A stretch of DNA of 64,000 nucleotides from Lactobacillus paragasseri. Lineage in GTDB: Bacteria > Bacillota > Bacilli > Lactobacillales > Lactobacillaceae. A model generated the notes under the pieces. It worked only from the letters and a program-made list of their open reading frames with translations, did not search any database and was not told the origin of the DNA. The stretch spans positions 1,612,001 to 1,676,000 of the forward strand of contig NZ_AP018549.1 of assembly GCF_003584685.1 (NCBI RefSeq). The letters are read 5' to 3'. Below, one piece after another: positions 1 to 64,000 of this stretch. Numbering within the stretch: the first letter of the stretch is position 1; each line of letters opens with the position of its first letter. A program made the translations under genes and the position numbers.

Positions 1-28
1 GATGCTCTCCCAGCTGAGCTAATCCTCC
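1..28 (-). tRNA. tRNA, 5' part only (probably tRNA-Val)
   Basis: Read on the minus strand this is the 5' acceptor arm, D-stem and D-loop of a tRNA, with the typical TAGCTCAGCTGGGAGAGC core. It starts 6-7 bases after the 5S rRNA and is cut by the left edge before the anticodon. The identity Val is a guess from the first bases and from the usual first tRNA after 5S in lactobacilli. Confidence 0.75.
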
Positions 29-34
29 ATTTAG

Positions 35-150
35 CACGGCGACTGCCTACCCTCGCAGGCAGTTTCCCACCAACTACTCTCGGCGTTAAGAAGCTTAACT
101 TCTGTGTTCGGCATGGGAACAGGTGTATCCTTCTTGCCATCGCCACCGTA
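35..150 (-). rRNA. rrf: 5S ribosomal RNA
   Basis: The minus strand carries the conserved 5S core (CCGAACACAGAAGTTAAG, then the CGCCGAGAGTAGTTGG region). The ends are set from the terminal helix formed by ACGGT near 149 and GCCGT near 38, and may be off by 1-3 bases. It lies about 55 bases downstream of 23S and just before a tRNA, the usual end of a Lactobacillus rRNA operon. Confidence 0.95.
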
Positions 151-206
151 CTCTTTCTGAGCTTTTACACTCAAAACTGAATATAATCTTCCGCTCTAAA
201 CCTTTG

Positions 207-3117
<2,911 letters not shown>

Positions 3118-3329
3118 ATTTCAAGTTGAGTTTCTCTCTCTTCTCGGTCGCTCTTCAATCTGTTTTTTCGATTGTCTCGGTTTTTTGCTTTAGATTATAT
3201 TCAGTTTTCAATGTACTAGCTCTCTGAGGTATTACCCTCAAAACTAAACAAAGTTTCTCAGTGTGCTTCCGCTTGGCTTTCTCGATGACTTCTCTTTAGT
3301 GCTCTCGCACTCTCCATCATCTTTCGCCT

Positions 3330-4908
<1,579 letters not shown>

Positions 4909-5082
4909 CCTTCTTGAAAATGAGCTTTTTATCGTTTAGCTCTAAAACTTTCTTTGAGTTATCTCAAATTTATTGCTTGCGAATTGACTTCGCTTTTGTT
5001 TGGGATTTTTATATCCCGCACACTTTCAGCGAAACTTTGTTCGGTTTTCAAGGTACTACCGTTGCCGTGTGACAACTTTTAT

Positions 5083-5111
5083 ATTATATCATGCCTCTTG
5101 AGTTTTGACAA
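5083..5111 (-). promoter_or_regulatory. rRNA operon promoter P2
   Basis: On the minus strand there is a TTGTCA -35 box (5106-5111), a 17-base spacer and a perfect TATAAT -10 box (5083-5088). It lies about 180 bases upstream of the 16S 5' end. It is the downstream member of a tandem pair. Confidence 0.8.
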
Positions 5112-5155
5112 GTCTTTTTTCCTCTTTCTCATCTCTCTCAAATGACAGCTTTATA

Positions 5156-5184
5156 ATATTATCATCTTTCTGCTCTCTTGACAA
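5156..5184 (-). promoter_or_regulatory. rRNA operon promoter P1
   Basis: On the minus strand there is a TTGTCA -35 box (5179-5184), a 17-base spacer and a TAATAT -10 box (5156-5161). It has the same -35 and spacing as P2, 73 bases upstream of it, as expected for tandem rRNA promoters. The rest of the 4909-5340 gap is AT-rich and holds no gene that I can support. Confidence 0.7.
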
Positions 5185-5340
5185 GCTTCTCGCTTTGCTT
5201 CCTCGCTCTGCTTCTTGCTTGCCTCAAACAGCATGTATTACTTTACAGACTTTTCTCCTTTTCGTCAACCCCTTTTTTCTAAAAATTAGCAATATTTTTT
5301 CAGACTGCTAATCTAGTGCTATCTTACTCTATATTAAATA

Positions 5341-5389
5341 AAAAATGGTATTCCCACATCTTTTGATGTTTGAATACCATTTTCTTTTA
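5341..5389 (-). terminator. Rho-independent terminator of serS
   Basis: An inverted repeat (GAAAATGGTATTC ... GAATACCATTTTT on the minus strand) is followed by a T-run just past the serS stop. It is nearly symmetrical, so it may act in both directions. Confidence 0.8.
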
Positions 5390-5399
5390 TATTTAACTT

Positions 5400-6710
5400 T
5401 TATTCACCAAATTTTGGTTCTTTAGTAATTACTTTCATACCATGCATGTATGGTTGTAATGCTTCAGGTACATCTACAGTTCCATCTTCATTTTGATAAT
5501 TTTCTAAAATAGCTGCTACAGTTCTACCTACAGCTAAACCTGATCCATTCAAAGTATGAGCAAGATGAAGCTTTCCATTTTCATCACGATAACGAATTAA
5601 GCTACGACGAGCTTGGAAATCCGTACAGTTTGAACAGCTTGAAATTTCACGATATTTATCTTGAGCTGGCATCCATACTTCAAGGTCATAAGTTTTAGCA
5701 CTAGTAAAACTTGCATCCCCAGTTGAAAGAGCAACAACATGATATGGTAAGCCGAGCTTTTGAAGTAAATGTTCAGCATTATGCGTTAATTTTTCCAATT
5801 CATCCCACGAACTGTCTTCATCAACAATTTTTACCATTTCAACTTTTCTAAATTCGTGCATTCTAATTAATCCACGCGTATCACGTCCTGCAGATCCCGC
5901 TTCACTTCTAAACGCAGGAGAGAATGCAGTAACATTAATTGGTAATTGCTTTGCATCTAAAATCTTACCGCGGAAGTAGTTAACTAATGGAACCTCTGCA
6001 GTTGGAATCAAAGTTAGATCACGTGGCTTGTCAGGATCATCATTATCAACAATGGTATAAACATCCTCGGTAAATTTAGGAAATTGACCAGTTCCTTGCA
6101 TAGAAGCATCATTTACTAAATATGGTGGAATCACTTCAGTATAACCATCTTTAGTATTTTCATCTAAGAAGAAATTTGAAACTGCACGTTCAAGTAATGC
6201 ACCTGCACCTTTATAGTAAACAAAACGAGCACCTGAAACTTTAGCAGCAGTATCCCAGTCTAAGATATTTAATTCAGTACCAATTTCCCAGTGAGGCTTT
6301 GGTTCAAAATCAAACTTAGTTGGTTCATTCCATTTACGAACTTCTTCGTTATAGCTTTCATCTGGTCCAATAGGATCTGAATCTGCTGGGAAGTTAGGTA
6401 AACGAAGTAAAATATACTTTTGTTTTTGGGTAAGGTCTTCTACTTCTTTATCTAAATCCTTAATTTCTTTTCCAACTTCACGCATTGCCTTAATAGCATC
6501 ACTTGCGTCTTCTTTATTACGCTTAGCTTGCGCAATTTGATCGGATACTTCATTACGCTTTTGCTTTAATTGCTCACTTTTAGTTAAAGCTTCACGTCTT
6601 TCTTTATCAATAGCCACTAATTTATCTAGTTCTTCTGGCTTTATTCCACGTGTAGCTAATTTCTTCTTTGACCAGTCTAAATTCTCTCGAATTACCTTTA
6701 TGTCTAACAT
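5400..6710 (-). CDS. serS: Serine--tRNA ligase
   Basis: This class II aminoacyl-tRNA synthetase charges tRNA-Ser with serine in the cytoplasm. The 436-residue length is usual. Residues about 1-105 form the N-terminal antiparallel coiled-coil arm that holds the tRNA (charged, heptad-like). The catalytic core follows, with motif 2 around residues 265-290 ([20 protein letters not shown]) and motif 3 near residue 390 ([11 protein letters not shown]). The start ATG has a GGAGGAAAT ribosome-binding site directly upstream. The gene stands alone, with its own terminator and a T-box leader that would turn it on when uncharged tRNA-Ser accumulates. Confidence 0.97.
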
Positions 6711-6726
6711 ATTTCCTCCTTAAAAT

Positions 6727-6935
6727 AAAAAAAGCCAATTCATCCCTCTCACTGGGACGAATCGACTTACACGGTTCGCGGTACCACCCAAATTTGGTTA
6801 AAAATACCACACTCAAAAAGCGATAACGGTGCTAACCGTGTAGAATTACCTACCCAATAATCGAAATCTGGAAACGACTTTCTACTCATTTACACCAACC
6901 ATGAGCTCTCTGAAATTAGTCTTAGGATTTCATGT
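6727..6935 (-). promoter_or_regulatory. T-box leader (riboswitch) of serS
   Basis: The minus-strand leader carries the T-box antiterminator sequence GGTGGTACCGCG (6778-6789). A strong terminator hairpin with T-run follows (6727-6767, stem GTCGATTCGTCCC/GGGATGAATTGGC). An AGAGAG stem-I element lies near 6910. The downstream gene is serS, so the specifier should be a Ser codon; I could not place it with certainty. The leader overlaps the last bases of the neighbouring acetyltransferase gene. Confidence 0.9.
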
Positions 6936-7476
6936 TTATCTGCATTATATCATGCCAATCCTGTGGTGTTAACAAATAATATTTTTCTTGATAATTAAAA
7001 AGCGAAGAAACCATTGAATAATCAGTTGTATAAACATATCTAAAACCTAATTTTTTTAGTAATCTTTGTGAGTTTTCATTAGAAACAAAAGTCCCGGCCC
7101 AAATTTGATTTTGGTGCAATTTTTCAAAAGCAAAATTGATTATTAGCTGCAAAGCCTCTGTCATTAATCCTCGATGCCAATAATTTTTATCTAATAAAAA
7201 ACCTAAGTCTTTTGTCATCAATAAGCCATTATATTCATCTAATCCACGTTCATATAATTCAACTAATCCTATTAAGCGGCCACTTTCTTTCAATACTATT
7301 CCGTAACTATAGGGCCTTTCCCTATATTGACCAATGCTTTTTTGAGCAGCACTTAAATCTTCCAGATATTGATAACCAGCGCTTTTATGATACACACTAT
7401 CTTGACCCCACTTGAGTAAGGTGGGCGCATCATTTGTCTCAATTTTTCTTAAAATAATTCGTTTACTTTCAAGCAT
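6922..7476 (-). CDS. GNAT family N-acetyltransferase (RimJ/RimL type)
   Basis: This 184-residue protein transfers acetyl from acetyl-CoA to an amine; the substrate cannot be told. The start LESKRIILRKIE and the later LGFLLDKNYWHRGLMTEAL are typical of the RimJ/RimL subgroup. The acetyl-CoA loop is in the region of residues 100-115, and the NENSQRLLKKLGF motif lies near residues 137-149. I chose the ATG at 7476 because it overlaps the stop of the upstream gene (TAATG), which suggests translational coupling; a longer in-frame start at 7503 would overlap that gene by 28 bases. The upstream partner is a TVP38-type membrane protein. Confidence 0.85.
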   Translation of the reverse strand: MLESKRIILRKIETNDAPTLLKWGQDSVYHKSAGYQYLEDLSAAQKSIGQYRERPYSYGIVLKESGRLIGLVELYERGLDEYNGLLMTKDLGFLLDKNYWHRGLMTEALQLIINFAFEKLHQNQIWAGTFVSNENSQRLLKKLGFRYVYTTDYSMVSSLFNYQEKYYLLTPQDWHDIMQINMKS

Positions 7477-8075
7477 TACTTGCCTACTAACTTTAATAAC
7501 CATTTGGCACCATAAACTAATCCCAAACTATAAGCTGCAATTGTCCAAGGTTTTCCTAATAAAATTATCCATAAATATGTTGAAAATTTCATTTCAGTTA
7601 ACCCAGCAATCATACAAAGAATATCATCTGGCGCCATTGGTGCAATAATACACAAAGCAAAGAACCAATTGAATTTCTTCTGATTTGCTGTCCACTTCAT
7701 GTATTTTTCATATGTTTTTTCAGAAACCAAATGCAAAATAAATGGGCGTCCATAATGTCTAGCCAAAAAGAATAAAATGATCGAACCTAGACAAATTCCT
7801 ACATAGTTATAAATAAATCCCCAGATTGGTCCAAAAAATATCACTCCACCCAGTAATGAAACTCCACCTGGAATAATAGGAATAACAACTTGAATTATTT
7901 GAATTAAAGTAAAAATCAAGGGACCAATGATCTGCTTATTTGCCAAATAAGCCTTCATTTTTTCCTGGCTTGTAAAAATGCCTAGCCTATACCAATAAAT
8001 ACTTAGTAAAACTAGGATAATTGTAGTAACAATCGTCAAAATATTGATTAATTTATGACTCGTTTTAGTAGACAT
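7476..8075 (-). CDS. TVP38/TMEM64 family (VTT domain) membrane protein
   Basis: This 199-residue integral membrane protein has about five or six hydrophobic segments. It carries the VTT signature region (IIPGGVSLLGGVIFFGPIWGFIYNYVGICLGS, about residues 68-100) and the later IAPMAPDDILCMIAGL segment. DedA/VTT proteins are linked to lipid scrambling and membrane homeostasis; the precise role is unknown here. AAGGAGGG lies just before the ATG. It is the first gene of a two-gene unit with the overlapping acetyltransferase. A second VTT protein is at 12485-13180. Confidence 0.88.
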   Translation of the reverse strand: MSTKTSHKLINILTIVTTIILVLLSIYWYRLGIFTSQEKMKAYLANKQIIGPLIFTLIQIIQVVIPIIPGGVSLLGGVIFFGPIWGFIYNYVGICLGSIILFFLARHYGRPFILHLVSEKTYEKYMKWTANQKKFNWFFALCIIAPMAPDDILCMIAGLTEMKFSTYLWIILLGKPWTIAAYSLGLVYGAKWLLKLVGK

Positions 8076-8240
8076 TTTTCTGCCCTCCTTGGTATGTTAA
8101 ATTAATGATAACAAAAACAAAACAAAATAGGCGCCTTAACCGATGAAATAAACTTAAATATAGGATGAATAAGATATGACTTATCGTTGACATTTATTCT
8201 ATAATATTAGTGTGTTAAAAAATAACTAAGAGGCTTAATT

Positions 8241-9029
8241 ATGGTTGTTATAAAAAAAGACATAATTTACGACGAAAACAACAATTTGAAGACAGACATT
8301 TATTTTCCTAACAATACTAATTCACAAACTAAAATTCTAATCTTTTGGCATGGCGGAGGATGGTTTGCTGGCTCAAAAAATGATGTTAAGAATCTTGGGA
8401 TAAGATTAGCAAATGCAGGCTTTATGACTCTTATCCCTGACTATCGCTTAGCTCCTGCCTCTACTTTTCCGGCTGCTCATCAAGACAGTAAAAAATTTGT
8501 GAAGTGGTTACTAGAGTCAAAATATACCGATGAAGATGATCAACAAAATATCGTACAAATTGGTGCCAGTGTTGGTGGTACTTTGGCTATCTACCTTGCC
8601 GGAATATATGGTTTTCCTACTGTAACTTGGTCAGCATCTGTAGACTTCTCTAATTGGATGAAAACTCATCCAAACGTTATACCTTCAAGATATGGAGCGA
8701 ACGAATTAAAGCTCACTAATTTACATGATATTTTTGAATCATTTTATAAGTTCTTTGTATTGACATACGCGGGTAAAGATGATCAAGCTATTTACAAACA
8801 AATGGATGCAGAAAATTATGATCTTAACAATTTAGGACGCTTAAAAATGATCAATTCTGCTCATGAACTTGTTCCATTAGATGGAATCTTAAAATTTGTC
8901 GACTTTTTAGCTAATCATGATCACGAAATTGAATTATTGATCATCAAAGGTCATCGTCATGCAATGGACTATGCCAAGGACTACTTGGATGAATCTTTAG
9001 ATTTTCTTTTTCAGACAATCAAGGAGTAA
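8241..9029 (+). CDS. Alpha/beta hydrolase (esterase/lipase family)
   Basis: This is a 262-residue cytoplasmic alpha/beta hydrolase of the hormone-sensitive-lipase/acetyl-esterase type. The oxyanion-hole motif HGGGW starts at His37. The nucleophile elbow is GASVGG with Ser110. The likely catalytic histidine is in GHRHAMDY near residue 240. The family cleaves short-chain carboxyl esters; the substrate is unknown. It is followed after only 4 bases by an XRE/TPR regulator gene, so the two are probably one transcript. No signal peptide is seen. Confidence 0.85.
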   Translation: MVVIKKDIIYDENNNLKTDIYFPNNTNSQTKILIFWHGGGWFAGSKNDVKNLGIRLANAGFMTLIPDYRLAPASTFPAAHQDSKKFVKWLLESKYTDEDDQQNIVQIGASVGGTLAIYLAGIYGFPTVTWSASVDFSNWMKTHPNVIPSRYGANELKLTNLHDIFESFYKFFVLTYAGKDDQAIYKQMDAENYDLNNLGRLKMINSAHELVPLDGILKFVDFLANHDHEIELLIIKGHRHAMDYAKDYLDESLDFLFQTIKE

Positions 9030-9033
9030 AAGA

Positions 9034-9876
9034 ATGATTAATATTAACAAATTTATTTCCATTCGCAAAAAATTAGGTTTATCGCAGACTGAATTATGCA
9101 ATGGTATTTGTACTCAATCTACATTAAGTAAATTTGAAAATAATGGTCGTATTCCGTCTTTAAAAATTTTAAATAGTCTTTGCGACCGTTTGAATATTAA
9201 CGTAGCAGATATTATGGATGTAGATTCTAATAAAAAAACATCTCATAAACTATTTGAAGCCGATTTTGCTGTCATTCAGCTTGATTTTCCAAAAGTAGCT
9301 CAACTTTTAGCTAGCATTAATAAAGATGGATTAACACGGCAAGAAGACATCCTTCATTATTACTATCTACGTGGGCTTCTTGCCTTAAATCTTGATCATG
9401 CTGAGACTGATGCTTTGTATTACTTCAATACAATTCTTGATGCACACTTGTCAAAACAGAATAAGATTTACCATCTTCTTGCACTTAAAGGTTGTAGTCA
9501 AGTTTATGATTTACAAAATGATGTTGAAAAAGCTCGCCATTACTATGACATCATTCTCTCTTCAATATCCAATGTTCAGCTTGAAGATGAAGATTCGTTA
9601 CTACAATTTCTTTCTATTTTGTGTAACGGCGGGGAATTTTATGGTCGAAACCAGGATTATGGACAATCTAACAAACTATTAGAGATGGGATATGACTTAT
9701 GCAAAAAACGGCATGTAATTTATTTTACTGCTCGCATACTTTTTCAATTAGCTCAAAATAATATTGCAGAAAATGGCTCACAACAAAGGACTACTCAATA
9801 TTTAAACGATTCAGCCGCTTTTGCCCGTCTCAACAATAATCATGTATTATTAGAAAAAATTAGTAAACTAGCTTAA
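9034..9876 (+). CDS. XRE-family regulator with TPR-like domain (Rgg/RNPP type)
   Basis: The 280-residue protein begins with a helix-turn-helix domain (about residues 5-62, LGLSQTELCNGICTQSTLSKFENNGRIPS). An all-helical TPR-like region follows to the end. This is the architecture of Rgg/PlcR-like regulators, which often bind short peptides. No small peptide gene was recognised next to it. It is co-transcribed with the upstream esterase (4-base gap), which may be its target or partner. A terminator follows immediately. Confidence 0.85.
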   Translation: MININKFISIRKKLGLSQTELCNGICTQSTLSKFENNGRIPSLKILNSLCDRLNINVADIMDVDSNKKTSHKLFEADFAVIQLDFPKVAQLLASINKDGLTRQEDILHYYYLRGLLALNLDHAETDALYYFNTILDAHLSKQNKIYHLLALKGCSQVYDLQNDVEKARHYYDIILSSISNVQLEDEDSLLQFLSILCNGGEFYGRNQDYGQSNKLLEMGYDLCKKRHVIYFTARILFQLAQNNIAENGSQQRTTQYLNDSAAFARLNNNHVLLEKISKLA

Positions 9877-9879
9877 ACT

Positions 9880-9921
9880 AAATCACTTCTTTTATATCTT
9901 ACTAAAAAGAAGTGATTTTTA
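9880..9921 (+). terminator. Rho-independent terminator
   Basis: The inverted repeat AAATCACTTCTTT ... AAAGAAGTGATTTTT ends the esterase-regulator unit. Confidence 0.8.
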
Positions 9922-9933
9922 TATACATCTGCA

Positions 9934-9950
9934 AGAAAGCGCTTTATAAT
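9934..9950 (+). promoter_or_regulatory. cre-like site overlapping a -10 box
   Basis: The near-palindrome AGAAAGCGCTTTAT (9934-9947) resembles the CcpA catabolite-response element. It overlaps a perfect TATAAT -10 box (9945-9950) placed 26 bases before the aldehyde dehydrogenase ATG. This geometry predicts repression by CcpA when glucose is present. Confidence 0.6.
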
Positions 9951-9976
9951 GAAATATATTGGAAAGAGGAAATTTT

Positions 9977-11350
9977 ATGTCTAAATATGAATCTATTAAT
10001 CCGTATACTAATCAGCTGATTAAGAGTTACCCCGATGCTACTCAAGAAGAAATTGAACAAGCACTTGCTGCTGGAGAAAAATTATACTTGACTTGGCGTA
10101 GTCAGCTTCCTGCTACTAGAAGTCAATTACTTCATCAAATAGCCAATACTTTCAAAAAGCATCGTGAAGAGATGGCTAAAACTATGACTTTAGAAATGGG
10201 AAAGCTATATCATGAATCACTTGAAGAAGTAGACTTATGTATCAGCATTTGTAATTACTATGCTGAAAAAGCTCCTAAAATGTTAGAGCCTACTCCATTA
10301 GAAACAACCTTAGGGACGGCTTATTACCTAAAACAATCAACAGGTATTATCATGGCTTGCGAGCCTTGGAACTTCCCACTCTATCAGGTAATTAGAGTAT
10401 TTGCTCCTAACTTCATGGTTGGAAATCCAATTATCTTAAAACATGCACACAATGTCCCAGCTTCAGCTCAATTAACAGAAAAAATTATTCAAGAAGCAGG
10501 CGCTCCAAAAGCAAGTTTGCAAAACTTATTTTTATCTTATGCCCAAATTGGTGATGTAATTGCTGACAAGCGCGTTCAAGGAGTTGCTGTTACAGGTTCA
10601 GAACGTGGCGGAAGCAGCGTTGCCGAAGCAGCTGGTAAAAATATTAAAAAATCGACAATGGAATTAGGTGGAAATGACCCATTTATAGTTTTAGCTGATG
10701 CCGATTCTACGATATTAAAAAATGTATTAAGTGACGCTAGAACTTATAACTGTGGTCAAGTCTGCACTTCTTCTAAACGAATCATCGTCGTCGAATCACG
10801 CTACGATGAAGTGATGAATATTTTGCAGCACACTTTCGCTAGTCTTAAACCCGGTAATCCTTTAGATAAAGAAACTAGTCTCGCACCAATGAATTCTCAA
10901 AAAGCTGCTGATAAGTTAGCAGCGCAAACCAAAAAAGGAATTGAACATGGAGCAGAAGTTGCCTATCAATATCCCGAAATTGAAAGTTCTGGTGCTTTCT
11001 TCCGTCCGATGATTTTAACTAATATTGATCAAAACAATCCATTATTCGATGAAGAATTATTTGGACCAGTTGCCGAAGTATTTAAGGTTAAAGATGAAGA
11101 AGAAGCAATTGCACTAGCCAATAATTCAAGCTTTGGTCTAGGTTCAAGCGTTATTTCTCAAAATAAAGCTCATGCGCAAGAAGTAGCCAGTGAAATTGAT
11201 ACTGGAATGACAGTTATTAATGGACGCTGGATCACAGCTCCAGAATTACCATTTGGCGGTGTTAAAAAGTCTGGTTATGGCCGTGAATTAAGCGAACTAG
11301 GTTTAATGTCATTTGTAAATGAGCATTTAGTGATTGACGTTTCAAAATAA
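9977..11350 (+). CDS. gabD: NAD(P)-dependent aldehyde dehydrogenase, succinate-semialdehyde type
   Basis: The protein oxidises an aldehyde to an acid, probably succinate semialdehyde or a related short aldehyde. It has 457 residues, normal for the GabD group. Conserved features are EPWNFPLYQ (129-137), the general base Glu229 in MELGGNDPF, and the nucleophile Cys263 in [12 protein letters not shown] start at the ATG at 9977, preceded by GGAAAGAGGAAA; an upstream in-frame TTG at 9959 overlaps that ribosome-binding site and is less likely. It is monocistronic, with a cre-like site on its promoter and a terminator behind it. The exact substrate is inferred from family resemblance only. Confidence 0.85.
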
Positions 11351-11363
11351 TTTTTTAAACATG

Positions 11364-11405
11364 CAAAAAAAGAATTGGATCAGATAATGACCCAATTCTT
11401 TTTAA
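11364..11405. terminator. Bidirectional Rho-independent terminator
   Basis: The symmetrical repeat AAAAAAAGAATTGG ... CCAATTCTTTTTAA lies between two convergent genes. Confidence 0.8.
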
Positions 11406-12412
11406 TTTTGTCTCATACTGCGAAACGCAACAACCGTTAAAAGAATACTTGATACAAATAATAAGTATGTAGAAACCCCAAATGAGATTGCATTTGCTAC
11501 AATCCTCTGAATTTCAACACTATTTGCTGCTGCATTATTAGTAATTCCTAAGGAGGAACCAGCATTCATAAAAATTAATTCAACAGCACAAATTACTAAG
11601 ACAATCGACTCGATTAAAGAAAGTAAGAAAACAATTCTTTTATTATTCTTACCATTCTTAATTGTCAAAATAATAATTGCAATTGGAACTCCAACTAGAA
11701 GAAACCACATTCCATAACCAATTAGAAGATACTTGCCATTAAATCTACCAATTGAAAGTAAGGCTTTTGAAATAGATAAAGTCTGATATCCTTGCATCAT
11801 TCCTGATGAAAATGGGCCACTAAATACAAGAAGCAAGTTTAAAACTGCAATTAAGACTACTCCCAATTGAGTAGCTGTTCTCTTTTGCTTAACAACTTTT
11901 TTTATTGCTTCTGGATCGCGCCCTAACTTATTATCAATCTTTTGTCGATGAGCTTTTACTCGATTCTCCCCTTCTTCAAAAGAATTAACCACATCAGAGC
12001 CAACCTTATTAACATGCTCAGTTAATCGCTGATCAACAGTGTACTGTTCTGTTACTTTGCCTTTATTTTTATCACAAACTATAAACAACCATATTAACAA
12101 TGCAAAGAAGCAAGACCAGCCTAATGATGGTGAAAAACTAGTCAAAATCAACAAAATTATCCCAACAACAAAAACAATCATTGAATTTACTTGAATCCAA
12201 TTAATCATGCTAGCAATGGTAGAATTTTGCTTTTTCGGTTCAATCTTTTTAACAGAACGTGTTTCTTGCTTTTGACGATTGTCAGTGCTTTCATTACGAG
12301 TTTGATTTTGCCCAGTAAAAAATTCATTTCTAAATTTTTCTAAATCAAAATGACAGTTAGGACATTGTTTATCAGTCGACTTTACATCTTCACCACAATT
12401 TGGACATTTCAT
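11402..12412 (-). CDS. Zinc-ribbon membrane protein, function unknown
   Basis: The 336-residue protein starts with a treble-clef zinc ribbon (two CPNC motifs within residues 1-21). A charged linker rich in Q, N and K follows, then several hydrophobic membrane segments (about 70-115 and 180-330). Such zinc_ribbon membrane proteins are common in Firmicutes and have no assigned role. I chose the start at 12412 because GAGGG lies 8 bases before this ATG and the ribbon then begins at residue 2; an upstream in-frame start at 12457 would add 15 residues. It is downstream of the VTT-protein gene, separated by a terminator. Confidence 0.75.
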   Translation of the reverse strand: MKCPNCGEDVKSTDKQCPNCHFDLEKFRNEFFTGQNQTRNESTDNRQKQETRSVKKIEPKKQNSTIASMINWIQVNSMIVFVVGIILLILTSFSPSLGWSCFFALLIWLFIVCDKNKGKVTEQYTVDQRLTEHVNKVGSDVVNSFEEGENRVKAHRQKIDNKLGRDPEAIKKVVKQKRTATQLGVVLIAVLNLLLVFSGPFSSGMMQGYQTLSISKALLSIGRFNGKYLLIGYGMWFLLVGVPIAIIILTIKNGKNNKRIVFLLSLIESIVLVICAVELIFMNAGSSLGITNNAAANSVEIQRIVANAISFGVSTYLLFVSSILLTVVAFRSMRQN

Positions 12413-12468
12413 TTTTAATTCCCTCATAAACTTTTTTAGCTTATTATAGCATTTCAAGCAATTAAACT

Positions 12469-12508
12469 AAAAAGCAGAGAATGCTTACGCTGTTCTCTGC
12501 TTTTTTCT
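12469..12508 (-). terminator. Rho-independent terminator containing the upstream gene's stop codon
   Basis: On the minus strand AGCAGAGAA ... TTCTCTGCTTTTT forms the hairpin. The TAA stop of the VTT-protein gene (12485-12487) lies in the loop, so the last codons also build the ascending arm. Confidence 0.8.
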
Positions 12509-13180
12509 AGATGCCATTCTTACTAATAACCAAGCAATAATGAATAGAATTGCAATACCAATTAAAGATCCAATTAACTTTTTAGCATCCCCATTAAAGA
12601 TTGCATCTCCACCAAAGGCATAGATAAAAGACGTAGGAAACATCCCCACGATTACCATCAACAAAAATTTATTTGCTGGCACTTTTAATCTAGCTGCTGT
12701 GTAATCAATTAACACACTTGGTATTACTGGCACCATAAACCCTAATGTCATTCCTAAACTTGGATGTTTTTGTGCCATTAGCCAATTTAAAAACTTATTT
12801 TTTTTAAACCGATGGGAAAAATCAACCCTTTTGATTAAACTCTCTACAATACAATTTCCTAAAATATTGCCGGCCCAGTTAATTGCTAGTCCAATCCAAG
12901 GCCCATAGCAAAGTCCTGCTAAAATGCAAAAAACAGAGTTTGACATACCAGGAATAGCATTCAGAACTGTTATTAGACCCAATAAAAACAGGCTATCACG
13001 TACTTCATGCTGGCGAATTAAATAGAGTAACTTTGTTTTAGTATGGCTATCAGGATGCATTAAAACATTAATTTCAGGACGATAGTCGCGGTAGAGTAAG
13101 TAAAGTAAAATGATTGCGGACAGGATTCCACAGATGATAAAGATTACTTTTCTCAATTTTTTTGTCATAATTTCACTCAT
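12485..13180 (-). CDS. VTT domain (TVP38/DedA-like) membrane protein
   Basis: This 231-residue polytopic membrane protein has an N-terminal anchor (about 10-28). It carries the VTT-type core (NAIPGMSNSVFCILAGLCYGPWIGLAINWAGNILGN, about 75-110), then VPVIPSVLIDYTAARLKVP and a C-terminal membrane helix before a basic tail. It is related to the protein at 7476-8075 but clearly different in sequence. The family is linked to membrane lipid homeostasis, with no specific substrate established. It is a single gene whose stop codon lies inside its own terminator loop. Confidence 0.82.
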   Translation of the reverse strand: MSEIMTKKLRKVIFIICGILSAIILLYLLYRDYRPEINVLMHPDSHTKTKLLYLIRQHEVRDSLFLLGLITVLNAIPGMSNSVFCILAGLCYGPWIGLAINWAGNILGNCIVESLIKRVDFSHRFKKNKFLNWLMAQKHPSLGMTLGFMVPVIPSVLIDYTAARLKVPANKFLLMVIVGMFPTSFIYAFGGDAIFNGDAKKLIGSLIGIAILFIIAWLLVRMASRKKQRTA

Positions 13181-13316
13181 CTATTTCAATTATACGTAGT
13201 TATTAATTATAATTTTTACTATTTAAAATAATAAGCAAAAGCAATTCGTGCTCATTAGTTCTTATCTTTATCGTATTATAATAAGATAGATAAAGCCATC
13301 AAAGGAGAAAATTTTT

Positions 13317-14120
13317 ATGACAGCAAAACTAATTTTTAGTGATATTGACGGCACCCTGATTACATCTGGTGGTGATGTATCGCCTGATACAATCGATGCC
13401 ATTCGTAAACAAATTATCGCTGGTAACTTATTTATTCCTGTTTCTGCACGCATGCCCAAAGGAATTATGAACGTAGTAGATGAAATTACTAATTTCTGTC
13501 CTATTATTGCCTATAATGGTGCGTTAGTCTTAGATGAAATGGGAAGACCGCTTAATTCACAATTTTTTGATGCTGCAGAAGCAGTCCAACTAATTACCAA
13601 AATAGATGCTCTTAAAACTCAAGATCTTGCTTGGAATGTCTACAGTGGCTACAATTGGTTTTCTTCACTTAATAAAAATCCATTAGTTAAAAAGGAAGAA
13701 GAAATAGTTGGAATTAAATCACTTCCTGTTTCTCTAGAACGAATAAAAGATTTAAAAGGTATCCACAAGGTGCTAGTCATTGGCAAGCCTGACACACTTG
13801 ATAAGATTATCCCTACACTCCAATCTGATTTTCCTAAACTAGCTTTTGTTAAATCCGCGCCCCATCTTTTAGAAATTATGCTTAAAGGTGTTAATAAAGG
13901 AAAAGCAGTTAAAATTGTTCTTGATAGCTTTGCAATAGATAAGACGAACGCTTGGGCTTTCGGGGATAATTATAACGATGAACCGATGCTTAAAGCTGTT
14001 GGGCATCCAATTTTAATGGGTAATGCACCAGAAGAGCTAAAGAATAAGTTGAATATTCCAGTAACCTTAGATAATAATCACAACGGGATTGCAGCTGCCT
14101 TAAATAAAATATCTAATTAA
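13317..14120 (+). CDS. Cof-type HAD-IIB family hydrolase
   Basis: This 267-residue cytoplasmic phosphatase belongs to the Cof/YidA group of the HAD superfamily. Motif I is FSDIDGTL with nucleophile Asp9 and acid/base Asp11. Motif IV is AFGDNYNDEPML near residue 220. The IIB cap lies between them. These enzymes remove phosphate from sugar phosphates or FMN; the substrate here is unknown. AAAGGAG precedes the ATG. It is a single gene ended by a strong hairpin. Confidence 0.88.
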   Translation: MTAKLIFSDIDGTLITSGGDVSPDTIDAIRKQIIAGNLFIPVSARMPKGIMNVVDEITNFCPIIAYNGALVLDEMGRPLNSQFFDAAEAVQLITKIDALKTQDLAWNVYSGYNWFSSLNKNPLVKKEEEIVGIKSLPVSLERIKDLKGIHKVLVIGKPDTLDKIIPTLQSDFPKLAFVKSAPHLLEIMLKGVNKGKAVKIVLDSFAIDKTNAWAFGDNYNDEPMLKAVGHPILMGNAPEELKNKLNIPVTLDNNHNGIAAALNKISN

Positions 14121-14130
14121 TTTTATAAAG

Positions 14131-14190
14131 AAAAAAGATTGAAGTTTTATCCTGATCAAAAATAGGATAAACTTCAATCTTTTATTTTTT
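14131..14190. terminator. Bidirectional Rho-independent terminator
   Basis: A long stem (AAAAAAGATTGAAGTTTATCC-like arm and its complement) has A- and T-runs on both sides and separates two convergent genes. Confidence 0.85.
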
Positions 14191-14203
14191 AGAATATTAA
14201 ATA

Positions 14204-17200
14204 CTATTCAGCATCTTTTTTATTCTTTTTTCTGCCTAAGCCTTCATATGTAATCTTCATTGCAGCGGACATGTTAATTGGAAGTAAGAATACTAATAGT
14301 AATAACCCAATATCCACACATAATGCAACTTCAATTAAAGTTGGGACACCTGATGGAATTAAGGCTGCAAAAGTACCACCAAGAATAATAGCAGCAGAAA
14401 TTACCACAGTTCCGATGATGTCACAAGCTTGAAGCATCTTTTCACTTGTAGTCCAGCCTGGGTTTACTTCTCCTAATTCACGATAACGCATCATTAAGAA
14501 GATCGAGTAGTCAACACCTAAGGCAACGATCATGATAAAGCTAAAGAATGGAGTATTCCAAGCTAATAATGATCTACCTAATAAGGCGTGAACTAACCAT
14601 TGGTTGATAGATAGAGAAGTTAAGTAAGCAATTACTAAAGTACCTAGAATAAATAATGGTTGCAATACTGATCTAGTAACAAAGATCAAAGCAATTCCGA
14701 TACCTACCAACATAATAATTGCAGTTCTTAAGAAGTCGCTACTTGCAGTTTCTTGAGTATCATAAATCTTTTCGGATTGTCCACCCATAGCAATAGTTGA
14801 GCTTTGAAGGCTGGTACCCTTCACTGACTTCTTAACCATGTTGCTGAGTTCGTGAGCTTTCTTTGCCCCTTCAGTTGAAGCTGGGTCTAATTTCAAGATA
14901 ATGATAATCTTAGTAGATTTCAAATCAGAACTCATGTAGTTATCAAGAGCTGGTTTGAAAGTTGATGAATGAATCATCTTAGCTGGGATGTAGAAAGTCT
15001 TACCAGCAGCTGAATCTGCTAAGCCAGTTAAGTATTCTTGGCCTTCACCTAAACCGCTATTAACTTTATCGATTCCAGCAGTAATCTTAGGATTATTTGA
15101 TGCAATTTGACCAGCACCATTTGCTAATTGACTTGCACCACCATTAAGTTGACCAATACCACTTGCTAATTGACCGGCGCCACCGTTAAGTTGGCCAATA
15201 CCATTGGCTAATTGATTAGTTCCGCTTAGTCCGGCTTGTAAGCCTGTGTTCAATTGACTGGCACCGTTTGCTAATTGTCCAGCACCATTTGCAAGTTGAC
15301 TAGAACCTGATACACCAGCTTGTAAGCCTGTTGCAAGTTGACCTGCACCGTTGTTTAAGCGAGATGCGCCTGAATTAAGTTTATTAGCCCCAGCTACTCC
15401 TTGAGCCATAGCGCCTTGAACTTGTGTTAAGCCAGAGCTCAATTCACTTAAAGCTGTGCTTGCCCCTGGTAATGCTTGGTTTGAAGCATCTGCTAATTTA
15501 TTTACATTTTGCTTCAATGTTTGTAATTCCTTAAGTGAACCAAGCGAATTACCAACTTTAACTGCAGAATCACCTAATTTTTTATCAGCATCTGCCGCTG
15601 CTTTTAAGTTTCCTGCCACCTTTGTTAAACTAGATAAACCAGAATTTAACGCTTGAGACTTTTGTTCAGCTGCAGAATTTACCTTACCTAAAATGCTATC
15701 AAAGGCTCCACTCATTATTTGTTTTTGTTGGTCATTCAACTTAGCACTATTCATTGCTTGAGCATAAGCTTGAGTAAGTTGGGCTTTTTCACTATCACTC
15801 ATAGTAGCTGATGATCCTTGAACATTATTTAAGCTATTTAAAGTAGCCCCAGCTTCTTTTAATTGTGTAGCGATAATTCCCGCCTGTGTACCTACATTAG
15901 TTAATTCCTTCTTTATTTCATCAGAATCGATTGAATTAGAACCAGAATTTAGCTTTTGATTTAATAATTGAATATTCGCATTTAATTCTGGTAATCCGTG
16001 TTCTAATTTTTGAATATTTGCCTTATCTTTGGCACTCAATTTTCCTGATAACTGAGTACTCATAGAATTTAATTGGTTAACAAAGTTTTGTGTACCCTGA
16101 CTCAATTCTCGTGTACCGTTTTGCAAGTTAACAGCACCATTCACTAACTTAATCGTACCGTTCTCAAGTTGTACAGCACCTTGTTGCAAGTTCAAAGTAC
16201 CACTCTCTAAACGACCAGCACCAGTAGCCAATTGCATCGTACCCGCTCTAAGTGTATTAGCACCATTTTGTAGACGTGTAGTACCACTTAACAATTGATT
16301 TGCACCATTTTGAAGACGACCAGTACCATTAGAAAGTTGATTTGCACCGTTCTGCAATTGAACAGCACCATTGGTAATTTGCTTGCTACCGTTACTTAAA
16401 GTGCCCAAACCATTTCTGGCTGTATTAACACCTGAGTTAACAGTTCCTAACTGATTATCAACGTAAAGACGTTTAATAGACTTACCATTTGGTTCAGTTA
16501 CTGATGAAGCAAATTTCACGTCTGGATCAGCTTGAATTTTCTTAACAATCTGATCAATTTCTTTTAAGCTCTTCTCATTGTCGAGTTTATGACCACTTTG
16601 AATATATAAGGTTGAGTATTCTGGTGTACCTTCAGAGAAGTGATCTTGCAGTAATAATAGCCCGGCCTTTGAAGGAGTAGAGTCAGAAATTTCATCTGCA
16701 TCGTTATAGTTCAAATTATTTGAATAGAACAAGCAGAATGGTAAAACTACAACAGCCATCACAACTAAATAAGTAATTGGATGAGCTAAGCTTCCCTTAG
16801 AAAGAGCGTGCCATAATTTAGAATTACTTTCGCCTTCAAAATTCTTAACTGGCCAGAATAATTTCTTACCTAAAACAGCCATAAAGAATGGATTTAAGGT
16901 CAAAAGTACAACTAGTAAAACAGCAACACCAACAGCAACACCAACAGCTGATTGGTAAATTGAGAATTTAGCTAGTCCTAAAGCACTAAATCCAATTAAA
17001 ATTGAGGATCCAGAATAAAGGATGGTCTTACCAGCTTTACGCAAAGCATCGTTTGTCGCATCGTGGTTCGACATCCCCTTACTCAAGTTCTCTTTAAACT
17101 TGTCATACAGCAGGATATTGTAGTCGGTCCCAATACCAAACAGAACAATAACCATGAAAACTTGAGTAAAGTTTGAAAATGGAAAGTTAAACTTCTCTAC

Positions 17201-17866
17201 TAAATTAGTAACAATTGAAAATGAAGTAATAAAGGAAACTCCAACTGTCAATAATGAAATTATTGGTACAATTGGTGACTTAAATACAATTACTAAAACA
17301 ATAAAAATAAAGAAGATAGTAATTAATTCAGTCTTTTTAATACCTTCCTGAACTGAAGCCGAGAAGTCATCTTCAAGGATTCTTACCCCAGTTACATATG
17401 TTCTAATTCCAGATGTTTTAACTGCTTTAGTTAAAGACTTATTAACGTTAGACACAGTCGAATGATCATTTGCAATATTCAATTGCACAATTTCAGTCGT
17501 TTTATCTTTTGAAATTAATTGCGCTTTTGTAGCGTAATTATCATTCGGAGTCATCATTGACTTAATACCCAGCTTTTTCTTGTTGTCTTTCAAAAAGCGA
17601 ATAGTATTGTCAATTTTCTCCTTATCACTTGAGGTTAATTTTCCATGCTTTTTATTAAAAACAACCCCTACAACATAAGTATTATCTTGCCCGTGTCCCC
17701 ACTTACTTTCGATGTTTGTCGCAATCGAGCTTTGAACATCTTCAGGAAGTGAAATTTCCGAATGCTGACGCGTTAAAGCATCTACATCTGGCAATGAAAA
17801 GATCGCAATCAGTAGAATCGCAATCCACGCTACCAAAGCACCAAGATGGTTTTTCAGTAATTTCAT
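14204..17866 (-). CDS. MMPL/RND family transporter with long heptad-repeat extracellular domain
   Basis: The 1,220-residue export protein is probably proton-driven. Each half carries the MmpL-type Asp-Tyr pair in a membrane helix (GIGTDYNILLYDKF in the first half, ALGVDYSIFLMMRYRE in the second). Between the two membrane blocks, about residues 480-950, lies an extracellular region built from 7-residue repeats of the type xLxNGAx. There are two runs, 16080-16400 and 15090-15400 at DNA level. The start follows AGAGGAAAG, 17 bases after the stop of the TetR-type gene, so the two form an operon. The cargo is unknown; lipids, hydrophobic drugs or surface polymers are family precedents. The regulator gene is broken, so expression may be deregulated. 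Confidence 0.88.
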   Translation of the reverse strand: MKLLKNHLGALVAWIAILLIAIFSLPDVDALTRQHSEISLPEDVQSSIATNIESKWGHGQDNTYVVGVVFNKKHGKLTSSDKEKIDNTIRFLKDNKKKLGIKSMMTPNDNYATKAQLISKDKTTEIVQLNIANDHSTVSNVNKSLTKAVKTSGIRTYVTGVRILEDDFSASVQEGIKKTELITIFFIFIVLVIVFKSPIVPIISLLTVGVSFITSFSIVTNLVEKFNFPFSNFTQVFMVIVLFGIGTDYNILLYDKFKENLSKGMSNHDATNDALRKAGKTILYSGSSILIGFSALGLAKFSIYQSAVGVAVGVAVLLVVLLTLNPFFMAVLGKKLFWPVKNFEGESNSKLWHALSKGSLAHPITYLVVMAVVVLPFCLFYSNNLNYNDADEISDSTPSKAGLLLLQDHFSEGTPEYSTLYIQSGHKLDNEKSLKEIDQIVKKIQADPDVKFASSVTEPNGKSIKRLYVDNQLGTVNSGVNTARNGLGTLSNGSKQITNGAVQLQNGANQLSNGTGRLQNGANQLLSGTTRLQNGANTLRAGTMQLATGAGRLESGTLNLQQGAVQLENGTIKLVNGAVNLQNGTRELSQGTQNFVNQLNSMSTQLSGKLSAKDKANIQKLEHGLPELNANIQLLNQKLNSGSNSIDSDEIKKELTNVGTQAGIIATQLKEAGATLNSLNNVQGSSATMSDSEKAQLTQAYAQAMNSAKLNDQQKQIMSGAFDSILGKVNSAAEQKSQALNSGLSSLTKVAGNLKAAADADKKLGDSAVKVGNSLGSLKELQTLKQNVNKLADASNQALPGASTALSELSSGLTQVQGAMAQGVAGANKLNSGASRLNNGAGQLATGLQAGVSGSSQLANGAGQLANGASQLNTGLQAGLSGTNQLANGIGQLNGGAGQLASGIGQLNGGASQLANGAGQIASNNPKITAGIDKVNSGLGEGQEYLTGLADSAAGKTFYIPAKMIHSSTFKPALDNYMSSDLKSTKIIIILKLDPASTEGAKKAHELSNMVKKSVKGTSLQSSTIAMGGQSEKIYDTQETASSDFLRTAIIMLVGIGIALIFVTRSVLQPLFILGTLVIAYLTSLSINQWLVHALLGRSLLAWNTPFFSFIMIVALGVDYSIFLMMRYRELGEVNPGWTTSEKMLQACDIIGTVVISAAIILGGTFAALIPSGVPTLIEVALCVDIGLLLLVFLLPINMSAAMKITYEGLGRKKNKKDAE

Positions 17867-17883
17867 GTATACTTTTCTTTCCT

Positions 17884-18447
17884 CTATTTTGTACCCTCAA
17901 CTTGAAGTTTTGGCGCTACAAGTCGCAAAAGCATCTCATGGTAATTATCATCAGCTTCTTTTTCTGTTTCATCGATCACATAACGATCTAAGAAAACGTA
18001 TCCCAAGACTGCTCCCAGCAAACTGTGCAGGGAGACGATATTTTTATTATCTACATCTAGCTTTTCTCCTAGTTCTACTATTTTCATAACTTCTTCGTGA
18101 ATTTGTTCATTTTGAACATATTCATTTAATCCATAGTAAATTCCAGAAATTGCTTTATCATGTAGCAAAAAATCTCGTATCTCATCTGCGAATCTAAACA
18201 AGGCGTCTAAGCCAGAATGACCTATTATCTTTTTTGTTAAATGTTGACGCAAAACTTGTAGTCTATTCACTCAAACTAGAACTAATAGATCATTACGATT
18301 AGCAACATAATGATATAAAGACTGAGATCTAATTCCTAATGCCTTTGCTAAAGCTGGCATGGTTAGCTCACTTAGTCCCTTATCACTAATAATTGCTATT
18401 GCTTGATCAATTACTTTTGAGCGGTCTAAAGCTCTTTTTTTAGCCAA
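17884..18447 (-). pseudogene. TetR/AcrR family regulator interrupted by an in-frame TGA
   Basis: Two adjacent reading frames are in the same frame and separated only by a TGA at 18271-18273. The first part (18447-18274) encodes the complete helix-turn-helix (LTMPALAKALGIRSQSLYHYVANRNDLL). The second (18270-17884) encodes the helical ligand-binding part of about 128 residues. Joined, they give a normal TetR length of about 187 residues. The start TTG at 18447 follows AGAAGGTGA. The codon right after the stop is GTG but has no ribosome-binding site. It lies directly upstream of the MMPL exporter, which it probably repressed. Loss of the effector/dimer domain should inactivate it, unless the stop is read through or is a sequence error. 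Confidence 0.8.
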
Positions 18448-18543
18448 GATAATCACCTTCTTTTTGTGTACTCATATACTTTAACACGACAATCTGTAGA
18501 AAACAATCTACAATGTGTAGAAATTTATCTACTTTTTGAGCAA

Positions 18544-18572
18544 AAAGAAAAAGGAGTCACGAAACTCCTTTA
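18544..18572 (-). terminator. Rho-independent terminator
   Basis: On the minus strand AAAGGAGT ... ACTCCTTTTTC follows the beta-lactamase-like gene. Confidence 0.7.
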
Positions 18573-18578
18573 ATATAG

Positions 18579-19523
18579 TTATCTTTGTTTAATCATCCAA
18601 TTATTAATTGCATCTCCAACTTTAGCTAGATCTGCATCTTCCTCACTAACCATTGCCATTGCATATGTTTTTCCGTTTTCTTGAATTAAGGCTGCGCCTT
18701 GTTTTTTATCAGCTATTTTATAAACTACACCATTAATATTTTTAGCTAATCCTTTTTCGGGGAAATTAGCTAATTGACCTAAAATCTGATTATCAATATC
18801 AGTGCCTAACACTTTCCCCTGATATAGTTTCTGCATAGTCGTAACTAAATCATTGCTACTGGTTTTCCCGGCAAAATCCTTACCAAAATTTTCTGTAATT
18901 TCAGTCTTGCTTGCGCCAAATGTTTTTGCAGTTTTATTTACTTTATCTTTTCCAATTTTATTTAAGATGATATTAGCCGCATTATTATTTTGCTGCCGTA
19001 TCATTAAATCGAGCAAATAAGTATAAGAATAGGCCATATCAGCCTTCAATACTTTATCTCCACCGTTTAAATCACTTGCTTTAACTTTATATGGAGTAGC
19101 AGAATTTAAGCTTTTATCTTGAACTGCCTTGTAATAAGCAAGTAGGACGTATAATTTCAAAACGTTTCCTGCATTTAAAGTGTCTTGACTAGTATTAGTT
19201 AAATCGGTAAAAACTTTAGTACTATTCAAGTCTTTTACGCTTATTTGATAATTGCCTTGAACATTTGAGCTTGCCTTAACAATAGCCTTAGCTAAGCTTT
19301 TATTACTATTTTTTGAAATAGCAGCTTCGCCAATCTCGCTTTCCCCATTAGTTAAACGAGTCTGCTTACTGCCCTCTTTCATTTTGCTTTTTTGAGCTAC
19401 TTTCGCGGTTGAATTTCCATATATCTCCAATGTTTGTGTCTTCATATGATTTATGCTTGTCATATAAAAAGCTAAAGCACAAAAGGATGACAAAATTGCT
19501 CCTAAAAAGATTTTATTTTTCAT
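18579..19523 (-). CDS. Beta-lactamase-fold (serine hydrolase-like) exported protein, catalytic serines missing
   Basis: The 314-residue protein has an N-terminal membrane anchor or signal (residues 5-22), a Ser/Lys-rich linker, then a class A beta-lactamase-like fold. The position of the SxxK nucleophile reads N-V-L-K (in NAGNVLKLYVLLAYY). The SDN position reads Q-N-N (in RQQNNNAANIILNKIG). No KTG triad is clear before the last strand. By family knowledge this protein should not be a working serine beta-lactamase or hydrolase. It may bind a cell-wall ligand or be a scaffold. It is a single gene on the minus strand with its own terminator. Confidence 0.72.
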   Translation of the reverse strand: MKNKIFLGAILSSFCALAFYMTSINHMKTQTLEIYGNSTAKVAQKSKMKEGSKQTRLTNGESEIGEAAISKNSNKSLAKAIVKASSNVQGNYQISVKDLNSTKVFTDLTNTSQDTLNAGNVLKLYVLLAYYKAVQDKSLNSATPYKVKASDLNGGDKVLKADMAYSYTYLLDLMIRQQNNNAANIILNKIGKDKVNKTAKTFGASKTEITENFGKDFAGKTSSNDLVTTMQKLYQGKVLGTDIDNQILGQLANFPEKGLAKNINGVVYKIADKKQGAALIQENGKTYAMAMVSEEDADLAKVGDAINNWMIKQR

Positions 19524-19643
19524 TAAAATTCTCCTTAATTACATATTTTTATTTTATCATGCAATTTAATAAAAATGCTTCAAAGATAAGGATTATTATA
19601 TTTCTTACTTATCTTTTTATTTAGATAGTATCAGTTGAATGCG

Positions 19644-19672
19644 TTCACAAATTGATTTTTTTTTAGTACAAT
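19644..19672 (+). promoter_or_regulatory. Probable promoter of the kinase gene
   Basis: A TTCACA-like -35 (19644-19649), a 17-base spacer with a T-run and a TACAAT -10 (19667-19672) lie 40 bases before the ATG at 19712. Confidence 0.45.
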
Positions 19673-19711
19673 AATTCCAGTATTAATATTTACAGTGAGG
19701 GATAATTAATT

Positions 19712-20635
19712 ATGTTGAAATATATGATTGGTATTGACGCAGGTGGTACACACTCTAAGGCAATTGCTTATGATGAAAATGGTAAAGAATTAGGTCGTGC
19801 AGAATCTGGCCCAGGTCAAATCAACAACGACTACGAACTTGGTATTAAAAATATTGCTCAAGCAGTTAACGAATTGCGCGATAAGATTGACGGTGACTGT
19901 ATCAAGGTCTTAGCCGGAATTGCTGGTTTATCAGTTGTTGGTAATGCTCCAGAAGTTGCGGCAACTATTTCTTCAATGGTTGGTAACATTCCAACCCGTG
20001 CCATTACTGACTCACTTCTTGCCCTTTACAATGGTCTTGAAGGAGCAGATGGTGCTCTAGTTATTGCTGGTACTGGATCTGTTGTTAATGGTCGTCAAAA
20101 TGGCTCATTAATTGCTGTTGGTGGTTACGGTTCTTTACTTGGAGACGAAGGTAGTGGCTATGCTATTACCAAGGCTGCTCTTCAATCTGCACTTCTTAGC
20201 TGGGACAAACGCGAGAAGAATTCCTTAATTGACTTATTTGTAAAAGAATTTAATGTTGACAACATGGGTGAAGTTCCGGCTAAGTTTTACAGCTTAACTA
20301 GTCCAGAAGTTGCTTCAAAAGCTGTCAAAGTTGCTAAACTGGCAGATAGCGGCGATGAAGATACTCGTAAGATCATCGCCGATCAAGCTCATCTTTTAGC
20401 ACGCGATATTATTATGTGTTTAGATCGTTACGAAGATCCTAAGCCAATGCGCATTGCTTTAACTGGTTCAGTTCTTTCAAACAATGCTATGATGCGTTCC
20501 TACATGGAAGCTGAAGTTAAAGAAAAATACCCAGATGCAGTATTCAGCGTTTCAAACGGTGAAAACGCACGTGGTGTAATTTTTGATAAGAGTAAAGACT
20601 ACCGTTACTTCACTAACCATAACGATGATGAATAA
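19712..20635 (+). CDS. BadF/BadG/BcrA/BcrD ATPase family protein, N-acetylglucosamine kinase-like
   Basis: This 307-residue ASKHA-fold enzyme probably phosphorylates an amino sugar such as N-acetylglucosamine with ATP. The phosphate-1 loop is GIDAGGTHSKA (residues 7-17). The phosphate-2 loop is ALVIAGTGSVVNG near residue 115. The adenosine region is IALTGSVLSNNAMM near residue 250. The length and motifs match NagK-type members rather than CoA-reductase activators. It is a single gene with a GAGGGA ribosome-binding site and a terminator behind it. Codon use is that of a well-expressed gene. Substrate specificity is inferred. Confidence 0.78.
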   Translation: MLKYMIGIDAGGTHSKAIAYDENGKELGRAESGPGQINNDYELGIKNIAQAVNELRDKIDGDCIKVLAGIAGLSVVGNAPEVAATISSMVGNIPTRAITDSLLALYNGLEGADGALVIAGTGSVVNGRQNGSLIAVGGYGSLLGDEGSGYAITKAALQSALLSWDKREKNSLIDLFVKEFNVDNMGEVPAKFYSLTSPEVASKAVKVAKLADSGDEDTRKIIADQAHLLARDIIMCLDRYEDPKPMRIALTGSVLSNNAMMRSYMEAEVKEKYPDAVFSVSNGENARGVIFDKSKDYRYFTNHNDDE

Positions 20636-20644
20636 TTAAAAGTT

Positions 20645-20683
20645 AAAAAGGCCTCGGAATTCTATTTTCCGAGGTCTTTTTCT
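20645..20683. terminator. Rho-independent terminator between convergent genes
   Basis: AAAAAGGCCTCGGAA ... TTCCGAGGTCTTTTT is a strong GC-rich stem with A/T flanks and could serve both strands. Confidence 0.85.
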
Positions 20684-20685
20684 GT

Positions 20686-21126
20686 CTATAAATCTTTATA
20701 CATTAAGATGTGATCAATGCCAGCTTCATTAAATATATTGCCCTTCACTTGATAGCCAAGATAATCGTAAAATGGCTTAGCTGTCATCTGTGCATGGCAA
20801 TATAATCTATCAACTCCATTTTCTTTTAAATAATAGTGAACTTCTTCCAGCATCTTGCTTCCTAGATGCATCCCCCGTGCTTTCTTTGAAACTGCGACGC
20901 GTCCTAAATACCAAGCTCCATTTTTATCTTTAAAAATTCGGCAAGTAGCTAATGCATTATCGTTACTTTTATTTAAAGTAAAAACATGAATAGCATAGAA
21001 ATCCTCATCATCTATTTCAGGCACTATGATTTTTTGCTCGCTAACAAAAACTTCATTTCTTAATCTTTCAACACAAAAAGCCTCTCGTCCCGTCATTTCA
21101 TCAATTGCTTTAAAATAAAACCTCAT
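20686..21126 (-). CDS. GNAT family N-acetyltransferase (ElaA-like)
   Basis: The 146-residue single GNAT domain has LGRVAVSKKARGMHLGSKMLEEVHYYL (about 73-99), the acetyl-CoA-binding strand and loop, followed by YCHAQMTAKPFYDYLGYQ. The N-terminus (CVERLRNEVFVSEQ) is like ElaA/YjcF-type proteins. The acceptor is unknown. It is the last gene of a MarR-GNAT-GNAT operon, and its start overlaps the stop of the preceding acetyltransferase. Confidence 0.85.
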   Translation of the reverse strand: MRFYFKAIDEMTGREAFCVERLRNEVFVSEQKIIVPEIDDEDFYAIHVFTLNKSNDNALATCRIFKDKNGAWYLGRVAVSKKARGMHLGSKMLEEVHYYLKENGVDRLYCHAQMTAKPFYDYLGYQVKGNIFNEAGIDHILMYKDL

Positions 21127-21647
21127 TACTTTAACTCCTTAACTAAAATAAAGTCTGTTTGAGGATCATCTCCAACTACAAATGTATGTTGACTAACTCT
21201 CTTAAAGCCATCTTTTTTGTAAAAAGTCTGGGCTTGATAATTTTTCTCCCAAACACCAAGCCACATATTAGCCTTGTTCTTTTTCCTAGCCAGTTCCTCA
21301 GCTAATTTAATTAAAACCAAGCCCAATCCCTGATGCTGAAAGTTTTGTTTCAAGTAAATTCTTTCCACTTCTAAAGCATTGTCTGCCACCTGCTCTGTTT
21401 GAGCATCGACTTCATTTACCTTTAAATAGCCAGCTACTTGATTATTTACAATTAAAAAATAAAAATTACTATTTTTGTTTTCGATTTCAGATCTCAATTT
21501 TTCTTCTGCATAAGCTTTATTCAGAAATTTTTCCATGTTTTCAGTACTATTTTGCGAGCCAAAAGTCTCTGAAAAAGTCTCGCGCGAAATCTGTTGTAAG
21601 TCTTGAATATCAGCTATCGTCACTTTTTTTATTTCATATGCTTGCAT
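21126..21647 (-). CDS. GNAT family N-acetyltransferase
   Basis: The 173-residue acetyltransferase has VERIYLKQNFQHQGLGLVLIKLAEELARKK (acetyl-CoA loop Q-x-x-G-x-G/L) and the later MWLGVWEKNYQAQTFYKKDGFKRV. This is a typical Firmicute GNAT pattern, as in spermidine- or amine-acetylating members, but the substrate cannot be fixed. I chose the ATG at 21647, four bases after the MarR stop and with AAGGGAG upstream. It is the middle gene of the operon controlled by the MarR-type regulator. Confidence 0.83.
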   Translation of the reverse strand: MQAYEIKKVTIADIQDLQQISRETFSETFGSQNSTENMEKFLNKAYAEEKLRSEIENKNSNFYFLIVNNQVAGYLKVNEVDAQTEQVADNALEVERIYLKQNFQHQGLGLVLIKLAEELARKKNKANMWLGVWEKNYQAQTFYKKDGFKRVSQHTFVVGDDPQTDFILVKELK

Positions 21648-21651
21648 CGTC

Positions 21652-22110
21652 CTAGTACTCCCTTTTTCCACCATTCTTTACAAAGCTCCAATTCTCATTA
21701 GCATTTTTTTCAATAATGCTCAAATATCTTCCTAACTCAGCTTGTTCAGTCTTACTTAGTCCCTTTATCATTAGTTCATTGGAATAAGTATTTTCTTTTT
21801 CTATCTCTTTCGCTAATTTTTCACCAGCTTCTGTGACAAAAAGATGCTTAATTTTCTTATTAACCTCATCATCTTTTTTAAAAACAAGTCCTGCCTGTTC
21901 AATCTTTCTAACTCCACGTGAAGTAGTAGTGCGATCGATATTCAATAATACAGCTAATTGATCGGAAATAATTCCAGGATGTTCAAAAATTCGAACTAAA
22001 TATAAGTATTGTCCCCGATTCAACTTCAAATCCTTAAATTCAATATTCGCAATCGAATCTAATGCCCGTGAAATTGAACCGATTTGTCTTAGAATATCCT
22101 CTTTTTCCAT
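21652..22110 (-). CDS. MarR family transcriptional regulator
   Basis: This 152-residue winged-helix protein has the MarR core (SDQLAVLLNIDRTTTSRGVRKIEQAGLVFKKDDEVNKKIKHLFVTEAG, about residues 48-95): recognition helix, then a wing rich in D/K. It heads an operon with two acetyltransferases (gaps of 4 and -1 bases) and probably regulates that operon itself. It lies divergent to a DUF1304 membrane protein, so the shared 145-base spacer may hold its operator. Confidence 0.88.
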   Translation of the reverse strand: MEKEDILRQIGSISRALDSIANIEFKDLKLNRGQYLYLVRIFEHPGIISDQLAVLLNIDRTTTSRGVRKIEQAGLVFKKDDEVNKKIKHLFVTEAGEKLAKEIEKENTYSNELMIKGLSKTEQAELGRYLSIIEKNANENWSFVKNGGKREY

Positions 22111-22254
22111 GTTTACTCCTTTTATTTTTATCTAGTATATTTCATTATTGTTGTAAATGCAACAATATTACTAATTTATATTAAGTTGATCAGTTGCTTT
22201 ACCTACTAACAATAAGTAAAATTTATCTGAAAGAATTAGTAAGGAGAGTACAAA

Positions 22255-22623
22255 ATGATTTTAAGAAATATTGGAGTTATTCTAACAATCCTTGTCGGAA
22301 TAGAACATATTGGAATTATGTGGTTAGAAATCTTTGGAAAGCCCGATTTACAAGCCAAATCATTTGACATGGATATAAATTTTGTTAAACAACCTGCTGC
22401 CAAAACTGCCTTAGCCAACCAAGGCATCTATAATGGAATGTTAGGTTTATTAATTTTAATCGTATTTTTCTTCTTTAGAATGCCAACTTTAATCACGATC
22501 TGGCAACTATTACTAGCATTTGTTGTAGTTGTTGCTATTTTTGGCGGTTTTACAGCAAGTAAAAAAATTTTTGTTGTTCAGATGTTACCTGCGTTAATTG
22601 CCTTTATTCTACTTTTCTTTTAA
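22255..22623 (+). CDS. DUF1304 family small membrane protein
   Basis: This 122-residue protein has four hydrophobic segments (about 5-22, 62-77, 80-98, 103-121). The first half (IEHIGIMWLEIFGKP ... ANQGIYNGML) carries the conserved EH, E and NQG-YNG residues of DUF1304. No function is established for the family. It is divergent from the MarR operon, which may control it. AAGGAGAG lies before the ATG. Confidence 0.82.
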   Translation: MILRNIGVILTILVGIEHIGIMWLEIFGKPDLQAKSFDMDINFVKQPAAKTALANQGIYNGMLGLLILIVFFFFRMPTLITIWQLLLAFVVVVAIFGGFTASKKIFVVQMLPALIAFILLFF

Positions 22624-22631
22624 AAATCATC

Positions 22632-22672
22632 AAAAAAATGAGGATTGTCATCACGACAGTCCTCATTTTTTA
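22632..22672. terminator. Bidirectional Rho-independent terminator
   Basis: AAAAAATGAGGATTGTC ... GACAGTCCTCATTTTTT lies between two convergent units and ends the ABC-transporter operon on the minus strand. Confidence 0.88.
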
Positions 22673-22687
22673 CTTAATATTCTGTTT

Positions 22688-23992
22688 TTATTGATTCCAA
22701 GCACTTTGGAACTTAGTCTTACCAGCATCAATTTGTGAATTCCAGCTTTGACCCTTCTTTGCTTGTGCAAAGATGTTTTGCATAATTGAATTCAATTGAG
22801 TGTATGCGGCATTACTGTTCTTAACTACAGGAACACTGTATAAGTGCTTCATTGCCTTATCTAATTGAGCAGGAACTTTAGTCTTAGTTGAGTTCTTGTA
22901 AGCACTAGAATTAATTACTTTATTAGTTACAGGAATGTATCCAGTCTTATCAGCCCAAGTTAATTGTTGGTCCTTACCTAACAAGTACTTAATGTACATG
23001 AAGGCAGCTGCTTTTTGTTGAGCAGTACCCTTGTTAAACATATAAATATCAGTACCTTGTTGCATATTGTACTTAGAAGGACGAGGTGCAACACCGTATT
23101 GGAACTTGTTACCAACACCCATCTTAACGAAGCCTTCACCAGCACTAGTACCTACAAACATAGCAATCTTTTGGTTAGAAAAGTCACCTGAAAGGTAGCC
23201 AGCTGAACCAGCAGTCTTAAAGTAGCCAGCCTTAATACCATCAGCATAGTAATTAATTACTTTCTTAGACTTAGAACCAGTAAAGTTGATGTTCTTAGAG
23301 AAGTTTACGCCTTCATCCTTCATACCTAAAACGTAGTAGTTTGAAAGTGAGTCAAATCCAGCACCAACAACTTTGTGGTTACTCTTTTCATAGATCTTCT
23401 TAGAAGCTGCCTTTAATTCAGACATAGTCTTTGGTACTTTAACACCGTATTTGTCTAATAAATCCTTGTTGTAAGTTAACATTTCAACAGATTTATTAAA
23501 TGGAATACCATATTGAGTCCCCTTAATTTGAGCACCCTTTAATAATTCTTCACGGATATCACTCTTTTTAGCTGAACCCCAACCAATCTTACTATTATTA
23601 ATGTAAGGGGTCATATCAACTAAGCGTTTGCTGTTAGCGGCATTTAATAGCCAGCCAGGATAAGCTTGAGTAATTGTAGGTAAGTTATTTGGTGATTGCA
23701 AAGTTGAGTTAATCTTTGCTTGCAAATCATTGTACTTACCTTGGTTTTCAAGCTTAATAGTAATGTTAGGATTCTTCTTTTCAAAATCCTTAGTCAAGCT
23801 TTGCAAAGTCTTTTCTTGAGTACCAGTCATACCATGCCAGAAAACAACAGTAGTCTTCTTGGTAATCTTAGTTGGAATATCAGCAGACTTACTACTTGAG
23901 CTATCATTACTCTTAGAATTTGAGCAAGCAGTAGTGCCAACAAGGGCTAAAGCAGCAACTGCAACTGCTGCAAATTTTTTAGTGAACTTCAT
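22688..23992 (-). CDS. ABC transporter extracellular solute-binding lipoprotein (family 1, UgpB-like)
   Basis: This 434-residue lipoprotein captures the substrate of the adjacent importer outside the membrane. The signal peptide (residues 1-22) ends in a lipobox LVGTTAC with Cys23, followed by a Ser/Asn-rich linker. The start VVFWHGMTGTQEKTLQSL is typical of family-1 binding proteins and closest by eye to the glycerol-3-phosphate binder UgpB. I chose the start at 23992 because GGGAGGAAC lies just before it and it gives a proper signal peptide; the open frame upstream to 24085 does not. It is the last gene of the operon. Confidence 0.88.
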   Translation of the reverse strand: MKFTKKFAAVAVAALALVGTTACSNSKSNDSSSSKSADIPTKITKKTTVVFWHGMTGTQEKTLQSLTKDFEKKNPNITIKLENQGKYNDLQAKINSTLQSPNNLPTITQAYPGWLLNAANSKRLVDMTPYINNSKIGWGSAKKSDIREELLKGAQIKGTQYGIPFNKSVEMLTYNKDLLDKYGVKVPKTMSELKAASKKIYEKSNHKVVGAGFDSLSNYYVLGMKDEGVNFSKNINFTGSKSKKVINYYADGIKAGYFKTAGSAGYLSGDFSNQKIAMFVGTSAGEGFVKMGVGNKFQYGVAPRPSKYNMQQGTDIYMFNKGTAQQKAAAFMYIKYLLGKDQQLTWADKTGYIPVTNKVINSSAYKNSTKTKVPAQLDKAMKHLYSVPVVKNSNAAYTQLNSIMQNIFAQAKKGQSWNSQIDAGKTKFQSAWNQ

Positions 23993-24035
23993 ATGTTCCT
24001 CCCAATAAAAACAACAACAAAATAAAATTTTAATT

Positions 24036-25337
24036 TTAACTAAGCGTAAATACCTCTCCGCGCTTAGGTAAAATCCTTTCTCCAAATGGGTTTTCTTCTA
24101 ATTCAGGATGCAATGTGTGCACTGGAGCCAAGATTTTCGGCTCAAAACCCGCAATAATTTCTTTTAATTCAGCTACATCCGCATGTCCTGAGCAACGCAA
24201 AGTTATTAATTCAATTCCACGCTTCTCAATATTTTCAATAAACGGAGCATAGGCTGGATCAAAATCCCCTAAAGGCTCGGCATTACTGTGAATGTACAAG
24301 CCACCTTGTTGTAATTGATCATAATGACCAACTACTTGCCAGAAATATTGATGATCGTCCTTTAAAAGATCTTGATAACTAATTTCAAGATCAGGATCGA
24401 GCGCATCAATTTTTTTATCTTCTGGTAAATAATAATAAGGAACATCTTGCTTTAATGCTAGCTTCAAGAGTTCAGCACGTTTAGCATGAAGGACTACTTT
24501 TCGAGGTGAATCTGAAATGATTCTCAAAATTCGCTCTACATTTGTAGGATAAGTATTAAAAGTTAATTGGCGCTTCGGATTATCTTTTTGGTATTGAACT
24601 ATTCTTTTTGTCAATTCAATTTCATTCTTAACGCCTTTAAATTCCTCGCTATCGTCTTCACTACGATCTGGCCATGAAACACCAGTACCTTCAATAATTA
24701 GCATATCACATCCCTTACCAGCTGCCATAAATTTACGCACCCAATCAGGATGATAGCCATGCAGACGTATATCACCAGTATGAACAATTGTTTTATCTGG
24801 CGTCTTCACAATTAAACCTGTTGCCCCATAAGCATCGTGGTCACTTGGGACAACTGTTAAAGTTATGTCACCAACATGAATTGGCTCATTTAACTTAGCA
24901 GCAATTATTGGGCGAGTATAATTTTTAGGCTTATCAGCCGCTGGCAATAAAAATTCGCCATCACGATTTAGCACTGGCAACAAGGCTGCTGTTAATGGAC
25001 CTGCATATAAAGGAATTTCTGGCGCTAACAAGTTCATTGCCTTACTGTGATCTAAGTGAAGATGAGAAATATATGCTGCGCTATGTTCCCACCGTTCATG
25101 ATCAATTTCTTTTCCTGTAACTTTAGGATCATAGAAATCTGGCACATCACCAATTAGTTGATACTTGAGCAGAGTAGCAAAATCTTCATCTTCCATTTTT
25201 AGCCCTAATTCTGGACGATATACTTCTCCTAAATCAAACAATACATGCGACTTATCATAAGCCACTTCAATCATTGGACCACCGATGGTAGTTAATCCAT
25301 TATAAAAAGTAACTTTAGTTTTAGGCTTTGAGGTCAT
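24036..25337 (-). CDS. MBL-fold metallo-hydrolase with beta-CASP-like motifs
   Basis: The 433-residue protein has the metallo-beta-lactamase metal site HLHLDHS (His92, His94, Asp96, His97), then HTGDIRLHG near residue 191. The C-terminal CSGHADVAELKEII (His385) and PVHTLHP (His407) resemble motifs C and the last His of RNase J/beta-CASP nucleases. No signal peptide is seen. The gene lies inside the importer operon between a permease (overlap 17 bases) and the binding protein, where Ugp systems of other bacteria often carry a phosphodiesterase. It could process the imported phosphodiester or act on RNA. The fold is clear; the substrate is not. Confidence 0.78.
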   Translation of the reverse strand: MTSKPKTKVTFYNGLTTIGGPMIEVAYDKSHVLFDLGEVYRPELGLKMEDEDFATLLKYQLIGDVPDFYDPKVTGKEIDHERWEHSAAYISHLHLDHSKAMNLLAPEIPLYAGPLTAALLPVLNRDGEFLLPAADKPKNYTRPIIAAKLNEPIHVGDITLTVVPSDHDAYGATGLIVKTPDKTIVHTGDIRLHGYHPDWVRKFMAAGKGCDMLIIEGTGVSWPDRSEDDSEEFKGVKNEIELTKRIVQYQKDNPKRQLTFNTYPTNVERILRIISDSPRKVVLHAKRAELLKLALKQDVPYYYLPEDKKIDALDPDLEISYQDLLKDDHQYFWQVVGHYDQLQQGGLYIHSNAEPLGDFDPAYAPFIENIEKRGIELITLRCSGHADVAELKEIIAGFEPKILAPVHTLHPELEENPFGERILPKRGEVFTLS

Positions 25338-26151
25338 TACGTACTACTCCTCGAATAATTTGCTTTCTAAAAATGAAGTAAACAATTAAAACAGGAACAA
25401 CTGTTAAAGTTGCAGCTGCTAATTGCAGTTGCGTTTGAGCTCCTGCATCTGACGCAAATGCAGCTAACCCATTGTTTAATAAACGCATCTTATCTTCATT
25501 TGTAACCAATAATGGCCATAAGAATGAATTCCAGCCAGAAATAAAACTAAGTAACGCTACAGTAATTAAACCACCTTTAGACATTGGAACTAAAATTCTC
25601 CAAATATATTCCCAATCAGAAGCCCCATCGATCATAGCTGCTTTATAAATTGTTGGTGAAATTGCTGTGAAGTAACTTTGCAAATAATACATATAGAAGA
25701 TTGAAGTTAAGAATGGTAAAACTAATCCTAAATAAGTATTCAATAAGCCTAAATGAGCAATCGTGTTATAGTTGGTAAAAATTATTGCTTCTCCAGGCAC
25801 CATTAACAATGAAAGAAAGACCAATTGAATTAATCCTTTTCCCCTGAACTTTAAGTTAGTCATTGCAAAAGCACCAAGGATTGAAGTAAATAGAGTAACA
25901 ATCGTTGTAGTTGCTGCTGTGATAAAGGTATTCAAAAAATATCTTGCAAATGGCGCTTGTTCGAATACTTTTTGATAGTTACTCCACCTAAAGACTTTAG
26001 GAATCAAAGTTGGCGGAATAGTCGTGGTTTCTTGATATGACATCAAGCCACCTAAAATCATATAAATAAATGGGAAAACAGTTATAATGCCAAAAATTCC
26101 AATGAATAAATAGACAAAAATCATTCCCCAACGTAATTTTTTCTGCTTCAT
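25321..26151 (-). CDS. Carbohydrate/glycerol-phosphate ABC transporter permease (UgpE/MalG type)
   Basis: This is one of the two membrane subunits of the importer, 276 residues with about six membrane helices. The EAA-type loop that docks to the ATPase reads KAAMIDGASDWEYIWRILVP (about 175-195). The start lies 1 base after the other permease gene. The downstream metallo-hydrolase start overlaps its end by 17 bases, so the genes are translationally linked. Confidence 0.9.
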   Translation of the reverse strand: MKQKKLRWGMIFVYLFIGIFGIITVFPFIYMILGGLMSYQETTTIPPTLIPKVFRWSNYQKVFEQAPFARYFLNTFITAATTTIVTLFTSILGAFAMTNLKFRGKGLIQLVFLSLLMVPGEAIIFTNYNTIAHLGLLNTYLGLVLPFLTSIFYMYYLQSYFTAISPTIYKAAMIDGASDWEYIWRILVPMSKGGLITVALLSFISGWNSFLWPLLVTNEDKMRLLNNGLAAFASDAGAQTQLQLAAATLTVVPVLIVYFIFRKQIIRGVVRNDLKA

Positions 26152-26152
26152 T

Positions 26153-27016
26153 TTAACTGTTCACCTTTTTCATCAATTTTCTTTGTAAGAAAGTTACGAA
26201 CAATATAAATAGGAACAAGACCACAGTAGCAGCCATAGCTACGCCCGGAGTTCCAACAATTTGGAATTTATTATAAATATAGTAAACTGCCGTCATTGCT
26301 GAATTTCCTACTCCAGCTTGTCCATTAAATAATGCATAAACTTGAGTATAGATCTTAAATGCCCCAATTAAGTTAACTGTTAAAAGAAAAGCTAAGGTTG
26401 GTACTAGTTGAGGAACAGTTATCCGCCAAAATTTTTCTTTACTTGTTGCCCCATACATATCAGCCAAAACATAGTAATTCGGTTCAATATTTCTTAACGC
26501 ACCCATTAAGATAACAATATTAAAAGCTAAGGATGACCAGACACCAAAAATAATTAGTGAAACAAGACTTAAGCTAGGATTATCTAACCAATCTGGTTGC
26601 GGTAAATGAACAAGTTTTAATAAGAAATTCAATAGGCCATATTCACCATTGAAGATGTAGCGAAAAACAATTCCGATTGCAATTGTACTTGTAACATATG
26701 GCATAAAGAACATTGTTTCAAAGAAAGCTGTATGTTTAATTTTAGAAAAAATAAACCAAGCAAGGGCAACAGAAATTACTAAAGCAATTGGAACAGCTAA
26801 AAATGAATAAATAGCTGTATTCATAATTGCACGCCAAAATTCTGGATCACTAAAAATATACTGATAGTTTGAGAAGCCATTAAAATGCAGATCAATTAAT
26901 GGGCCTCCCTCAAAACTCATCGTAAAGGCACGTAAAATCGGCCAGATGCTAAATACAGTAACGCAAACAATTGCCGGTGCTAAGAATAACCAAGCTTTTT
27001 TCTGATTATCTTTCAT
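26153..27016 (-). CDS. Carbohydrate/glycerol-phosphate ABC transporter permease (UgpA/MalF type)
   Basis: This 287-residue membrane subunit has six predicted helices and the EAA-type loop YVLADMYGATSKEKFWRITVPQL (about 190-212). Its ATG overlaps the stop of the ATPase gene at position 27016, which shows operon organisation. It pairs with the UgpE-like permease to form the channel. Confidence 0.9.
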   Translation of the reverse strand: MKDNQKKAWLFLAPAIVCVTVFSIWPILRAFTMSFEGGPLIDLHFNGFSNYQYIFSDPEFWRAIMNTAIYSFLAVPIALVISVALAWFIFSKIKHTAFFETMFFMPYVTSTIAIGIVFRYIFNGEYGLLNFLLKLVHLPQPDWLDNPSLSLVSLIIFGVWSSLAFNIVILMGALRNIEPNYYVLADMYGATSKEKFWRITVPQLVPTLAFLLTVNLIGAFKIYTQVYALFNGQAGVGNSAMTAVYYIYNKFQIVGTPGVAMAATVVLFLFILFVTFLQRKLMKKVNS

Positions 27017-28101
27017 TAATAGATTCGCTCCCCATCTGGCTTAAATAAGTAAATGCGATCCAAGTTCATCTTAAATTTAACTTTATCTCCGCGTTTTACT
27101 TCTTGCTCTAAATCAATTAATGCACGTTGACTAATTCCAGCATGATTAAACTTTAATACACGCTCACGTCCAATTAACTCAATATCATCGATCACTTCAG
27201 AGAGTTCGCCTTCATCAGCTAGCTTCAAGTTTTCTGGACGAATACTTAATGTATAATCGCCATCTGCTAATTTGCTTCTAAATTTTGAGCTATTTAACTT
27301 TGCAACTGGAATTTCAAAATCTGAGCCAACAATTTGATCATTTGCTACCTTAACATCAAAGTTATCAATTACTGGATTACCAATAAAGTTAGCCACAAAT
27401 TGATTATTTGGTTCTAGATAAAGATCTTGTCCCTTATCATCTTGTTGAATTACACCATTATGGAAAAGAATAATCTTATCTCCGATTGATAAAGCTTCTT
27501 CTTGATCATGCGTAACAAATAAAGTTGTAATGCCAACTTCTTTAACTAAATTACGAATCTCTTCACGAATCTTTAAACGCAGGCGTGCATCTAAGTTGCT
27601 TAGCGGTTCATCCATTAATAAAATCTGGGGTTCTTGCACTAAAGCACGTGCAATTGAAACACGTTGTTGTTGACCACCAGAAAGGTTACCTGGTTTTTGA
27701 TCAGCCAACTCTTCAATATGAGTTAACTTCATAAATTTTTTGGCAATTCTTTCAGCCTCGTCCTTAGGTTTCTTGTTCTTTCCAACTGTCATTGGAAACA
27801 TTACATTTTGTAAGACTGTCATATGAGGGTACAAGGCATAGTTTTGAAAAACATAGCCAATATTACGATCTTTGGGCGCAACATTAAGAAGAGACTTACC
27901 ATTTACAATAATGTCTCCCCCAGTTGGATTCAATAAACCCGCGATCATATTTAAAGTAGTGGTTTTTCCACAACCACTAGGACCCAACAAACATACCAAG
28001 TCGCCTTTCTTTACGGAAAAGGTGACAGATTTAATTGCTTGGTAACCATTCTCATAAGTTTTTTCTAGGTTATTTACCTGAATGAATTTATCTTCGTTCA
28101 T
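27016..28101 (-). CDS. ABC transporter ATP-binding protein (UgpC/MsmK type)
   Basis: This 361-residue ATPase powers the importer. The Walker A is GPSGCGKT (40-47), the Q-loop is in VFQNYALYPHMTV, the signature is LSGGQQQR, the Walker B is ILLMDEP and the switch His is in FVTHDQEEA. The last ~120 residues form the TOBE-type regulatory domain of the MalK/UgpC group. It is the first gene of the operon ATPase-permease-permease-MBL-binding protein. The substrate is probably sn-glycerol-3-phosphate or its diesters, by resemblance to Ugp. Confidence 0.9.
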   Translation of the reverse strand: MNEDKFIQVNNLEKTYENGYQAIKSVTFSVKKGDLVCLLGPSGCGKTTTLNMIAGLLNPTGGDIIVNGKSLLNVAPKDRNIGYVFQNYALYPHMTVLQNVMFPMTVGKNKKPKDEAERIAKKFMKLTHIEELADQKPGNLSGGQQQRVSIARALVQEPQILLMDEPLSNLDARLRLKIREEIRNLVKEVGITTLFVTHDQEEALSIGDKIILFHNGVIQQDDKGQDLYLEPNNQFVANFIGNPVIDNFDVKVANDQIVGSDFEIPVAKLNSSKFRSKLADGDYTLSIRPENLKLADEGELSEVIDDIELIGRERVLKFNHAGISQRALIDLEQEVKRGDKVKFKMNLDRIYLFKPDGERIY

Positions 28102-28372
28102 ATATCTCTCACTACTACATTTAGATTTAAATCATATTACACCACAAATTTTATGATAAAAGCAACAAAATCACAAATATTTTTTCAGTAAATAATTCGT
28201 ACTTTGTGAATTTTTTATTGCTTTTTTGTGGATAAGATGTGGATAATAATATCATTTTAAGAACATTTTTATATAAAAAATATTAATAAATCGTATTTTG
28301 CTACTTGCATTTTTTAGTTTTATGTTTTGTATTGGTTTTCTCAATATACAAGATAGAGAAAGTCGAACAATA
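28102..28372. other. Intergenic region with a promoter and two DnaA-box-like sites
   Basis: No gene is seen here. On the minus strand a TTGCTT -35 (28160-28165), an 18-base spacer and TGTAAT -10 (28136-28141) could drive the ABC operon. Further upstream two perfect copies of the DnaA-box consensus TTATCCACA lie on the minus strand at 28227-28235 and 28238-28246, two bases apart, in very AT-rich DNA. Confidence 0.55.
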
Positions 28373-28402
28373 AAAAAACACTACATCTTGTGCAGTGTTT
28401 TC
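28373..28402 (-). terminator. Rho-independent terminator of the dipeptidase gene
   Basis: On the minus strand AAAACACTGCAC ... GATGTAGTGTTTTTTT follows the stop at 28412. Confidence 0.8.
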
Positions 28403-28411
28403 TCAAAAAAA

Positions 28412-29845
28412 TTATAAATTATCGCCGCGTTCAAATTGAAATTTAGATGTATTTAATGCTTGTCTAGTTAAGTCGCTAATCAATTTCTTAGTTTCAGTAG
28501 TAATATGAGCAGCAGTTTCAGCATTAGCAGCCGTTAAATATTTAGTTTGTTCTTTTCCAGACATTTCTCTTGCTTTCTCATCAGTTGCTGAAACACGACT
28601 TACAGCATAACTTTGACATTCATCTCTAAAGTTATCAACTTGGTAAATAAATTGATGGTATCTTGGTTCTACTAATACTTGTAAGCTCTTATATAACCAA
28701 TAAGCACTAGATTCAGGCGTAACCATATGACTAGCTTTTTGATAGTTAAGTGGCGTGTCATCAATATTGGTATAGAAAGGTACATAAGGACTATAAGCAT
28801 AAAAACCAAAGTTAATCCATTGAATACCAGCTATTTCTTTAGGAACATCATTTCTAATTTGAAGAATACAACTAGATTGGTTTCTATCTAAAGCAATTGA
28901 TCTGAACATCTTTTGCTTCTTATCATCCCCAGAAGCAAAAGATCCCATTGGATCATATTCAGTCCCGTTATAGTGACTTGATAAGAAATACTCTACATCT
29001 TCAACGCCAATCTTCTTTTCAGGCTTTCTGATAAATGGCATTTCTTGACTTAGAGGATCTTGTTCAACACTAGGGTTAAACAACTTTTGGCCATACCAAG
29101 TTCTTGGAGTGTTGTAATAACTATCAGCTTCAGCTTTAGTACCGAAAATATCTCTAAAACTCCACTTACCATCAGTACTTGGATTTAAATGGTTCTTTTC
29201 CACAAAATCACGAATTGTAGAAGCATACATAAAATTCTCATGATCATCAAAGTCGATATCTTGAATAACCATAATATTCGGACAAATTGCATAAGAATCT
29301 TCTGGAATTCTTTGAGCAACCCATTGATGGCCAGCACCAGTTTCAAAATACCAAACTTCATTGTGATCAGAAAAAGCGATACCGTTGCTTTCACCAGTAC
29401 CATATTTTTCAATTAACTTACCTAAGCGTTCCACACCCTCACGAGCACTTTTAACGAATGGTAAAACAAGATACACCATGGAATCTTCATCAACACCATT
29501 TTTAACTAAAGGATCATGCCCTAAACAGCGAGCATTGGTTGCTTCAGTTTCAGTAGCTGACATTGCTACGTTATATTCATTAATTCCTTGCTCATCCCAG
29601 CGACCTTCTGAAGCATCTGCTGTTGGTGTAGCAGTCCACTTGCAGCCATGCCCCTTTAAGTGAAGCTTCAAGCCGTTATACTTTGATACATAGTCTTCAT
29701 CATAGTCCTTAGCTTCATGAACGACAAAAAGCTTTTCATTAATACCACCATAACCATCTTCATCACGTGCAATGATAGTTGAACCATCAATTGTAGCTTT
29801 TTTTCCGACAATCATTGCCGTACAGTTATCTTTACTTTTCTTCAT
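28412..29845 (-). CDS. pepD: C69 family dipeptidase (PepD type)
   Basis: This 477-residue cytoplasmic dipeptidase is a member of the N-terminal-nucleophile family C69. The candidate nucleophile is Cys8 in DNCTAMIVGKKATIDGSTIIARDEDG, the family hallmark; the residues before it may be removed on maturation. The gene is full length for the family (about 470). Lactobacilli carry several PepD copies to degrade casein-derived peptides. It lies 20 bases downstream of a nuclease gene in the same direction, and a terminator follows. Confidence 0.9.
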   Translation of the reverse strand: MKKSKDNCTAMIVGKKATIDGSTIIARDEDGYGGINEKLFVVHEAKDYDEDYVSKYNGLKLHLKGHGCKWTATPTADASEGRWDEQGINEYNVAMSATETEATNARCLGHDPLVKNGVDEDSMVYLVLPFVKSAREGVERLGKLIEKYGTGESNGIAFSDHNEVWYFETGAGHQWVAQRIPEDSYAICPNIMVIQDIDFDDHENFMYASTIRDFVEKNHLNPSTDGKWSFRDIFGTKAEADSYYNTPRTWYGQKLFNPSVEQDPLSQEMPFIRKPEKKIGVEDVEYFLSSHYNGTEYDPMGSFASGDDKKQKMFRSIALDRNQSSCILQIRNDVPKEIAGIQWINFGFYAYSPYVPFYTNIDDTPLNYQKASHMVTPESSAYWLYKSLQVLVEPRYHQFIYQVDNFRDECQSYAVSRVSATDEKAREMSGKEQTKYLTAANAETAAHITTETKKLISDLTRQALNTSKFQFERGDNL

Positions 29846-29865
29846 TGTTTTCTCCTAAAAATTAT

Positions 29866-30714
29866 TTATTGATTAACTACCATATTACGATCTATTTTAG
29901 CCCTACCATTATTATAATCAAACACATAATCAGGCTGCACGTTAAAAAGATAAACATTAAAGTTCAAATTATTGTTCAAGCTTATTGCCTGTAAATTAAT
30001 ACCACGCGCCATTAATTCATTTCCCCTAAAAATTGGTGTTGCTTGAAAAATAATTTTATTTCCTTGTTTTAAAGAATTTCGAACTTTTCCCTCAAAAATA
30101 GTCTGGATTTTTTGATTAGAAAATGCAGTTTGCGTAAATAAATTTTTCGGATTATTTTGATCACCTGACTGATTATTAGGATTATAGTTACCATCCTGAT
30201 CAATTCCTGCCGAAATCGAATAAGCAATCAAATGACCACGATTATAGATTTGCGTGCCATTTTCTCGATTAGAATGCCATGCCGTAGGATTAATAAACTG
30301 TCTTACTCTTAAAGAATCATTAGCCACATTTCTTGGTTCGAGAAAAGCAGTATTTGAATGAGAAGTACGATTTAAATTATCTAAATTAGAATAGATTACC
30401 TTGTTAACTTTCCAGGCATTTTTAATTAACGTGGACTTATTATTATTTACATAGACATAAGCCTTGTCGCCACTTTTAAAATCCAAATTGGCTAGTTTTT
30501 GATAATCATCACTAGATAATCCGCCATAATTAGTATTAGCTGTTGTAGCCTTATTTACTACTTGCTGAGAACTACTTGGTTCTTGACTTTGATTTGATGT
30601 GTGGTTAGAAGATTGAAGCTTAAACCAACCACCCCAAATAATAATTACAATTGCTATAATCCAGCTTGCTACTGTATTTTTTTGCTTTTTTCTATATTTT
30701 CTTCTCTTTGCCAT
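29866..30714 (-). CDS. Membrane-anchored DNA/RNA non-specific endonuclease (NUC family, EndA-like)
   Basis: The 282-residue protein has a strongly basic N-terminus, one membrane anchor (about 17-30), a Ser/Gln/Asn-rich linker and an extracellular NUC nuclease domain. The catalytic DRGH motif reads NRGHLIAYS with His161. The metal-binding region is NLFTQTAFSNQ with Asn200. This is the layout of surface nucleases such as pneumococcal EndA, which degrade DNA outside the cell for uptake or nutrition. The change of D to N at the first motif position occurs in some active members. The gene lies just upstream of pepD on the same strand. Confidence 0.85.
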   Translation of the reverse strand: MAKRRKYRKKQKNTVASWIIAIVIIIWGGWFKLQSSNHTSNQSQEPSSSQQVVNKATTANTNYGGLSSDDYQKLANLDFKSGDKAYVYVNNNKSTLIKNAWKVNKVIYSNLDNLNRTSHSNTAFLEPRNVANDSLRVRQFINPTAWHSNRENGTQIYNRGHLIAYSISAGIDQDGNYNPNNQSGDQNNPKNLFTQTAFSNQKIQTIFEGKVRNSLKQGNKIIFQATPIFRGNELMARGINLQAISLNNNLNFNVYLFNVQPDYVFDYNNGRAKIDRNMVVNQ

Positions 30715-30850
30715 TTCCTATTCCCCTAGCTTTATTTCTTTCAGCATAGATATTTGAACGTATGTTTGCAATATGATTAATAAGTTTTTATTCATTTAGA
30801 CTGCTACAATAAACATGGCAACTCTATCAAAAATAGAAAGAAGAAAAAGA

Positions 30851-31675
30851 ATGGAATATTTCAATTTAAACGATGGGAATCGTATCCCCAAAATCGGTTT
30901 TGGAACTTATAAATTAAACGGTTCTCGCGGCGTTTTTGCTATCCAAGCAGCCTTAAAAAATGGTTATCGTCTACTAGATTCCGCCGTTAATTATGAAAAC
31001 GAGGGAGCTGTAGGGCGTGCCATCAAAAATAGTAGTGTAAACCGCGACAATATTTTTATAACTTCTAAATTACCTGGGCGTCATCACAAATACCAAGAAG
31101 CACTTGAACAAATTCAAGAATCTCTTTACTCTGCCGACCTCGACTATTATGATCTCTATCTAATCCACTGGCCAAATCCAAAGGAAAACCACTACCTTGA
31201 AGCTTGGCAAGCCATGATTGATGCACAAAGATTCGGCTTAATTCGCTCAGTAGGAGTTTCTAACTTCGAACCAGAACATATTGAATACTTATACCGTGAA
31301 ACTGGTGTTATGCCAGCTGTTAACCAAATCGAACTGCATCCTTACTGGTCAAGTAAAAAAGTTCGTGAGTATGATAATCAACATCATATTATTACTGAAG
31401 CTTGGAGTCCGCTTCAGCGTGGTGGTGAAGCCTTTCAAGAAAAAGAAATTATTGAATTAGCACAGAAATATCACAAATCTCCCGCTCAAATAATCTTACG
31501 CTGGGAAACGCAAATCAATGTTGTGCCAATTCCAAAAGCCAGTTCTTATAAGCACCAACTAAGCAATTTAGACATTTTTGATTTCAAATTAACTCCTGAA
31601 GAAGTTCAAAGCTTAATTGATTTAGATAAAGAATCCGCACGCCGTTTCGATCCGAACGAGCACGAAGAATTCTAA
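30851..31675 (+). CDS. Aldo/keto reductase
   Basis: This 274-residue NADPH-dependent (beta/alpha)8-barrel oxidoreductase has the AKR signature regions: RLLDSAVNYENEGAVG with the catalytic Asp/Tyr, TSKLP with the Lys, DLYLIHWPNP with the His, and VGVSNF. The C-terminal cofactor part is VPIPKASSYKHQLSNL. I chose the ATG at 30851, preceded by AGAAAGAAG. The in-frame ATG at 30815 lies 5 bases after a TACAAT -10 box (30805-30810), so it would be upstream of or at the transcript start. It is followed after 20 bases by ltrA. The substrate is unknown. Confidence 0.88.
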   Translation: MEYFNLNDGNRIPKIGFGTYKLNGSRGVFAIQAALKNGYRLLDSAVNYENEGAVGRAIKNSSVNRDNIFITSKLPGRHHKYQEALEQIQESLYSADLDYYDLYLIHWPNPKENHYLEAWQAMIDAQRFGLIRSVGVSNFEPEHIEYLYRETGVMPAVNQIELHPYWSSKKVREYDNQHHIITEAWSPLQRGGEAFQEKEIIELAQKYHKSPAQIILRWETQINVVPIPKASSYKHQLSNLDIFDFKLTPEEVQSLIDLDKESARRFDPNEHEEF

Positions 31676-31695
31676 AGAAAGCAGGTAAAATCTTC

Positions 31696-32820
31696 ATGCA
31701 AGCAATTTTAAATAAACGAGTTTCAAAAATTGCTTTATTTTATGATCTCGTTTTTGTCTACATGATCTCTAAAACAACTGAGATACTTCATCATCTTGAG
31801 CATGGCCTTGTTTCCCCTACATCTTTTGCGCTATTTGCATTAATTGTTATTATCTTTATTAATTCATGGATGGTTCAAACTGTCTTTACTAATCGCTATG
31901 GGATAGGTAGCTGGGCAGACATTGCTTTTTATTTCATTGACATGATGATTCTGCTTTACATGTCTAACTCTTTTGACACAAACAACCTAACTGAAATGAA
32001 AATTTTATTTATTTCTGCTGGTTTACTTTCTTTTACTTTAGCAAGTCATTACTTAATTAATTATTTTCAAATTAAAAGTGAAATTGATCAAAATATTTCC
32101 CGGGCATTTTTCCTAATTTTAATTTTTAGATCAATCACTTTAATCATTGGCGGACTATTAGATAATATTCCTGGCTTTGTTTTAGCAGTCATTGGCATTA
32201 TTTTTAGTTGGTTAATGCCTATTTTAACCACAAAATATACTATTAAACATCCTATTATTTTTCCTCATTTACTTGAAAGATTAAATCTTTTAGTAATTAT
32301 TATCTTTGGTGAAACAATTATTGGAATTGCGGATTATTTTCGACCTAATACTTTTTCACTTTATTCAATTCTTATCTTTTTAACAGTCGCTTTATTATTT
32401 TTCACTTATGCTTTACAATTCGATAAGTTTACTGATGAAGATCAAGATGACGTTACAGGTAATGCTTTAATTTATTTACACTATTTAATAATTTTTGGAA
32501 TCAGTCTAATTACTGTTAGCATTAAATTTATTCACGAAACAGACGCTAATTCTTGGTTTGCCGTCTTATGTCTATATTGCGGGGTTGGTTTATTTTATTT
32601 AGGATTATTATTTGCAACACGCTACAATAAACCGCAATTCAAATTAAGAAGATCTACTATTCTGGTCTTTTTAATTACAACTATAATTGGAGCAACTTCT
32701 TGCCTTATTTGGTCTAGTTTTGAGGTAATTACAATTCTAACTTTTATAATCGTAGCAATTAATATCAGCTGGTTAGTCCATCTTAATCTTCCCCACATAA
32801 AAAAAGGAATCCTACTATAG
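31696..32820 (+). CDS. Low temperature requirement protein A (LtrA) family membrane protein
   Basis: This 374-residue polytopic membrane protein has about ten hydrophobic segments. The N-terminal FYDLVFVYMISKTTEILHH and the central LNLLVIIIFGETIIGIADYF regions are the LtrA signatures. Family members were named from a Listeria cold-growth mutant; the biochemical role is unknown. It is probably co-transcribed with the aldo/keto reductase. Its stop codon lies inside the terminator stem that follows. Confidence 0.85.
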   Translation: MQAILNKRVSKIALFYDLVFVYMISKTTEILHHLEHGLVSPTSFALFALIVIIFINSWMVQTVFTNRYGIGSWADIAFYFIDMMILLYMSNSFDTNNLTEMKILFISAGLLSFTLASHYLINYFQIKSEIDQNISRAFFLILIFRSITLIIGGLLDNIPGFVLAVIGIIFSWLMPILTTKYTIKHPIIFPHLLERLNLLVIIIFGETIIGIADYFRPNTFSLYSILIFLTVALLFFTYALQFDKFTDEDQDDVTGNALIYLHYLIIFGISLITVSIKFIHETDANSWFAVLCLYCGVGLFYLGLLFATRYNKPQFKLRRSTILVFLITTIIGATSCLIWSSFEVITILTFIIVAINISWLVHLNLPHIKKGILL

Positions 32821-32832
32821 GATTCCTTTTTA
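32800..32832. terminator. Bidirectional terminator overlapping the ltrA stop codon
   Basis: AAAAAAGGAATCCTA ... TAGGATTCCTTTTT; the ltrA stop TAG (32818-32820) is part of the hairpin. It can also serve the convergent operon on the minus strand. Confidence 0.85.
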
Positions 32833-32844
32833 GTATCTAGATTT

Positions 32845-33807
32845 TTAACTACGTGCCCAATTATCAAGCACATTTAAGAAAAAGCTCTCTGACCAAGTTC
32901 TAATGTTTTGCCCTTGTTTTTTCAGAGCTTTTGCCTTATTTAATTCAGTAACATCTGTTCTGAAGAAATCGTGATCACCAACTAGAACGTAATCCGTATC
33001 TTGCCCCACTTCTTCTTGAATAAAGCCGCCTAGATTTTTTACTGCGTTAGCTAATTCATACTCATCTAGGTCTAAATCACCAGCAATTACCACTTTTTTA
33101 TGAATAAAAGGACTGCGAAAAGCTTGCGTTTGCTTAACAATATCAGGCCACTCACTAGTTAAATCTAAAGTTTTAACTGCCTCTTGTGCTCTAAGCATAT
33201 GCTCTTGTTTAAATAGTTTATGAAACTCATCAAAAACCTTTTTAGTATCTAAGCAATCATCTAAACCACGGTGTTCTTGGTTCTCTGCAATATTCATTCG
33301 ATGCATGCAATCAAGCAAGCGACTATGTCGCTCTTGTGGATAAAAGCTACGCGCCAAACGGTAAACATCTACATAGTCATTGTTTAAAACTGTCAAATGA
33401 TACTTTTCAGCTAAATCATAAACAAAGTTCAAATCAAAATTTACATTATAGCCAACAATTGGATCACTGCCGATAAATTCGCGATACTTCTTAATTGCTT
33501 CTTGAACTGGTAATCCTTTTTCTTCAATAGCTGCTTCATCAATTCCATTTAATTTAGTAATAAAAGCAGGTACCTTATTATTATCAGGAAACTTCACTAA
33601 TTCTGAAAAAGTTGCTACTACTTCTCCATGACGTACTTTCAAGCCACCCATTTCGGTAATTCGATCACGATATGGACTAAGACCAGTAGTTTCAACATCA
33701 ATTAAAGTATAGTTTTCTGGAAAACCAGGCTTTTCAATTCCTTTTTGACGTATTTTATCTTGAGCAGCTGGAATTCGTAGCACACCTTGAATAACTGAAA
33801 TACTCAT
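32845..33807 (-). CDS. DnaQ-type 3'-5' exonuclease with C-terminal BRCT domain
   Basis: This 320-residue protein has a DEDDh exonuclease (DnaQ/PolC epsilon-like) with motif I DVETTGLS (Asp37, Glu39), motif II VGYNVNFDLNFVYD and motif III HRGLDDCLDT. A BRCT-like fold follows at about 235-318 (KKVVIAGDLDLDEYELANAVKNLGG ...). Stand-alone DnaQ-BRCT proteins occur in Firmicutes and probably act in DNA repair or RNA/DNA end trimming. It is the last gene of a tight five-gene operon, 3 bases after the sirtuin-like gene. Confidence 0.85.
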   Translation of the reverse strand: MSISVIQGVLRIPAAQDKIRQKGIEKPGFPENYTLIDVETTGLSPYRDRITEMGGLKVRHGEVVATFSELVKFPDNNKVPAFITKLNGIDEAAIEEKGLPVQEAIKKYREFIGSDPIVGYNVNFDLNFVYDLAEKYHLTVLNNDYVDVYRLARSFYPQERHSRLLDCMHRMNIAENQEHRGLDDCLDTKKVFDEFHKLFKQEHMLRAQEAVKTLDLTSEWPDIVKQTQAFRSPFIHKKVVIAGDLDLDEYELANAVKNLGGFIQEEVGQDTDYVLVGDHDFFRTDVTELNKAKALKKQGQNIRTWSESFFLNVLDNWARS

Positions 33808-33810
33808 TTT

Positions 33811-34620
33811 TTAACCTTCATTTTTAGAAATTTTTTCAATCACTTCAGGAAGCGCCATCCCTAACCCGGCACTTCTTTTTTGAATGTTATCAGGTAATTC
33901 ATCCTGACTTAAATCGGCTGCAACATAATGCCAATCTTTAAATTGTTCTACTAATTTTACCATTGGATCAAGCAATTGTGGACTAGTTGGATCAACACCT
34001 AATTCTAAAACCACAACTTTCTTAGTTTGATTTCTAGTTAAAAACCACCGAAATCTTGTATTAGCATCTTCATCTGGGAAGAAATGTGCATTAAGCGGCA
34101 TATGAATTTCCATTGGTGAATCACAATCTTCGCAGCGCGGAATCTCGCCTTGTCCATTAATATATCTCTTTACAACAGACAAATCAGAGTAAGTACCATG
34201 GTTTAATCCACTAGAACACTGCATTCTAGTCCAATCGCCAAAAACATCAAAAATTTTCTCTTGCTCAAATCCCGCTGTTTCAAAAAAGTGACCAAAAGCA
34301 CTGGTCGCAATAAAATAGTTCTTTCCATTTAAGAGCTCTTTTAATTGCTTCATTGCCTTACTTGGTTCATATTCAACTGAATATTCATTAATTAACTGAC
34401 TCCAAAACTGCCATTTTTCATCCCAGGAATCAAAATTTTTGTCTAAGGCATCTGCAATAGTTTTAACATGATATTTTTTGCTTACTGCTTGATATTCAAT
34501 TGGAAAAGCCGCGTCCTCAAACATATCAAGCCCCTCCATTTGTGCAAAGCCATTACCAGCAGTAACAATTACTGCATCTGCTTCAGCTAGCCATTTTTGT
34601 ATTTGTTTAAAATCTTTCAT
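33811..34620 (-). CDS. SIR2 (sirtuin)-like NAD-dependent protein, class M-like and divergent
   Basis: The 269-residue protein shows the sirtuin outline. A nucleotide loop DAVIVTAGNGFAQMEG replaces the usual GAGIS. YFIATSAFGHFFETAGF stands where sirtuins have TxNxD. KIFDVFGDWTRMQCSS resembles the GDYGxxQC stretch of macrodomain-linked (class M) sirtuins. A zinc pair is seen in RCEDCD, with the partner cysteine in QCSS. Class M sirtuins ADP-ribosylate lipoylated GcvH-like proteins, but none of those partners (GcvH-L, LplA2, macrodomain) is nearby. The missing Asn/Asp of the TxNxD motif makes normal deacetylation doubtful. It is the fourth gene of the pepT operon. Confidence 0.7.
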   Translation of the reverse strand: MKDFKQIQKWLAEADAVIVTAGNGFAQMEGLDMFEDAAFPIEYQAVSKKYHVKTIADALDKNFDSWDEKWQFWSQLINEYSVEYEPSKAMKQLKELLNGKNYFIATSAFGHFFETAGFEQEKIFDVFGDWTRMQCSSGLNHGTYSDLSVVKRYINGQGEIPRCEDCDSPMEIHMPLNAHFFPDEDANTRFRWFLTRNQTKKVVVLELGVDPTSPQLLDPMVKLVEQFKDWHYVAADLSQDELPDNIQKRSAGLGMALPEVIEKISKNEG

Positions 34621-34634
34621 GTTATTTCTTCCTT

Positions 34635-35270
34635 TTATTTTTCAGAATATCCAACCAAACGTAGTTTTCCTTCGATATATTCTCCTAAAAAGACATCATC
34701 AATACTATTATAACCAGCTTTAGTTACTTCTTGTTCAAGCCAAGCACTAGATTTATGAATTAAATCTAAAACGTCATCATTAATTTGACCATCACTAATA
34801 ATTGGAAAGCGAATATTATCTTCATCGTTTTCAATTACCGTTAACTGCCCATTTTGTTCAAAAATGCAATTTTTAACTTTTTCAACTGAATAAATTCCTC
34901 GACTCCTCAATCTAAACATTAATTCATTAGCTGAAATACCCGCCTTCATGCAATTTCCAACTAAGACCTGACCATTCTTTATCACTTGAACCGGTTTTCC
35001 ATCAATTAAATTACGAACCCAATTACTACGTTCACGTCCAAACTTCAAAATAAAGACTACCAAAGTCCAAATCACTAATACGAGTAAAAATTGAATAATT
35101 GTAATGCTGGAATTATAAATTAAACCACCAATAATTCCACCAAGGACATAATTTTGTAACTGATCTAATGCTGTAGTTGGTGCTAAATTACTCTTACCAA
35201 AAACGTTAATCTGAATAATGAGAGTTAAGATCCCTAAAGCAAACTTAATAAATAATTGTGTATAATCCAT
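34635..35270 (-). CDS. DUF421 (YetF-type) membrane protein
   Basis: The 211-residue protein has three N-terminal membrane helices (to about residue 77). A cytoplasmic domain follows with GKPVQVIKNGQVLVGNCMKAGISANELMFRLRSRGIYSVEKVKNCIFEQNGQLTVI, the DUF421 signature. Members are spore or membrane proteins of unknown function. It is 7 bases downstream of a DUF3290 gene; these two families usually occur as a pair and probably form a complex. Confidence 0.85.
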   Translation of the reverse strand: MDYTQLFIKFALGILTLIIQINVFGKSNLAPTTALDQLQNYVLGGIIGGLIYNSSITIIQFLLVLVIWTLVVFILKFGRERSNWVRNLIDGKPVQVIKNGQVLVGNCMKAGISANELMFRLRSRGIYSVEKVKNCIFEQNGQLTVIENDEDNIRFPIISDGQINDDVLDLIHKSSAWLEQEVTKAGYNSIDDVFLGEYIEGKLRLVGYSEK

Positions 35271-35277
35271 CTTTTAC

Positions 35278-35727
35278 CTACTTTTGTACATATACATGAT
35301 GATCAATTACATGAGCACGAGTCAAAGTGTAACTATTATTATCTTCATTTAAATTCAATTGATAATCTTCATTTTTGGAATCGATTCGGATAATCATTCC
35401 ATCTTGCAAGGTCGTCGAACTTACCATTACATCGCTTTTCTTAACATTTGCATCGTCTGCAATTGACTTAATAAAAGGAACAATTTGAGCAGCCTTTGAT
35501 TTTTGCTCATTATTTTGAATATATTTTTCATACTGAGTACCAGCAAATAATACCAAAAATAAAAGTGCGATGATTCCTAAATCACGATACCTGGTATTAA
35601 AACGATCTCGTAAATAAAGAATAGTAAAAATAATCATCGCACTAGCTGCTACAATCATTAAGATATATAAGGCCGTCCGATCAGTGTTTTGGTGACTTTG
35701 AATATAATTTATTGTATAAAAATTCAT
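35278..35727 (-). CDS. DUF3290 family membrane protein
   Basis: This 149-residue protein has two membrane helices (about 20-40 and 50-66) and a soluble C-terminal domain. The pattern, an N-terminal NYIQSHQ and the position directly before DUF421, identifies DUF3290. Its function is unknown. It lies 5 bases after pepT in the same operon. Confidence 0.82.
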   Translation of the reverse strand: MNFYTINYIQSHQNTDRTALYILMIVAASAMIIFTILYLRDRFNTRYRDLGIIALLFLVLFAGTQYEKYIQNNEQKSKAAQIVPFIKSIADDANVKKSDVMVSSTTLQDGMIIRIDSKNEDYQLNLNEDNNSYTLTRAHVIDHHVYVQK

Positions 35728-35732
35728 TTAAC

Positions 35733-37010
35733 TTAATACTTTCTCTTTAATGGACGTTCATCACGATTACTATTTAATAAAACATGTTGCCGAGCAATTT
35801 CAATCAAAGTTCTAGAAAGCAATGCCATACTCTCAGTTGTTACATATTCATATGGCCCGTGGAAGTTCGCACCACCATTAAATAAGTTAGGTGTAGGAAT
35901 GCCCTTTTCTGAAATAAAATCTCCATCTGTTCCACCGCGAAATGGAATAATTTTAGGCTTTAATCCTAGAGCGTCATAGGCATGTAAAACTAAATTTACA
36001 ACATAAGGATATTTCTTAATTAAATCACCAGGACTACGGTATTGATCATGCAACTCTAAGGTTACGCGATCTTTTCCATATTTTTCATTTAACTTATCCA
36101 CTAGGTCTGTGACTAACTTTTTCTTTTTCTCAAAGCCATCAGTATCAAAGTCTCGGATAATCAATTGAATTTGGGCATGATCAACATTACCGTTATTGGA
36201 TAAAACCATAAAATAGCCATCAAAGCCCTTACTATTTTCTGGGACCTCATCAGCTGGCAAGCCTTGGATAAATTCACTAGACATCAAAGCAGCATTAACC
36301 ATTAAGCCATATGCTTCTCCGGGATGAACAACTGTACCATGAAAATGAATTGTAGCAGCTGCTGCATTAAAAGTTTCAAAAGCAATGTCACCTGGATCTC
36401 CATTATCTAGAGTATAGGCGAACTCAACTGGAAAACGTTGAACATCAAAACGAGCTGCTCCTTTACCAATTTCCTCATCAGGACCAAAAGCAACCCAAAT
36501 ATCGCCATGCTTTACGCTAGAATTTTCTTTTAAATATTTGAGCATTCCTAATAAACCCGCAATTCCGGCCTTATCATCCGCTCCAAGCAAGGTTGTTCCA
36601 TCAGCAGTAATTAAAGTTTCACCTAAGTGCTTTTTCAAACTAGAAAATTCACTTGTGGACAAAACTCGCCCCTCTTTTAATACAATATCCTTTCCATCAT
36701 AGTCTTGATGTACTTGCGGCTGAACATTTTCTGCATTGAAGTCAGCTGTATCCACATGGGCCACAAAACCGATCGGAGTAACTTGTTCATCTCTCACTGT
36801 GCCAGGTAGTTTTCCAACAAGATATGAATCTTTTTTAGAAAAAGAGATATTTTCTAAGCCCAAATTTTCTAATTCTTGTTCGATTATTTTTAGCAATTCA
36901 ATTTGTCCAGGTGTTGTTGGTACTTCTTTACTTTGGTCATCTGAGCGCGTGTTTACCTTACAATATTCAATAAATTTATCTTGAATATACGCTTGATCAA
37001 TTACAGCCAT
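35733..37010 (-). CDS. pepT: Peptidase T (tripeptidase)
   Basis: This 425-residue cytoplasmic zinc tripeptidase (M20B) removes the N-terminal residue from tripeptides. Metal-site motifs are visible: GFVAHVDTADF with first His and Asp, LGADDKAG with the bridging Asp, FGPDEEIGKG with the catalytic Glu, and a final GGANFHGPYEYV with the last His. Full length. It is the first gene of an operon with DUF3290, DUF421, the sirtuin-like and DnaQ-BRCT genes, all within 3-14 bases of each other. Confidence 0.95.
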   Translation of the reverse strand: MAVIDQAYIQDKFIEYCKVNTRSDDQSKEVPTTPGQIELLKIIEQELENLGLENISFSKKDSYLVGKLPGTVRDEQVTPIGFVAHVDTADFNAENVQPQVHQDYDGKDIVLKEGRVLSTSEFSSLKKHLGETLITADGTTLLGADDKAGIAGLLGMLKYLKENSSVKHGDIWVAFGPDEEIGKGAARFDVQRFPVEFAYTLDNGDPGDIAFETFNAAAATIHFHGTVVHPGEAYGLMVNAALMSSEFIQGLPADEVPENSKGFDGYFMVLSNNGNVDHAQIQLIIRDFDTDGFEKKKKLVTDLVDKLNEKYGKDRVTLELHDQYRSPGDLIKKYPYVVNLVLHAYDALGLKPKIIPFRGGTDGDFISEKGIPTPNLFNGGANFHGPYEYVTTESMALLSRTLIEIARQHVLLNSNRDERPLKRKY

Positions 37011-37079
37011 TTTAACTACATTCCCTTCTCCTAGATATTTTAATTATATTTTAAGGAAAAATATGCTTATGTCAATTTT

Positions 37080-37616
37080 CTATAATTCAGACGCTCCACT
37101 TTCGGCATCAATTTCTTGATTTTTACGATAAACTTCACCATTCGGATTATTTGGATCATCAACTAATTTTTGCCCAGTTTCCTTTAAATAATATTCCACA
37201 AGTGGATAAATATCTTGAATACTCTCATTAATTCCTGAAAATTGATGATTTTTATCAAAAACAGCACGATAACTATCCACCATAAACCTCTTTTGAGTAT
37301 TAGTCTGGTCCGCAAAGCGGAATTCTTTTTCCCGACCTGTGCTTAATTTGTGGAAGACTTCCTCTAACTGTTTCTTTTCTTGCTCTGTTTTACCCAACGA
37401 AATAATATTTTCTCCAAGCTCTGGTGGATTATAGTTCATTCCCGGCAATTGTTTATAATATGTAAATTTTCCCAATTTATTAAAAGCAAGCAAGTTACTA
37501 GGAAAAGATGATAAATAATTATTTAAATCTGATACTCTCATTAAGCCCGTATTTAGCTTTACATAGTCATCATTATTTGCTGCATTTGCCAATTTCTTTT
37601 TCCACTTTTCATTCAT
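37080..37616 (-). CDS. PAS-domain protein (DUF438-like PAS), paralogue of the protein at 51538
   Basis: This 178-residue soluble protein has a PAS-like domain (about residues 30-145). The N-terminal segment DDYVKLNTGLM, the stretch IYPLVEYYLKETGQKLVDDP and the last residues SGASEL all recur in the larger protein encoded at 51538-52275. No output domain is attached. The PAS part is like the sensor at the end of DUF438 proteins. The function is unknown; a redox- or heme-sensing role is speculation. It is a single gene lying between pepT and pnuC. Confidence 0.7.
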   Translation of the reverse strand: MNEKWKKKLANAANNDDYVKLNTGLMRVSDLNNYLSSFPSNLLAFNKLGKFTYYKQLPGMNYNPPELGENIISLGKTEQEKKQLEEVFHKLSTGREKEFRFADQTNTQKRFMVDSYRAVFDKNHQFSGINESIQDIYPLVEYYLKETGQKLVDDPNNPNGEVYRKNQEIDAESGASEL

Positions 37617-37631
37617 CTATTTATACCTCAC

Positions 37632-37668
37632 AAACAAAAAAGCATGCCGAAACTCGACATGCTCATTT
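37632..37668 (-). terminator. Rho-independent terminator of pnuC
   Basis: On the minus strand ATGAGCATGTCGAG ... TTTCGGCATGCTTTTTTG follows the pnuC stop at 37688. Confidence 0.8.
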
Positions 37669-37687
37669 TAACTTATTTCGATTTTTA

Positions 37688-38458
37688 TTAGTCTTTAATA
37701 GCTTTTAATCCTTCACGCTTTCTTCCCATATTAAACCAAGGGGAAACAGTAAAGGCCAAAACGTCATTAACAACATAAATTAAGGAGTTAACTGCCATTG
37801 CTAAAGTTGCATCTCCTTGTGCGTAAGTTACACCCCAAAGAATTAATTGAAAAATTCCACTAGCAGTCCACCAGAAGTATTGGTTGTTGTAGCGTAAGAA
37901 ACACATAATTCCAGCAGTTAATGAAATAGCGAAACTAATTGCATCAATCCAAGGACGTGGATCGTTAGTAAATTTACCAATTAAGTAACCTGATACTGCA
38001 TACACAATTAAGGTACCAACAATTGCAATAATCCATTCTTTAGCACCAAATTTACGTAAATGGTTCTTAGTATCATCATTCCAAGATCTAACTGAAATAA
38101 TAACTGGTAAGTCTAAAGTTAAAATATAAGCAATTTGCTCAAAAATCGATAAGTAATTTTTAGCAGCTAAACCTGCATAAATAAAACAAGCTGCCGAAAT
38201 TAAACCAAGCCAACCATTAATTGCCTTAGTAGCATTGATTGCTAACACACATAATGTTCCAAGTAGAGTACCAATGAAAGTAATTAGTGTTAAAGTAGTA
38301 ATTTTGTTTTGAATCAAAATAGCCAATTGAAACCCAAAGGCAAAGAACCAAAGCATATAGTTTTGTACTGGCCAGCCATGTAATTGCTTAAATAGCCAAA
38401 CAAAGTAATTATCCTTTCTTTCCTTATGATCTTCTTGTAATGATGTTGAATTATCCAT
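37688..38458 (-). CDS. pnuC: Nicotinamide riboside transporter PnuC
   Basis: This 256-residue membrane protein has about seven or eight helices. It imports nicotinamide riboside by facilitated diffusion for NAD synthesis. PnuC features include NGWLGLISAACFIYAGL, the Trp-rich RSWNDDTKN region and the Asn/Trp-rich substrate segment YNNQYFWWTASGIFQLILW. Charged, mostly hydrophilic residues 1-25 precede the first helix. AAAGAGGAG lies before the start. It is a single gene with its own terminator. Confidence 0.92.
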   Translation of the reverse strand: MDNSTSLQEDHKERKDNYFVWLFKQLHGWPVQNYMLWFFAFGFQLAILIQNKITTLTLITFIGTLLGTLCVLAINATKAINGWLGLISAACFIYAGLAAKNYLSIFEQIAYILTLDLPVIISVRSWNDDTKNHLRKFGAKEWIIAIVGTLIVYAVSGYLIGKFTNDPRPWIDAISFAISLTAGIMCFLRYNNQYFWWTASGIFQLILWGVTYAQGDATLAMAVNSLIYVVNDVLAFTVSPWFNMGRKREGLKAIKD

Positions 38459-38954
38459 CCATTAACTCCTCTTTCTCTATATTAGGTCACACCATATATT
38501 GTGCCTTATCCGCCTTTTACTCAAAAAAGCATCTGTATCTAGTATAGTAGTCAAAAAATTCAAAACAAGAGTTTACATCTTTAGGTAAATATGCGGTAGG
38601 CGTTCCTTCCAGTTAAATAAAACGCTTTCTTTTCTTAGTCATTAGGATTTTCGAATAATTTAATATTTTTTTGACCTTTCAGCTTGCATCATCAGCATAA
38701 CTTTACGTTCCAATTTATTTTTTTGATACTTTTTTTAATAACGTTTTTTAATTAGGTGCTTATTTTATTATGTTATAAAATTTATAGTCTTTGCCTTTTA
38801 AAGCTATTAATAGCAACTTTTTATCAAAAATAATATGAATATTCAGATTAATCAATCTTTTTTGATTTCATTATTTAAAGTTGAGTTATAATAACTTGTT
38901 GGAAAACAAAATTGTTATTTTATATATAAAATGATTGTAATCGAGGAAAAAGAA
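38459..38954. other. Intergenic region between pnuC and the first adhesin gene
   Basis: This AT-rich spacer of about 500 bases has no gene that I can support. It holds a cre-like element AAAACGCTTTCT (38619-38630) and a TATAAT box (38887-38892) with a TTGATT box 19 bases upstream, a possible but loosely spaced promoter for the adhesin. The first ~110 bases on the minus strand form the pnuC leader, where a NAD-sensing element could lie, but I could not recognise one. Confidence 0.4.
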
Positions 38955-41900
38955 ATGTCACATAAGAATGATTTATCTTTTATTGCTAAGCTTAATGGGA
39001 AAGAAAAGTTTAGCCTTAGAAAACTTTCAGTTGGATTAGTTACTGTTGCATTAGGTACAACATTCTTTTTAGAAAGTTCTAATACCGCGCATGCTGCTGA
39101 AGTAAACACTACAAGTCAAAATGTTACTAGCCAAGAAAGTACTTCCGATTCTCTCAAATCGCGCACTTTAAATATTCAAAAAACTAAAGCTTCAGAAGAT
39201 TCCACAACTAGCACTAAAACTGTTCAAAATAATGAACAAACTTCTGTAAATCAAACTAGTAAAAATAGTGAAGCTACTTTTAGGCAAGAAACTAACTTAT
39301 TCGCTACTAAGTCAGAAAAAGCAAACACTACACAAGCATCAGCTCAAGCAATTAATTTTGAAGAAAAAATTCAAACTACCACTGATCAGAATCAATCTAC
39401 AGCTGTAAGTATTACAGGTGATGACGCTAATAAGTCAATGATGGCTAATGTTACTCAAGGAACAATTAGAGTTCATATTAATCAAAATAAAGAGAACCAC
39501 ATTACTATTAATAATGGACAAAAAATCACAGTTTCAATCGCTGCCACTAATAACTTGTTACGCTTTAGTACTCCTCCTTCTAAGATTAACGACTTTGAGA
39601 TAAGCACATCACAAACAAATACCAATAAAATCTTTACTTTTACTTATACTGGTAGTGATGATGGGATTCTATCAAATTTTAATCCAACCTTTTATTTTAC
39701 AGCTGATAATGACGCAACTAAGCAATATAAGGACATTCACGGTACTTACCCAGACTTCAATTTACCTGTTACCGTAACTTTATTTAATAACCAAAAATTT
39801 ACTCAAAACTTACCAATCAAGATTACTCCATATAAAGATCTAGTTGTAACCAAAGAAATTCTTCACGGTTTTGTTATGGGACCAAAATTAATTGGAACCC
39901 CTGGGCAAGACGGTTATCCTGGTAATAATGGTTCTTATACCGAAAATGGTGCAACTTATTATGGACCAGAACCAAGTGCCGCGGCAGATGTTCCTGCTGA
40001 TAAACAGAAATCTGCTCGGCTAATGCAATACGCACTTGAGTGGAATTATGGTTCTGCTAAAGATCCAAGTTTAAATCCATTAATGAATGTTTTAGCTAAC
40101 ATAAAATTTAATAATGGGCAAGAAATTCTTCCATCTACTATTAAGGCTTTCAAGATTCCAGCAGATATGGAAGTCGTTGATTCTGAGGGTCAAAGAGTAC
40201 CAATTAATAAGTACTATGGTAACCTTGCAACTCTTCCTGAAGACACCAACTTTGAAAAATTTTTAAGAGACTCAATTTCTAGCGACAAAAAACAAATTAC
40301 TATTGATCAAAAAGGCAATTTTACAGTTAACGGCGTAGATTATTCTACAATGGGGCCTTACTTTATTCAGTTAGATACCCTATTAAACCCTAACGCTATT
40401 GACAATTGGGCAAGTAATCCAGATTCCGGTGTGGGGCCTTCAATTACTACTCCAATTGTTAATGAAAATGATTGGAAACACTCCGGTTCAGGAAGTACAA
40501 CTAATACCTCTACTCAAACTTATACCGACTTCAAATTTGATCCTGCAGTTGATCGTGTTGTTAGAATCTACTTCATTGACGAAAACACCGATAAAGAAAT
40601 TCCAGATACCGTAAGATCAATTATTGCTAAAACTAATTCTACTGTTGATAACCCAACTAGCAATATTATCAATGATCTTAAGAAACAAGGCTACGTGTTA
40701 GATAAACAAGCAACTAACGGTGAAACAAGTGATTTCAGCAAGAATCTGAAAAATTACAATATAAGTAATCAAAACTTTAAGACAGATTCTTTAGAAAATA
40801 ACTACAACAGTCAAAAGATTAATATCAAAGATAAATCACTTAAGTATTACGTTTACCTTTACCATGGTACTACACCAGTTAGCGACAAAAAGACAATAAA
40901 AGAAACAATTAATTACGTTTATGCTAACGGTACTCAAGAAGGAAAAACGGCCGCAAATCCTTATGATAAGACTGTAAGTTATACTCGCACTGGAACTAAC
41001 GATTTAGTTACCGACCACATTACGTGGGAAAAGTGGCAACCTGATTCCAGTTTCAATGCTGTAGAATCACCTAATGCAAATGATAAGAATTATACCTTAG
41101 TTGATAAAGATGAAATCCCAGTCATTAAGTTAAATATCGACAATGACGGTAAGATTACTATTGAAAATAATGTTCCATTAATTTACACAGTTCATTACTA
41201 TGCCCCAGAACATGCACGCCTTACTTTCTACGATGATACTGAAAATCAAAACTTATCTGATTATTTAACCAAAAATGGACAGAAGGCCTCATTAACTGAT
41301 ACTTATTCTGAATTAGACAATAATTCAAGCAAGCAGCCTATCTCATTTACTGATGCAGATAATATCGTTAACTTTTTAAAGAACAATCACTACATCTTTA
41401 CCGGTGTTTCTGGTAATGGTTCTATCACAAATTCTGATTATTCAAAGATCGCTTATGGAAACTTCGATAATGATGAAACTAAGGATCAAGAGTTTATTCT
41501 TCATTTTAAGCATGCATTAGATAATCAGAATGAAACTGCTGTAGTTGCAGAAAAAGTTAACTATGTCTATGAAAATGGTCCCCACGCAGGTAAGACAGTG
41601 GTTGATGCTGCAACTTCTCCAATTGACCAAAAAATTACTTACACAAGAACTAGAACTGTAGACCTTGTCAATGATCCTAAAGGTGAAAATACTAAATGGT
41701 CTAACTGGACACCTGATAAAGCATTCATTGAAAACTTTAATTTACCAGAAAAAGTTAGTGGTCTTGATAACCAAGAAAAAATTTATTCATTAGATTTAGC
41801 TCAAGTTAAAGCTACAAAAGATGGTAAAGTGTTCGACTACTCTTCACTTAAACTGCCATTTGAAACATCAGAATTGAGTAATGATAAGACTATTAATCTA

Positions 41901-44051
41901 AAAGTCACTATTCCATATACTTTAGCTGAAAATATTACAGTTAACTATATTGATGACACGACTGGAAAAACTTTAGAGAGTAAGTCATTATCAGGTAAGC
42001 CTAATACAGAAGCCAATTATTCAACTAAGGATACTATTGATAAATATGTCGCTCAAAACTATGTTCTAGTTAACGACCCAACCAATCAAGCCCCTCTTTC
42101 ATTTGACAACGACGAACTTCCTAATAATCAAAATTATGAAGTTCATTTCAAACATGGAATCGGTCCTGTTTCTAACAAGAAGACAGTTACCGAAACTATT
42201 CACTATATTTATAAAGATGGTTCCCCAGCTGCTAAAGATGCTACTAACCAACTCACTTTCACTGAAACTGGTACAAAAGATTTAGTTACTGGCACAACTG
42301 ATACAAAATGGACTGCTCCACAAACTTTCGCTTCAGTCACTTCTCCAACAATTTCTGGCTATACTCCAGATCAACTTAAAATTGATGCTATTAAAGTTGA
42401 CCATAACTCTCAAAATATTGAGAAGACAGTCATCTACAATGCTGATAAGCAAGGTGCTGTTCTTCGCTTCTATGATGATACTGAAGGAAAATTCATTGAC
42501 TTTGCTAAAGACCTTAAGACAGATGGAACAAGCAAATCTACTATTTCATTTACTATTCCATCCAATTACGATTTTTCAAACTATAACTTTGTTGCAGTAA
42601 ACGTAGGTAATGATCCTAAAAATATAACTACTAAGTTGTCAGGCGATACGTTGTCTGATGTAACTTACGGCAAGTTTGATACTAATGATCAAGTCGACCA
42701 GTACTTCATCGCTCACTTTACTCATAAGACAAATGACGTTAAAGAAAATAAGTCTATTTCTGAAAAAGTTGTCCTTTATGCCGAAAATGGTCCTAAGAAA
42801 GGTCAAGCTCTCCAAACTATTGAATTAGGTAATACCGGTTTCACTAGAAATGGACAAAAAGACTTGGTTACAAATCAAGTTTCTTGGGAAACATGGACAA
42901 TAGAAAATAATAGTCACGCTGTTTCTCTACCAGTGACATTTTCAACTGTTTATAAGATTGATCCTACTAATATTACTCAAACTACACCTGTTTCCAAGAA
43001 GTTTGAAATTAATAATCAAATAGTATCTCCACTAACCTTCAATGCTACGACGGATCAAGATTTGATTAAATCTTTAGCAAACAGTACAGAATTTATGGTT
43101 AAAGTTCCGTATGAATTAACTGAAAATGTTAATGTAACTTATATTGATGATACTACTGGTAAAACATTAGAAACTAAGAGCTTATCTGGTGCGCCTAATA
43201 CAAATTCACAATATTCTACTAAAGATACAATTGATAAATACGTAGCTAATAATTACGTTTTAATCAGTGATCCAACTGATCAAAAAAACATTTTCTATGA
43301 TAATGATGAAAAGCCTAACAATCAAAATTATGATGTTCACTTTAAACACGCCTTTAAAGAGATCAATAATTCTAAGACTGTTAACGAAACTATCACCTAT
43401 ATTTATGATAACGGCAAAGAAGCTGCACCAACTTATAATACTTCTGTAGAATTTACTCAAGCTGGAAAGCTCGATTTGGTAACCAACAAGGAAGAATTGA
43501 ATGATTGGTCTCCAGTTTCTAATACCTTTATCGCAGTTACCTCACCAGTCATTAAGAACTATACTGCCGATCAAAAACAAATTGCTGCACAAGCAGTTCA
43601 ACCAAATAGTAGTGACCTTTCGTTCCAAGTTGTTTACACTGCTGTTCCAGTTCAACCTACCAAACCAACCGAGCCTACTAAGCCGGTTCAACCTACAAAG
43701 CCAACTGTACCTACTAAGCCGGTTCAACCTACTAAACCAACTATACCTACTAAACCGGTTCAACCTGCTAAACCAACTATACCTACTAAACCGGTTCAAC
43801 CTGCTAAACCAGCTAAATCAACACAAACCCAATTAGTAAGAAAGAACAACGAAACAAAATCACCTATTTCTTCTCATTTAGCTTTACCAACAAACGCTGC
43901 TAGTCACGAAACTAAGAAAACTGAAGAAAACAACTTACCTCAAACTGGCGCTAAGCCAAATGATGCTAGCCTAATCGGTTTAGCCTTTGGCGCTACTTCA
44001 TTCTTACTTGGTCTAGTTGGCAGTGAACTTAAACGAAAGAGAAAGAATTAA
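38955..44051 (+). CDS. YSIRK-type, LPxTG-anchored MucBP/Mub-repeat surface protein
   Basis: This 1,698-residue cell-wall adhesin probably binds mucus glycoproteins. The signal peptide has the YSIRK-type motif (KFSLRKLSVGLVTVALG). A Ser/Thr/Asn-rich region and a ~450-residue non-repeated domain follow. Then come repeated Mub modules, including two copies of the NVTYIDDTTGKTLE unit (near residues 995 and 1392) and modules starting RFYDDTE. The C-terminus has a Pro-Thr-Lys wall-spanning part made of 36-base repeats (43668-43812), the sortase motif LPQTG (near 1661), a hydrophobic helix and a KRKRKN tail. I start at 38955, behind GAGGAAAAAG; an earlier in-frame ATG at 38931 lacks a site. It shares modules with the protein at 56283. 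Confidence 0.9.
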   Translation: MSHKNDLSFIAKLNGKEKFSLRKLSVGLVTVALGTTFFLESSNTAHAAEVNTTSQNVTSQESTSDSLKSRTLNIQKTKASEDSTTSTKTVQNNEQTSVNQTSKNSEATFRQETNLFATKSEKANTTQASAQAINFEEKIQTTTDQNQSTAVSITGDDANKSMMANVTQGTIRVHINQNKENHITINNGQKITVSIAATNNLLRFSTPPSKINDFEISTSQTNTNKIFTFTYTGSDDGILSNFNPTFYFTADNDATKQYKDIHGTYPDFNLPVTVTLFNNQKFTQNLPIKITPYKDLVVTKEILHGFVMGPKLIGTPGQDGYPGNNGSYTENGATYYGPEPSAAADVPADKQKSARLMQYALEWNYGSAKDPSLNPLMNVLANIKFNNGQEILPSTIKAFKIPADMEVVDSEGQRVPINKYYGNLATLPEDTNFEKFLRDSISSDKKQITIDQKGNFTVNGVDYSTMGPYFIQLDTLLNPNAIDNWASNPDSGVGPSITTPIVNENDWKHSGSGSTTNTSTQTYTDFKFDPAVDRVVRIYFIDENTDKEIPDTVRSIIAKTNSTVDNPTSNIINDLKKQGYVLDKQATNGETSDFSKNLKNYNISNQNFKTDSLENNYNSQKINIKDKSLKYYVYLYHGTTPVSDKKTIKETINYVYANGTQEGKTAANPYDKTVSYTRTGTNDLVTDHITWEKWQPDSSFNAVESPNANDKNYTLVDKDEIPVIKLNIDNDGKITIENNVPLIYTVHYYAPEHARLTFYDDTENQNLSDYLTKNGQKASLTDTYSELDNNSSKQPISFTDADNIVNFLKNNHYIFTGVSGNGSITNSDYSKIAYGNFDNDETKDQEFILHFKHALDNQNETAVVAEKVNYVYENGPHAGKTVVDAATSPIDQKITYTRTRTVDLVNDPKGENTKWSNWTPDKAFIENFNLPEKVSGLDNQEKIYSLDLAQVKATKDGKVFDYSSLKLPFETSELSNDKTINLKVTIPYTLAENITVNYIDDTTGKTLESKSLSGKPNTEANYSTKDTIDKYVAQNYVLVNDPTNQAPLSFDNDELPNNQNYEVHFKHGIGPVSNKKTVTETIHYIYKDGSPAAKDATNQLTFTETGTKDLVTGTTDTKWTAPQTFASVTSPTISGYTPDQLKIDAIKVDHNSQNIEKTVIYNADKQGAVLRFYDDTEGKFIDFAKDLKTDGTSKSTISFTIPSNYDFSNYNFVAVNVGNDPKNITTKLSGDTLSDVTYGKFDTNDQVDQYFIAHFTHKTNDVKENKSISEKVVLYAENGPKKGQALQTIELGNTGFTRNGQKDLVTNQVSWETWTIENNSHAVSLPVTFSTVYKIDPTNITQTTPVSKKFEINNQIVSPLTFNATTDQDLIKSLANSTEFMVKVPYELTENVNVTYIDDTTGKTLETKSLSGAPNTNSQYSTKDTIDKYVANNYVLISDPTDQKNIFYDNDEKPNNQNYDVHFKHAFKEINNSKTVNETITYIYDNGKEAAPTYNTSVEFTQAGKLDLVTNKEELNDWSPVSNTFIAVTSPVIKNYTADQKQIAAQAVQPNSSDLSFQVVYTAVPVQPTKPTEPTKPVQPTKPTVPTKPVQPTKPTIPTKPVQPAKPTIPTKPVQPAKPAKSTQTQLVRKNNETKSPISSHLALPTNAASHETKKTEENNLPQTGAKPNDASLIGLAFGATSFLLGLVGSELKRKRKN
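43668..43812 (+). repeat. 36-base in-frame repeats encoding the Pro/Lys/Thr wall-spanning region
   Basis: Four near-identical 36-base units (core CCTACTAAACCGGTTCAACC) encode PTKPVQPTKPTI-type repeats. They are coding and likely to vary in number between strains. Confidence 0.85.
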
Positions 44052-44061
44052 TTTCTTTTCA

Positions 44062-44096
44062 ACAAAAACGTTAGATTAAAACTCTAACGTTTTTTT
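44062..44096 (+). terminator. Rho-independent terminator of the adhesin gene
   Basis: AAAAACGTTAGA ... TCTAACGTTTTTTTG follows the stop. Confidence 0.88.
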
Positions 44097-44184
44097 GTGT
44101 TCTAAAAGCATTTTTCTAGTGAGAAGTTAATTACTTTCGGTATAATTTTTAATTAATAGCTACTTTTTTAGAAAGGAAAAGCAA

Positions 44185-44562
44185 ATGATTAAAGAATTCA
44201 AAGAATTTATTTCTCGTGGTAACATGATGGACTTAGCTGTCGGAGTTATTATTGGTGCAGCATTTACCGCAATTGTAAATTCATTAGTTAAAGACTTAAT
44301 TAATCCTCTCATTGGATTATTTATTGGTAAGATTGATTTATCAAACTTAAAATTCACTGTCGGTGAAGCTACGTTCAAATATGGCAGTTTCTTAAATGCA
44401 GTTATTAACTTTTTAATCATCGCATTGGTTGTCTTCTTCTTAATTAAGCTAGTCAACAAAATGATGCCTAAAAAAGAAGTCGAAGAAGATGATCCTACAC
44501 CAACCAATGAAGAATTATATCTTCGTCAAATTCGTGATCTATTACAAGAAAAAAATAAATAG
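44185..44562 (+). CDS. mscL: Large-conductance mechanosensitive channel MscL
   Basis: This 125-residue homopentameric channel opens under membrane tension to release osmolytes. It has the N-terminal amphipathic helix ([34 protein letters not shown]), the first membrane helix with the conserved small-residue gate, a short loop, a second helix (about 75-94) and a charged C-terminal bundle helix. AGAAAGGAA precedes the ATG. It is a single gene with a strong terminator. Confidence 0.96.
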
Positions 44563-44568
44563 ACTACT

Positions 44569-44601
44569 GCATCCCTTAAATGTTTGAGGGATGCTTTTTT
44601 T
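44569..44601 (+). terminator. Rho-independent terminator of mscL
   Basis: GCATCCCT ... AGGGATGC followed by seven T. Confidence 0.9.
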
Positions 44602-44673
44602 CAAAAAAATAAAACTCCTTTTTGCATAATTAAAATTAGAGATCTTTCTCTAATACACTTAAAGGAGCGTTCT

Positions 44674-45510
44674 ATGAACAAAAAAGAGCTTGAAAAGCGC
44701 GTTGATGAAGCAGATATCACTGCTGATCCGATCTTTAGCTGGGTTATGGAACAAGGAACTAATTGCCGTGACCTTTTGCGGGCAATTGCACCTGAATTGC
44801 ATATTCAAACTGCTAATTTTGAAACGCAAAAAAGATTGAAGTTTCATCCTGCTATGCACGGCATTATTCCAGATATCTACGCTACAGACGACAAGGGCCG
44901 AGTCTTTGATATTGAATTACAAATGACTCTGCCAGACTTTTTAGGAAAGCGAATGCGGTATTATTTTTCAATGATGGATAAAAGTCTGTTTATGCAAGGT
45001 GAAAATTATCGCAATTTGCCTACCACATATTTAATTTTAATTCTGCCAACTGATCCTCTAGGACTTGATCAGTATCGCTATGATACGACTTGGAGCACCG
45101 AGGGATTCAAGTATGATCCGCTAAATATTGGTCAAAAATTAATTTTGCTTAATGCAAGTGGAACAAAAGGAAAAATCACGCCACGTCTACAAGGATTTTT
45201 CGATCTAATGCGTGGTAAAATTAATACAAATGATAGCTTTATTCAAAAGCTACAAAGCGATGTTAAAAAATACAAAACTAATCCAGAAAGAAGGAAAGAA
45301 CTCATGGATTATCAAATGAAACTTGATGACATGCGATATGTCGGAGAAAAAAATGGTAAAGAAGAAGAACGAATTGATGCTATTAAAAAGATGATTCGAC
45401 GCTATCGTCAATTCAGCGCTAATGATGAAAAAATTTTAAGTCTCTTAACTCAGGATTATGGGAATGATTTTTCTCAAGAAGAATTAAAACAATTTATTAA
45501 AAATAATTAG
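44674..45510 (+). CDS. Rpn family recombination-promoting nuclease (PD-(D/E)XK)
   Basis: The 278-residue Rpn/transposase_31-like protein carries a PD-(D/E)XK nuclease core with Asp67 (in GIIPDIYA) and Glu81-x-Gln83 (in DIELQM). A charged C-terminal segment follows. Such proteins cleave DNA and some act in phage defence. The start ATG at 44674 follows AAAGGAG; the frame is open further upstream without a site. Inside the gene an AAGGA-containing site precedes an in-frame ATG at 45304, which could yield a 68-residue C-terminal protein. A partial tandem copy lies downstream. Confidence 0.85.
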   Translation: MNKKELEKRVDEADITADPIFSWVMEQGTNCRDLLRAIAPELHIQTANFETQKRLKFHPAMHGIIPDIYATDDKGRVFDIELQMTLPDFLGKRMRYYFSMMDKSLFMQGENYRNLPTTYLILILPTDPLGLDQYRYDTTWSTEGFKYDPLNIGQKLILLNASGTKGKITPRLQGFFDLMRGKINTNDSFIQKLQSDVKKYKTNPERRKELMDYQMKLDDMRYVGEKNGKEEERIDAIKKMIRRYRQFSANDEKILSLLTQDYGNDFSQEELKQFIKNN

Positions 45511-45520
45511 ATAGTTAAAA
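45213..45520 (+). repeat. Partial tandem duplication, copy A (3' end of the Rpn gene)
   Basis: This segment, from TGGTAAAATTAA to ATAGTTAAAA past the stop, recurs at 45571-45890. It is nearly identical over the first two thirds but diverged near the C-terminus, with a 12-base insertion in copy B. Confidence 0.85.
45304..45510 (+). CDS. Putative internally started C-terminal Rpn protein (RpnS-like)
   Basis: The ATG at 45304 (codon 211 of the Rpn gene) is preceded at 8 bases by AGAAGGA, a good Shine-Dalgarno match. The same site and ATG are conserved in the duplicate at 45662. The product would be 68 residues, highly charged (KEEERIDAIKK ...), helical and without the nuclease core. In enterobacterial Rpn genes, internally translated C-terminal proteins act as antitoxins; that this holds here is inference. 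Confidence 0.45.
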   Translation: MDYQMKLDDMRYVGEKNGKEEERIDAIKKMIRRYRQFSANDEKILSLLTQDYGNDFSQEELKQFIKNN

Positions 45521-45553
45521 ACCACATGAGTACTTAAACTCGTGTGGTTTTTT
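45517..45553 (+). terminator. Rho-independent terminator after the Rpn gene
   Basis: AAACCACATGAGT ... ACTCGTGTGGTTTTTT; it separates the gene from its partial copy. Confidence 0.85.
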
Positions 45554-45570
45554 CAATATCACTGTTTTAC

Positions 45571-45890
45571 TGGTAAAATTAACATAAATGATAGCTTTAT
45601 CCAAAAGCTACAAAGCAACGTTGAGAAATACAAAACCAATCCAGAAAGAAGGAAAGAACTCATGGATTATCAAATGAAACTTGATGACATGCGATATGTC
45701 GGCGAAAAAGCGGGGATAAAAACCGGTAAAGAAGAAGAACGAATTGATGCCATCAAGAAGATGATTAACCTCAGTAGAAAATTAAATGCTAGTAATGACT
45801 TCATATTAAAACAATTAACTGATGATTATGGTGCATATTTTTCTCAGGAAGAATTAAAACAATTTATTAAAAATAATTAGATAGTTAAAA
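45571..45890 (+). repeat. Partial tandem duplication, copy B
   Basis: This is the second copy of the Rpn 3' segment. It begins 18 bases after the terminator of the first copy and ends with the same ATAGTTAAAA before its own terminator. It lacks the nuclease core entirely. Confidence 0.85.
45662..45880 (+). CDS. C-terminal-only Rpn paralogue (fragment or stand-alone antitoxin-like ORF)
   Basis: A 72-residue frame starts at an ATG behind AGAAGGAAAGAACTC, the same internal site found in the full gene. The frame stays open upstream to 45542, but that would begin at a GTG inside a terminator. The first residues match the full-length protein. The tail (NLSRKLNASNDFILKQLTDDYGAYF) differs, while the end FSQEELKQFIKNN is shared. 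It may be a decaying remnant, but the intact frame, start signal and terminator also fit a functional small protein able to pair with Rpn. Confidence 0.5.
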   Translation: MDYQMKLDDMRYVGEKAGIKTGKEEERIDAIKKMINLSRKLNASNDFILKQLTDDYGAYFSQEELKQFIKNN

Positions 45891-45933
45891 GACACCCATG
45901 ACTCTATAAAAAATTAAGTCATGAGTGTCTTTT
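45887..45933 (+). terminator. Rho-independent terminator after the Rpn copy
   Basis: AAAAGACACCCATGACT ... AGTCATGAGTGTCTTTT is a long stem; it may also serve the convergent PTS gene. Confidence 0.8.
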
Positions 45934-45949
45934 GTATTTAAACTAAAGT

Positions 45950-46441
45950 CTAATTTTTCCTAAAGGTAATTATTTGTACCTTATCACCAGAACTAATAGA
46001 TCCTTTTTGAACAGGAGTAATAGATTCAATTAAATCCATATTAGTATAAACAACAATTACAGAATCATCGCGACCGCTATCAGTAACTTGTTTTAAGTCC
46101 ATTGTTCCAAGCAACTGACCAGGAGTAACATGATCTCCCTTTTGAATTTCCATCTTAAAAGGTGCCCCATTTAACTCCACTGTATCAATTCCTAAGTGTA
46201 CAAGGATTTCTAATCCTTCTTTGGTCTTAATACCAATAGCGTGCTTAGTAGGAAATAAAGTAGATATGTCGCCCTCTACTGGTGAATGAATTTCTCCACT
46301 AGTAGGCTTAATAGCATAACCATCGCCTAACATTTTAGTAGAAAACACATCATCTTTTACTTCGGTAATTGGTATTAATTCACCATCAACAGCGGCATCT
46401 ACTTCTAATCCTTTATTTTTCTTTTTAAAAAAATTAAACAT
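45950..46441 (-). CDS. PTS glucose-type EIIA component
   Basis: This 163-residue cytoplasmic phospho-carrier of the glucose family (EIIA-Glc/Crr fold) passes phosphate from HPr to EIIB. The active histidine is His82 in ILVHLGIDTVEL; the second conserved histidine is His67 (PTKHAIG). It is last in the order RpiR regulator, membrane protein, EIIA and lies next to an EIICB that lacks an EIIA domain, so it probably supplies phosphate to that permease for alpha-glucoside uptake. Confidence 0.92.
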   Translation of the reverse strand: MFNFFKKKNKGLEVDAAVDGELIPITEVKDDVFSTKMLGDGYAIKPTSGEIHSPVEGDISTLFPTKHAIGIKTKEGLEILVHLGIDTVELNGAPFKMEIQKGDHVTPGQLLGTMDLKQVTDSGRDDSVIVVYTNMDLIESITPVQKGSISSGDKVQIITFRKN

Positions 46442-46445
46442 TTCT

Positions 46446-46955
46446 CTAACCTCTTAAACCTTTTAATCCAATTAAACCCAGCAAAAGAATACACAAAACA
46501 TACAATACTGTACTGATGATAATAGTTGTCTTAAAATACGCTATTGCTCTGTCTGTAACTTTAAAACTATGTAAAGCACGTAAGCCAAAAAGACTTAATA
46601 GAAAACAAATAATATTGCCTACTAGCAACTGACAGAAACACTGACAAATCCAAAAAATTTTTAGTTCTTTGGTACTATTGACTAACTTATCTTTCTTTAT
46701 CCAGCAATAATATCCTAAAAGAAAATCAGTAATGGCAACAATGACGGAAACAGCTATCGTGGGCTGACTATGAAACATATCTGCCAAACTTACTTTCGTC
46801 ATTACAACTCTAAATTCAAGCAGTCCCCAAAAAAGTAGCGGAGCAACAAGTAGAATAATTGAGTACCACTTCAAAATAGAACGTATATTTAACCGTAGTC
46901 GTTCCATAATCTGATCACAAAAATCAGTTACTTTATTCTTCGTCATCGTCCACAT
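46446..46955 (-). CDS. Membrane protein of unknown function in the alpha-glucoside PTS cluster
   Basis: This 169-residue protein has four hydrophobic segments (about 28-46, 68-85, 100-125, 145-165). I recognise no family. Its ATG at 46955 has AAGGAGAG in front and lies inside the end of the RpiR gene (23-base overlap). The EIIA gene starts 4 bases after its stop, so the three are translationally linked. The position suggests a role in the sugar system or its control, but nothing in the sequence proves it. Confidence 0.7.
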   Translation of the reverse strand: MWTMTKNKVTDFCDQIMERLRLNIRSILKWYSIILLVAPLLFWGLLEFRVVMTKVSLADMFHSQPTIAVSVIVAITDFLLGYYCWIKKDKLVNSTKELKIFWICQCFCQLLVGNIICFLLSLFGLRALHSFKVTDRAIAYFKTTIIISTVLYVLCILLLGLIGLKGLRG

Positions 46956-47739
46956 TATCTAACTCTCCTTTTTGTTCCTCCCACTGATAGTACTTAGCAA
47001 TCAAAAGGTCAATGAAAGTATACGCAGGACTAAAGGCGTCATTGGTAGCCTCTTCTCCCCCAGAAAATTTTTTAAACTTCAAGGTACGGAAGAAAAAACT
47101 ATAATCTACTAATGAGATCAACTCTGCTGGGCGCAAGGTTGTAAATGATACTGTCGTTATTTTGTTATTCAAAAGTTTTATCTTACTTATTTCATCGCGG
47201 ATTTGAATATTATCACCACTATAAGAAATGATAAACAGCATATCTCCCTCTACGGCCCGTCTACTTACTATTCTTAGTTCTTCAATTGCCGATGGAAGAA
47301 TTACAGCTCTTTTCCCGATTATGAATAACTCATGAGCCAAATATTTTGCTATTAACTCTTGAGACCAACCTGTTGAATATAAATAAATTGTATTTGCGCG
47401 CTCAATATCAGAAAAAACCTTTTCTAAATCTAACGTATTATAGTAATTCAGCACCTCTTGACTTGCATTTTCTACTTCAGTTGCAACATCAATCGTATTC
47501 ATTTTCTTTTCATGAGTTAAATCTGATAATTCAAACCGCAATTCACTGTAGCCTGATAAACCTATTTTTTTGCACAGTCTAAAAATAGAAGATTCTGAAA
47601 CATACAATCTTTTTGCTAGTTTTGCTAAGCTCAAATGGCTACATAATGTTGAATTTGAAAATAAGAATCTAACAATTTCTTTCTCAGATTCACTTAACTC
47701 TCCGTTTTTTTCCCAAACGCGTCTTTTCAAGTCAGTCAT
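46933..47739 (-). CDS. RpiR family transcriptional regulator (HTH-SIS)
   Basis: The 268-residue regulator has an N-terminal helix-turn-helix (about 15-75, LAKLAKRLYVSESSIFRLCKKIGLSGYSELR). A sugar-isomerase (SIS) domain (about 105-235) follows, which binds a phosphosugar. It probably senses an alpha-glucoside phosphate and controls the neighbouring PTS and 6-phospho-glucosidase genes. A partial cre-like motif (AAACGCTTTTT, minus strand, 47811-47821) lies 70 bases upstream of its start. Confidence 0.88.
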   Translation of the reverse strand: MTDLKRRVWEKNGELSESEKEIVRFLFSNSTLCSHLSLAKLAKRLYVSESSIFRLCKKIGLSGYSELRFELSDLTHEKKMNTIDVATEVENASQEVLNYYNTLDLEKVFSDIERANTIYLYSTGWSQELIAKYLAHELFIIGKRAVILPSAIEELRIVSRRAVEGDMLFIISYSGDNIQIRDEISKIKLLNNKITTVSFTTLRPAELISLVDYSFFFRTLKFKKFSGGEEATNDAFSPAYTFIDLLIAKYYQWEEQKGELDNVDDDEE

Positions 47740-47827
47740 TGTTACATTAATCTCCCCAGTAATGTAAATGCTATCATAATTACACTACTAGAATAACATA
47801 AGACTAGTCTAAAAAGCGTTTGGAGTA

Positions 47828-49714
47828 CTACATATTTTCTTTCATTTTATCAACAATACTATCTGCATTTAAGCCAATAACAATATCAATTTCATTGTCT
47901 CTACGAGTAACTTCATGAGCTCCTAAATCTTTAAAGTGAGCATCATCTGCAACTTTAGATAGATCATAGACTTCAACCCTAATTCTAGTTGAGCACGATA
48001 TTAATTTCTTGATATTATCACGACCACCAAGTAGATCAATAAATCCAATAGCTTGTTCAACTTCTGGATCTTGTTCTTGACTTACCTTTGTACTTTGACC
48101 AGCTTTTTCAATTAATGTTTGCATTCTTTCTAAGACTTGCGCAACATCAAGACCAACAATCACTTGAATAGCTTTACCATGGTGAACAACATTAACAGCT
48201 TTATTAGCTCTGAATTGAGCATCTGATCCCAACTTATCTGGATCCTTTACAGTTACACGTAATCTAGTAGCACATGACGATAATTCTTCAATATTGCTTG
48301 GTCCACCTAATAATTCTAGATAAGCTTGTGCTCTAGCAATATATGGATCAGAAGCATCGACACCAGTAGCTTGTTGAGCTGCCTTTTGTTGAGCCATCTT
48401 TTCTTTATATTCTTTCTTATTGATTAATTTAACATCTTCATCATCAGCTTCACGGCCTGGAGTTACGTAGTTAAATTTTTCAATCATTATCTTAAAAATA
48501 AAGTAAGTAAGAAGACCGAATACAATTCCGACAATAAATTGCATTACATAGATGTGCCAGTGATTTGCCCAAAGTGGAAGCCAGTTCATTGACGCAATAC
48601 CAATTGCACCATCTGACATAAGTCCTCTTAAACCAAAACACCACATAACCGTATTCATAGTAGCAGCCATAACTGAATATACAATCCAGAGTACTGGGGC
48701 AGCAAACAAGTAAGTAAAGTCAATAGGTTCAGTAATACCAGCAAAAACAGAAGTTAGTGCAGCTGGGATAAGCAATGCTGAGGTTTGTTTCTTCTTATTC
48801 TTCTTAGCGGTTGCATAGAAAGCCCAACAAATAAATGGTACTAAGAAGACTTTTTCATTACCGTAAAGTTGAAATCCTTCTACAGAAGCAATTTGTGATA
48901 AAGGTTTTGTACTTGCAGCATATTCTGTTAAGTGCTTTAACCAATATGGTTGAAGTCCACCAGCAACCACGGCTGGTCCAAACTGGAATGGAATATATAC
49001 TAAGTGGTGGAGTCCGGTAGGAATTAATACACGGTTCAAAAATGAATAAATCCATATTCCTACAAAACCACTGCTTACAATAAAGTGTTGCATACTGTTA
49101 ATACCTAATTGAACTTTAGGCCAAATTAAACAAGTTAAAAATGCAACTGGGATCATTACAAAGAACCCTAAGAAGTAAACATAAGTTGACCCCTGAAAAG
49201 TACCTAGCCATTCTGGTAATTTCTTATCAAAGTAATGATTATGGAGATAAACAACAATACCAGCAATAATTAGGGAGAAGACAATATTAGTATCTAGTGT
49301 CTTAATACCGGCAATTTCAGTTAAACCACCGTTAGTCGCATTAGCAGTAATTTGAATCTTATTAAAGTTTGGTACTCCAAAGAAAGCACCCCAATGACTT
49401 AGCATAGCTCCAACAAAATAGTTGAAAGTCAAGTAAGTAATAAGAGCTTCCATTGCAGCACGTCCACGTGATTTATTTGCTAGGCCAATTGGCAATCCAA
49501 CAACAAATAATAGACATTCTTGATTAAATACAGTCCAACCACCAGCAGATATTGTATCCCAAACTTTATACCAGCCAGTCGTAGGATTAGCTAATGATCC
49601 AAAAATCGTCGCATTGTTAAATAAGCTTCCTAGAGCTACCACAATACCGGCAAACGAGAAAAGCAAGACGGGTACGAACATTGCCGCCCCAAATCTTTGT
49701 AGTTTCTGCATCAT
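47828..49714 (-). CDS. PTS transporter EIICB, alpha-glucoside type, with two tandem EIIB domains
   Basis: This 628-residue permease-kinase takes up a disaccharide such as maltose and phosphorylates it. The EIIC part (about 1-425, ten or so helices, with GITEPIDFTYLFAAP) belongs to the glucose/alpha-glucoside family. Two complete EIIB domains follow, with active cysteines Cys481 (SSCATRLRV) and Cys574 (ISCSTRIRV). Most relatives have only one EIIB. There is no EIIA domain; the gene at 45950 can provide it. It lies 86 bases downstream of the GH4 gene with a hairpin in between. Confidence 0.92.
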   Translation of the reverse strand: MMQKLQRFGAAMFVPVLLFSFAGIVVALGSLFNNATIFGSLANPTTGWYKVWDTISAGGWTVFNQECLLFVVGLPIGLANKSRGRAAMEALITYLTFNYFVGAMLSHWGAFFGVPNFNKIQITANATNGGLTEIAGIKTLDTNIVFSLIIAGIVVYLHNHYFDKKLPEWLGTFQGSTYVYFLGFFVMIPVAFLTCLIWPKVQLGINSMQHFIVSSGFVGIWIYSFLNRVLIPTGLHHLVYIPFQFGPAVVAGGLQPYWLKHLTEYAASTKPLSQIASVEGFQLYGNEKVFLVPFICWAFYATAKKNKKKQTSALLIPAALTSVFAGITEPIDFTYLFAAPVLWIVYSVMAATMNTVMWCFGLRGLMSDGAIGIASMNWLPLWANHWHIYVMQFIVGIVFGLLTYFIFKIMIEKFNYVTPGREADDEDVKLINKKEYKEKMAQQKAAQQATGVDASDPYIARAQAYLELLGGPSNIEELSSCATRLRVTVKDPDKLGSDAQFRANKAVNVVHHGKAIQVIVGLDVAQVLERMQTLIEKAGQSTKVSQEQDPEVEQAIGFIDLLGGRDNIKKLISCSTRIRVEVYDLSKVADDAHFKDLGAHEVTRRDNEIDIVIGLNADSIVDKMKENM

Positions 49715-49732
49715 AATCCATTCACCTCACAA

Positions 49733-49777
49733 AAAGAAGGACCTATTAAACCACAGCATTAACAAGTCCTCCTTTAA
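49733..49777 (-). terminator. Intercistronic hairpin between the GH4 gene and EIICB
   Basis: On the minus strand AAAGGAGGACTTGTTAA pairs with TTTAATAGGTCCTTCTTT, then TTTG. Some pairs are G-U. It could be a partial terminator or an mRNA stability element setting the ratio of enzyme to transporter. Confidence 0.5.
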
Positions 49778-49800
49778 TAAATCTTTTATCTATTAAATTT

Positions 49801-51487
<1,687 letters not shown>

Positions 51488-51520
51488 AAAAGCCTACTTC
51501 AAAAAAGTAGACTTTTTAAA
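51488..51520 (-). terminator. Rho-independent terminator of the PAS-protein gene
   Basis: On the minus strand AAAAAGTCTACTTT ... AAGTAGGCTTTTTCTTTT follows the stop at 51538. Confidence 0.75.
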
Positions 51521-51537
51521 ATCTAAAAATTATTCAA

Positions 51538-52275
51538 TTAATATTCTGAAGCGCCAGAATTGGTATCAGGTTTTGCTTCTTTCTTTTCTTCTACATGCTC
51601 TTCATGTTTAGAAGCGCCTGTTGCAGTATCAATGGTATCTCTCTTATAAGTTGCACCAGTTGTAGCATCGGGATCATCAACAAGTTTTTGTCCAGTAGTT
51701 TCACAGAAATATTTTACAAACGGATATATATCTTGTACCCATTCATAAGTACCAACATAGTTACCCTCTTCGTCTTCAATTCGCTTATAATCATGTAAAA
51801 TCAACTTATGACGATTACCATTTGGAACAGGCATTTTAACTTCATCATGTCCACCGACTTTATTTCTTAAAGCATAGATAACTTTCTTTGCTTCAGGAAT
51901 AACGTTACGAATATCAGGGTGAACAGCACCCATAGTATCACCAACTTGATCTGGTGTACGACCAGCAAGCATCTTTTTATCTGGATCAGTTGGCTTGTTA
52001 TACCACAAGAATTGGTTGTTATCATCTACATAAGTTAATTCACCAAATGCACGACGAAGCATCCAGTTAATTTGGTTAACTGTAAGAAGTCCAGCATCAA
52101 GCTTTACGTAGTCGTCACCTTCAGCAGCATTTACTTTCTTGGCTGCCTTATCCAACCAGTCAGGATCATTTTTATCTACACCTTCAACAGTATAGCGTGA
52201 CTTTCCGGTTGCATCGAAATCTTCTTTAAGATAATCTTCTTCTTTTAAATCTTTTAGCCACTTAGGTTCTGCCAT
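51538..52275 (-). CDS. PAS-domain protein (DUF438-like PAS), larger paralogue
   Basis: The 245-residue soluble protein has an acidic N-terminus (about 1-50). A PAS domain follows (about 75-195, with ELTYVDDNNQFLWYNKP, GRTPDQVGDTMGAVHP and KLILHDYKRIEDEEGNYVGTYEWVQDIYP), then a conserved ETTGQKLVDDP segment and an acidic tail ending SGASEY. The protein encoded at 37080-37616 is a shorter relative with the same segments and end. There is no DNA-binding or enzymatic output domain. AGGTGAAG precedes the ATG. The function is unknown. It is divergent from the cysteine-leader/transporter unit. Confidence 0.7.
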   Translation of the reverse strand: MAEPKWLKDLKEEDYLKEDFDATGKSRYTVEGVDKNDPDWLDKAAKKVNAAEGDDYVKLDAGLLTVNQINWMLRRAFGELTYVDDNNQFLWYNKPTDPDKKMLAGRTPDQVGDTMGAVHPDIRNVIPEAKKVIYALRNKVGGHDEVKMPVPNGNRHKLILHDYKRIEDEEGNYVGTYEWVQDIYPFVKYFCETTGQKLVDDPDATTGATYKRDTIDTATGASKHEEHVEEKKEAKPDTNSGASEY

Positions 52276-52420
52276 TTTACTTCACCTCATAAAAACATTG
52301 TTACTTATCTTGATTATACCTACTAGCGAAAGGGCTTGCAACGTCTATATACAATATTTTATATACGAACTTGGCATAATATATATTTATGGAATATTAC
52401 TTTCTTTTTAAAATTAACTG

Positions 52421-52449
52421 TTGACTAAAAGTAAGTTATAAGATATCAT
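52421..52449 (+). promoter_or_regulatory. Promoter of the cysteine-leader/transporter unit
   Basis: TTGACT -35 (52421-52426), a 17-base spacer and TATCAT -10 (52444-52449). Transcription would begin near 52456, about 27 bases before the leader-peptide ATG. Confidence 0.7.
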
Positions 52450-52482
52450 AACTTGTGAAAAGTAAGAAAGGAGCTAATGATT

Positions 52483-52587
52483 ATGTTTAATGTACGTCAA
52501 GCAAATTCTTGTTGTTGTAATTGTCAAAAAAATTGGCAATTATTTGGCGTACAGTCATTAGTTCACTTCAGGAATTTCTCTAGTTAG
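52483..52587 (+). CDS. Cysteine-rich leader peptide (34 residues)
   Basis: This short frame was too small for standard calling. AAAGGAG (52467-52473) lies 9 bases before the ATG. Residues 9-14 read S-C-C-C-N-C, using TGT TGT TGT AAT TGT (52510-52524). The frame ends with TAG at 52585. The RNA 5' of the cysteine codons (TGTACGTCAA, 52491-52500) can pair with TTGGCGTACA (52544-52553), so a ribosome stalled at the codons would break this stem. A terminator lies 38 bases after the stop and the next gene is a cystine-type transporter. The layout is that of a transcription attenuator sensing charged tRNA-Cys. Confidence 0.75.
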   Translation: MFNVRQANSCCCNCQKNWQLFGVQSLVHFRNFSS

Positions 52588-52625
52588 AAACTAGCTTTTC
52601 AAAGTTATAACTATGATTTTTCTCA

Positions 52626-52659
52626 AGAGCTGTTGGCACTAGGCCAATGGCTCTTTTTT
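52626..52659 (+). terminator. Intrinsic terminator of the attenuator
   Basis: AGAGCTGTTGGC (52626-52637), loop ACTAG, GCCAATGGCTCT (52643-52654): a 12-pair stem with two G-U pairs, followed by TTTTT. It lies between the leader peptide and the transporter start. Confidence 0.88.
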
Positions 52660-52686
52660 GTTTGCTTAGAATCGGGGTTGAATAAA

Positions 52687-54075
52687 GTGCAAACTACTCT
52701 CATTGTTTTAGTAGCCGTCGCTATTCTAGCTGGCATGGCTTACTTACATAAAAAGAATTGGGGATTTACCAAGCTAGTATTTCTCTCATTAGTCGTTGGA
52801 ATCGTCTTTGGAGTTTCTATTCAATTAATGTTTGGTGCCAAAAACGAGATTGTAAAAAATAGTATTGATTGGATTTCAATTGTTGGAGATGGGTATGTCT
52901 CCTTATTACAAATGTTGGTTATCCCACTAATCTTTGTTTCATTAGTTGGTGCCTTTACGCAATTAAAAATGACTACTAAAATCCGAAAAATTGCTACAAG
53001 TGTCTTAGCCATCTTGCTAGGAACTACTGCAGTTGCTTCATTCCTGGGCTTTAGTAGTGTTGCAATTTTTAATTTAGGCGGAGCTGGCTTTGCTAAGGGA
53101 ATGACTGCTTCTTCAACTGCTCTTAGTGCAATTAAGGACCATCAAGAACAATTGAAAGGCCTAACTTTACCGCAACAAATTACTTCGTTTTTCCCGCAAA
53201 ATATTTTTGCCGACTTTGCAGGAATGCGTTCAACTAGTACAATTGCAGTTGTAGTTTTCTCTATCTTTGTCGGAATTGCATTCTTACAAATTAAGAAAGA
53301 AAAAGCTGAAGTCGCTGCTACCTTTGCACGTGGTATTCAAGCATTACGTGCAGTTATCATGCGGATAGTTAAAATTGTACTCGAACTCACTCCATACGGA
53401 ATCTTTGCTCTAATTGCTAGAACTACTGCAACTAACAGTTTCGCAACAATGAGCAAATTATTGGTCTTCATCGTTGCCGCTTATGTTGCAATAATAGTTA
53501 TGTTTATTGTTCACGCTGTTTTACTTTTAATTAATGGAATTAATCCTATTACTTACTTTAAGAAGGCGTGGCCAGTTTTAGTTTTTGCCTTCACTTCCAG
53601 AACTAGTGGTGGTAGTTTGCCACTTAATGTTCGTACCCAACGTGAATCAATGGGCGTTAGCGACACAATTGCCGATTTCGCCGCTAGCTTTGGTTTAACT
53701 ATTGGTCAAAATGGATGTGCAGGTATTTACCCATCGATGGTTGCAGCAATTACTGCTCCCCTTGTTGGAGTTAATATTTTCTCATGGCAATTTGTCTTAA
53801 CCTTAGTTGTAATTGATGTTATTTCAAGTTTCGGCGTTGCCGGTGTTGGTGGCGGTGCAACATTTACTACTTTAATGGTACTTGGAGCACTTAACCTGCC
53901 AGTTACAGTACTTGGAGTTTTAATTGCTATTGACCCAATCGTTGACATGGCAAGAACTGCTCTTAATGTTAATGATTCGATGGTCGCTGGTGTAATTACT
54001 GCTAAGCGTACTGGTGAATTAGATTGGAATATCTTTAATAATCAAAAAGATGATGTAGATACTGAAATTGAATAA
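52687..54075 (+). CDS. Dicarboxylate/amino acid:cation symporter family, L-cystine transporter-like (TcyP type)
   Basis: This 462-residue membrane symporter has about eight helices and two re-entrant loops. TSRTSGGSLPLNVRTQ is the first hairpin-loop region. NGCAGIYPSMVAA and the later VGGGATFTTLMVLGALNLP / DPIVDMARTALNV are typical of TcyP/YdjN cystine transporters. I start at the GTG at 52687 behind GGGGT. The frame is open upstream to a TTG at 52633, but that lies inside the terminator stem and would lack a usable site. The cysteine-coded attenuator upstream supports a sulfur amino acid as substrate. A T-box unit for methionine genes follows. Confidence 0.85.
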   Translation: MQTTLIVLVAVAILAGMAYLHKKNWGFTKLVFLSLVVGIVFGVSIQLMFGAKNEIVKNSIDWISIVGDGYVSLLQMLVIPLIFVSLVGAFTQLKMTTKIRKIATSVLAILLGTTAVASFLGFSSVAIFNLGGAGFAKGMTASSTALSAIKDHQEQLKGLTLPQQITSFFPQNIFADFAGMRSTSTIAVVVFSIFVGIAFLQIKKEKAEVAATFARGIQALRAVIMRIVKIVLELTPYGIFALIARTTATNSFATMSKLLVFIVAAYVAIIVMFIVHAVLLLINGINPITYFKKAWPVLVFAFTSRTSGGSLPLNVRTQRESMGVSDTIADFAASFGLTIGQNGCAGIYPSMVAAITAPLVGVNIFSWQFVLTLVVIDVISSFGVAGVGGGATFTTLMVLGALNLPVTVLGVLIAIDPIVDMARTALNVNDSMVAGVITAKRTGELDWNIFNNQKDDVDTEIE

Positions 54076-54090
54076 TTTTTATAAATATTC

Positions 54091-54119
54091 TTGACATTAT
54101 TATTTAGTCATTGTAGTAT
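54091..54119 (+). promoter_or_regulatory. Promoter of the T-box-controlled methionine operon
   Basis: TTGACA -35 (54091-54096), a 17-base spacer and TAGTAT -10 (54114-54119), directly before the T-box leader. Confidence 0.75.
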
Positions 54120-54134
54120 TATGACAACAAAATT

Positions 54135-54420
54135 AATTAAAGCTTAGAAAAGATGAGTAAGTACTTAATGCATCTCACAGAGAGTCGGAACAGGTGTAAG
54201 CCGATGTTGCTAGAGTGAAGAAGATGGTCTTGGAGCTAAATTAAAATGCGAGCTATTTAAAGTAAGCAATTTACGATTGACGTACGTTATCACGTCTGAG
54301 TCTTCCATATTTTGGAGTACTTATTAAGGAACTGATTGTGAAATCGGTTTGAATATAGGGTGGTAACACGGTATTAAGCGTCCCTAGTGTAGTGTAATAG
54401 CTATACTAAGGACGCTTTTT
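54135..54420 (+). promoter_or_regulatory. T-box leader, probably methionine-specific
   Basis: The leader has a stem-I AGAGAG-type element near 54180, a candidate specifier loop GAAGATGGTC with ATG (about 54221-54230), the T-box GGGTGGTAACACGG (54358-54371) and a terminator hairpin AAGCGTCC ... GGACGCTTTTT (about 54375-54419). The Met specifier is a reading by position and agrees with the MetE-like gene downstream. Uncharged tRNA-Met would favour read-through. Confidence 0.85.
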
Positions 54421-54457
54421 CTTTTGCCGATTTTTTTTTGTCAAAGGAGGGATCATT

Positions 54458-54559
54458 ATGAAAAATAAGAATATTATTTTTAACGAACGGGTATTTAATC
54501 GAATGTGCTACTTAAATATGATCCTCTGGTTAGTGGATCCTCAAAAAACATTTAAGTGA
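54458..54559 (+). CDS. Small ORF (33 residues) between the T-box and the metE-like gene
   Basis: An excellent AAGGAGG (54444-54450) lies 7 bases before the ATG, and the frame ends with TGA at 54557. The peptide is hydrophobic in its middle (FNRMCYLNMILWLV) with lysines at both ends. It contains three Met codons and one Cys codon. The mRNA can fold CTTAAAT (54510-54516) with ATTTAAG (54550-54556) and GATCC with GGATC inside. It may be a real small membrane-type peptide or a second translated leader. I recognise no homologue. Confidence 0.5.
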   Translation: MKNKNIIFNERVFNRMCYLNMILWLVDPQKTFK

Positions 54560-54591
54560 AAAAATTAGTTAAAATTAAGAGGTAGATTACT

Positions 54592-55686
54592 ATGACAGAA
54601 TTAGCACATTTCGACATTGTTGGTAGTTTTTTAAGACCGGAAGAATTAAAACAGGCTAGAGATAAATTTAATCACGGAGATATTTCGCAAGCTGAACTAA
54701 CCCAAGTAGAAAACCAAGAAATTGAAAAGTTAATTCATACAGAAGAAAACTTAGGCTTAAAGGCTGTAACTGATGGCGAATTTCGTCGCAGTTGGTGGCA
54801 TCTTGATTTTTTATGGGGTTTAACTGGCGTTAAAAAATATGATTATCACGAAAGCTACAAGTTCCATGGCGCTAAAACTAGAACAGATAATGCAGAATTA
54901 GCTGGCAAAGTAGCTTATAATCCCGAGCATCCATTCTTTAAAGCGTTTGAGTTTGTTAAAGAGCATACTAATGTGACTCCTAAACAAACTATCCCATCCC
55001 CTACACTGCTTTTTAGAGATAACCGATCAGATAATTGGCCTAATTTTTATAATAATAAACGAGCTTATCTTGATGATCTGGCTAAAGCGTACCATGAAAC
55101 AATCAAGCATTTTTACGACTTAGGTTGTCGCTATCTTCAAATTGATGACACAACTTGGGCTTTTTTAATCAGTAAATTGAACGAATCCAAAAATGATCCC
55201 AAGGAACATGAAAAATATATTCAATTAGCGGAAGATTCAGTGTATGTAATTAATAAGTCACTAGAAAATCTACCAGATGATCTGATTGTTGCTACACATA
55301 TCTGTCGTGGTAATTTTAAATCTACATTTCTTTTTTCAGGCGGATATGAACCAATTGCTAAGTATTTGGCGCAATTAAATTATGATCGCTTTTTCTTAGA
55401 ATACGACAATGACCGTGCTGGAGATTTTGCTCCAATTAAAACAATCTGGAACAACCGGGATGATGTCACAATTGTTTTAGGATTAATTACATCAAAAGAT
55501 GGACTGTTAGAAAATCCTGCTGCAATTATTCAAAGAGTTAATGAAGCAGCTAAATTAGTTCCATTGTCTAACCTCGCGCTTAGTACGCAATGCGGCTTTG
55601 CCTCAACAGAAGAAGGTAATATTCTCAGCGAAGCTGATCAATGGAAAAAGATAAAATTAGTCGTTGATACTGCTAACAAAATTTGA
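54592..55686 (+). CDS. MetE-like (YxjG/YxjH-type) methyltransferase
   Basis: This 364-residue protein corresponds to the C-terminal catalytic half of cobalamin-independent methionine synthase. The zinc-site residues are present: His and Cys in ATHICRGN (about 235-242), Glu in FFLEYDND (about 265) and Cys in LSTQCGFAS (about 338). The homocysteine region lies near [13 protein letters not shown]. It probably forms methionine from homocysteine with an unidentified methyl donor, as the folate-binding half is absent. It stands second in the T-box unit, followed by luxS; the ribosome-binding site is AGAGG. Confidence 0.82.
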
Positions 55687-55721
55687 AAATAAAAGATATT
55701 TTTATAAGGAGGAAATTTATT

Positions 55722-56198
55722 ATGGGTAAAGTTGAAAGTTTTGAATTAGATCACACTAAAGTTAAGGCACCTTATGTTCGCCTAATTACTGTTGAAGAAG
55801 GTAAAAAAGGTGACAAGATTAGTAATTTTGATCTTCGCTTAGTTCAGCCAAATGAAAATGCCATCCCTACTGGAGGCTTACATACTATCGAGCACTTGTT
55901 AGCTGGATTATTGCGTGACCGTATTGACGGCTACATTGATTGTTCACCATTTGGTTGCCGAACGGGCTTTCATCTCTTAGTTTGGGGTACCCCATCAACT
56001 ACAGATGTTGCTAAGGCTCTTAAGGAAGCACTTGAAGAAATTCGCGATAATATTCAATGGGAGGATGTTCCTGGCACTACTATTGAATCTTGTGGGAATT
56101 ACCGCGACCATTCTCTATTTTCTGCTAAACAATGGTCAAGAGATATTTTAGAAAAGGGTATTTCTGATGATCCATTTGAAAGAAACGTTGTAGAATAA
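55722..56198 (+). CDS. luxS: S-ribosylhomocysteine lyase LuxS
   Basis: This 158-residue metalloenzyme splits S-ribosylhomocysteine into homocysteine and the AI-2 precursor DPD. Metal ligands are His54 and His58 (HTIEH, with catalytic Glu57) and Cys124 (SCGNYRDH). The catalytic cysteine is Cys79 in FGCRTGFH. The start at 55722 follows AAGGAGG; the frame is open 13 codons further up without a site. It is in one operon with the MetE-like gene, so homocysteine made by LuxS can be methylated by its neighbour. Confidence 0.96.
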
Positions 56199-56219
56199 TT
56201 ATTTTTGAAAAATAGGACA

Positions 56220-56268
56220 AAAAAGATGCATATTACTGCTTCAAACAGTAAAAATGCATCTTTTTTCG
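56220..56268. terminator. Rho-independent terminator after luxS
   Basis: AAAAAAGATGCAT(ATTACTG) ... (CAGTAAA)AATGCATCTTTTTT lies between luxS and the convergent adhesin gene and is usable on both strands. Confidence 0.88.
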
Positions 56269-56282
56269 TATTTATTTAATTT

Positions 56283-59200
56283 TTATCTTTTTCTTCTCTT
56301 CCTTTCTTTACCACCAATTAGTCCAATTATTGCTCCGACAGAAGCTAATGCTAATCCTGCTAATGATAAATCTGTCTTTTGACTACCAGTTTGCGGTAGT
56401 GTTGTTCTAGCACGATTAATCTGCTTAGCTGATGTGACATTTCTTGAAGTTCCAACTGCATAAGTTGTATGAGTTAAGCTTGTAGAAGTGTTTGAAGCTT
56501 TAATATTCTTGGACTTGTTTAACTTATTAATTTGCGCAACAGTCTTAGATGATTCTGTTTCATTCGATTGATTTGGCTTGTTAGGTATTGTTTGTTCTTC
56601 CGGCTTTGTTGGTTCACTCGGTTGTGCTGGCTTACCTGGTGTTGTCGGTTCTTCTGGCTTCGTTGGTTCACTCGGTTGTGCTGGCTTACCTGGTGTTGTC
56701 GGTTCTTCCGGCTTCGTTGGTTCACCCGGTTGTACTGGCTTACCTGGTGTTGTCGGTTCTTCCGGCTTTGTTGGCTTACTTGGTTGTGTTGGCTTGTCCG
56801 GTGTTGTCGGTTCTACAGGTTTAGCTTTATAAATTACTGTACGTTCAATATCCTTCGAATCTTTTGAAACAACCATAGAATTAATCTTTCCTTGATCTGG
56901 TGTGTAACCTGGAATTTCTGGAGAGAACACTTCATTAAATACCTGTGGACCGCTCCAACTGCTCTTTTCTTTACCAGTTACTAAGTCTTTGCTCCCAGTC
57001 TTAGTGAATATTACTTGCTTTTGAACATCATCATGAGCTTTTGCGCCATCTTCATATAAATAGTGAACTATTTCAGTTACTGCCTTTGTATCCTTAACTG
57101 GTACAGTCTTGTGAGTAAAGTGAGCAATAAATACTTGATCTTCATTCTTATCCGTATCAAATCTGCCATAATTTACATTATCTAAACTATCACCATTCAA
57201 CTTATCAGATTTATTTGCTGGATCATTGCTGCTATCAACCTCAATAAAACTATAGTTTGATAAATTATATGGAACATTGAAACTGATATTTTCATTGCTC
57301 TTACCTAGAGTATTAATATCTGGCGCTAATTCAATAAATTTATGATCAGTATCATCGTAGAATCTCAATTTAGCTTTTTGTTCATCAGCTTTGTACGTTA
57401 CTGTTCTATCAATATCAGAGTCAGTTGGTTTTACCTTTATTTCAGGAACAGCATCAACATTAGGTATATATCCCACTATTTCTGGAGATTGAACCTTATC
57501 AAAACTATCCTTTTTAGTCGTCCAATCGTTCCACATATCTTCATTAGTTACTTCATCACGTTCTCCATCACGAGTGAAAACTACTGGAGTACCAATTACA
57601 TCAGGTCTTGCAGTCTTGCCATCTTCATAAACGTAATGAATCGTTTCATTAATCGTCTTTGTATCACTAATCGAAGACAGATGATGGATCAAGTGTACAT
57701 TGTAAACTTGGTCTACCTTATCATCGTGATCAAAGATCAATTCACTTCCATTTGTTTCATCAGAAACTAAATCATAATGTTGCTTTTCATAATTAGCAAT
57801 TGAATCACCAGTTGTATAGCCTGACTTTTCATCAGATTTACCATTAAGCTCCTTGGTAGCTAAAGTCTTACCTGTTGTATCATCGACATAGTTTACTGTG
57901 ATCTTTTGCGGATTTGCCTTATAAGTCACTATCCTAACAATATCTTTTGAATCATGTGAAACTGTGACAGAATCGATCTTTTCTTGATCTGGTGTATAGC
58001 CTGCAATTTCTGGAGAAACTACTTCTTCAAATTCTTTTGATTTACTCCAATTGCTCTTTTCTTCACCTGTTACTAAATCCTTAGTTCCTGTCTTAGTGAA
58101 TGTTACTTCTTTTTGTACATCGTCATGAGCTTTTGTACCATCTTCATAAACATAATGAACTGTTTCAGTTACTGTCTTCGTATCCTTAACTGGTGCGGTC
58201 TTGTGAGTAAAGTGAGCTATAAAAATTTGATCAGTATTTTTATCCTTATCAAAATTACCATAGTTTACTTTATCTAAAGTATCTCCATTTAATTTGTTAG
58301 ATTTATCCGCTGGATCATTACTACTATCAACTTCGATGAAACTGTAATTTGAAAAGTCATAAGGAACATTGAAACTAATATTTCCATTGCTCTGGCCAGT
58401 TGTATTAATATCAGGTGCTAACTCGATAAATTTATGATCAGTATCATCGTAAAATCTCAATTTAGCTTTTTGTTCATCAGCTTTGTACGTTACTGTTCTA
58501 TCAATATCAGAGTCAGTTGGTTCTACCTTTATTTCAGGAACAGTATCAATATCAGGTGTATATCCAGCTACTTCTGGTGATTTTACTGCATCAAAGCTAT
58601 CTTTTTCAGATTTCCAATCGTTCCAGTGTTCCTTATTAGTTACTTCATCACGTTCTCCATCATGAGTGAAGATTACGGGTGTACCAACTACATCAGGACT
58701 TGCAGTTTTGCCATCTTCATAAATATAATGAATAGTTTCGTTAATCGTCTTCGTATCATTAATTGGCGTCATATGATGAGTCAAATGAACGTTGTAAACC
58801 TGGTCCACGTCGTCATCGTGATCAAAGAGCAATTCATTTCCATTTGTATCGTCAGAAACTAAATCATAATGTTGCTTTTCATACTCTGCAATTGAATCTT
58901 TAGTCGTATAGTCTGATTTTTCATCGGATTTACCATTAAGCTCTTTAGTAGATAAAGTCTTACCTGTCGTATCGTCAATATAGTTGACTATGATCTTTTG
59001 ATTGTCAGGACTGTAGGTCACAACATAGTTATAATTATGAGTCTTTTCATTTCCAAAATCACTATCAACTGGAACTGGAGCAGTAATTTCTTTCTTGTCA
59101 GCAGTATACCCATTAATTAATGGTGAAGTCACAGTTTCAAAATTAGTATCTTTTTGATTAATGACTGGTTTCCATGCACTCCACTCACTATCATTATTTG

Positions 59201-62200
59201 TCACTAAATCATGAGTTTTTGTACGTGAATATTTAATTGTACGGTCATAATCATTTGCAACTTTAGAACCATCTTTATATTGATACTTAATATTTTCATG
59301 TAGAGTAGCGTGTTGAACAGTAGTGGTTGTAGCATGTTTTAAATATACATAAACATCCTTATTTGGTGCAGAAATTATACCACTTGTTGCTGCATTAGGA
59401 ACATCTGCTGCCAAAATATAATTATTCTGTGCATAATCCCAAAGCTCGTTACTGTAACTATCACCATAATTTTTATCGGTTAAATTCTGGGCAGTATCAG
59501 AAATCTCTGTACCATCGCTTGGATTGAAATCTTTAGTCTTAGCAGAACCATTTACGTCAATGTAGTGAACAGTTACTTTACCTTTCTTATAGGTAGCATA
59601 AATAGTAAATAACTTAGATTCAGTATCACTAAAGTTACCGTTAATTTTATCTGTTACTTTTAATTTTTTATTATCTGTTGGTTCTAGAACAAAATCATAG
59701 TTTTTATACTTAGGATTTTTCTTCAAAGTATCAATAATACTTTGATACTTTTGTTCAAGTGTTTCTAAACTATGTCCAGTTGGATCTGCAAAACTAGTGG
59801 CAATATCTTCATCCTGTCCACCTATTCCTAATTCAGTTAAGCCAACTAATTCTTTTTCAACCGTGCCATTATCATTTTCTAAGAGAACCTGATAATTTGC
59901 TGGATATTGCGCCTGCTTTTTGAGGAAAACATAGTAGTTTAAAGTTGCCCATAGATAGCCGCTATATCTCATTCCGGCATCATTACTATCATATGATCCA
60001 TTTCCTTGATCGCTATCAAAGATATTAAATTGTTGCTTACCACGGGTTTGTTTATCACGTTGAACAACAACATATCCTTCTTTAGCCAATTTTGAAACAA
60101 TTTCATTATCTTTATTGGTATTATCATAGCTTTGATCAACATTAGCAATATTAAATATTGATGGAGGATTGCCCTGGTTATCTAATTCCAGTTCATTCCC
60201 CATATAAGCTCCATACTTACTTGTTGATGGATTTAGCTTATAAGTAATTCCTTGATTTTCCGGATTTAAATGATCTACTCCCGTAACATCTACGTAGTGA
60301 ATTTGTACCTTAGCTACACTACCATCTTCTGACAACGGAGTCGGAGCATAATGTAAGTGTAGAATTTGAGGACTAGGATCTTGCATTTTACTAGAATCGT
60401 AGTCAGTATTATCAAAGGTCCATATTTCATCCGCGGGTATATCTACATAGCTGACTCCTGATTCATCGTCTTTTACTTTCCAATCTTCACTACCAGAAAT
60501 TTTAATTTTATAAGGAGTTGTATCTGAAGTATAACTTTCTGGCATCAAGTAGCACTTTTTACCACTATTTGATGGACCACTTGTTAAATAGTTCAAGATA
60601 GGTAATAAGCCATTATCACTAGAATATGACACATTACCAGCTTGGCTTAGATCAAAATTTTTGGTTAATTCTACATTAAACTTAATTTGATGTTTTTTAC
60701 CTTGAGAATCTTTATATTCATATATTGCTTCATCAATATAGTAACCGGTCCGTTGATAAACCATTAGTCCACTTAAATACGGATTAGAATCATCTGAAGG
60801 TATACCTGGATTATGTTTGATCAGATTACCATTTGCATCATAATCATACTGTCCTTGACTATAATTAGTTGCAGACCCCTGATTATATAAGGAGTTATAC
60901 CTTGCTCCACCAGATTCATTATACGGGATCACTTCACTCCCCTTATTTCCCTGTATCTTAAAGTAATCTGTTCCAGATTTATCTGCATCTTGAGTAGTTT
61001 CAGGCAATGCAAATTGCTTAGTTATCGGATCTCTTCTATATGGATCATTGTCACTAATTATATAAAAGTTTTGTTTTTCTTGTTGCACGGGCGTATAAAC
61101 TACAAAGAAATTCTGAGTATAATCTGATACGACATTACCATCAGCACTTGAATCATATTGGTTATTAGCCTTCAAGGCATCTGCTAAACTATCATAAGCA
61201 GGAAAGCTATTTTGTGTCGCATAATTTATTAGCCAAGATTGATTAATAGCATGAACTGCATCCTCACCATTTATTACCGAACCAATTGCACTGGCTGCTA
61301 AAGAAGCCAAACTACTACCATCTTCAGCGTAATAAATCTTATAAGTATAGCCATCACGCTGTAGTTGTTTATCAGTATATTTGAAAGTGATTTTGTCTTT
61401 ATCATTTCCAATAGAAGAATCTAATAGCTGATTTGTTTTTCCAAGCGCTTGTCCAATCAATACTAAGTTAGCATGGTTACTTCCATACTGAATCAAAATA
61501 TTTTGATCGAATTCAATTATATTATCATCTACTTTTGCAGCACTTAATTCTTTAATATTATATGGATCATTAATATTATATGCTTTTCCTTTAGTATCAA
61601 ATTTACCTGTACCTATTCCTCTAACACGTACATATGAGCCTATTAAACTTCCAGAAACTTTAGGTATAACGTGTTCTTGATTTTGACTATAACTAACAGT
61701 AGCGTTGGCAGACTGATAAATTAGCCCATTAATTTCATCTGGGAAACTATATTCTTTTAAATCTAAGCTCGATGTCTTACTTGAAAAATCGGCAATACTA
61801 ATTATTCTGCCAGTTAAAGGATTATATAATCCAGAGACTTCTATAGGATCTAGTTTTTTATTGTAATCTGGTTTTAAAGCTACACCAGGTTTATCAATAT
61901 TTTCAAATTTAACATTTCTTTTAACAATTATTTTTTTAGTAAAACTATTAGCTTTAATCAAGTTATAAACGACGGTATCGCCATCAAAGTAATACATTGA
62001 TGTCTTACCAAATTCAGCAGTTCCATTTTTCATTCCATTAGGATATTTAGTATCAGAGTTTTCAATCTTAGCGCCAGATTCAACATCTAATACATAACCA
62101 TTAGGAATGGCGTCAAGTACAGCTTTAGGAATTAGGGAATAATCCTTATTGTTAACAGCATTATCATAGTCACTATTTTTAGTTGCCTTAATAAAGTCAG

Positions 62201-62252
62201 ACTTATTGACAGTATCAACGCCATCTTTATAAGTATGATTTATATCTGGCAC
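56283..62252 (-). CDS. LPxTG-anchored MucBP/Mub-repeat adhesin, C-terminal part (frameshifted gene)
   Basis: This 1,989-residue fragment is the C-terminal part of a giant mucus-binding-type surface protein. It has no signal peptide and its listed start is an internal GTG. Content in order: a non-repeated region (to about 1050), a Mub-type module, two 364-residue tandem repeats (each NYxDDTTGKTL, ETIHYxYEDGKT, RFYDDTDHKFIELAPDIN and ETVHYxYEDG modules), a Pro/Thr/Lys/Glu wall region of 60-base repeats, LPQTG with a hydrophobic helix, and a KERKRRKR tail. The frame continues into the upstream part (62278-64000) after removal of one base near 62290-62293, so the two are one gene split by a +1 shift. 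Confidence 0.85.
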   Translation of the reverse strand: MPDINHTYKDGVDTVNKSDFIKATKNSDYDNAVNNKDYSLIPKAVLDAIPNGYVLDVESGAKIENSDTKYPNGMKNGTAEFGKTSMYYFDGDTVVYNLIKANSFTKKIIVKRNVKFENIDKPGVALKPDYNKKLDPIEVSGLYNPLTGRIISIADFSSKTSSLDLKEYSFPDEINGLIYQSANATVSYSQNQEHVIPKVSGSLIGSYVRVRGIGTGKFDTKGKAYNINDPYNIKELSAAKVDDNIIEFDQNILIQYGSNHANLVLIGQALGKTNQLLDSSIGNDKDKITFKYTDKQLQRDGYTYKIYYAEDGSSLASLAASAIGSVINGEDAVHAINQSWLINYATQNSFPAYDSLADALKANNQYDSSADGNVVSDYTQNFFVVYTPVQQEKQNFYIISDNDPYRRDPITKQFALPETTQDADKSGTDYFKIQGNKGSEVIPYNESGGARYNSLYNQGSATNYSQGQYDYDANGNLIKHNPGIPSDDSNPYLSGLMVYQRTGYYIDEAIYEYKDSQGKKHQIKFNVELTKNFDLSQAGNVSYSSDNGLLPILNYLTSGPSNSGKKCYLMPESYTSDTTPYKIKISGSEDWKVKDDESGVSYVDIPADEIWTFDNTDYDSSKMQDPSPQILHLHYAPTPLSEDGSVAKVQIHYVDVTGVDHLNPENQGITYKLNPSTSKYGAYMGNELELDNQGNPPSIFNIANVDQSYDNTNKDNEIVSKLAKEGYVVVQRDKQTRGKQQFNIFDSDQGNGSYDSNDAGMRYSGYLWATLNYYVFLKKQAQYPANYQVLLENDNGTVEKELVGLTELGIGGQDEDIATSFADPTGHSLETLEQKYQSIIDTLKKNPKYKNYDFVLEPTDNKKLKVTDKINGNFSDTESKLFTIYATYKKGKVTVHYIDVNGSAKTKDFNPSDGTEISDTAQNLTDKNYGDSYSNELWDYAQNNYILAADVPNAATSGIISAPNKDVYVYLKHATTTTVQHATLHENIKYQYKDGSKVANDYDRTIKYSRTKTHDLVTNNDSEWSAWKPVINQKDTNFETVTSPLINGYTADKKEITAPVPVDSDFGNEKTHNYNYVVTYSPDNQKIIVNYIDDTTGKTLSTKELNGKSDEKSDYTTKDSIAEYEKQHYDLVSDDTNGNELLFDHDDDVDQVYNVHLTHHMTPINDTKTINETIHYIYEDGKTASPDVVGTPVIFTHDGERDEVTNKEHWNDWKSEKDSFDAVKSPEVAGYTPDIDTVPEIKVEPTDSDIDRTVTYKADEQKAKLRFYDDTDHKFIELAPDINTTGQSNGNISFNVPYDFSNYSFIEVDSSNDPADKSNKLNGDTLDKVNYGNFDKDKNTDQIFIAHFTHKTAPVKDTKTVTETVHYVYEDGTKAHDDVQKEVTFTKTGTKDLVTGEEKSNWSKSKEFEEVVSPEIAGYTPDQEKIDSVTVSHDSKDIVRIVTYKANPQKITVNYVDDTTGKTLATKELNGKSDEKSGYTTGDSIANYEKQHYDLVSDETNGSELIFDHDDKVDQVYNVHLIHHLSSISDTKTINETIHYVYEDGKTARPDVIGTPVVFTRDGERDEVTNEDMWNDWTTKKDSFDKVQSPEIVGYIPNVDAVPEIKVKPTDSDIDRTVTYKADEQKAKLRFYDDTDHKFIELAPDINTLGKSNENISFNVPYNLSNYSFIEVDSSNDPANKSDKLNGDSLDNVNYGRFDTDKNEDQVFIAHFTHKTVPVKDTKAVTEIVHYLYEDGAKAHDDVQKQVIFTKTGSKDLVTGKEKSSWSGPQVFNEVFSPEIPGYTPDQGKINSMVVSKDSKDIERTVIYKAKPVEPTTPDKPTQPSKPTKPEEPTTPGKPVQPGEPTKPEEPTTPGKPAQPSEPTKPEEPTTPGKPAQPSEPTKPEEQTIPNKPNQSNETESSKTVAQINKLNKSKNIKASNTSTSLTHTTYAVGTSRNVTSAKQINRARTTLPQTGSQKTDLSLAGLALASVGAIIGLIGGKERKRRKR
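56590..56815 (-). repeat. 60-base in-frame repeats of the wall-spanning region
   Basis: About four near-identical 60-base units encode PTKPEEPTTPGKPAQPSE-type repeats. They keep several frames open on both strands, which creates false ORFs. Confidence 0.88.
56827..57918 (-). repeat. 1,092-base Mub tandem repeat, downstream copy
   Basis: This is one of two adjacent copies of a 364-codon unit; matching landmarks such as TTGTACGTTA lie at 57391 and 58483, exactly 1,092 bases apart. The unit boundaries are approximate. Confidence 0.8.
57919..59010 (-). repeat. 1,092-base Mub tandem repeat, upstream copy
   Basis: This is the second copy of the 364-codon unit. Protein identity between the copies is high (for example ADEQKAKLRFYDDTDHKF is identical), while other stretches have diverged. 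Confidence 0.8.
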
Positions 62253-62277
62253 TAAAATATCTGCTTGACTACCATCA

Positions 62278-64000
62278 TTAAAATGAAGTTTTAAAGTTAA
62301 TTGTTGATTGCCCAGAAATAGTTACAGAAGCTGAATTTTTATCTCCTGCGTTAATAACAATTGGTTTAAGTAAATCCGTCCAGGCAACAGAAGATCCATA
62401 AGCAGTCTTATTCAGATCTTTTTCAAAAGTTGGATCATAACCATTTAGAGTAACGCCATAAGTACTATTAGCAGGAACAACAGAAATCGTTGTTAGTACT
62501 GTCTTAATCTTTGCCCAATCAGTTACTTTATCAGCTGTTACAAAATGTGACTTCAAGCTAGGATCATCCCACTTAATACTATTCAAATTAATATTTTCAG
62601 TAGAATAATATTTTTCTATACCTGACTCAATAATATCTCCCGTGGCGGTATTTACTACTTGAACTGAATTTGCATCCTTTAGCTTAAAATCAAATTGAGA
62701 CTTGCCATCATCAGTTCCAGGTACATGTGAAACCACTACAGCATTGTAAGTATCTTTGTCTTCTGAGTTAACCAACACATTAGAAAAGGTCATATTCCAT
62801 GAACCTTTATCATCTGATTGTCCTTTAAATAATAAATCAATATCTTGGTTACCTTGAGCCAGACTCTTAGAGTAAGTTCCTGTTGCTGCAATAACATCCC
62901 AGTTACTTGTGGTTAAGCGATAAGCATTTTCAGAATTTTCAACAAATGGTAGTAAAGATTGATCAGTAACACGATAAGAAGTATTACTTAACTTTTCGCC
63001 TTCTGGTAATGCTAAGTAAACTTGCAAATCACTTGATAAGTTAAGGTGCGTAATTAAGTTTGAATTATTTAAGACTAGCTCCCAATTTTGATTAGTTGCA
63101 GTAAATTCACCAGAAATTTTAACAACTGTACGGCCATTTACTTTAAAGCTAGTTATCTTTACATCTCTAGGTAATGCAGTTTTATTAATGCTTGATAAAA
63201 CTGCATTAGTTGGTAACACAGCATAATAAGTCAATTTTTCAGGCTTGTTTAATAAGTCAGAAATATAAGAAGAAATACGACCAGCTTCTGATGCTCCAGG
63301 AACTTTATTATCCTGTCTTCCAGAAGCCGTGATGGTATTATAGTGAACCTCTGGCCTAACTGGAATTTTTTCAACAATAATTTGATTTTGAGTAAAGAGA
63401 GCTGGGGCACTTGAATTATTAATACCATCAGCAGTCACATACAAGTCAGTATGTAAATTATTACCTACTTTAACCTCACTGCCATCTGCATAAGTTTTAG
63501 CCAATACACCATTTAGGCCAAAATTAGGAGTAGATTCAAAAGCATTAAGTTCGTCAAAAGTCAGAACAACTTTCTTAATCAACTTGCCCGCATTATCTTT
63601 TAAAATTGTAGATTGATTGTTGACATCAACTGAACCCGTTTCAGTTGTTCCATCAGCGAGTGTAAAAGTATATTTAAATCCATTAGTGTTTGAAGGAACT
63701 GATAAACCACTTATATTCATTCCATCTGGAATATTAACAGTCATTACTACGTTTTTTAAATTATAAGCCGTTGTGTTTCTTGCAGAAATAGAACTATTTA
63801 AATTATGGTTACGTGTATCTTCCATTGGAGTAACTGGCTTACTGTCATCAATACTGCCATCGCTCTTAAACTCATATCTATCCGGGTCAATAGTTGCAGT
63901 AAATATATCTCCAATTGGCAAACTATCTAATCCGTGATCTTTTCCTAAAATAGTTACTGTAACCGGATTTATGGAACTACTAGACTTATCCCCTACAGCA
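62278..64000 (-). CDS. MucBP/Mub-type adhesin, upstream part of the frameshifted gene (cut by window edge)
   Basis: The reading frame is open to the right edge, so the signal peptide and start lie outside the window. The visible ~570 residues form a non-repeated, beta-rich surface domain with Asn/Asp/Thr/Ser-rich sequence and no recognised catalytic motif. The frame ends at TAA (62278-62280) directly after STINFKTSF. In the next frame the sequence continues as LHFNDGSQADILVPDINHTYKDG, joining smoothly to the fragment at 56283-62252. One extra A in the run TTTAAAAC explains the break. Confidence 0.8.
   Translation of the reverse strand, partial: AVGDKSSSSINPVTVTILGKDHGLDSLPIGDIFTATIDPDRYEFKSDGSIDDSKPVTPMEDTRNHNLNSSISARNTTAYNLKNVVMTVNIPDGMNISGLSVPSNTNGFKYTFTLADGTTETGSVDVNNQSTILKDNAGKLIKKVVLTFDELNAFESTPNFGLNGVLAKTYADGSEVKVGNNLHTDLYVTADGINNSSAPALFTQNQIIVEKIPVRPEVHYNTITASGRQDNKVPGASEAGRISSYISDLLNKPEKLTYYAVLPTNAVLSSINKTALPRDVKITSFKVNGRTVVKISGEFTATNQNWELVLNNSNLITHLNLSSDLQVYLALPEGEKLSNTSYRVTDQSLLPFVENSENAYRLTTSNWDVIAATGTYSKSLAQGNQDIDLLFKGQSDDKGSWNMTFSNVLVNSEDKDTYNAVVVSHVPGTDDGKSQFDFKLKDANSVQVVNTATGDIIESGIEKYYSTENINLNSIKWDDPSLKSHFVTADKVTDWAKIKTVLTTISVVPANSTYGVTLNGYDPTFEKDLNKTAYGSSVAWTDLLKPIVINAGDKNSASVTISGQSTINFKTSF

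Follow-up and report, generated by a model that had tools for sequence, protein, structure and literature searches.

The gene at positions 52687 to 54075 (forward strand) of the window, by which we mean the whole 64,000-nucleotide stretch of Lactobacillus paragasseri DNA analysed here, encodes by homology a TcyP-like L-cystine transporter of 462 residues that starts at a GTG. The leader features lie upstream of it on the same strand. A sigma-70-type promoter-like site, TTGACT - 17 nt - TATCAT, is found at 52421-52449 and agrees with the consensus at 10 of 12 positions; as a consensus match only it is weak alone (five matches of that type in the region vs 4.3 expected), and its TTGACT is invariant across six aligned sequences. 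The SD sequence AAAGGAG (52467-52473), unchanged in 11 of 11 aligned sequences, ends 9 nt ahead of the leader ORF MFNVRQANSCCCNCQKNWQLFGVQSLVHFRNFSS (52483-52587), which runs for 34 codons from the ATG at 52483 to the stop TAG at 52585-52587. Within the leader, the run Cys-Cys-Cys-Asn-Cys (TGT TGT TGT AAT TGT, 52510-52524) places cysteine codons at 52510, 52513, 52516, and 52522. An intrinsic terminator follows at 52625-52659, with a 13-pair stem (52625-52655; -19.6 kcal/mol) and a T run, and it is the one intrinsic terminator found in the region vs 0.6 expected. Promoter, leader, terminator, and GTG start had all been proposed in the initial annotation and were recovered here; for the start codon, two relatives carry an ATG at the equivalent place.

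Three features of the trp/his/leu class of attenuators are thus found together. As read from the sequence, an SD-led short leader ORF lies between promoter and gene; it holds a run of codons for the amino acid served by the gene (CCCNC; substrate by homology), and an intrinsic terminator separates leader and gene. Among the 41 large ORFs of the window (at least 150 codons), the tcyP-like gene is the only one with such a leader upstream. At 52421-52690, no Rfam family was matched beyond one chance-level match (E 0.17), and the covariance model of the T-box leader (RF00230) gave no match. A T-box is present elsewhere in the window, downstream of the tcyP-like gene at 54136-54388.

The transporter belongs to the SDF family by Pfam PF00375. 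Its identity to E. coli TcyP is 43% over 450 residues, compared with 22-27% to GltP, DctA, and SstT over the aligned stretches, which bears out the earlier reading of a cystine-type transporter, and several of its relatives in named records are annotated as L-cystine transporter. No NCBIfam model scores above its own cut-off against the protein, and hence we infer cystine as the substrate; the gene encodes a TcyP homolog that is likely a cystine importer. In the genome of the window, cysK/M and cysE give weak matches only, none over the cut-off, and the cysK2 type gives no match at E 1e-80. Of 14 control genomes, 3 also miss the cysK/M cut-off and 6 the cysE cut-off, so the absence is not proof. 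The host is likely a cysteine auxotroph to which import matters.

For the leader RNA (52456-52662) the fold energy is -65.9 kcal/mol, vs -39.9 kcal/mol (sd 3.9) for shuffled sequences, a z of -6.7. The long-range stem that the initial annotation had placed around the Cys codons appears in the minimum-energy fold as 52491-52499 paired with 52545-52553, and it extends as 52471-52481 with 52554-52564, so that the leader's own SD sits inside. Its 5' arm, region 1 (52471-52499), hence spans from the SD, whose GAG it contains, into the leader, and its 3' arm is region 2 (52545-52564). An inner hairpin at 52517-52543 overlaps the last Cys codons, both in the minimum-energy fold and in the 11-sequence alignment, and the hairpin predicted earlier at the leader stop is likewise present in the minimum-energy fold. 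Region 3 (52627-52637) is the 5' arm of the terminator. Ten of its 11 positions can pair with 52554-52564 of region 2, and this alternative pairing is a candidate antiterminator.

A search of 75 genomes of the genus gave 15 matches at E 1e-30, from which three GltP-like proteins (27-28% identity) were removed, leaving 12 orthologs. Loss of the Cys codons or of the reading frame at a retained transporter, named in the initial annotation as counter-evidence, was not seen within the genus: all 12 tcyP orthologs are preceded by a Cys-run leader. CCCNC leaders occur in the window, in eight relatives at 94-97% protein identity, and in two at approximately 80%, while the ortholog at 58% has an unrelated leader, MKMCCCIMSK followed by a stop. 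Among the 11 alignable sequences, the Cys codons vary solely between TGT and TGC. The leader start and CCCNCQ are retained in the close relatives, and in four of these the C-terminal part is read in other frames as a result of indels 3' of the Cys codons. The post-Cys frameshifts and the one unrelated leader suggest that the codons, not the peptide, are under conservation. Judged by these comparisons, the leader is conserved in the way expected of a codon sensor and not of a peptide with a function of its own. The relatives compared include L. johnsonii ATCC 33200 and L. taiwanensis DSM 21401. A transporter search of genome contigs yielded five loci, from close relatives only.

Across the 11 aligned sequences, 95.8% of cells are paired in the terminated-state structure (helix 1, 92.8%; helix 2, 100%), and slid versions reach at most 51.2%. 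Two pairs, each in the terminator (helix 5), are changed on both sides. The column-shuffle control is modest for this state, with 48 of 500 shuffles reaching the paired percentage and 18 of 500 the double changes. For the antiterminator (52554-52564 with 52627-52637), 99.1% of cells are paired vs at most 57.3% for slid versions, a value reached by 5 of 500 shuffles, and one pair is changed on both sides, from G-C to A-U, in both distant relatives. Stem 1:2 has no pair changed on both sides. The covariation is thin because stems 1:2 and 2:3 are largely invariant in the 11 sequences. With the window sequence alone, the antiterminator pairing is not above that of shuffles (p 0.19; 0.15 in the automatic test).

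Read in this way, the locus is very probably a ribosome-mediated transcription attenuator that senses charged tRNA-Cys. The assignment to this class is well supported, and the exact antiterminator, a product of modeling, is less certain. With enough cysteine, the ribosome would pass the Cys codons and cover region 2; the terminator would form, leaving tcyP untranscribed. When charged tRNA-Cys is scarce, ribosomes would stall on the Cys codons, and a stalled ribosome together with the next ribosome on the SD would mask region 1. Region 2 would then pair with the terminator 5' arm, and transcription would read into tcyP. With no ribosome on the leader, 1:2 and the terminator would form and the SD would be hidden.

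The folds bear on how many ribosomes this scenario would require. In the free transcript up to the terminator loop, 1:2 forms (mean pairing 0.92) and region 3 is unpaired with region 2. In equilibrium folds, a single ribosome halted at a Cys codon, whichever of the four it is, gives an antiterminator probability of about 0, and a ribosome over region 2 gives 0. Masking region 1 including the SD, with the terminator 3' arm not yet made, raises this probability to 0.86. The folds thus do not support the simple four-region model with one stalled ribosome, in which the SD arm still pairs with region 2. Because the SD arm 5' of a lone stalled ribosome would still capture region 2, a queued-ribosome version is proposed. 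The first three Cys codons are 27-33 nt from the leader start codon, which is about one ribosome length. A queue of two ribosomes is therefore the stalled state that we favor, as an inference from equilibrium folds with assumed footprints. Of the original proposal that ribosome stalling blocks the terminator, the attenuator class is upheld (12 of 12 orthologs), but in the folds a lone ribosome is insufficient and masking of the SD is needed.

To follow the leader beyond the genus, 397 genomes of the family were searched; 35 carry tcyP at E 1e-60, and together with the genus search 38 genomes were available. A fixed rule required an SD, an ORF of 6-60 codons, and at least three Cys in five codons, no more than 450 nt upstream of the gene. 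By this rule 20 of the 38 tcyP genes have a Cys leader, vs an average of 0.15 per 38 in shuffles, and the next commonest amino acid, Lys, is found in three. A terminator follows all 20 strict tcyP leaders vs four after one shuffle. The leader peptides diverge strongly between genera and have little in common beyond the Cys run. A sequence search of the family with the leader peptide (E up to 1) gave matches in 131 of 397 genomes, mostly at chance level beyond close relatives.

The fixed rule is failed by 18 of the 38 genes. One of them (locus L090, genome G101) has a leader with Cys codons and was scored as a miss, as were two genes cut by contig ends (L082 and L085, with 257 and 75 nt of upstream sequence only). 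Five of the others have a T-box upstream and ten have neither. One of the five T-boxes is over the Rfam gathering score and four are below it at E 1e-9 or better. In the three that were aligned in full, the antiterminator bulge contains UGGU and the specifier site GAAGAUG, and by the rules for reading bulge and specifier we take them to be Met-type. No T-box was found before tcyP at the 13 Cys-leader loci scanned, and the six tcyP genes of genus g26 lack both a strict Cys leader and a match to the T-box. Outside Lactobacillaceae, three tcyP records (two Enterococcus, one Cytobacillus) have no Cys leader. The locus is no isolated case: leaders with Cys runs are widespread in Lactobacillales, and in some sister genera a T-box precedes tcyP in their place.

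In the family search, 18 of the 35 genomes with tcyP have a leader with Cys codons ahead of it (17 by the strict rule, and G101). None of these 18 has the cysK2 type, vs 7 of the 17 others (Fisher p 0.003, relatedness not accounted for). This distribution suggests that the Cys leader tends to be found on the importer in genomes that lack the biosynthetic operon.

The biosynthetic operon itself has been studied in L. paracasei FAM18149, and the parts of that report considered here (PMC6004538) describe cysK2-ctl1-cysE2 as more highly expressed in cysteine-deficient medium, with high 5'-UTR coverage and a terminator region AAGGGCGCGAAA-N16-TTTCGCGCCCTT. There, the control mechanism was declared yet to be discovered, and a palindrome upstream of such genes was cited to a 2012 study by Liu and others. 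On plasmids of L. rhamnosus Lc 705 and L. paracasei CBA3611, the 5'-UTR encodes MMSQSMFNAINCCCRTTRFWRCSAC ahead of a stop codon, a CCC leader with a strong SD, and the exact AAGGGCGCGAAA-N16-TTTCGCGCCCTT motif of FAM18149, N16 included, comes just after this leader. Leader and terminator are slightly different in two further operon records, and comparable leaders occur in L. casei ATCC 393, Limosilactobacillus fermentum DR9, and Enterococcus faecalis. The E. faecalis leader is annotated as a hypothetical protein.

A cysK2 protein search of the 397 family genomes gave matches in 107, at 108 places, of which 105 were used after partial matches in G320, G368, and G425 were left out. A strict Cys leader precedes 74 of these 105 genes, in 12 of 15 genera, vs 0.3 in shuffles; 30 of the 31 misses have, by eye and without the SD rule, a short ORF holding two or three adjacent Cys codons, and the remaining one (L209) has 113 nt of upstream sequence only. 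Searching the order gave matches in 73 of 395 genomes. Thirteen of these are Lactobacillaceae already counted, and the other 60 were all examined; 42 of their cysK2-type genes have a strict Cys leader (shuffles 0.35). A looser SD rule raises this count to 47 of 60, and to 55 of 60 for at least CC, the fixed-rule value being used in the totals. By the fixed rule, the leader is therefore found at 116 of 165 cysK2-type genes in Lactobacillales, vs under one per set in shuffles. The next commonest amino acid reaches 13 in the family set and 4 in the other families, and all 74 and all 42 strict leaders have a terminator after them, vs 11 and 4 after one shuffle each. The counts do not represent independent events, since many of the leaders are from genomes that are related to one another. 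By the family labels of the genome set, the cysteine-leader system is present in six families of Lactobacillales; one Priestia cysK2-type gene has no Cys leader. When leader peptides were compared with family models, none of six matched NCBIfam and none of five matched Pfam. Collectively, the sequence comparisons suggest that tcyP in several other genera, and the cysK2-ctl1-cysE2-type operon across Lactobacillales, are preceded by switches of this class whose leader peptides are unrelated.

How far the pairings at the window locus extend to these leaders is a separate question. Pairing of the SD region with RNA 3' of the Cys codons exceeds that of shuffles (p no higher than 0.05) in 12 of 20 tcyP leaders, 27 of 42 cysK2 leaders from other families, and 21 of 74 Lactobacillaceae cysK2 leaders. 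Of the 12 tcyP leaders that pass, nine belong to the species group of the window and hardly differ from one another; in the two distant relatives, G067 (p 0.49) and G018 (p 0.44), the pairing does not exceed that of shuffles. Simple 2:3 pairing passes at the same threshold in 3 of 20, 16 of 42, and 4 of 74, respectively. SD masking is consequently the more general feature, its pass counts exceeding those of 2:3 pairing, although it is not universal; a 2:3 antiterminator general to all leaders is unsupported in the Lactobacillaceae cysK2 leaders (4 of 74). An earlier 2:3 test used 16 chosen leaders with the terminator arms marked by eye, and the later test picked the arms automatically. The combined Fisher value for 2:3 pairing over nine leader types (p about 2e-5) is suggestive only, the more favorable member having been used for most two-sequence types. 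A wider reading would be an order-wide cysteine regulon governed by leader-peptide attenuation, not by T-boxes, with leaders on the cysteine operon or else on the cystine importer, the SD folded in many of them, and a two-ribosome queue as the sensor. We regard the case for and against this reading as evenly balanced.

Three other explanations of the window locus were weighed against cysteine-sensing attenuation. The leader may be an attenuator whose signal is a general slowing of translation, oxidation, or antibiotics, instead of cysteine supply. Attenuators that respond to ribosome inhibitors are known, as far as the sources considered go, and cysteine makes up 0.57% of the residues in 42 window ORFs; Cys codons being this rare, any slowing might act at them. 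However, it is Cys runs, and those of no other amino acid, that recur before genes for cystine uptake and cysteine synthesis, and cysteine repression of one such operon has been published (PMC6004538, from the parts considered). We therefore hold a general signal to be very improbable. Slightly less probable still is that the ORF is a small gene in its own right, ending at the terminator, whose Cys-rich product has a function such as metal- or redox-binding, with tcyP as a mere neighbor. An SD, a promoter, and a terminator around a short ORF would suit a small gene as well, but the C-terminal part lies in different frames in four close relatives, leaders before orthologous genes have little in common across genera except the Cys run, and the unit recurs at two kinds of cysteine genes and is absent from the 40 other large ORFs of the window. 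On these frame changes, the turnover of the peptide, and the recurrence before cysteine genes, the small peptide was rejected. Least probable of all is control of the terminator independent of translation, by a tRNA- or metabolite-binding RNA or by a protein with the direct AAAAGTAAG repeat around the -10 (at 52427 and 52458, also in relatives) as its operator: T-boxes do stand before tcyP in sister genera, but neither a T-box nor any other Rfam element is matched at the locus beyond chance level, and the Cys codons would be left with no role.

Attenuation in response to charged tRNA-Cys, the reading preferred here, has counterparts elsewhere, which we compare from the parts of the sources considered. 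In Rhodobacterales, uORFC-8-2 is a Cys-codon uORF with an intrinsic terminator before cysS (PMC8632094). As in the window, tandem Cys codons lie in a uORF within a stem, an intrinsic terminator follows, and sensing of charged tRNA-Cys was proposed. uORFC-8-2 is alphaproteobacterial, linked to cysS, and has one conserved motif, whereas the window gene is a TcyP homolog of Lactobacillales; the leaders in this order are on transporter and biosynthesis operons, vary between genera, and have the SD inside the competing stem. Polycysteine leader ORFs are described in mycobacteria (Canestrari et al. 2020, via PMC13236596), and Cys leaders precede actinobacterial cys/cbs operons, including cbs of Bifidobacterium longum (PMC1262725). 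Both cases share with the window Cys-codon runs in a short ORF before cysteine genes. The mycobacterial ORFs, however, are described as leaderless and the window leader is SD-led, and the material considered from PMC1262725 gives no conserved terminator hairpin for the actinobacterial leaders, in contrast to the intrinsic terminator in the window.

Leader-peptide attenuation with a predicted terminator and antiterminator is also described for Gram-positive bacteria in the His attenuators of the Bacillus cereus group, Peptostreptococcaceae, and others (PMC9413887, PMC2965389). These sense histidine, and the same sources, as far as considered, report the histidine genes of Lactobacillales to be under T-boxes. 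Moreover, methionine genes and transporters of lactobacilli are predicted to be under T-boxes (PMC6004538, in part). The Met/Cys T-boxes resemble the proposed attenuator in pathway, in the logic of uncharged tRNA, and in having cystine/cysteine transporters as targets. They differ in that the T-box RNA binds tRNA directly without translation, and none was matched at 52421-52690. Our literature search returned no Cys leader in Lactobacillales among the matches listed. Cys-codon attenuators are thus already known in mycobacteria, other actinobacteria, and Rhodobacterales.

The comparisons show leader peptides turning over in sequence while the sensor codons are retained. If the proposed mechanism is true, cysteine-sensing leaders would be a missing layer of sulfur control in Lactobacillales, and the palindrome cited in the portion of PMC6004538 considered here would be explained as the terminator of an attenuator. 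The model also gives the repression of cysK2-ctl1-cysE2 by cysteine a mechanism that can be put to the test, and leaders of this kind may provide cysteine-responsive switches for food and gut bacteria.

At the promoter-like site ahead of the Cys-codon leader of the tcyP-like cystine transporter gene, the -10 hexamer is flanked by a direct repeat, AAAAGTAAG, the two copies of which (52427-52435 and 52458-52466) lie 31 nt apart. This sequence occurs just twice in the 64 kb window, with both strands searched, and alignments reveal the repeat in relatives too. The -10 is also spanned by AAGTTAT-N8-ATAACTT. The direct repeat is possibly an operator. The intergenic region is common to the leader locus and a divergent 245-codon ORF on the minus strand (51538-52275), for which an NCBIfam search returned no match.

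Among the upstream regions fetched, many leaders of cysK2-type (cysteine-making) operons (L110-L214) have a common R..R spacing past the Cys run, e.g., CCCRTTRFWRCSAC, CCCGSRLMRPT, and CCSTTRFRCCTAC, which may reflect a peptide or an RNA constraint. The Enterococcus faecalis Cys leader (L290:2274-2411) is annotated as hypothetical protein WP_002355203.1. In L063, L091, and L092, representing two genera, by-eye reading showed that the stretch separating the terminator from tcyP holds another small ORF, of the MVNKRLVKLLGKHRGGQTC* type.

Downstream in the window, a T-box (54136-54388) precedes a metE-like gene (54592) and luxS (55722). Its Rfam score of 84.4 bits is below the gathering score of 93 and, hence, it is absent from the default Rfam scan. 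The metE-like gene together with the UGGU bulge suggests that this T-box would be Met-specific. In some Lactobacillaceae, a T-box is positioned upstream of tcyP (L080, L083, L086, L087, and L101), and the three that were aligned (L086, L087, and L101) have Met-type features. The importer has therefore been switched between two sensing systems.
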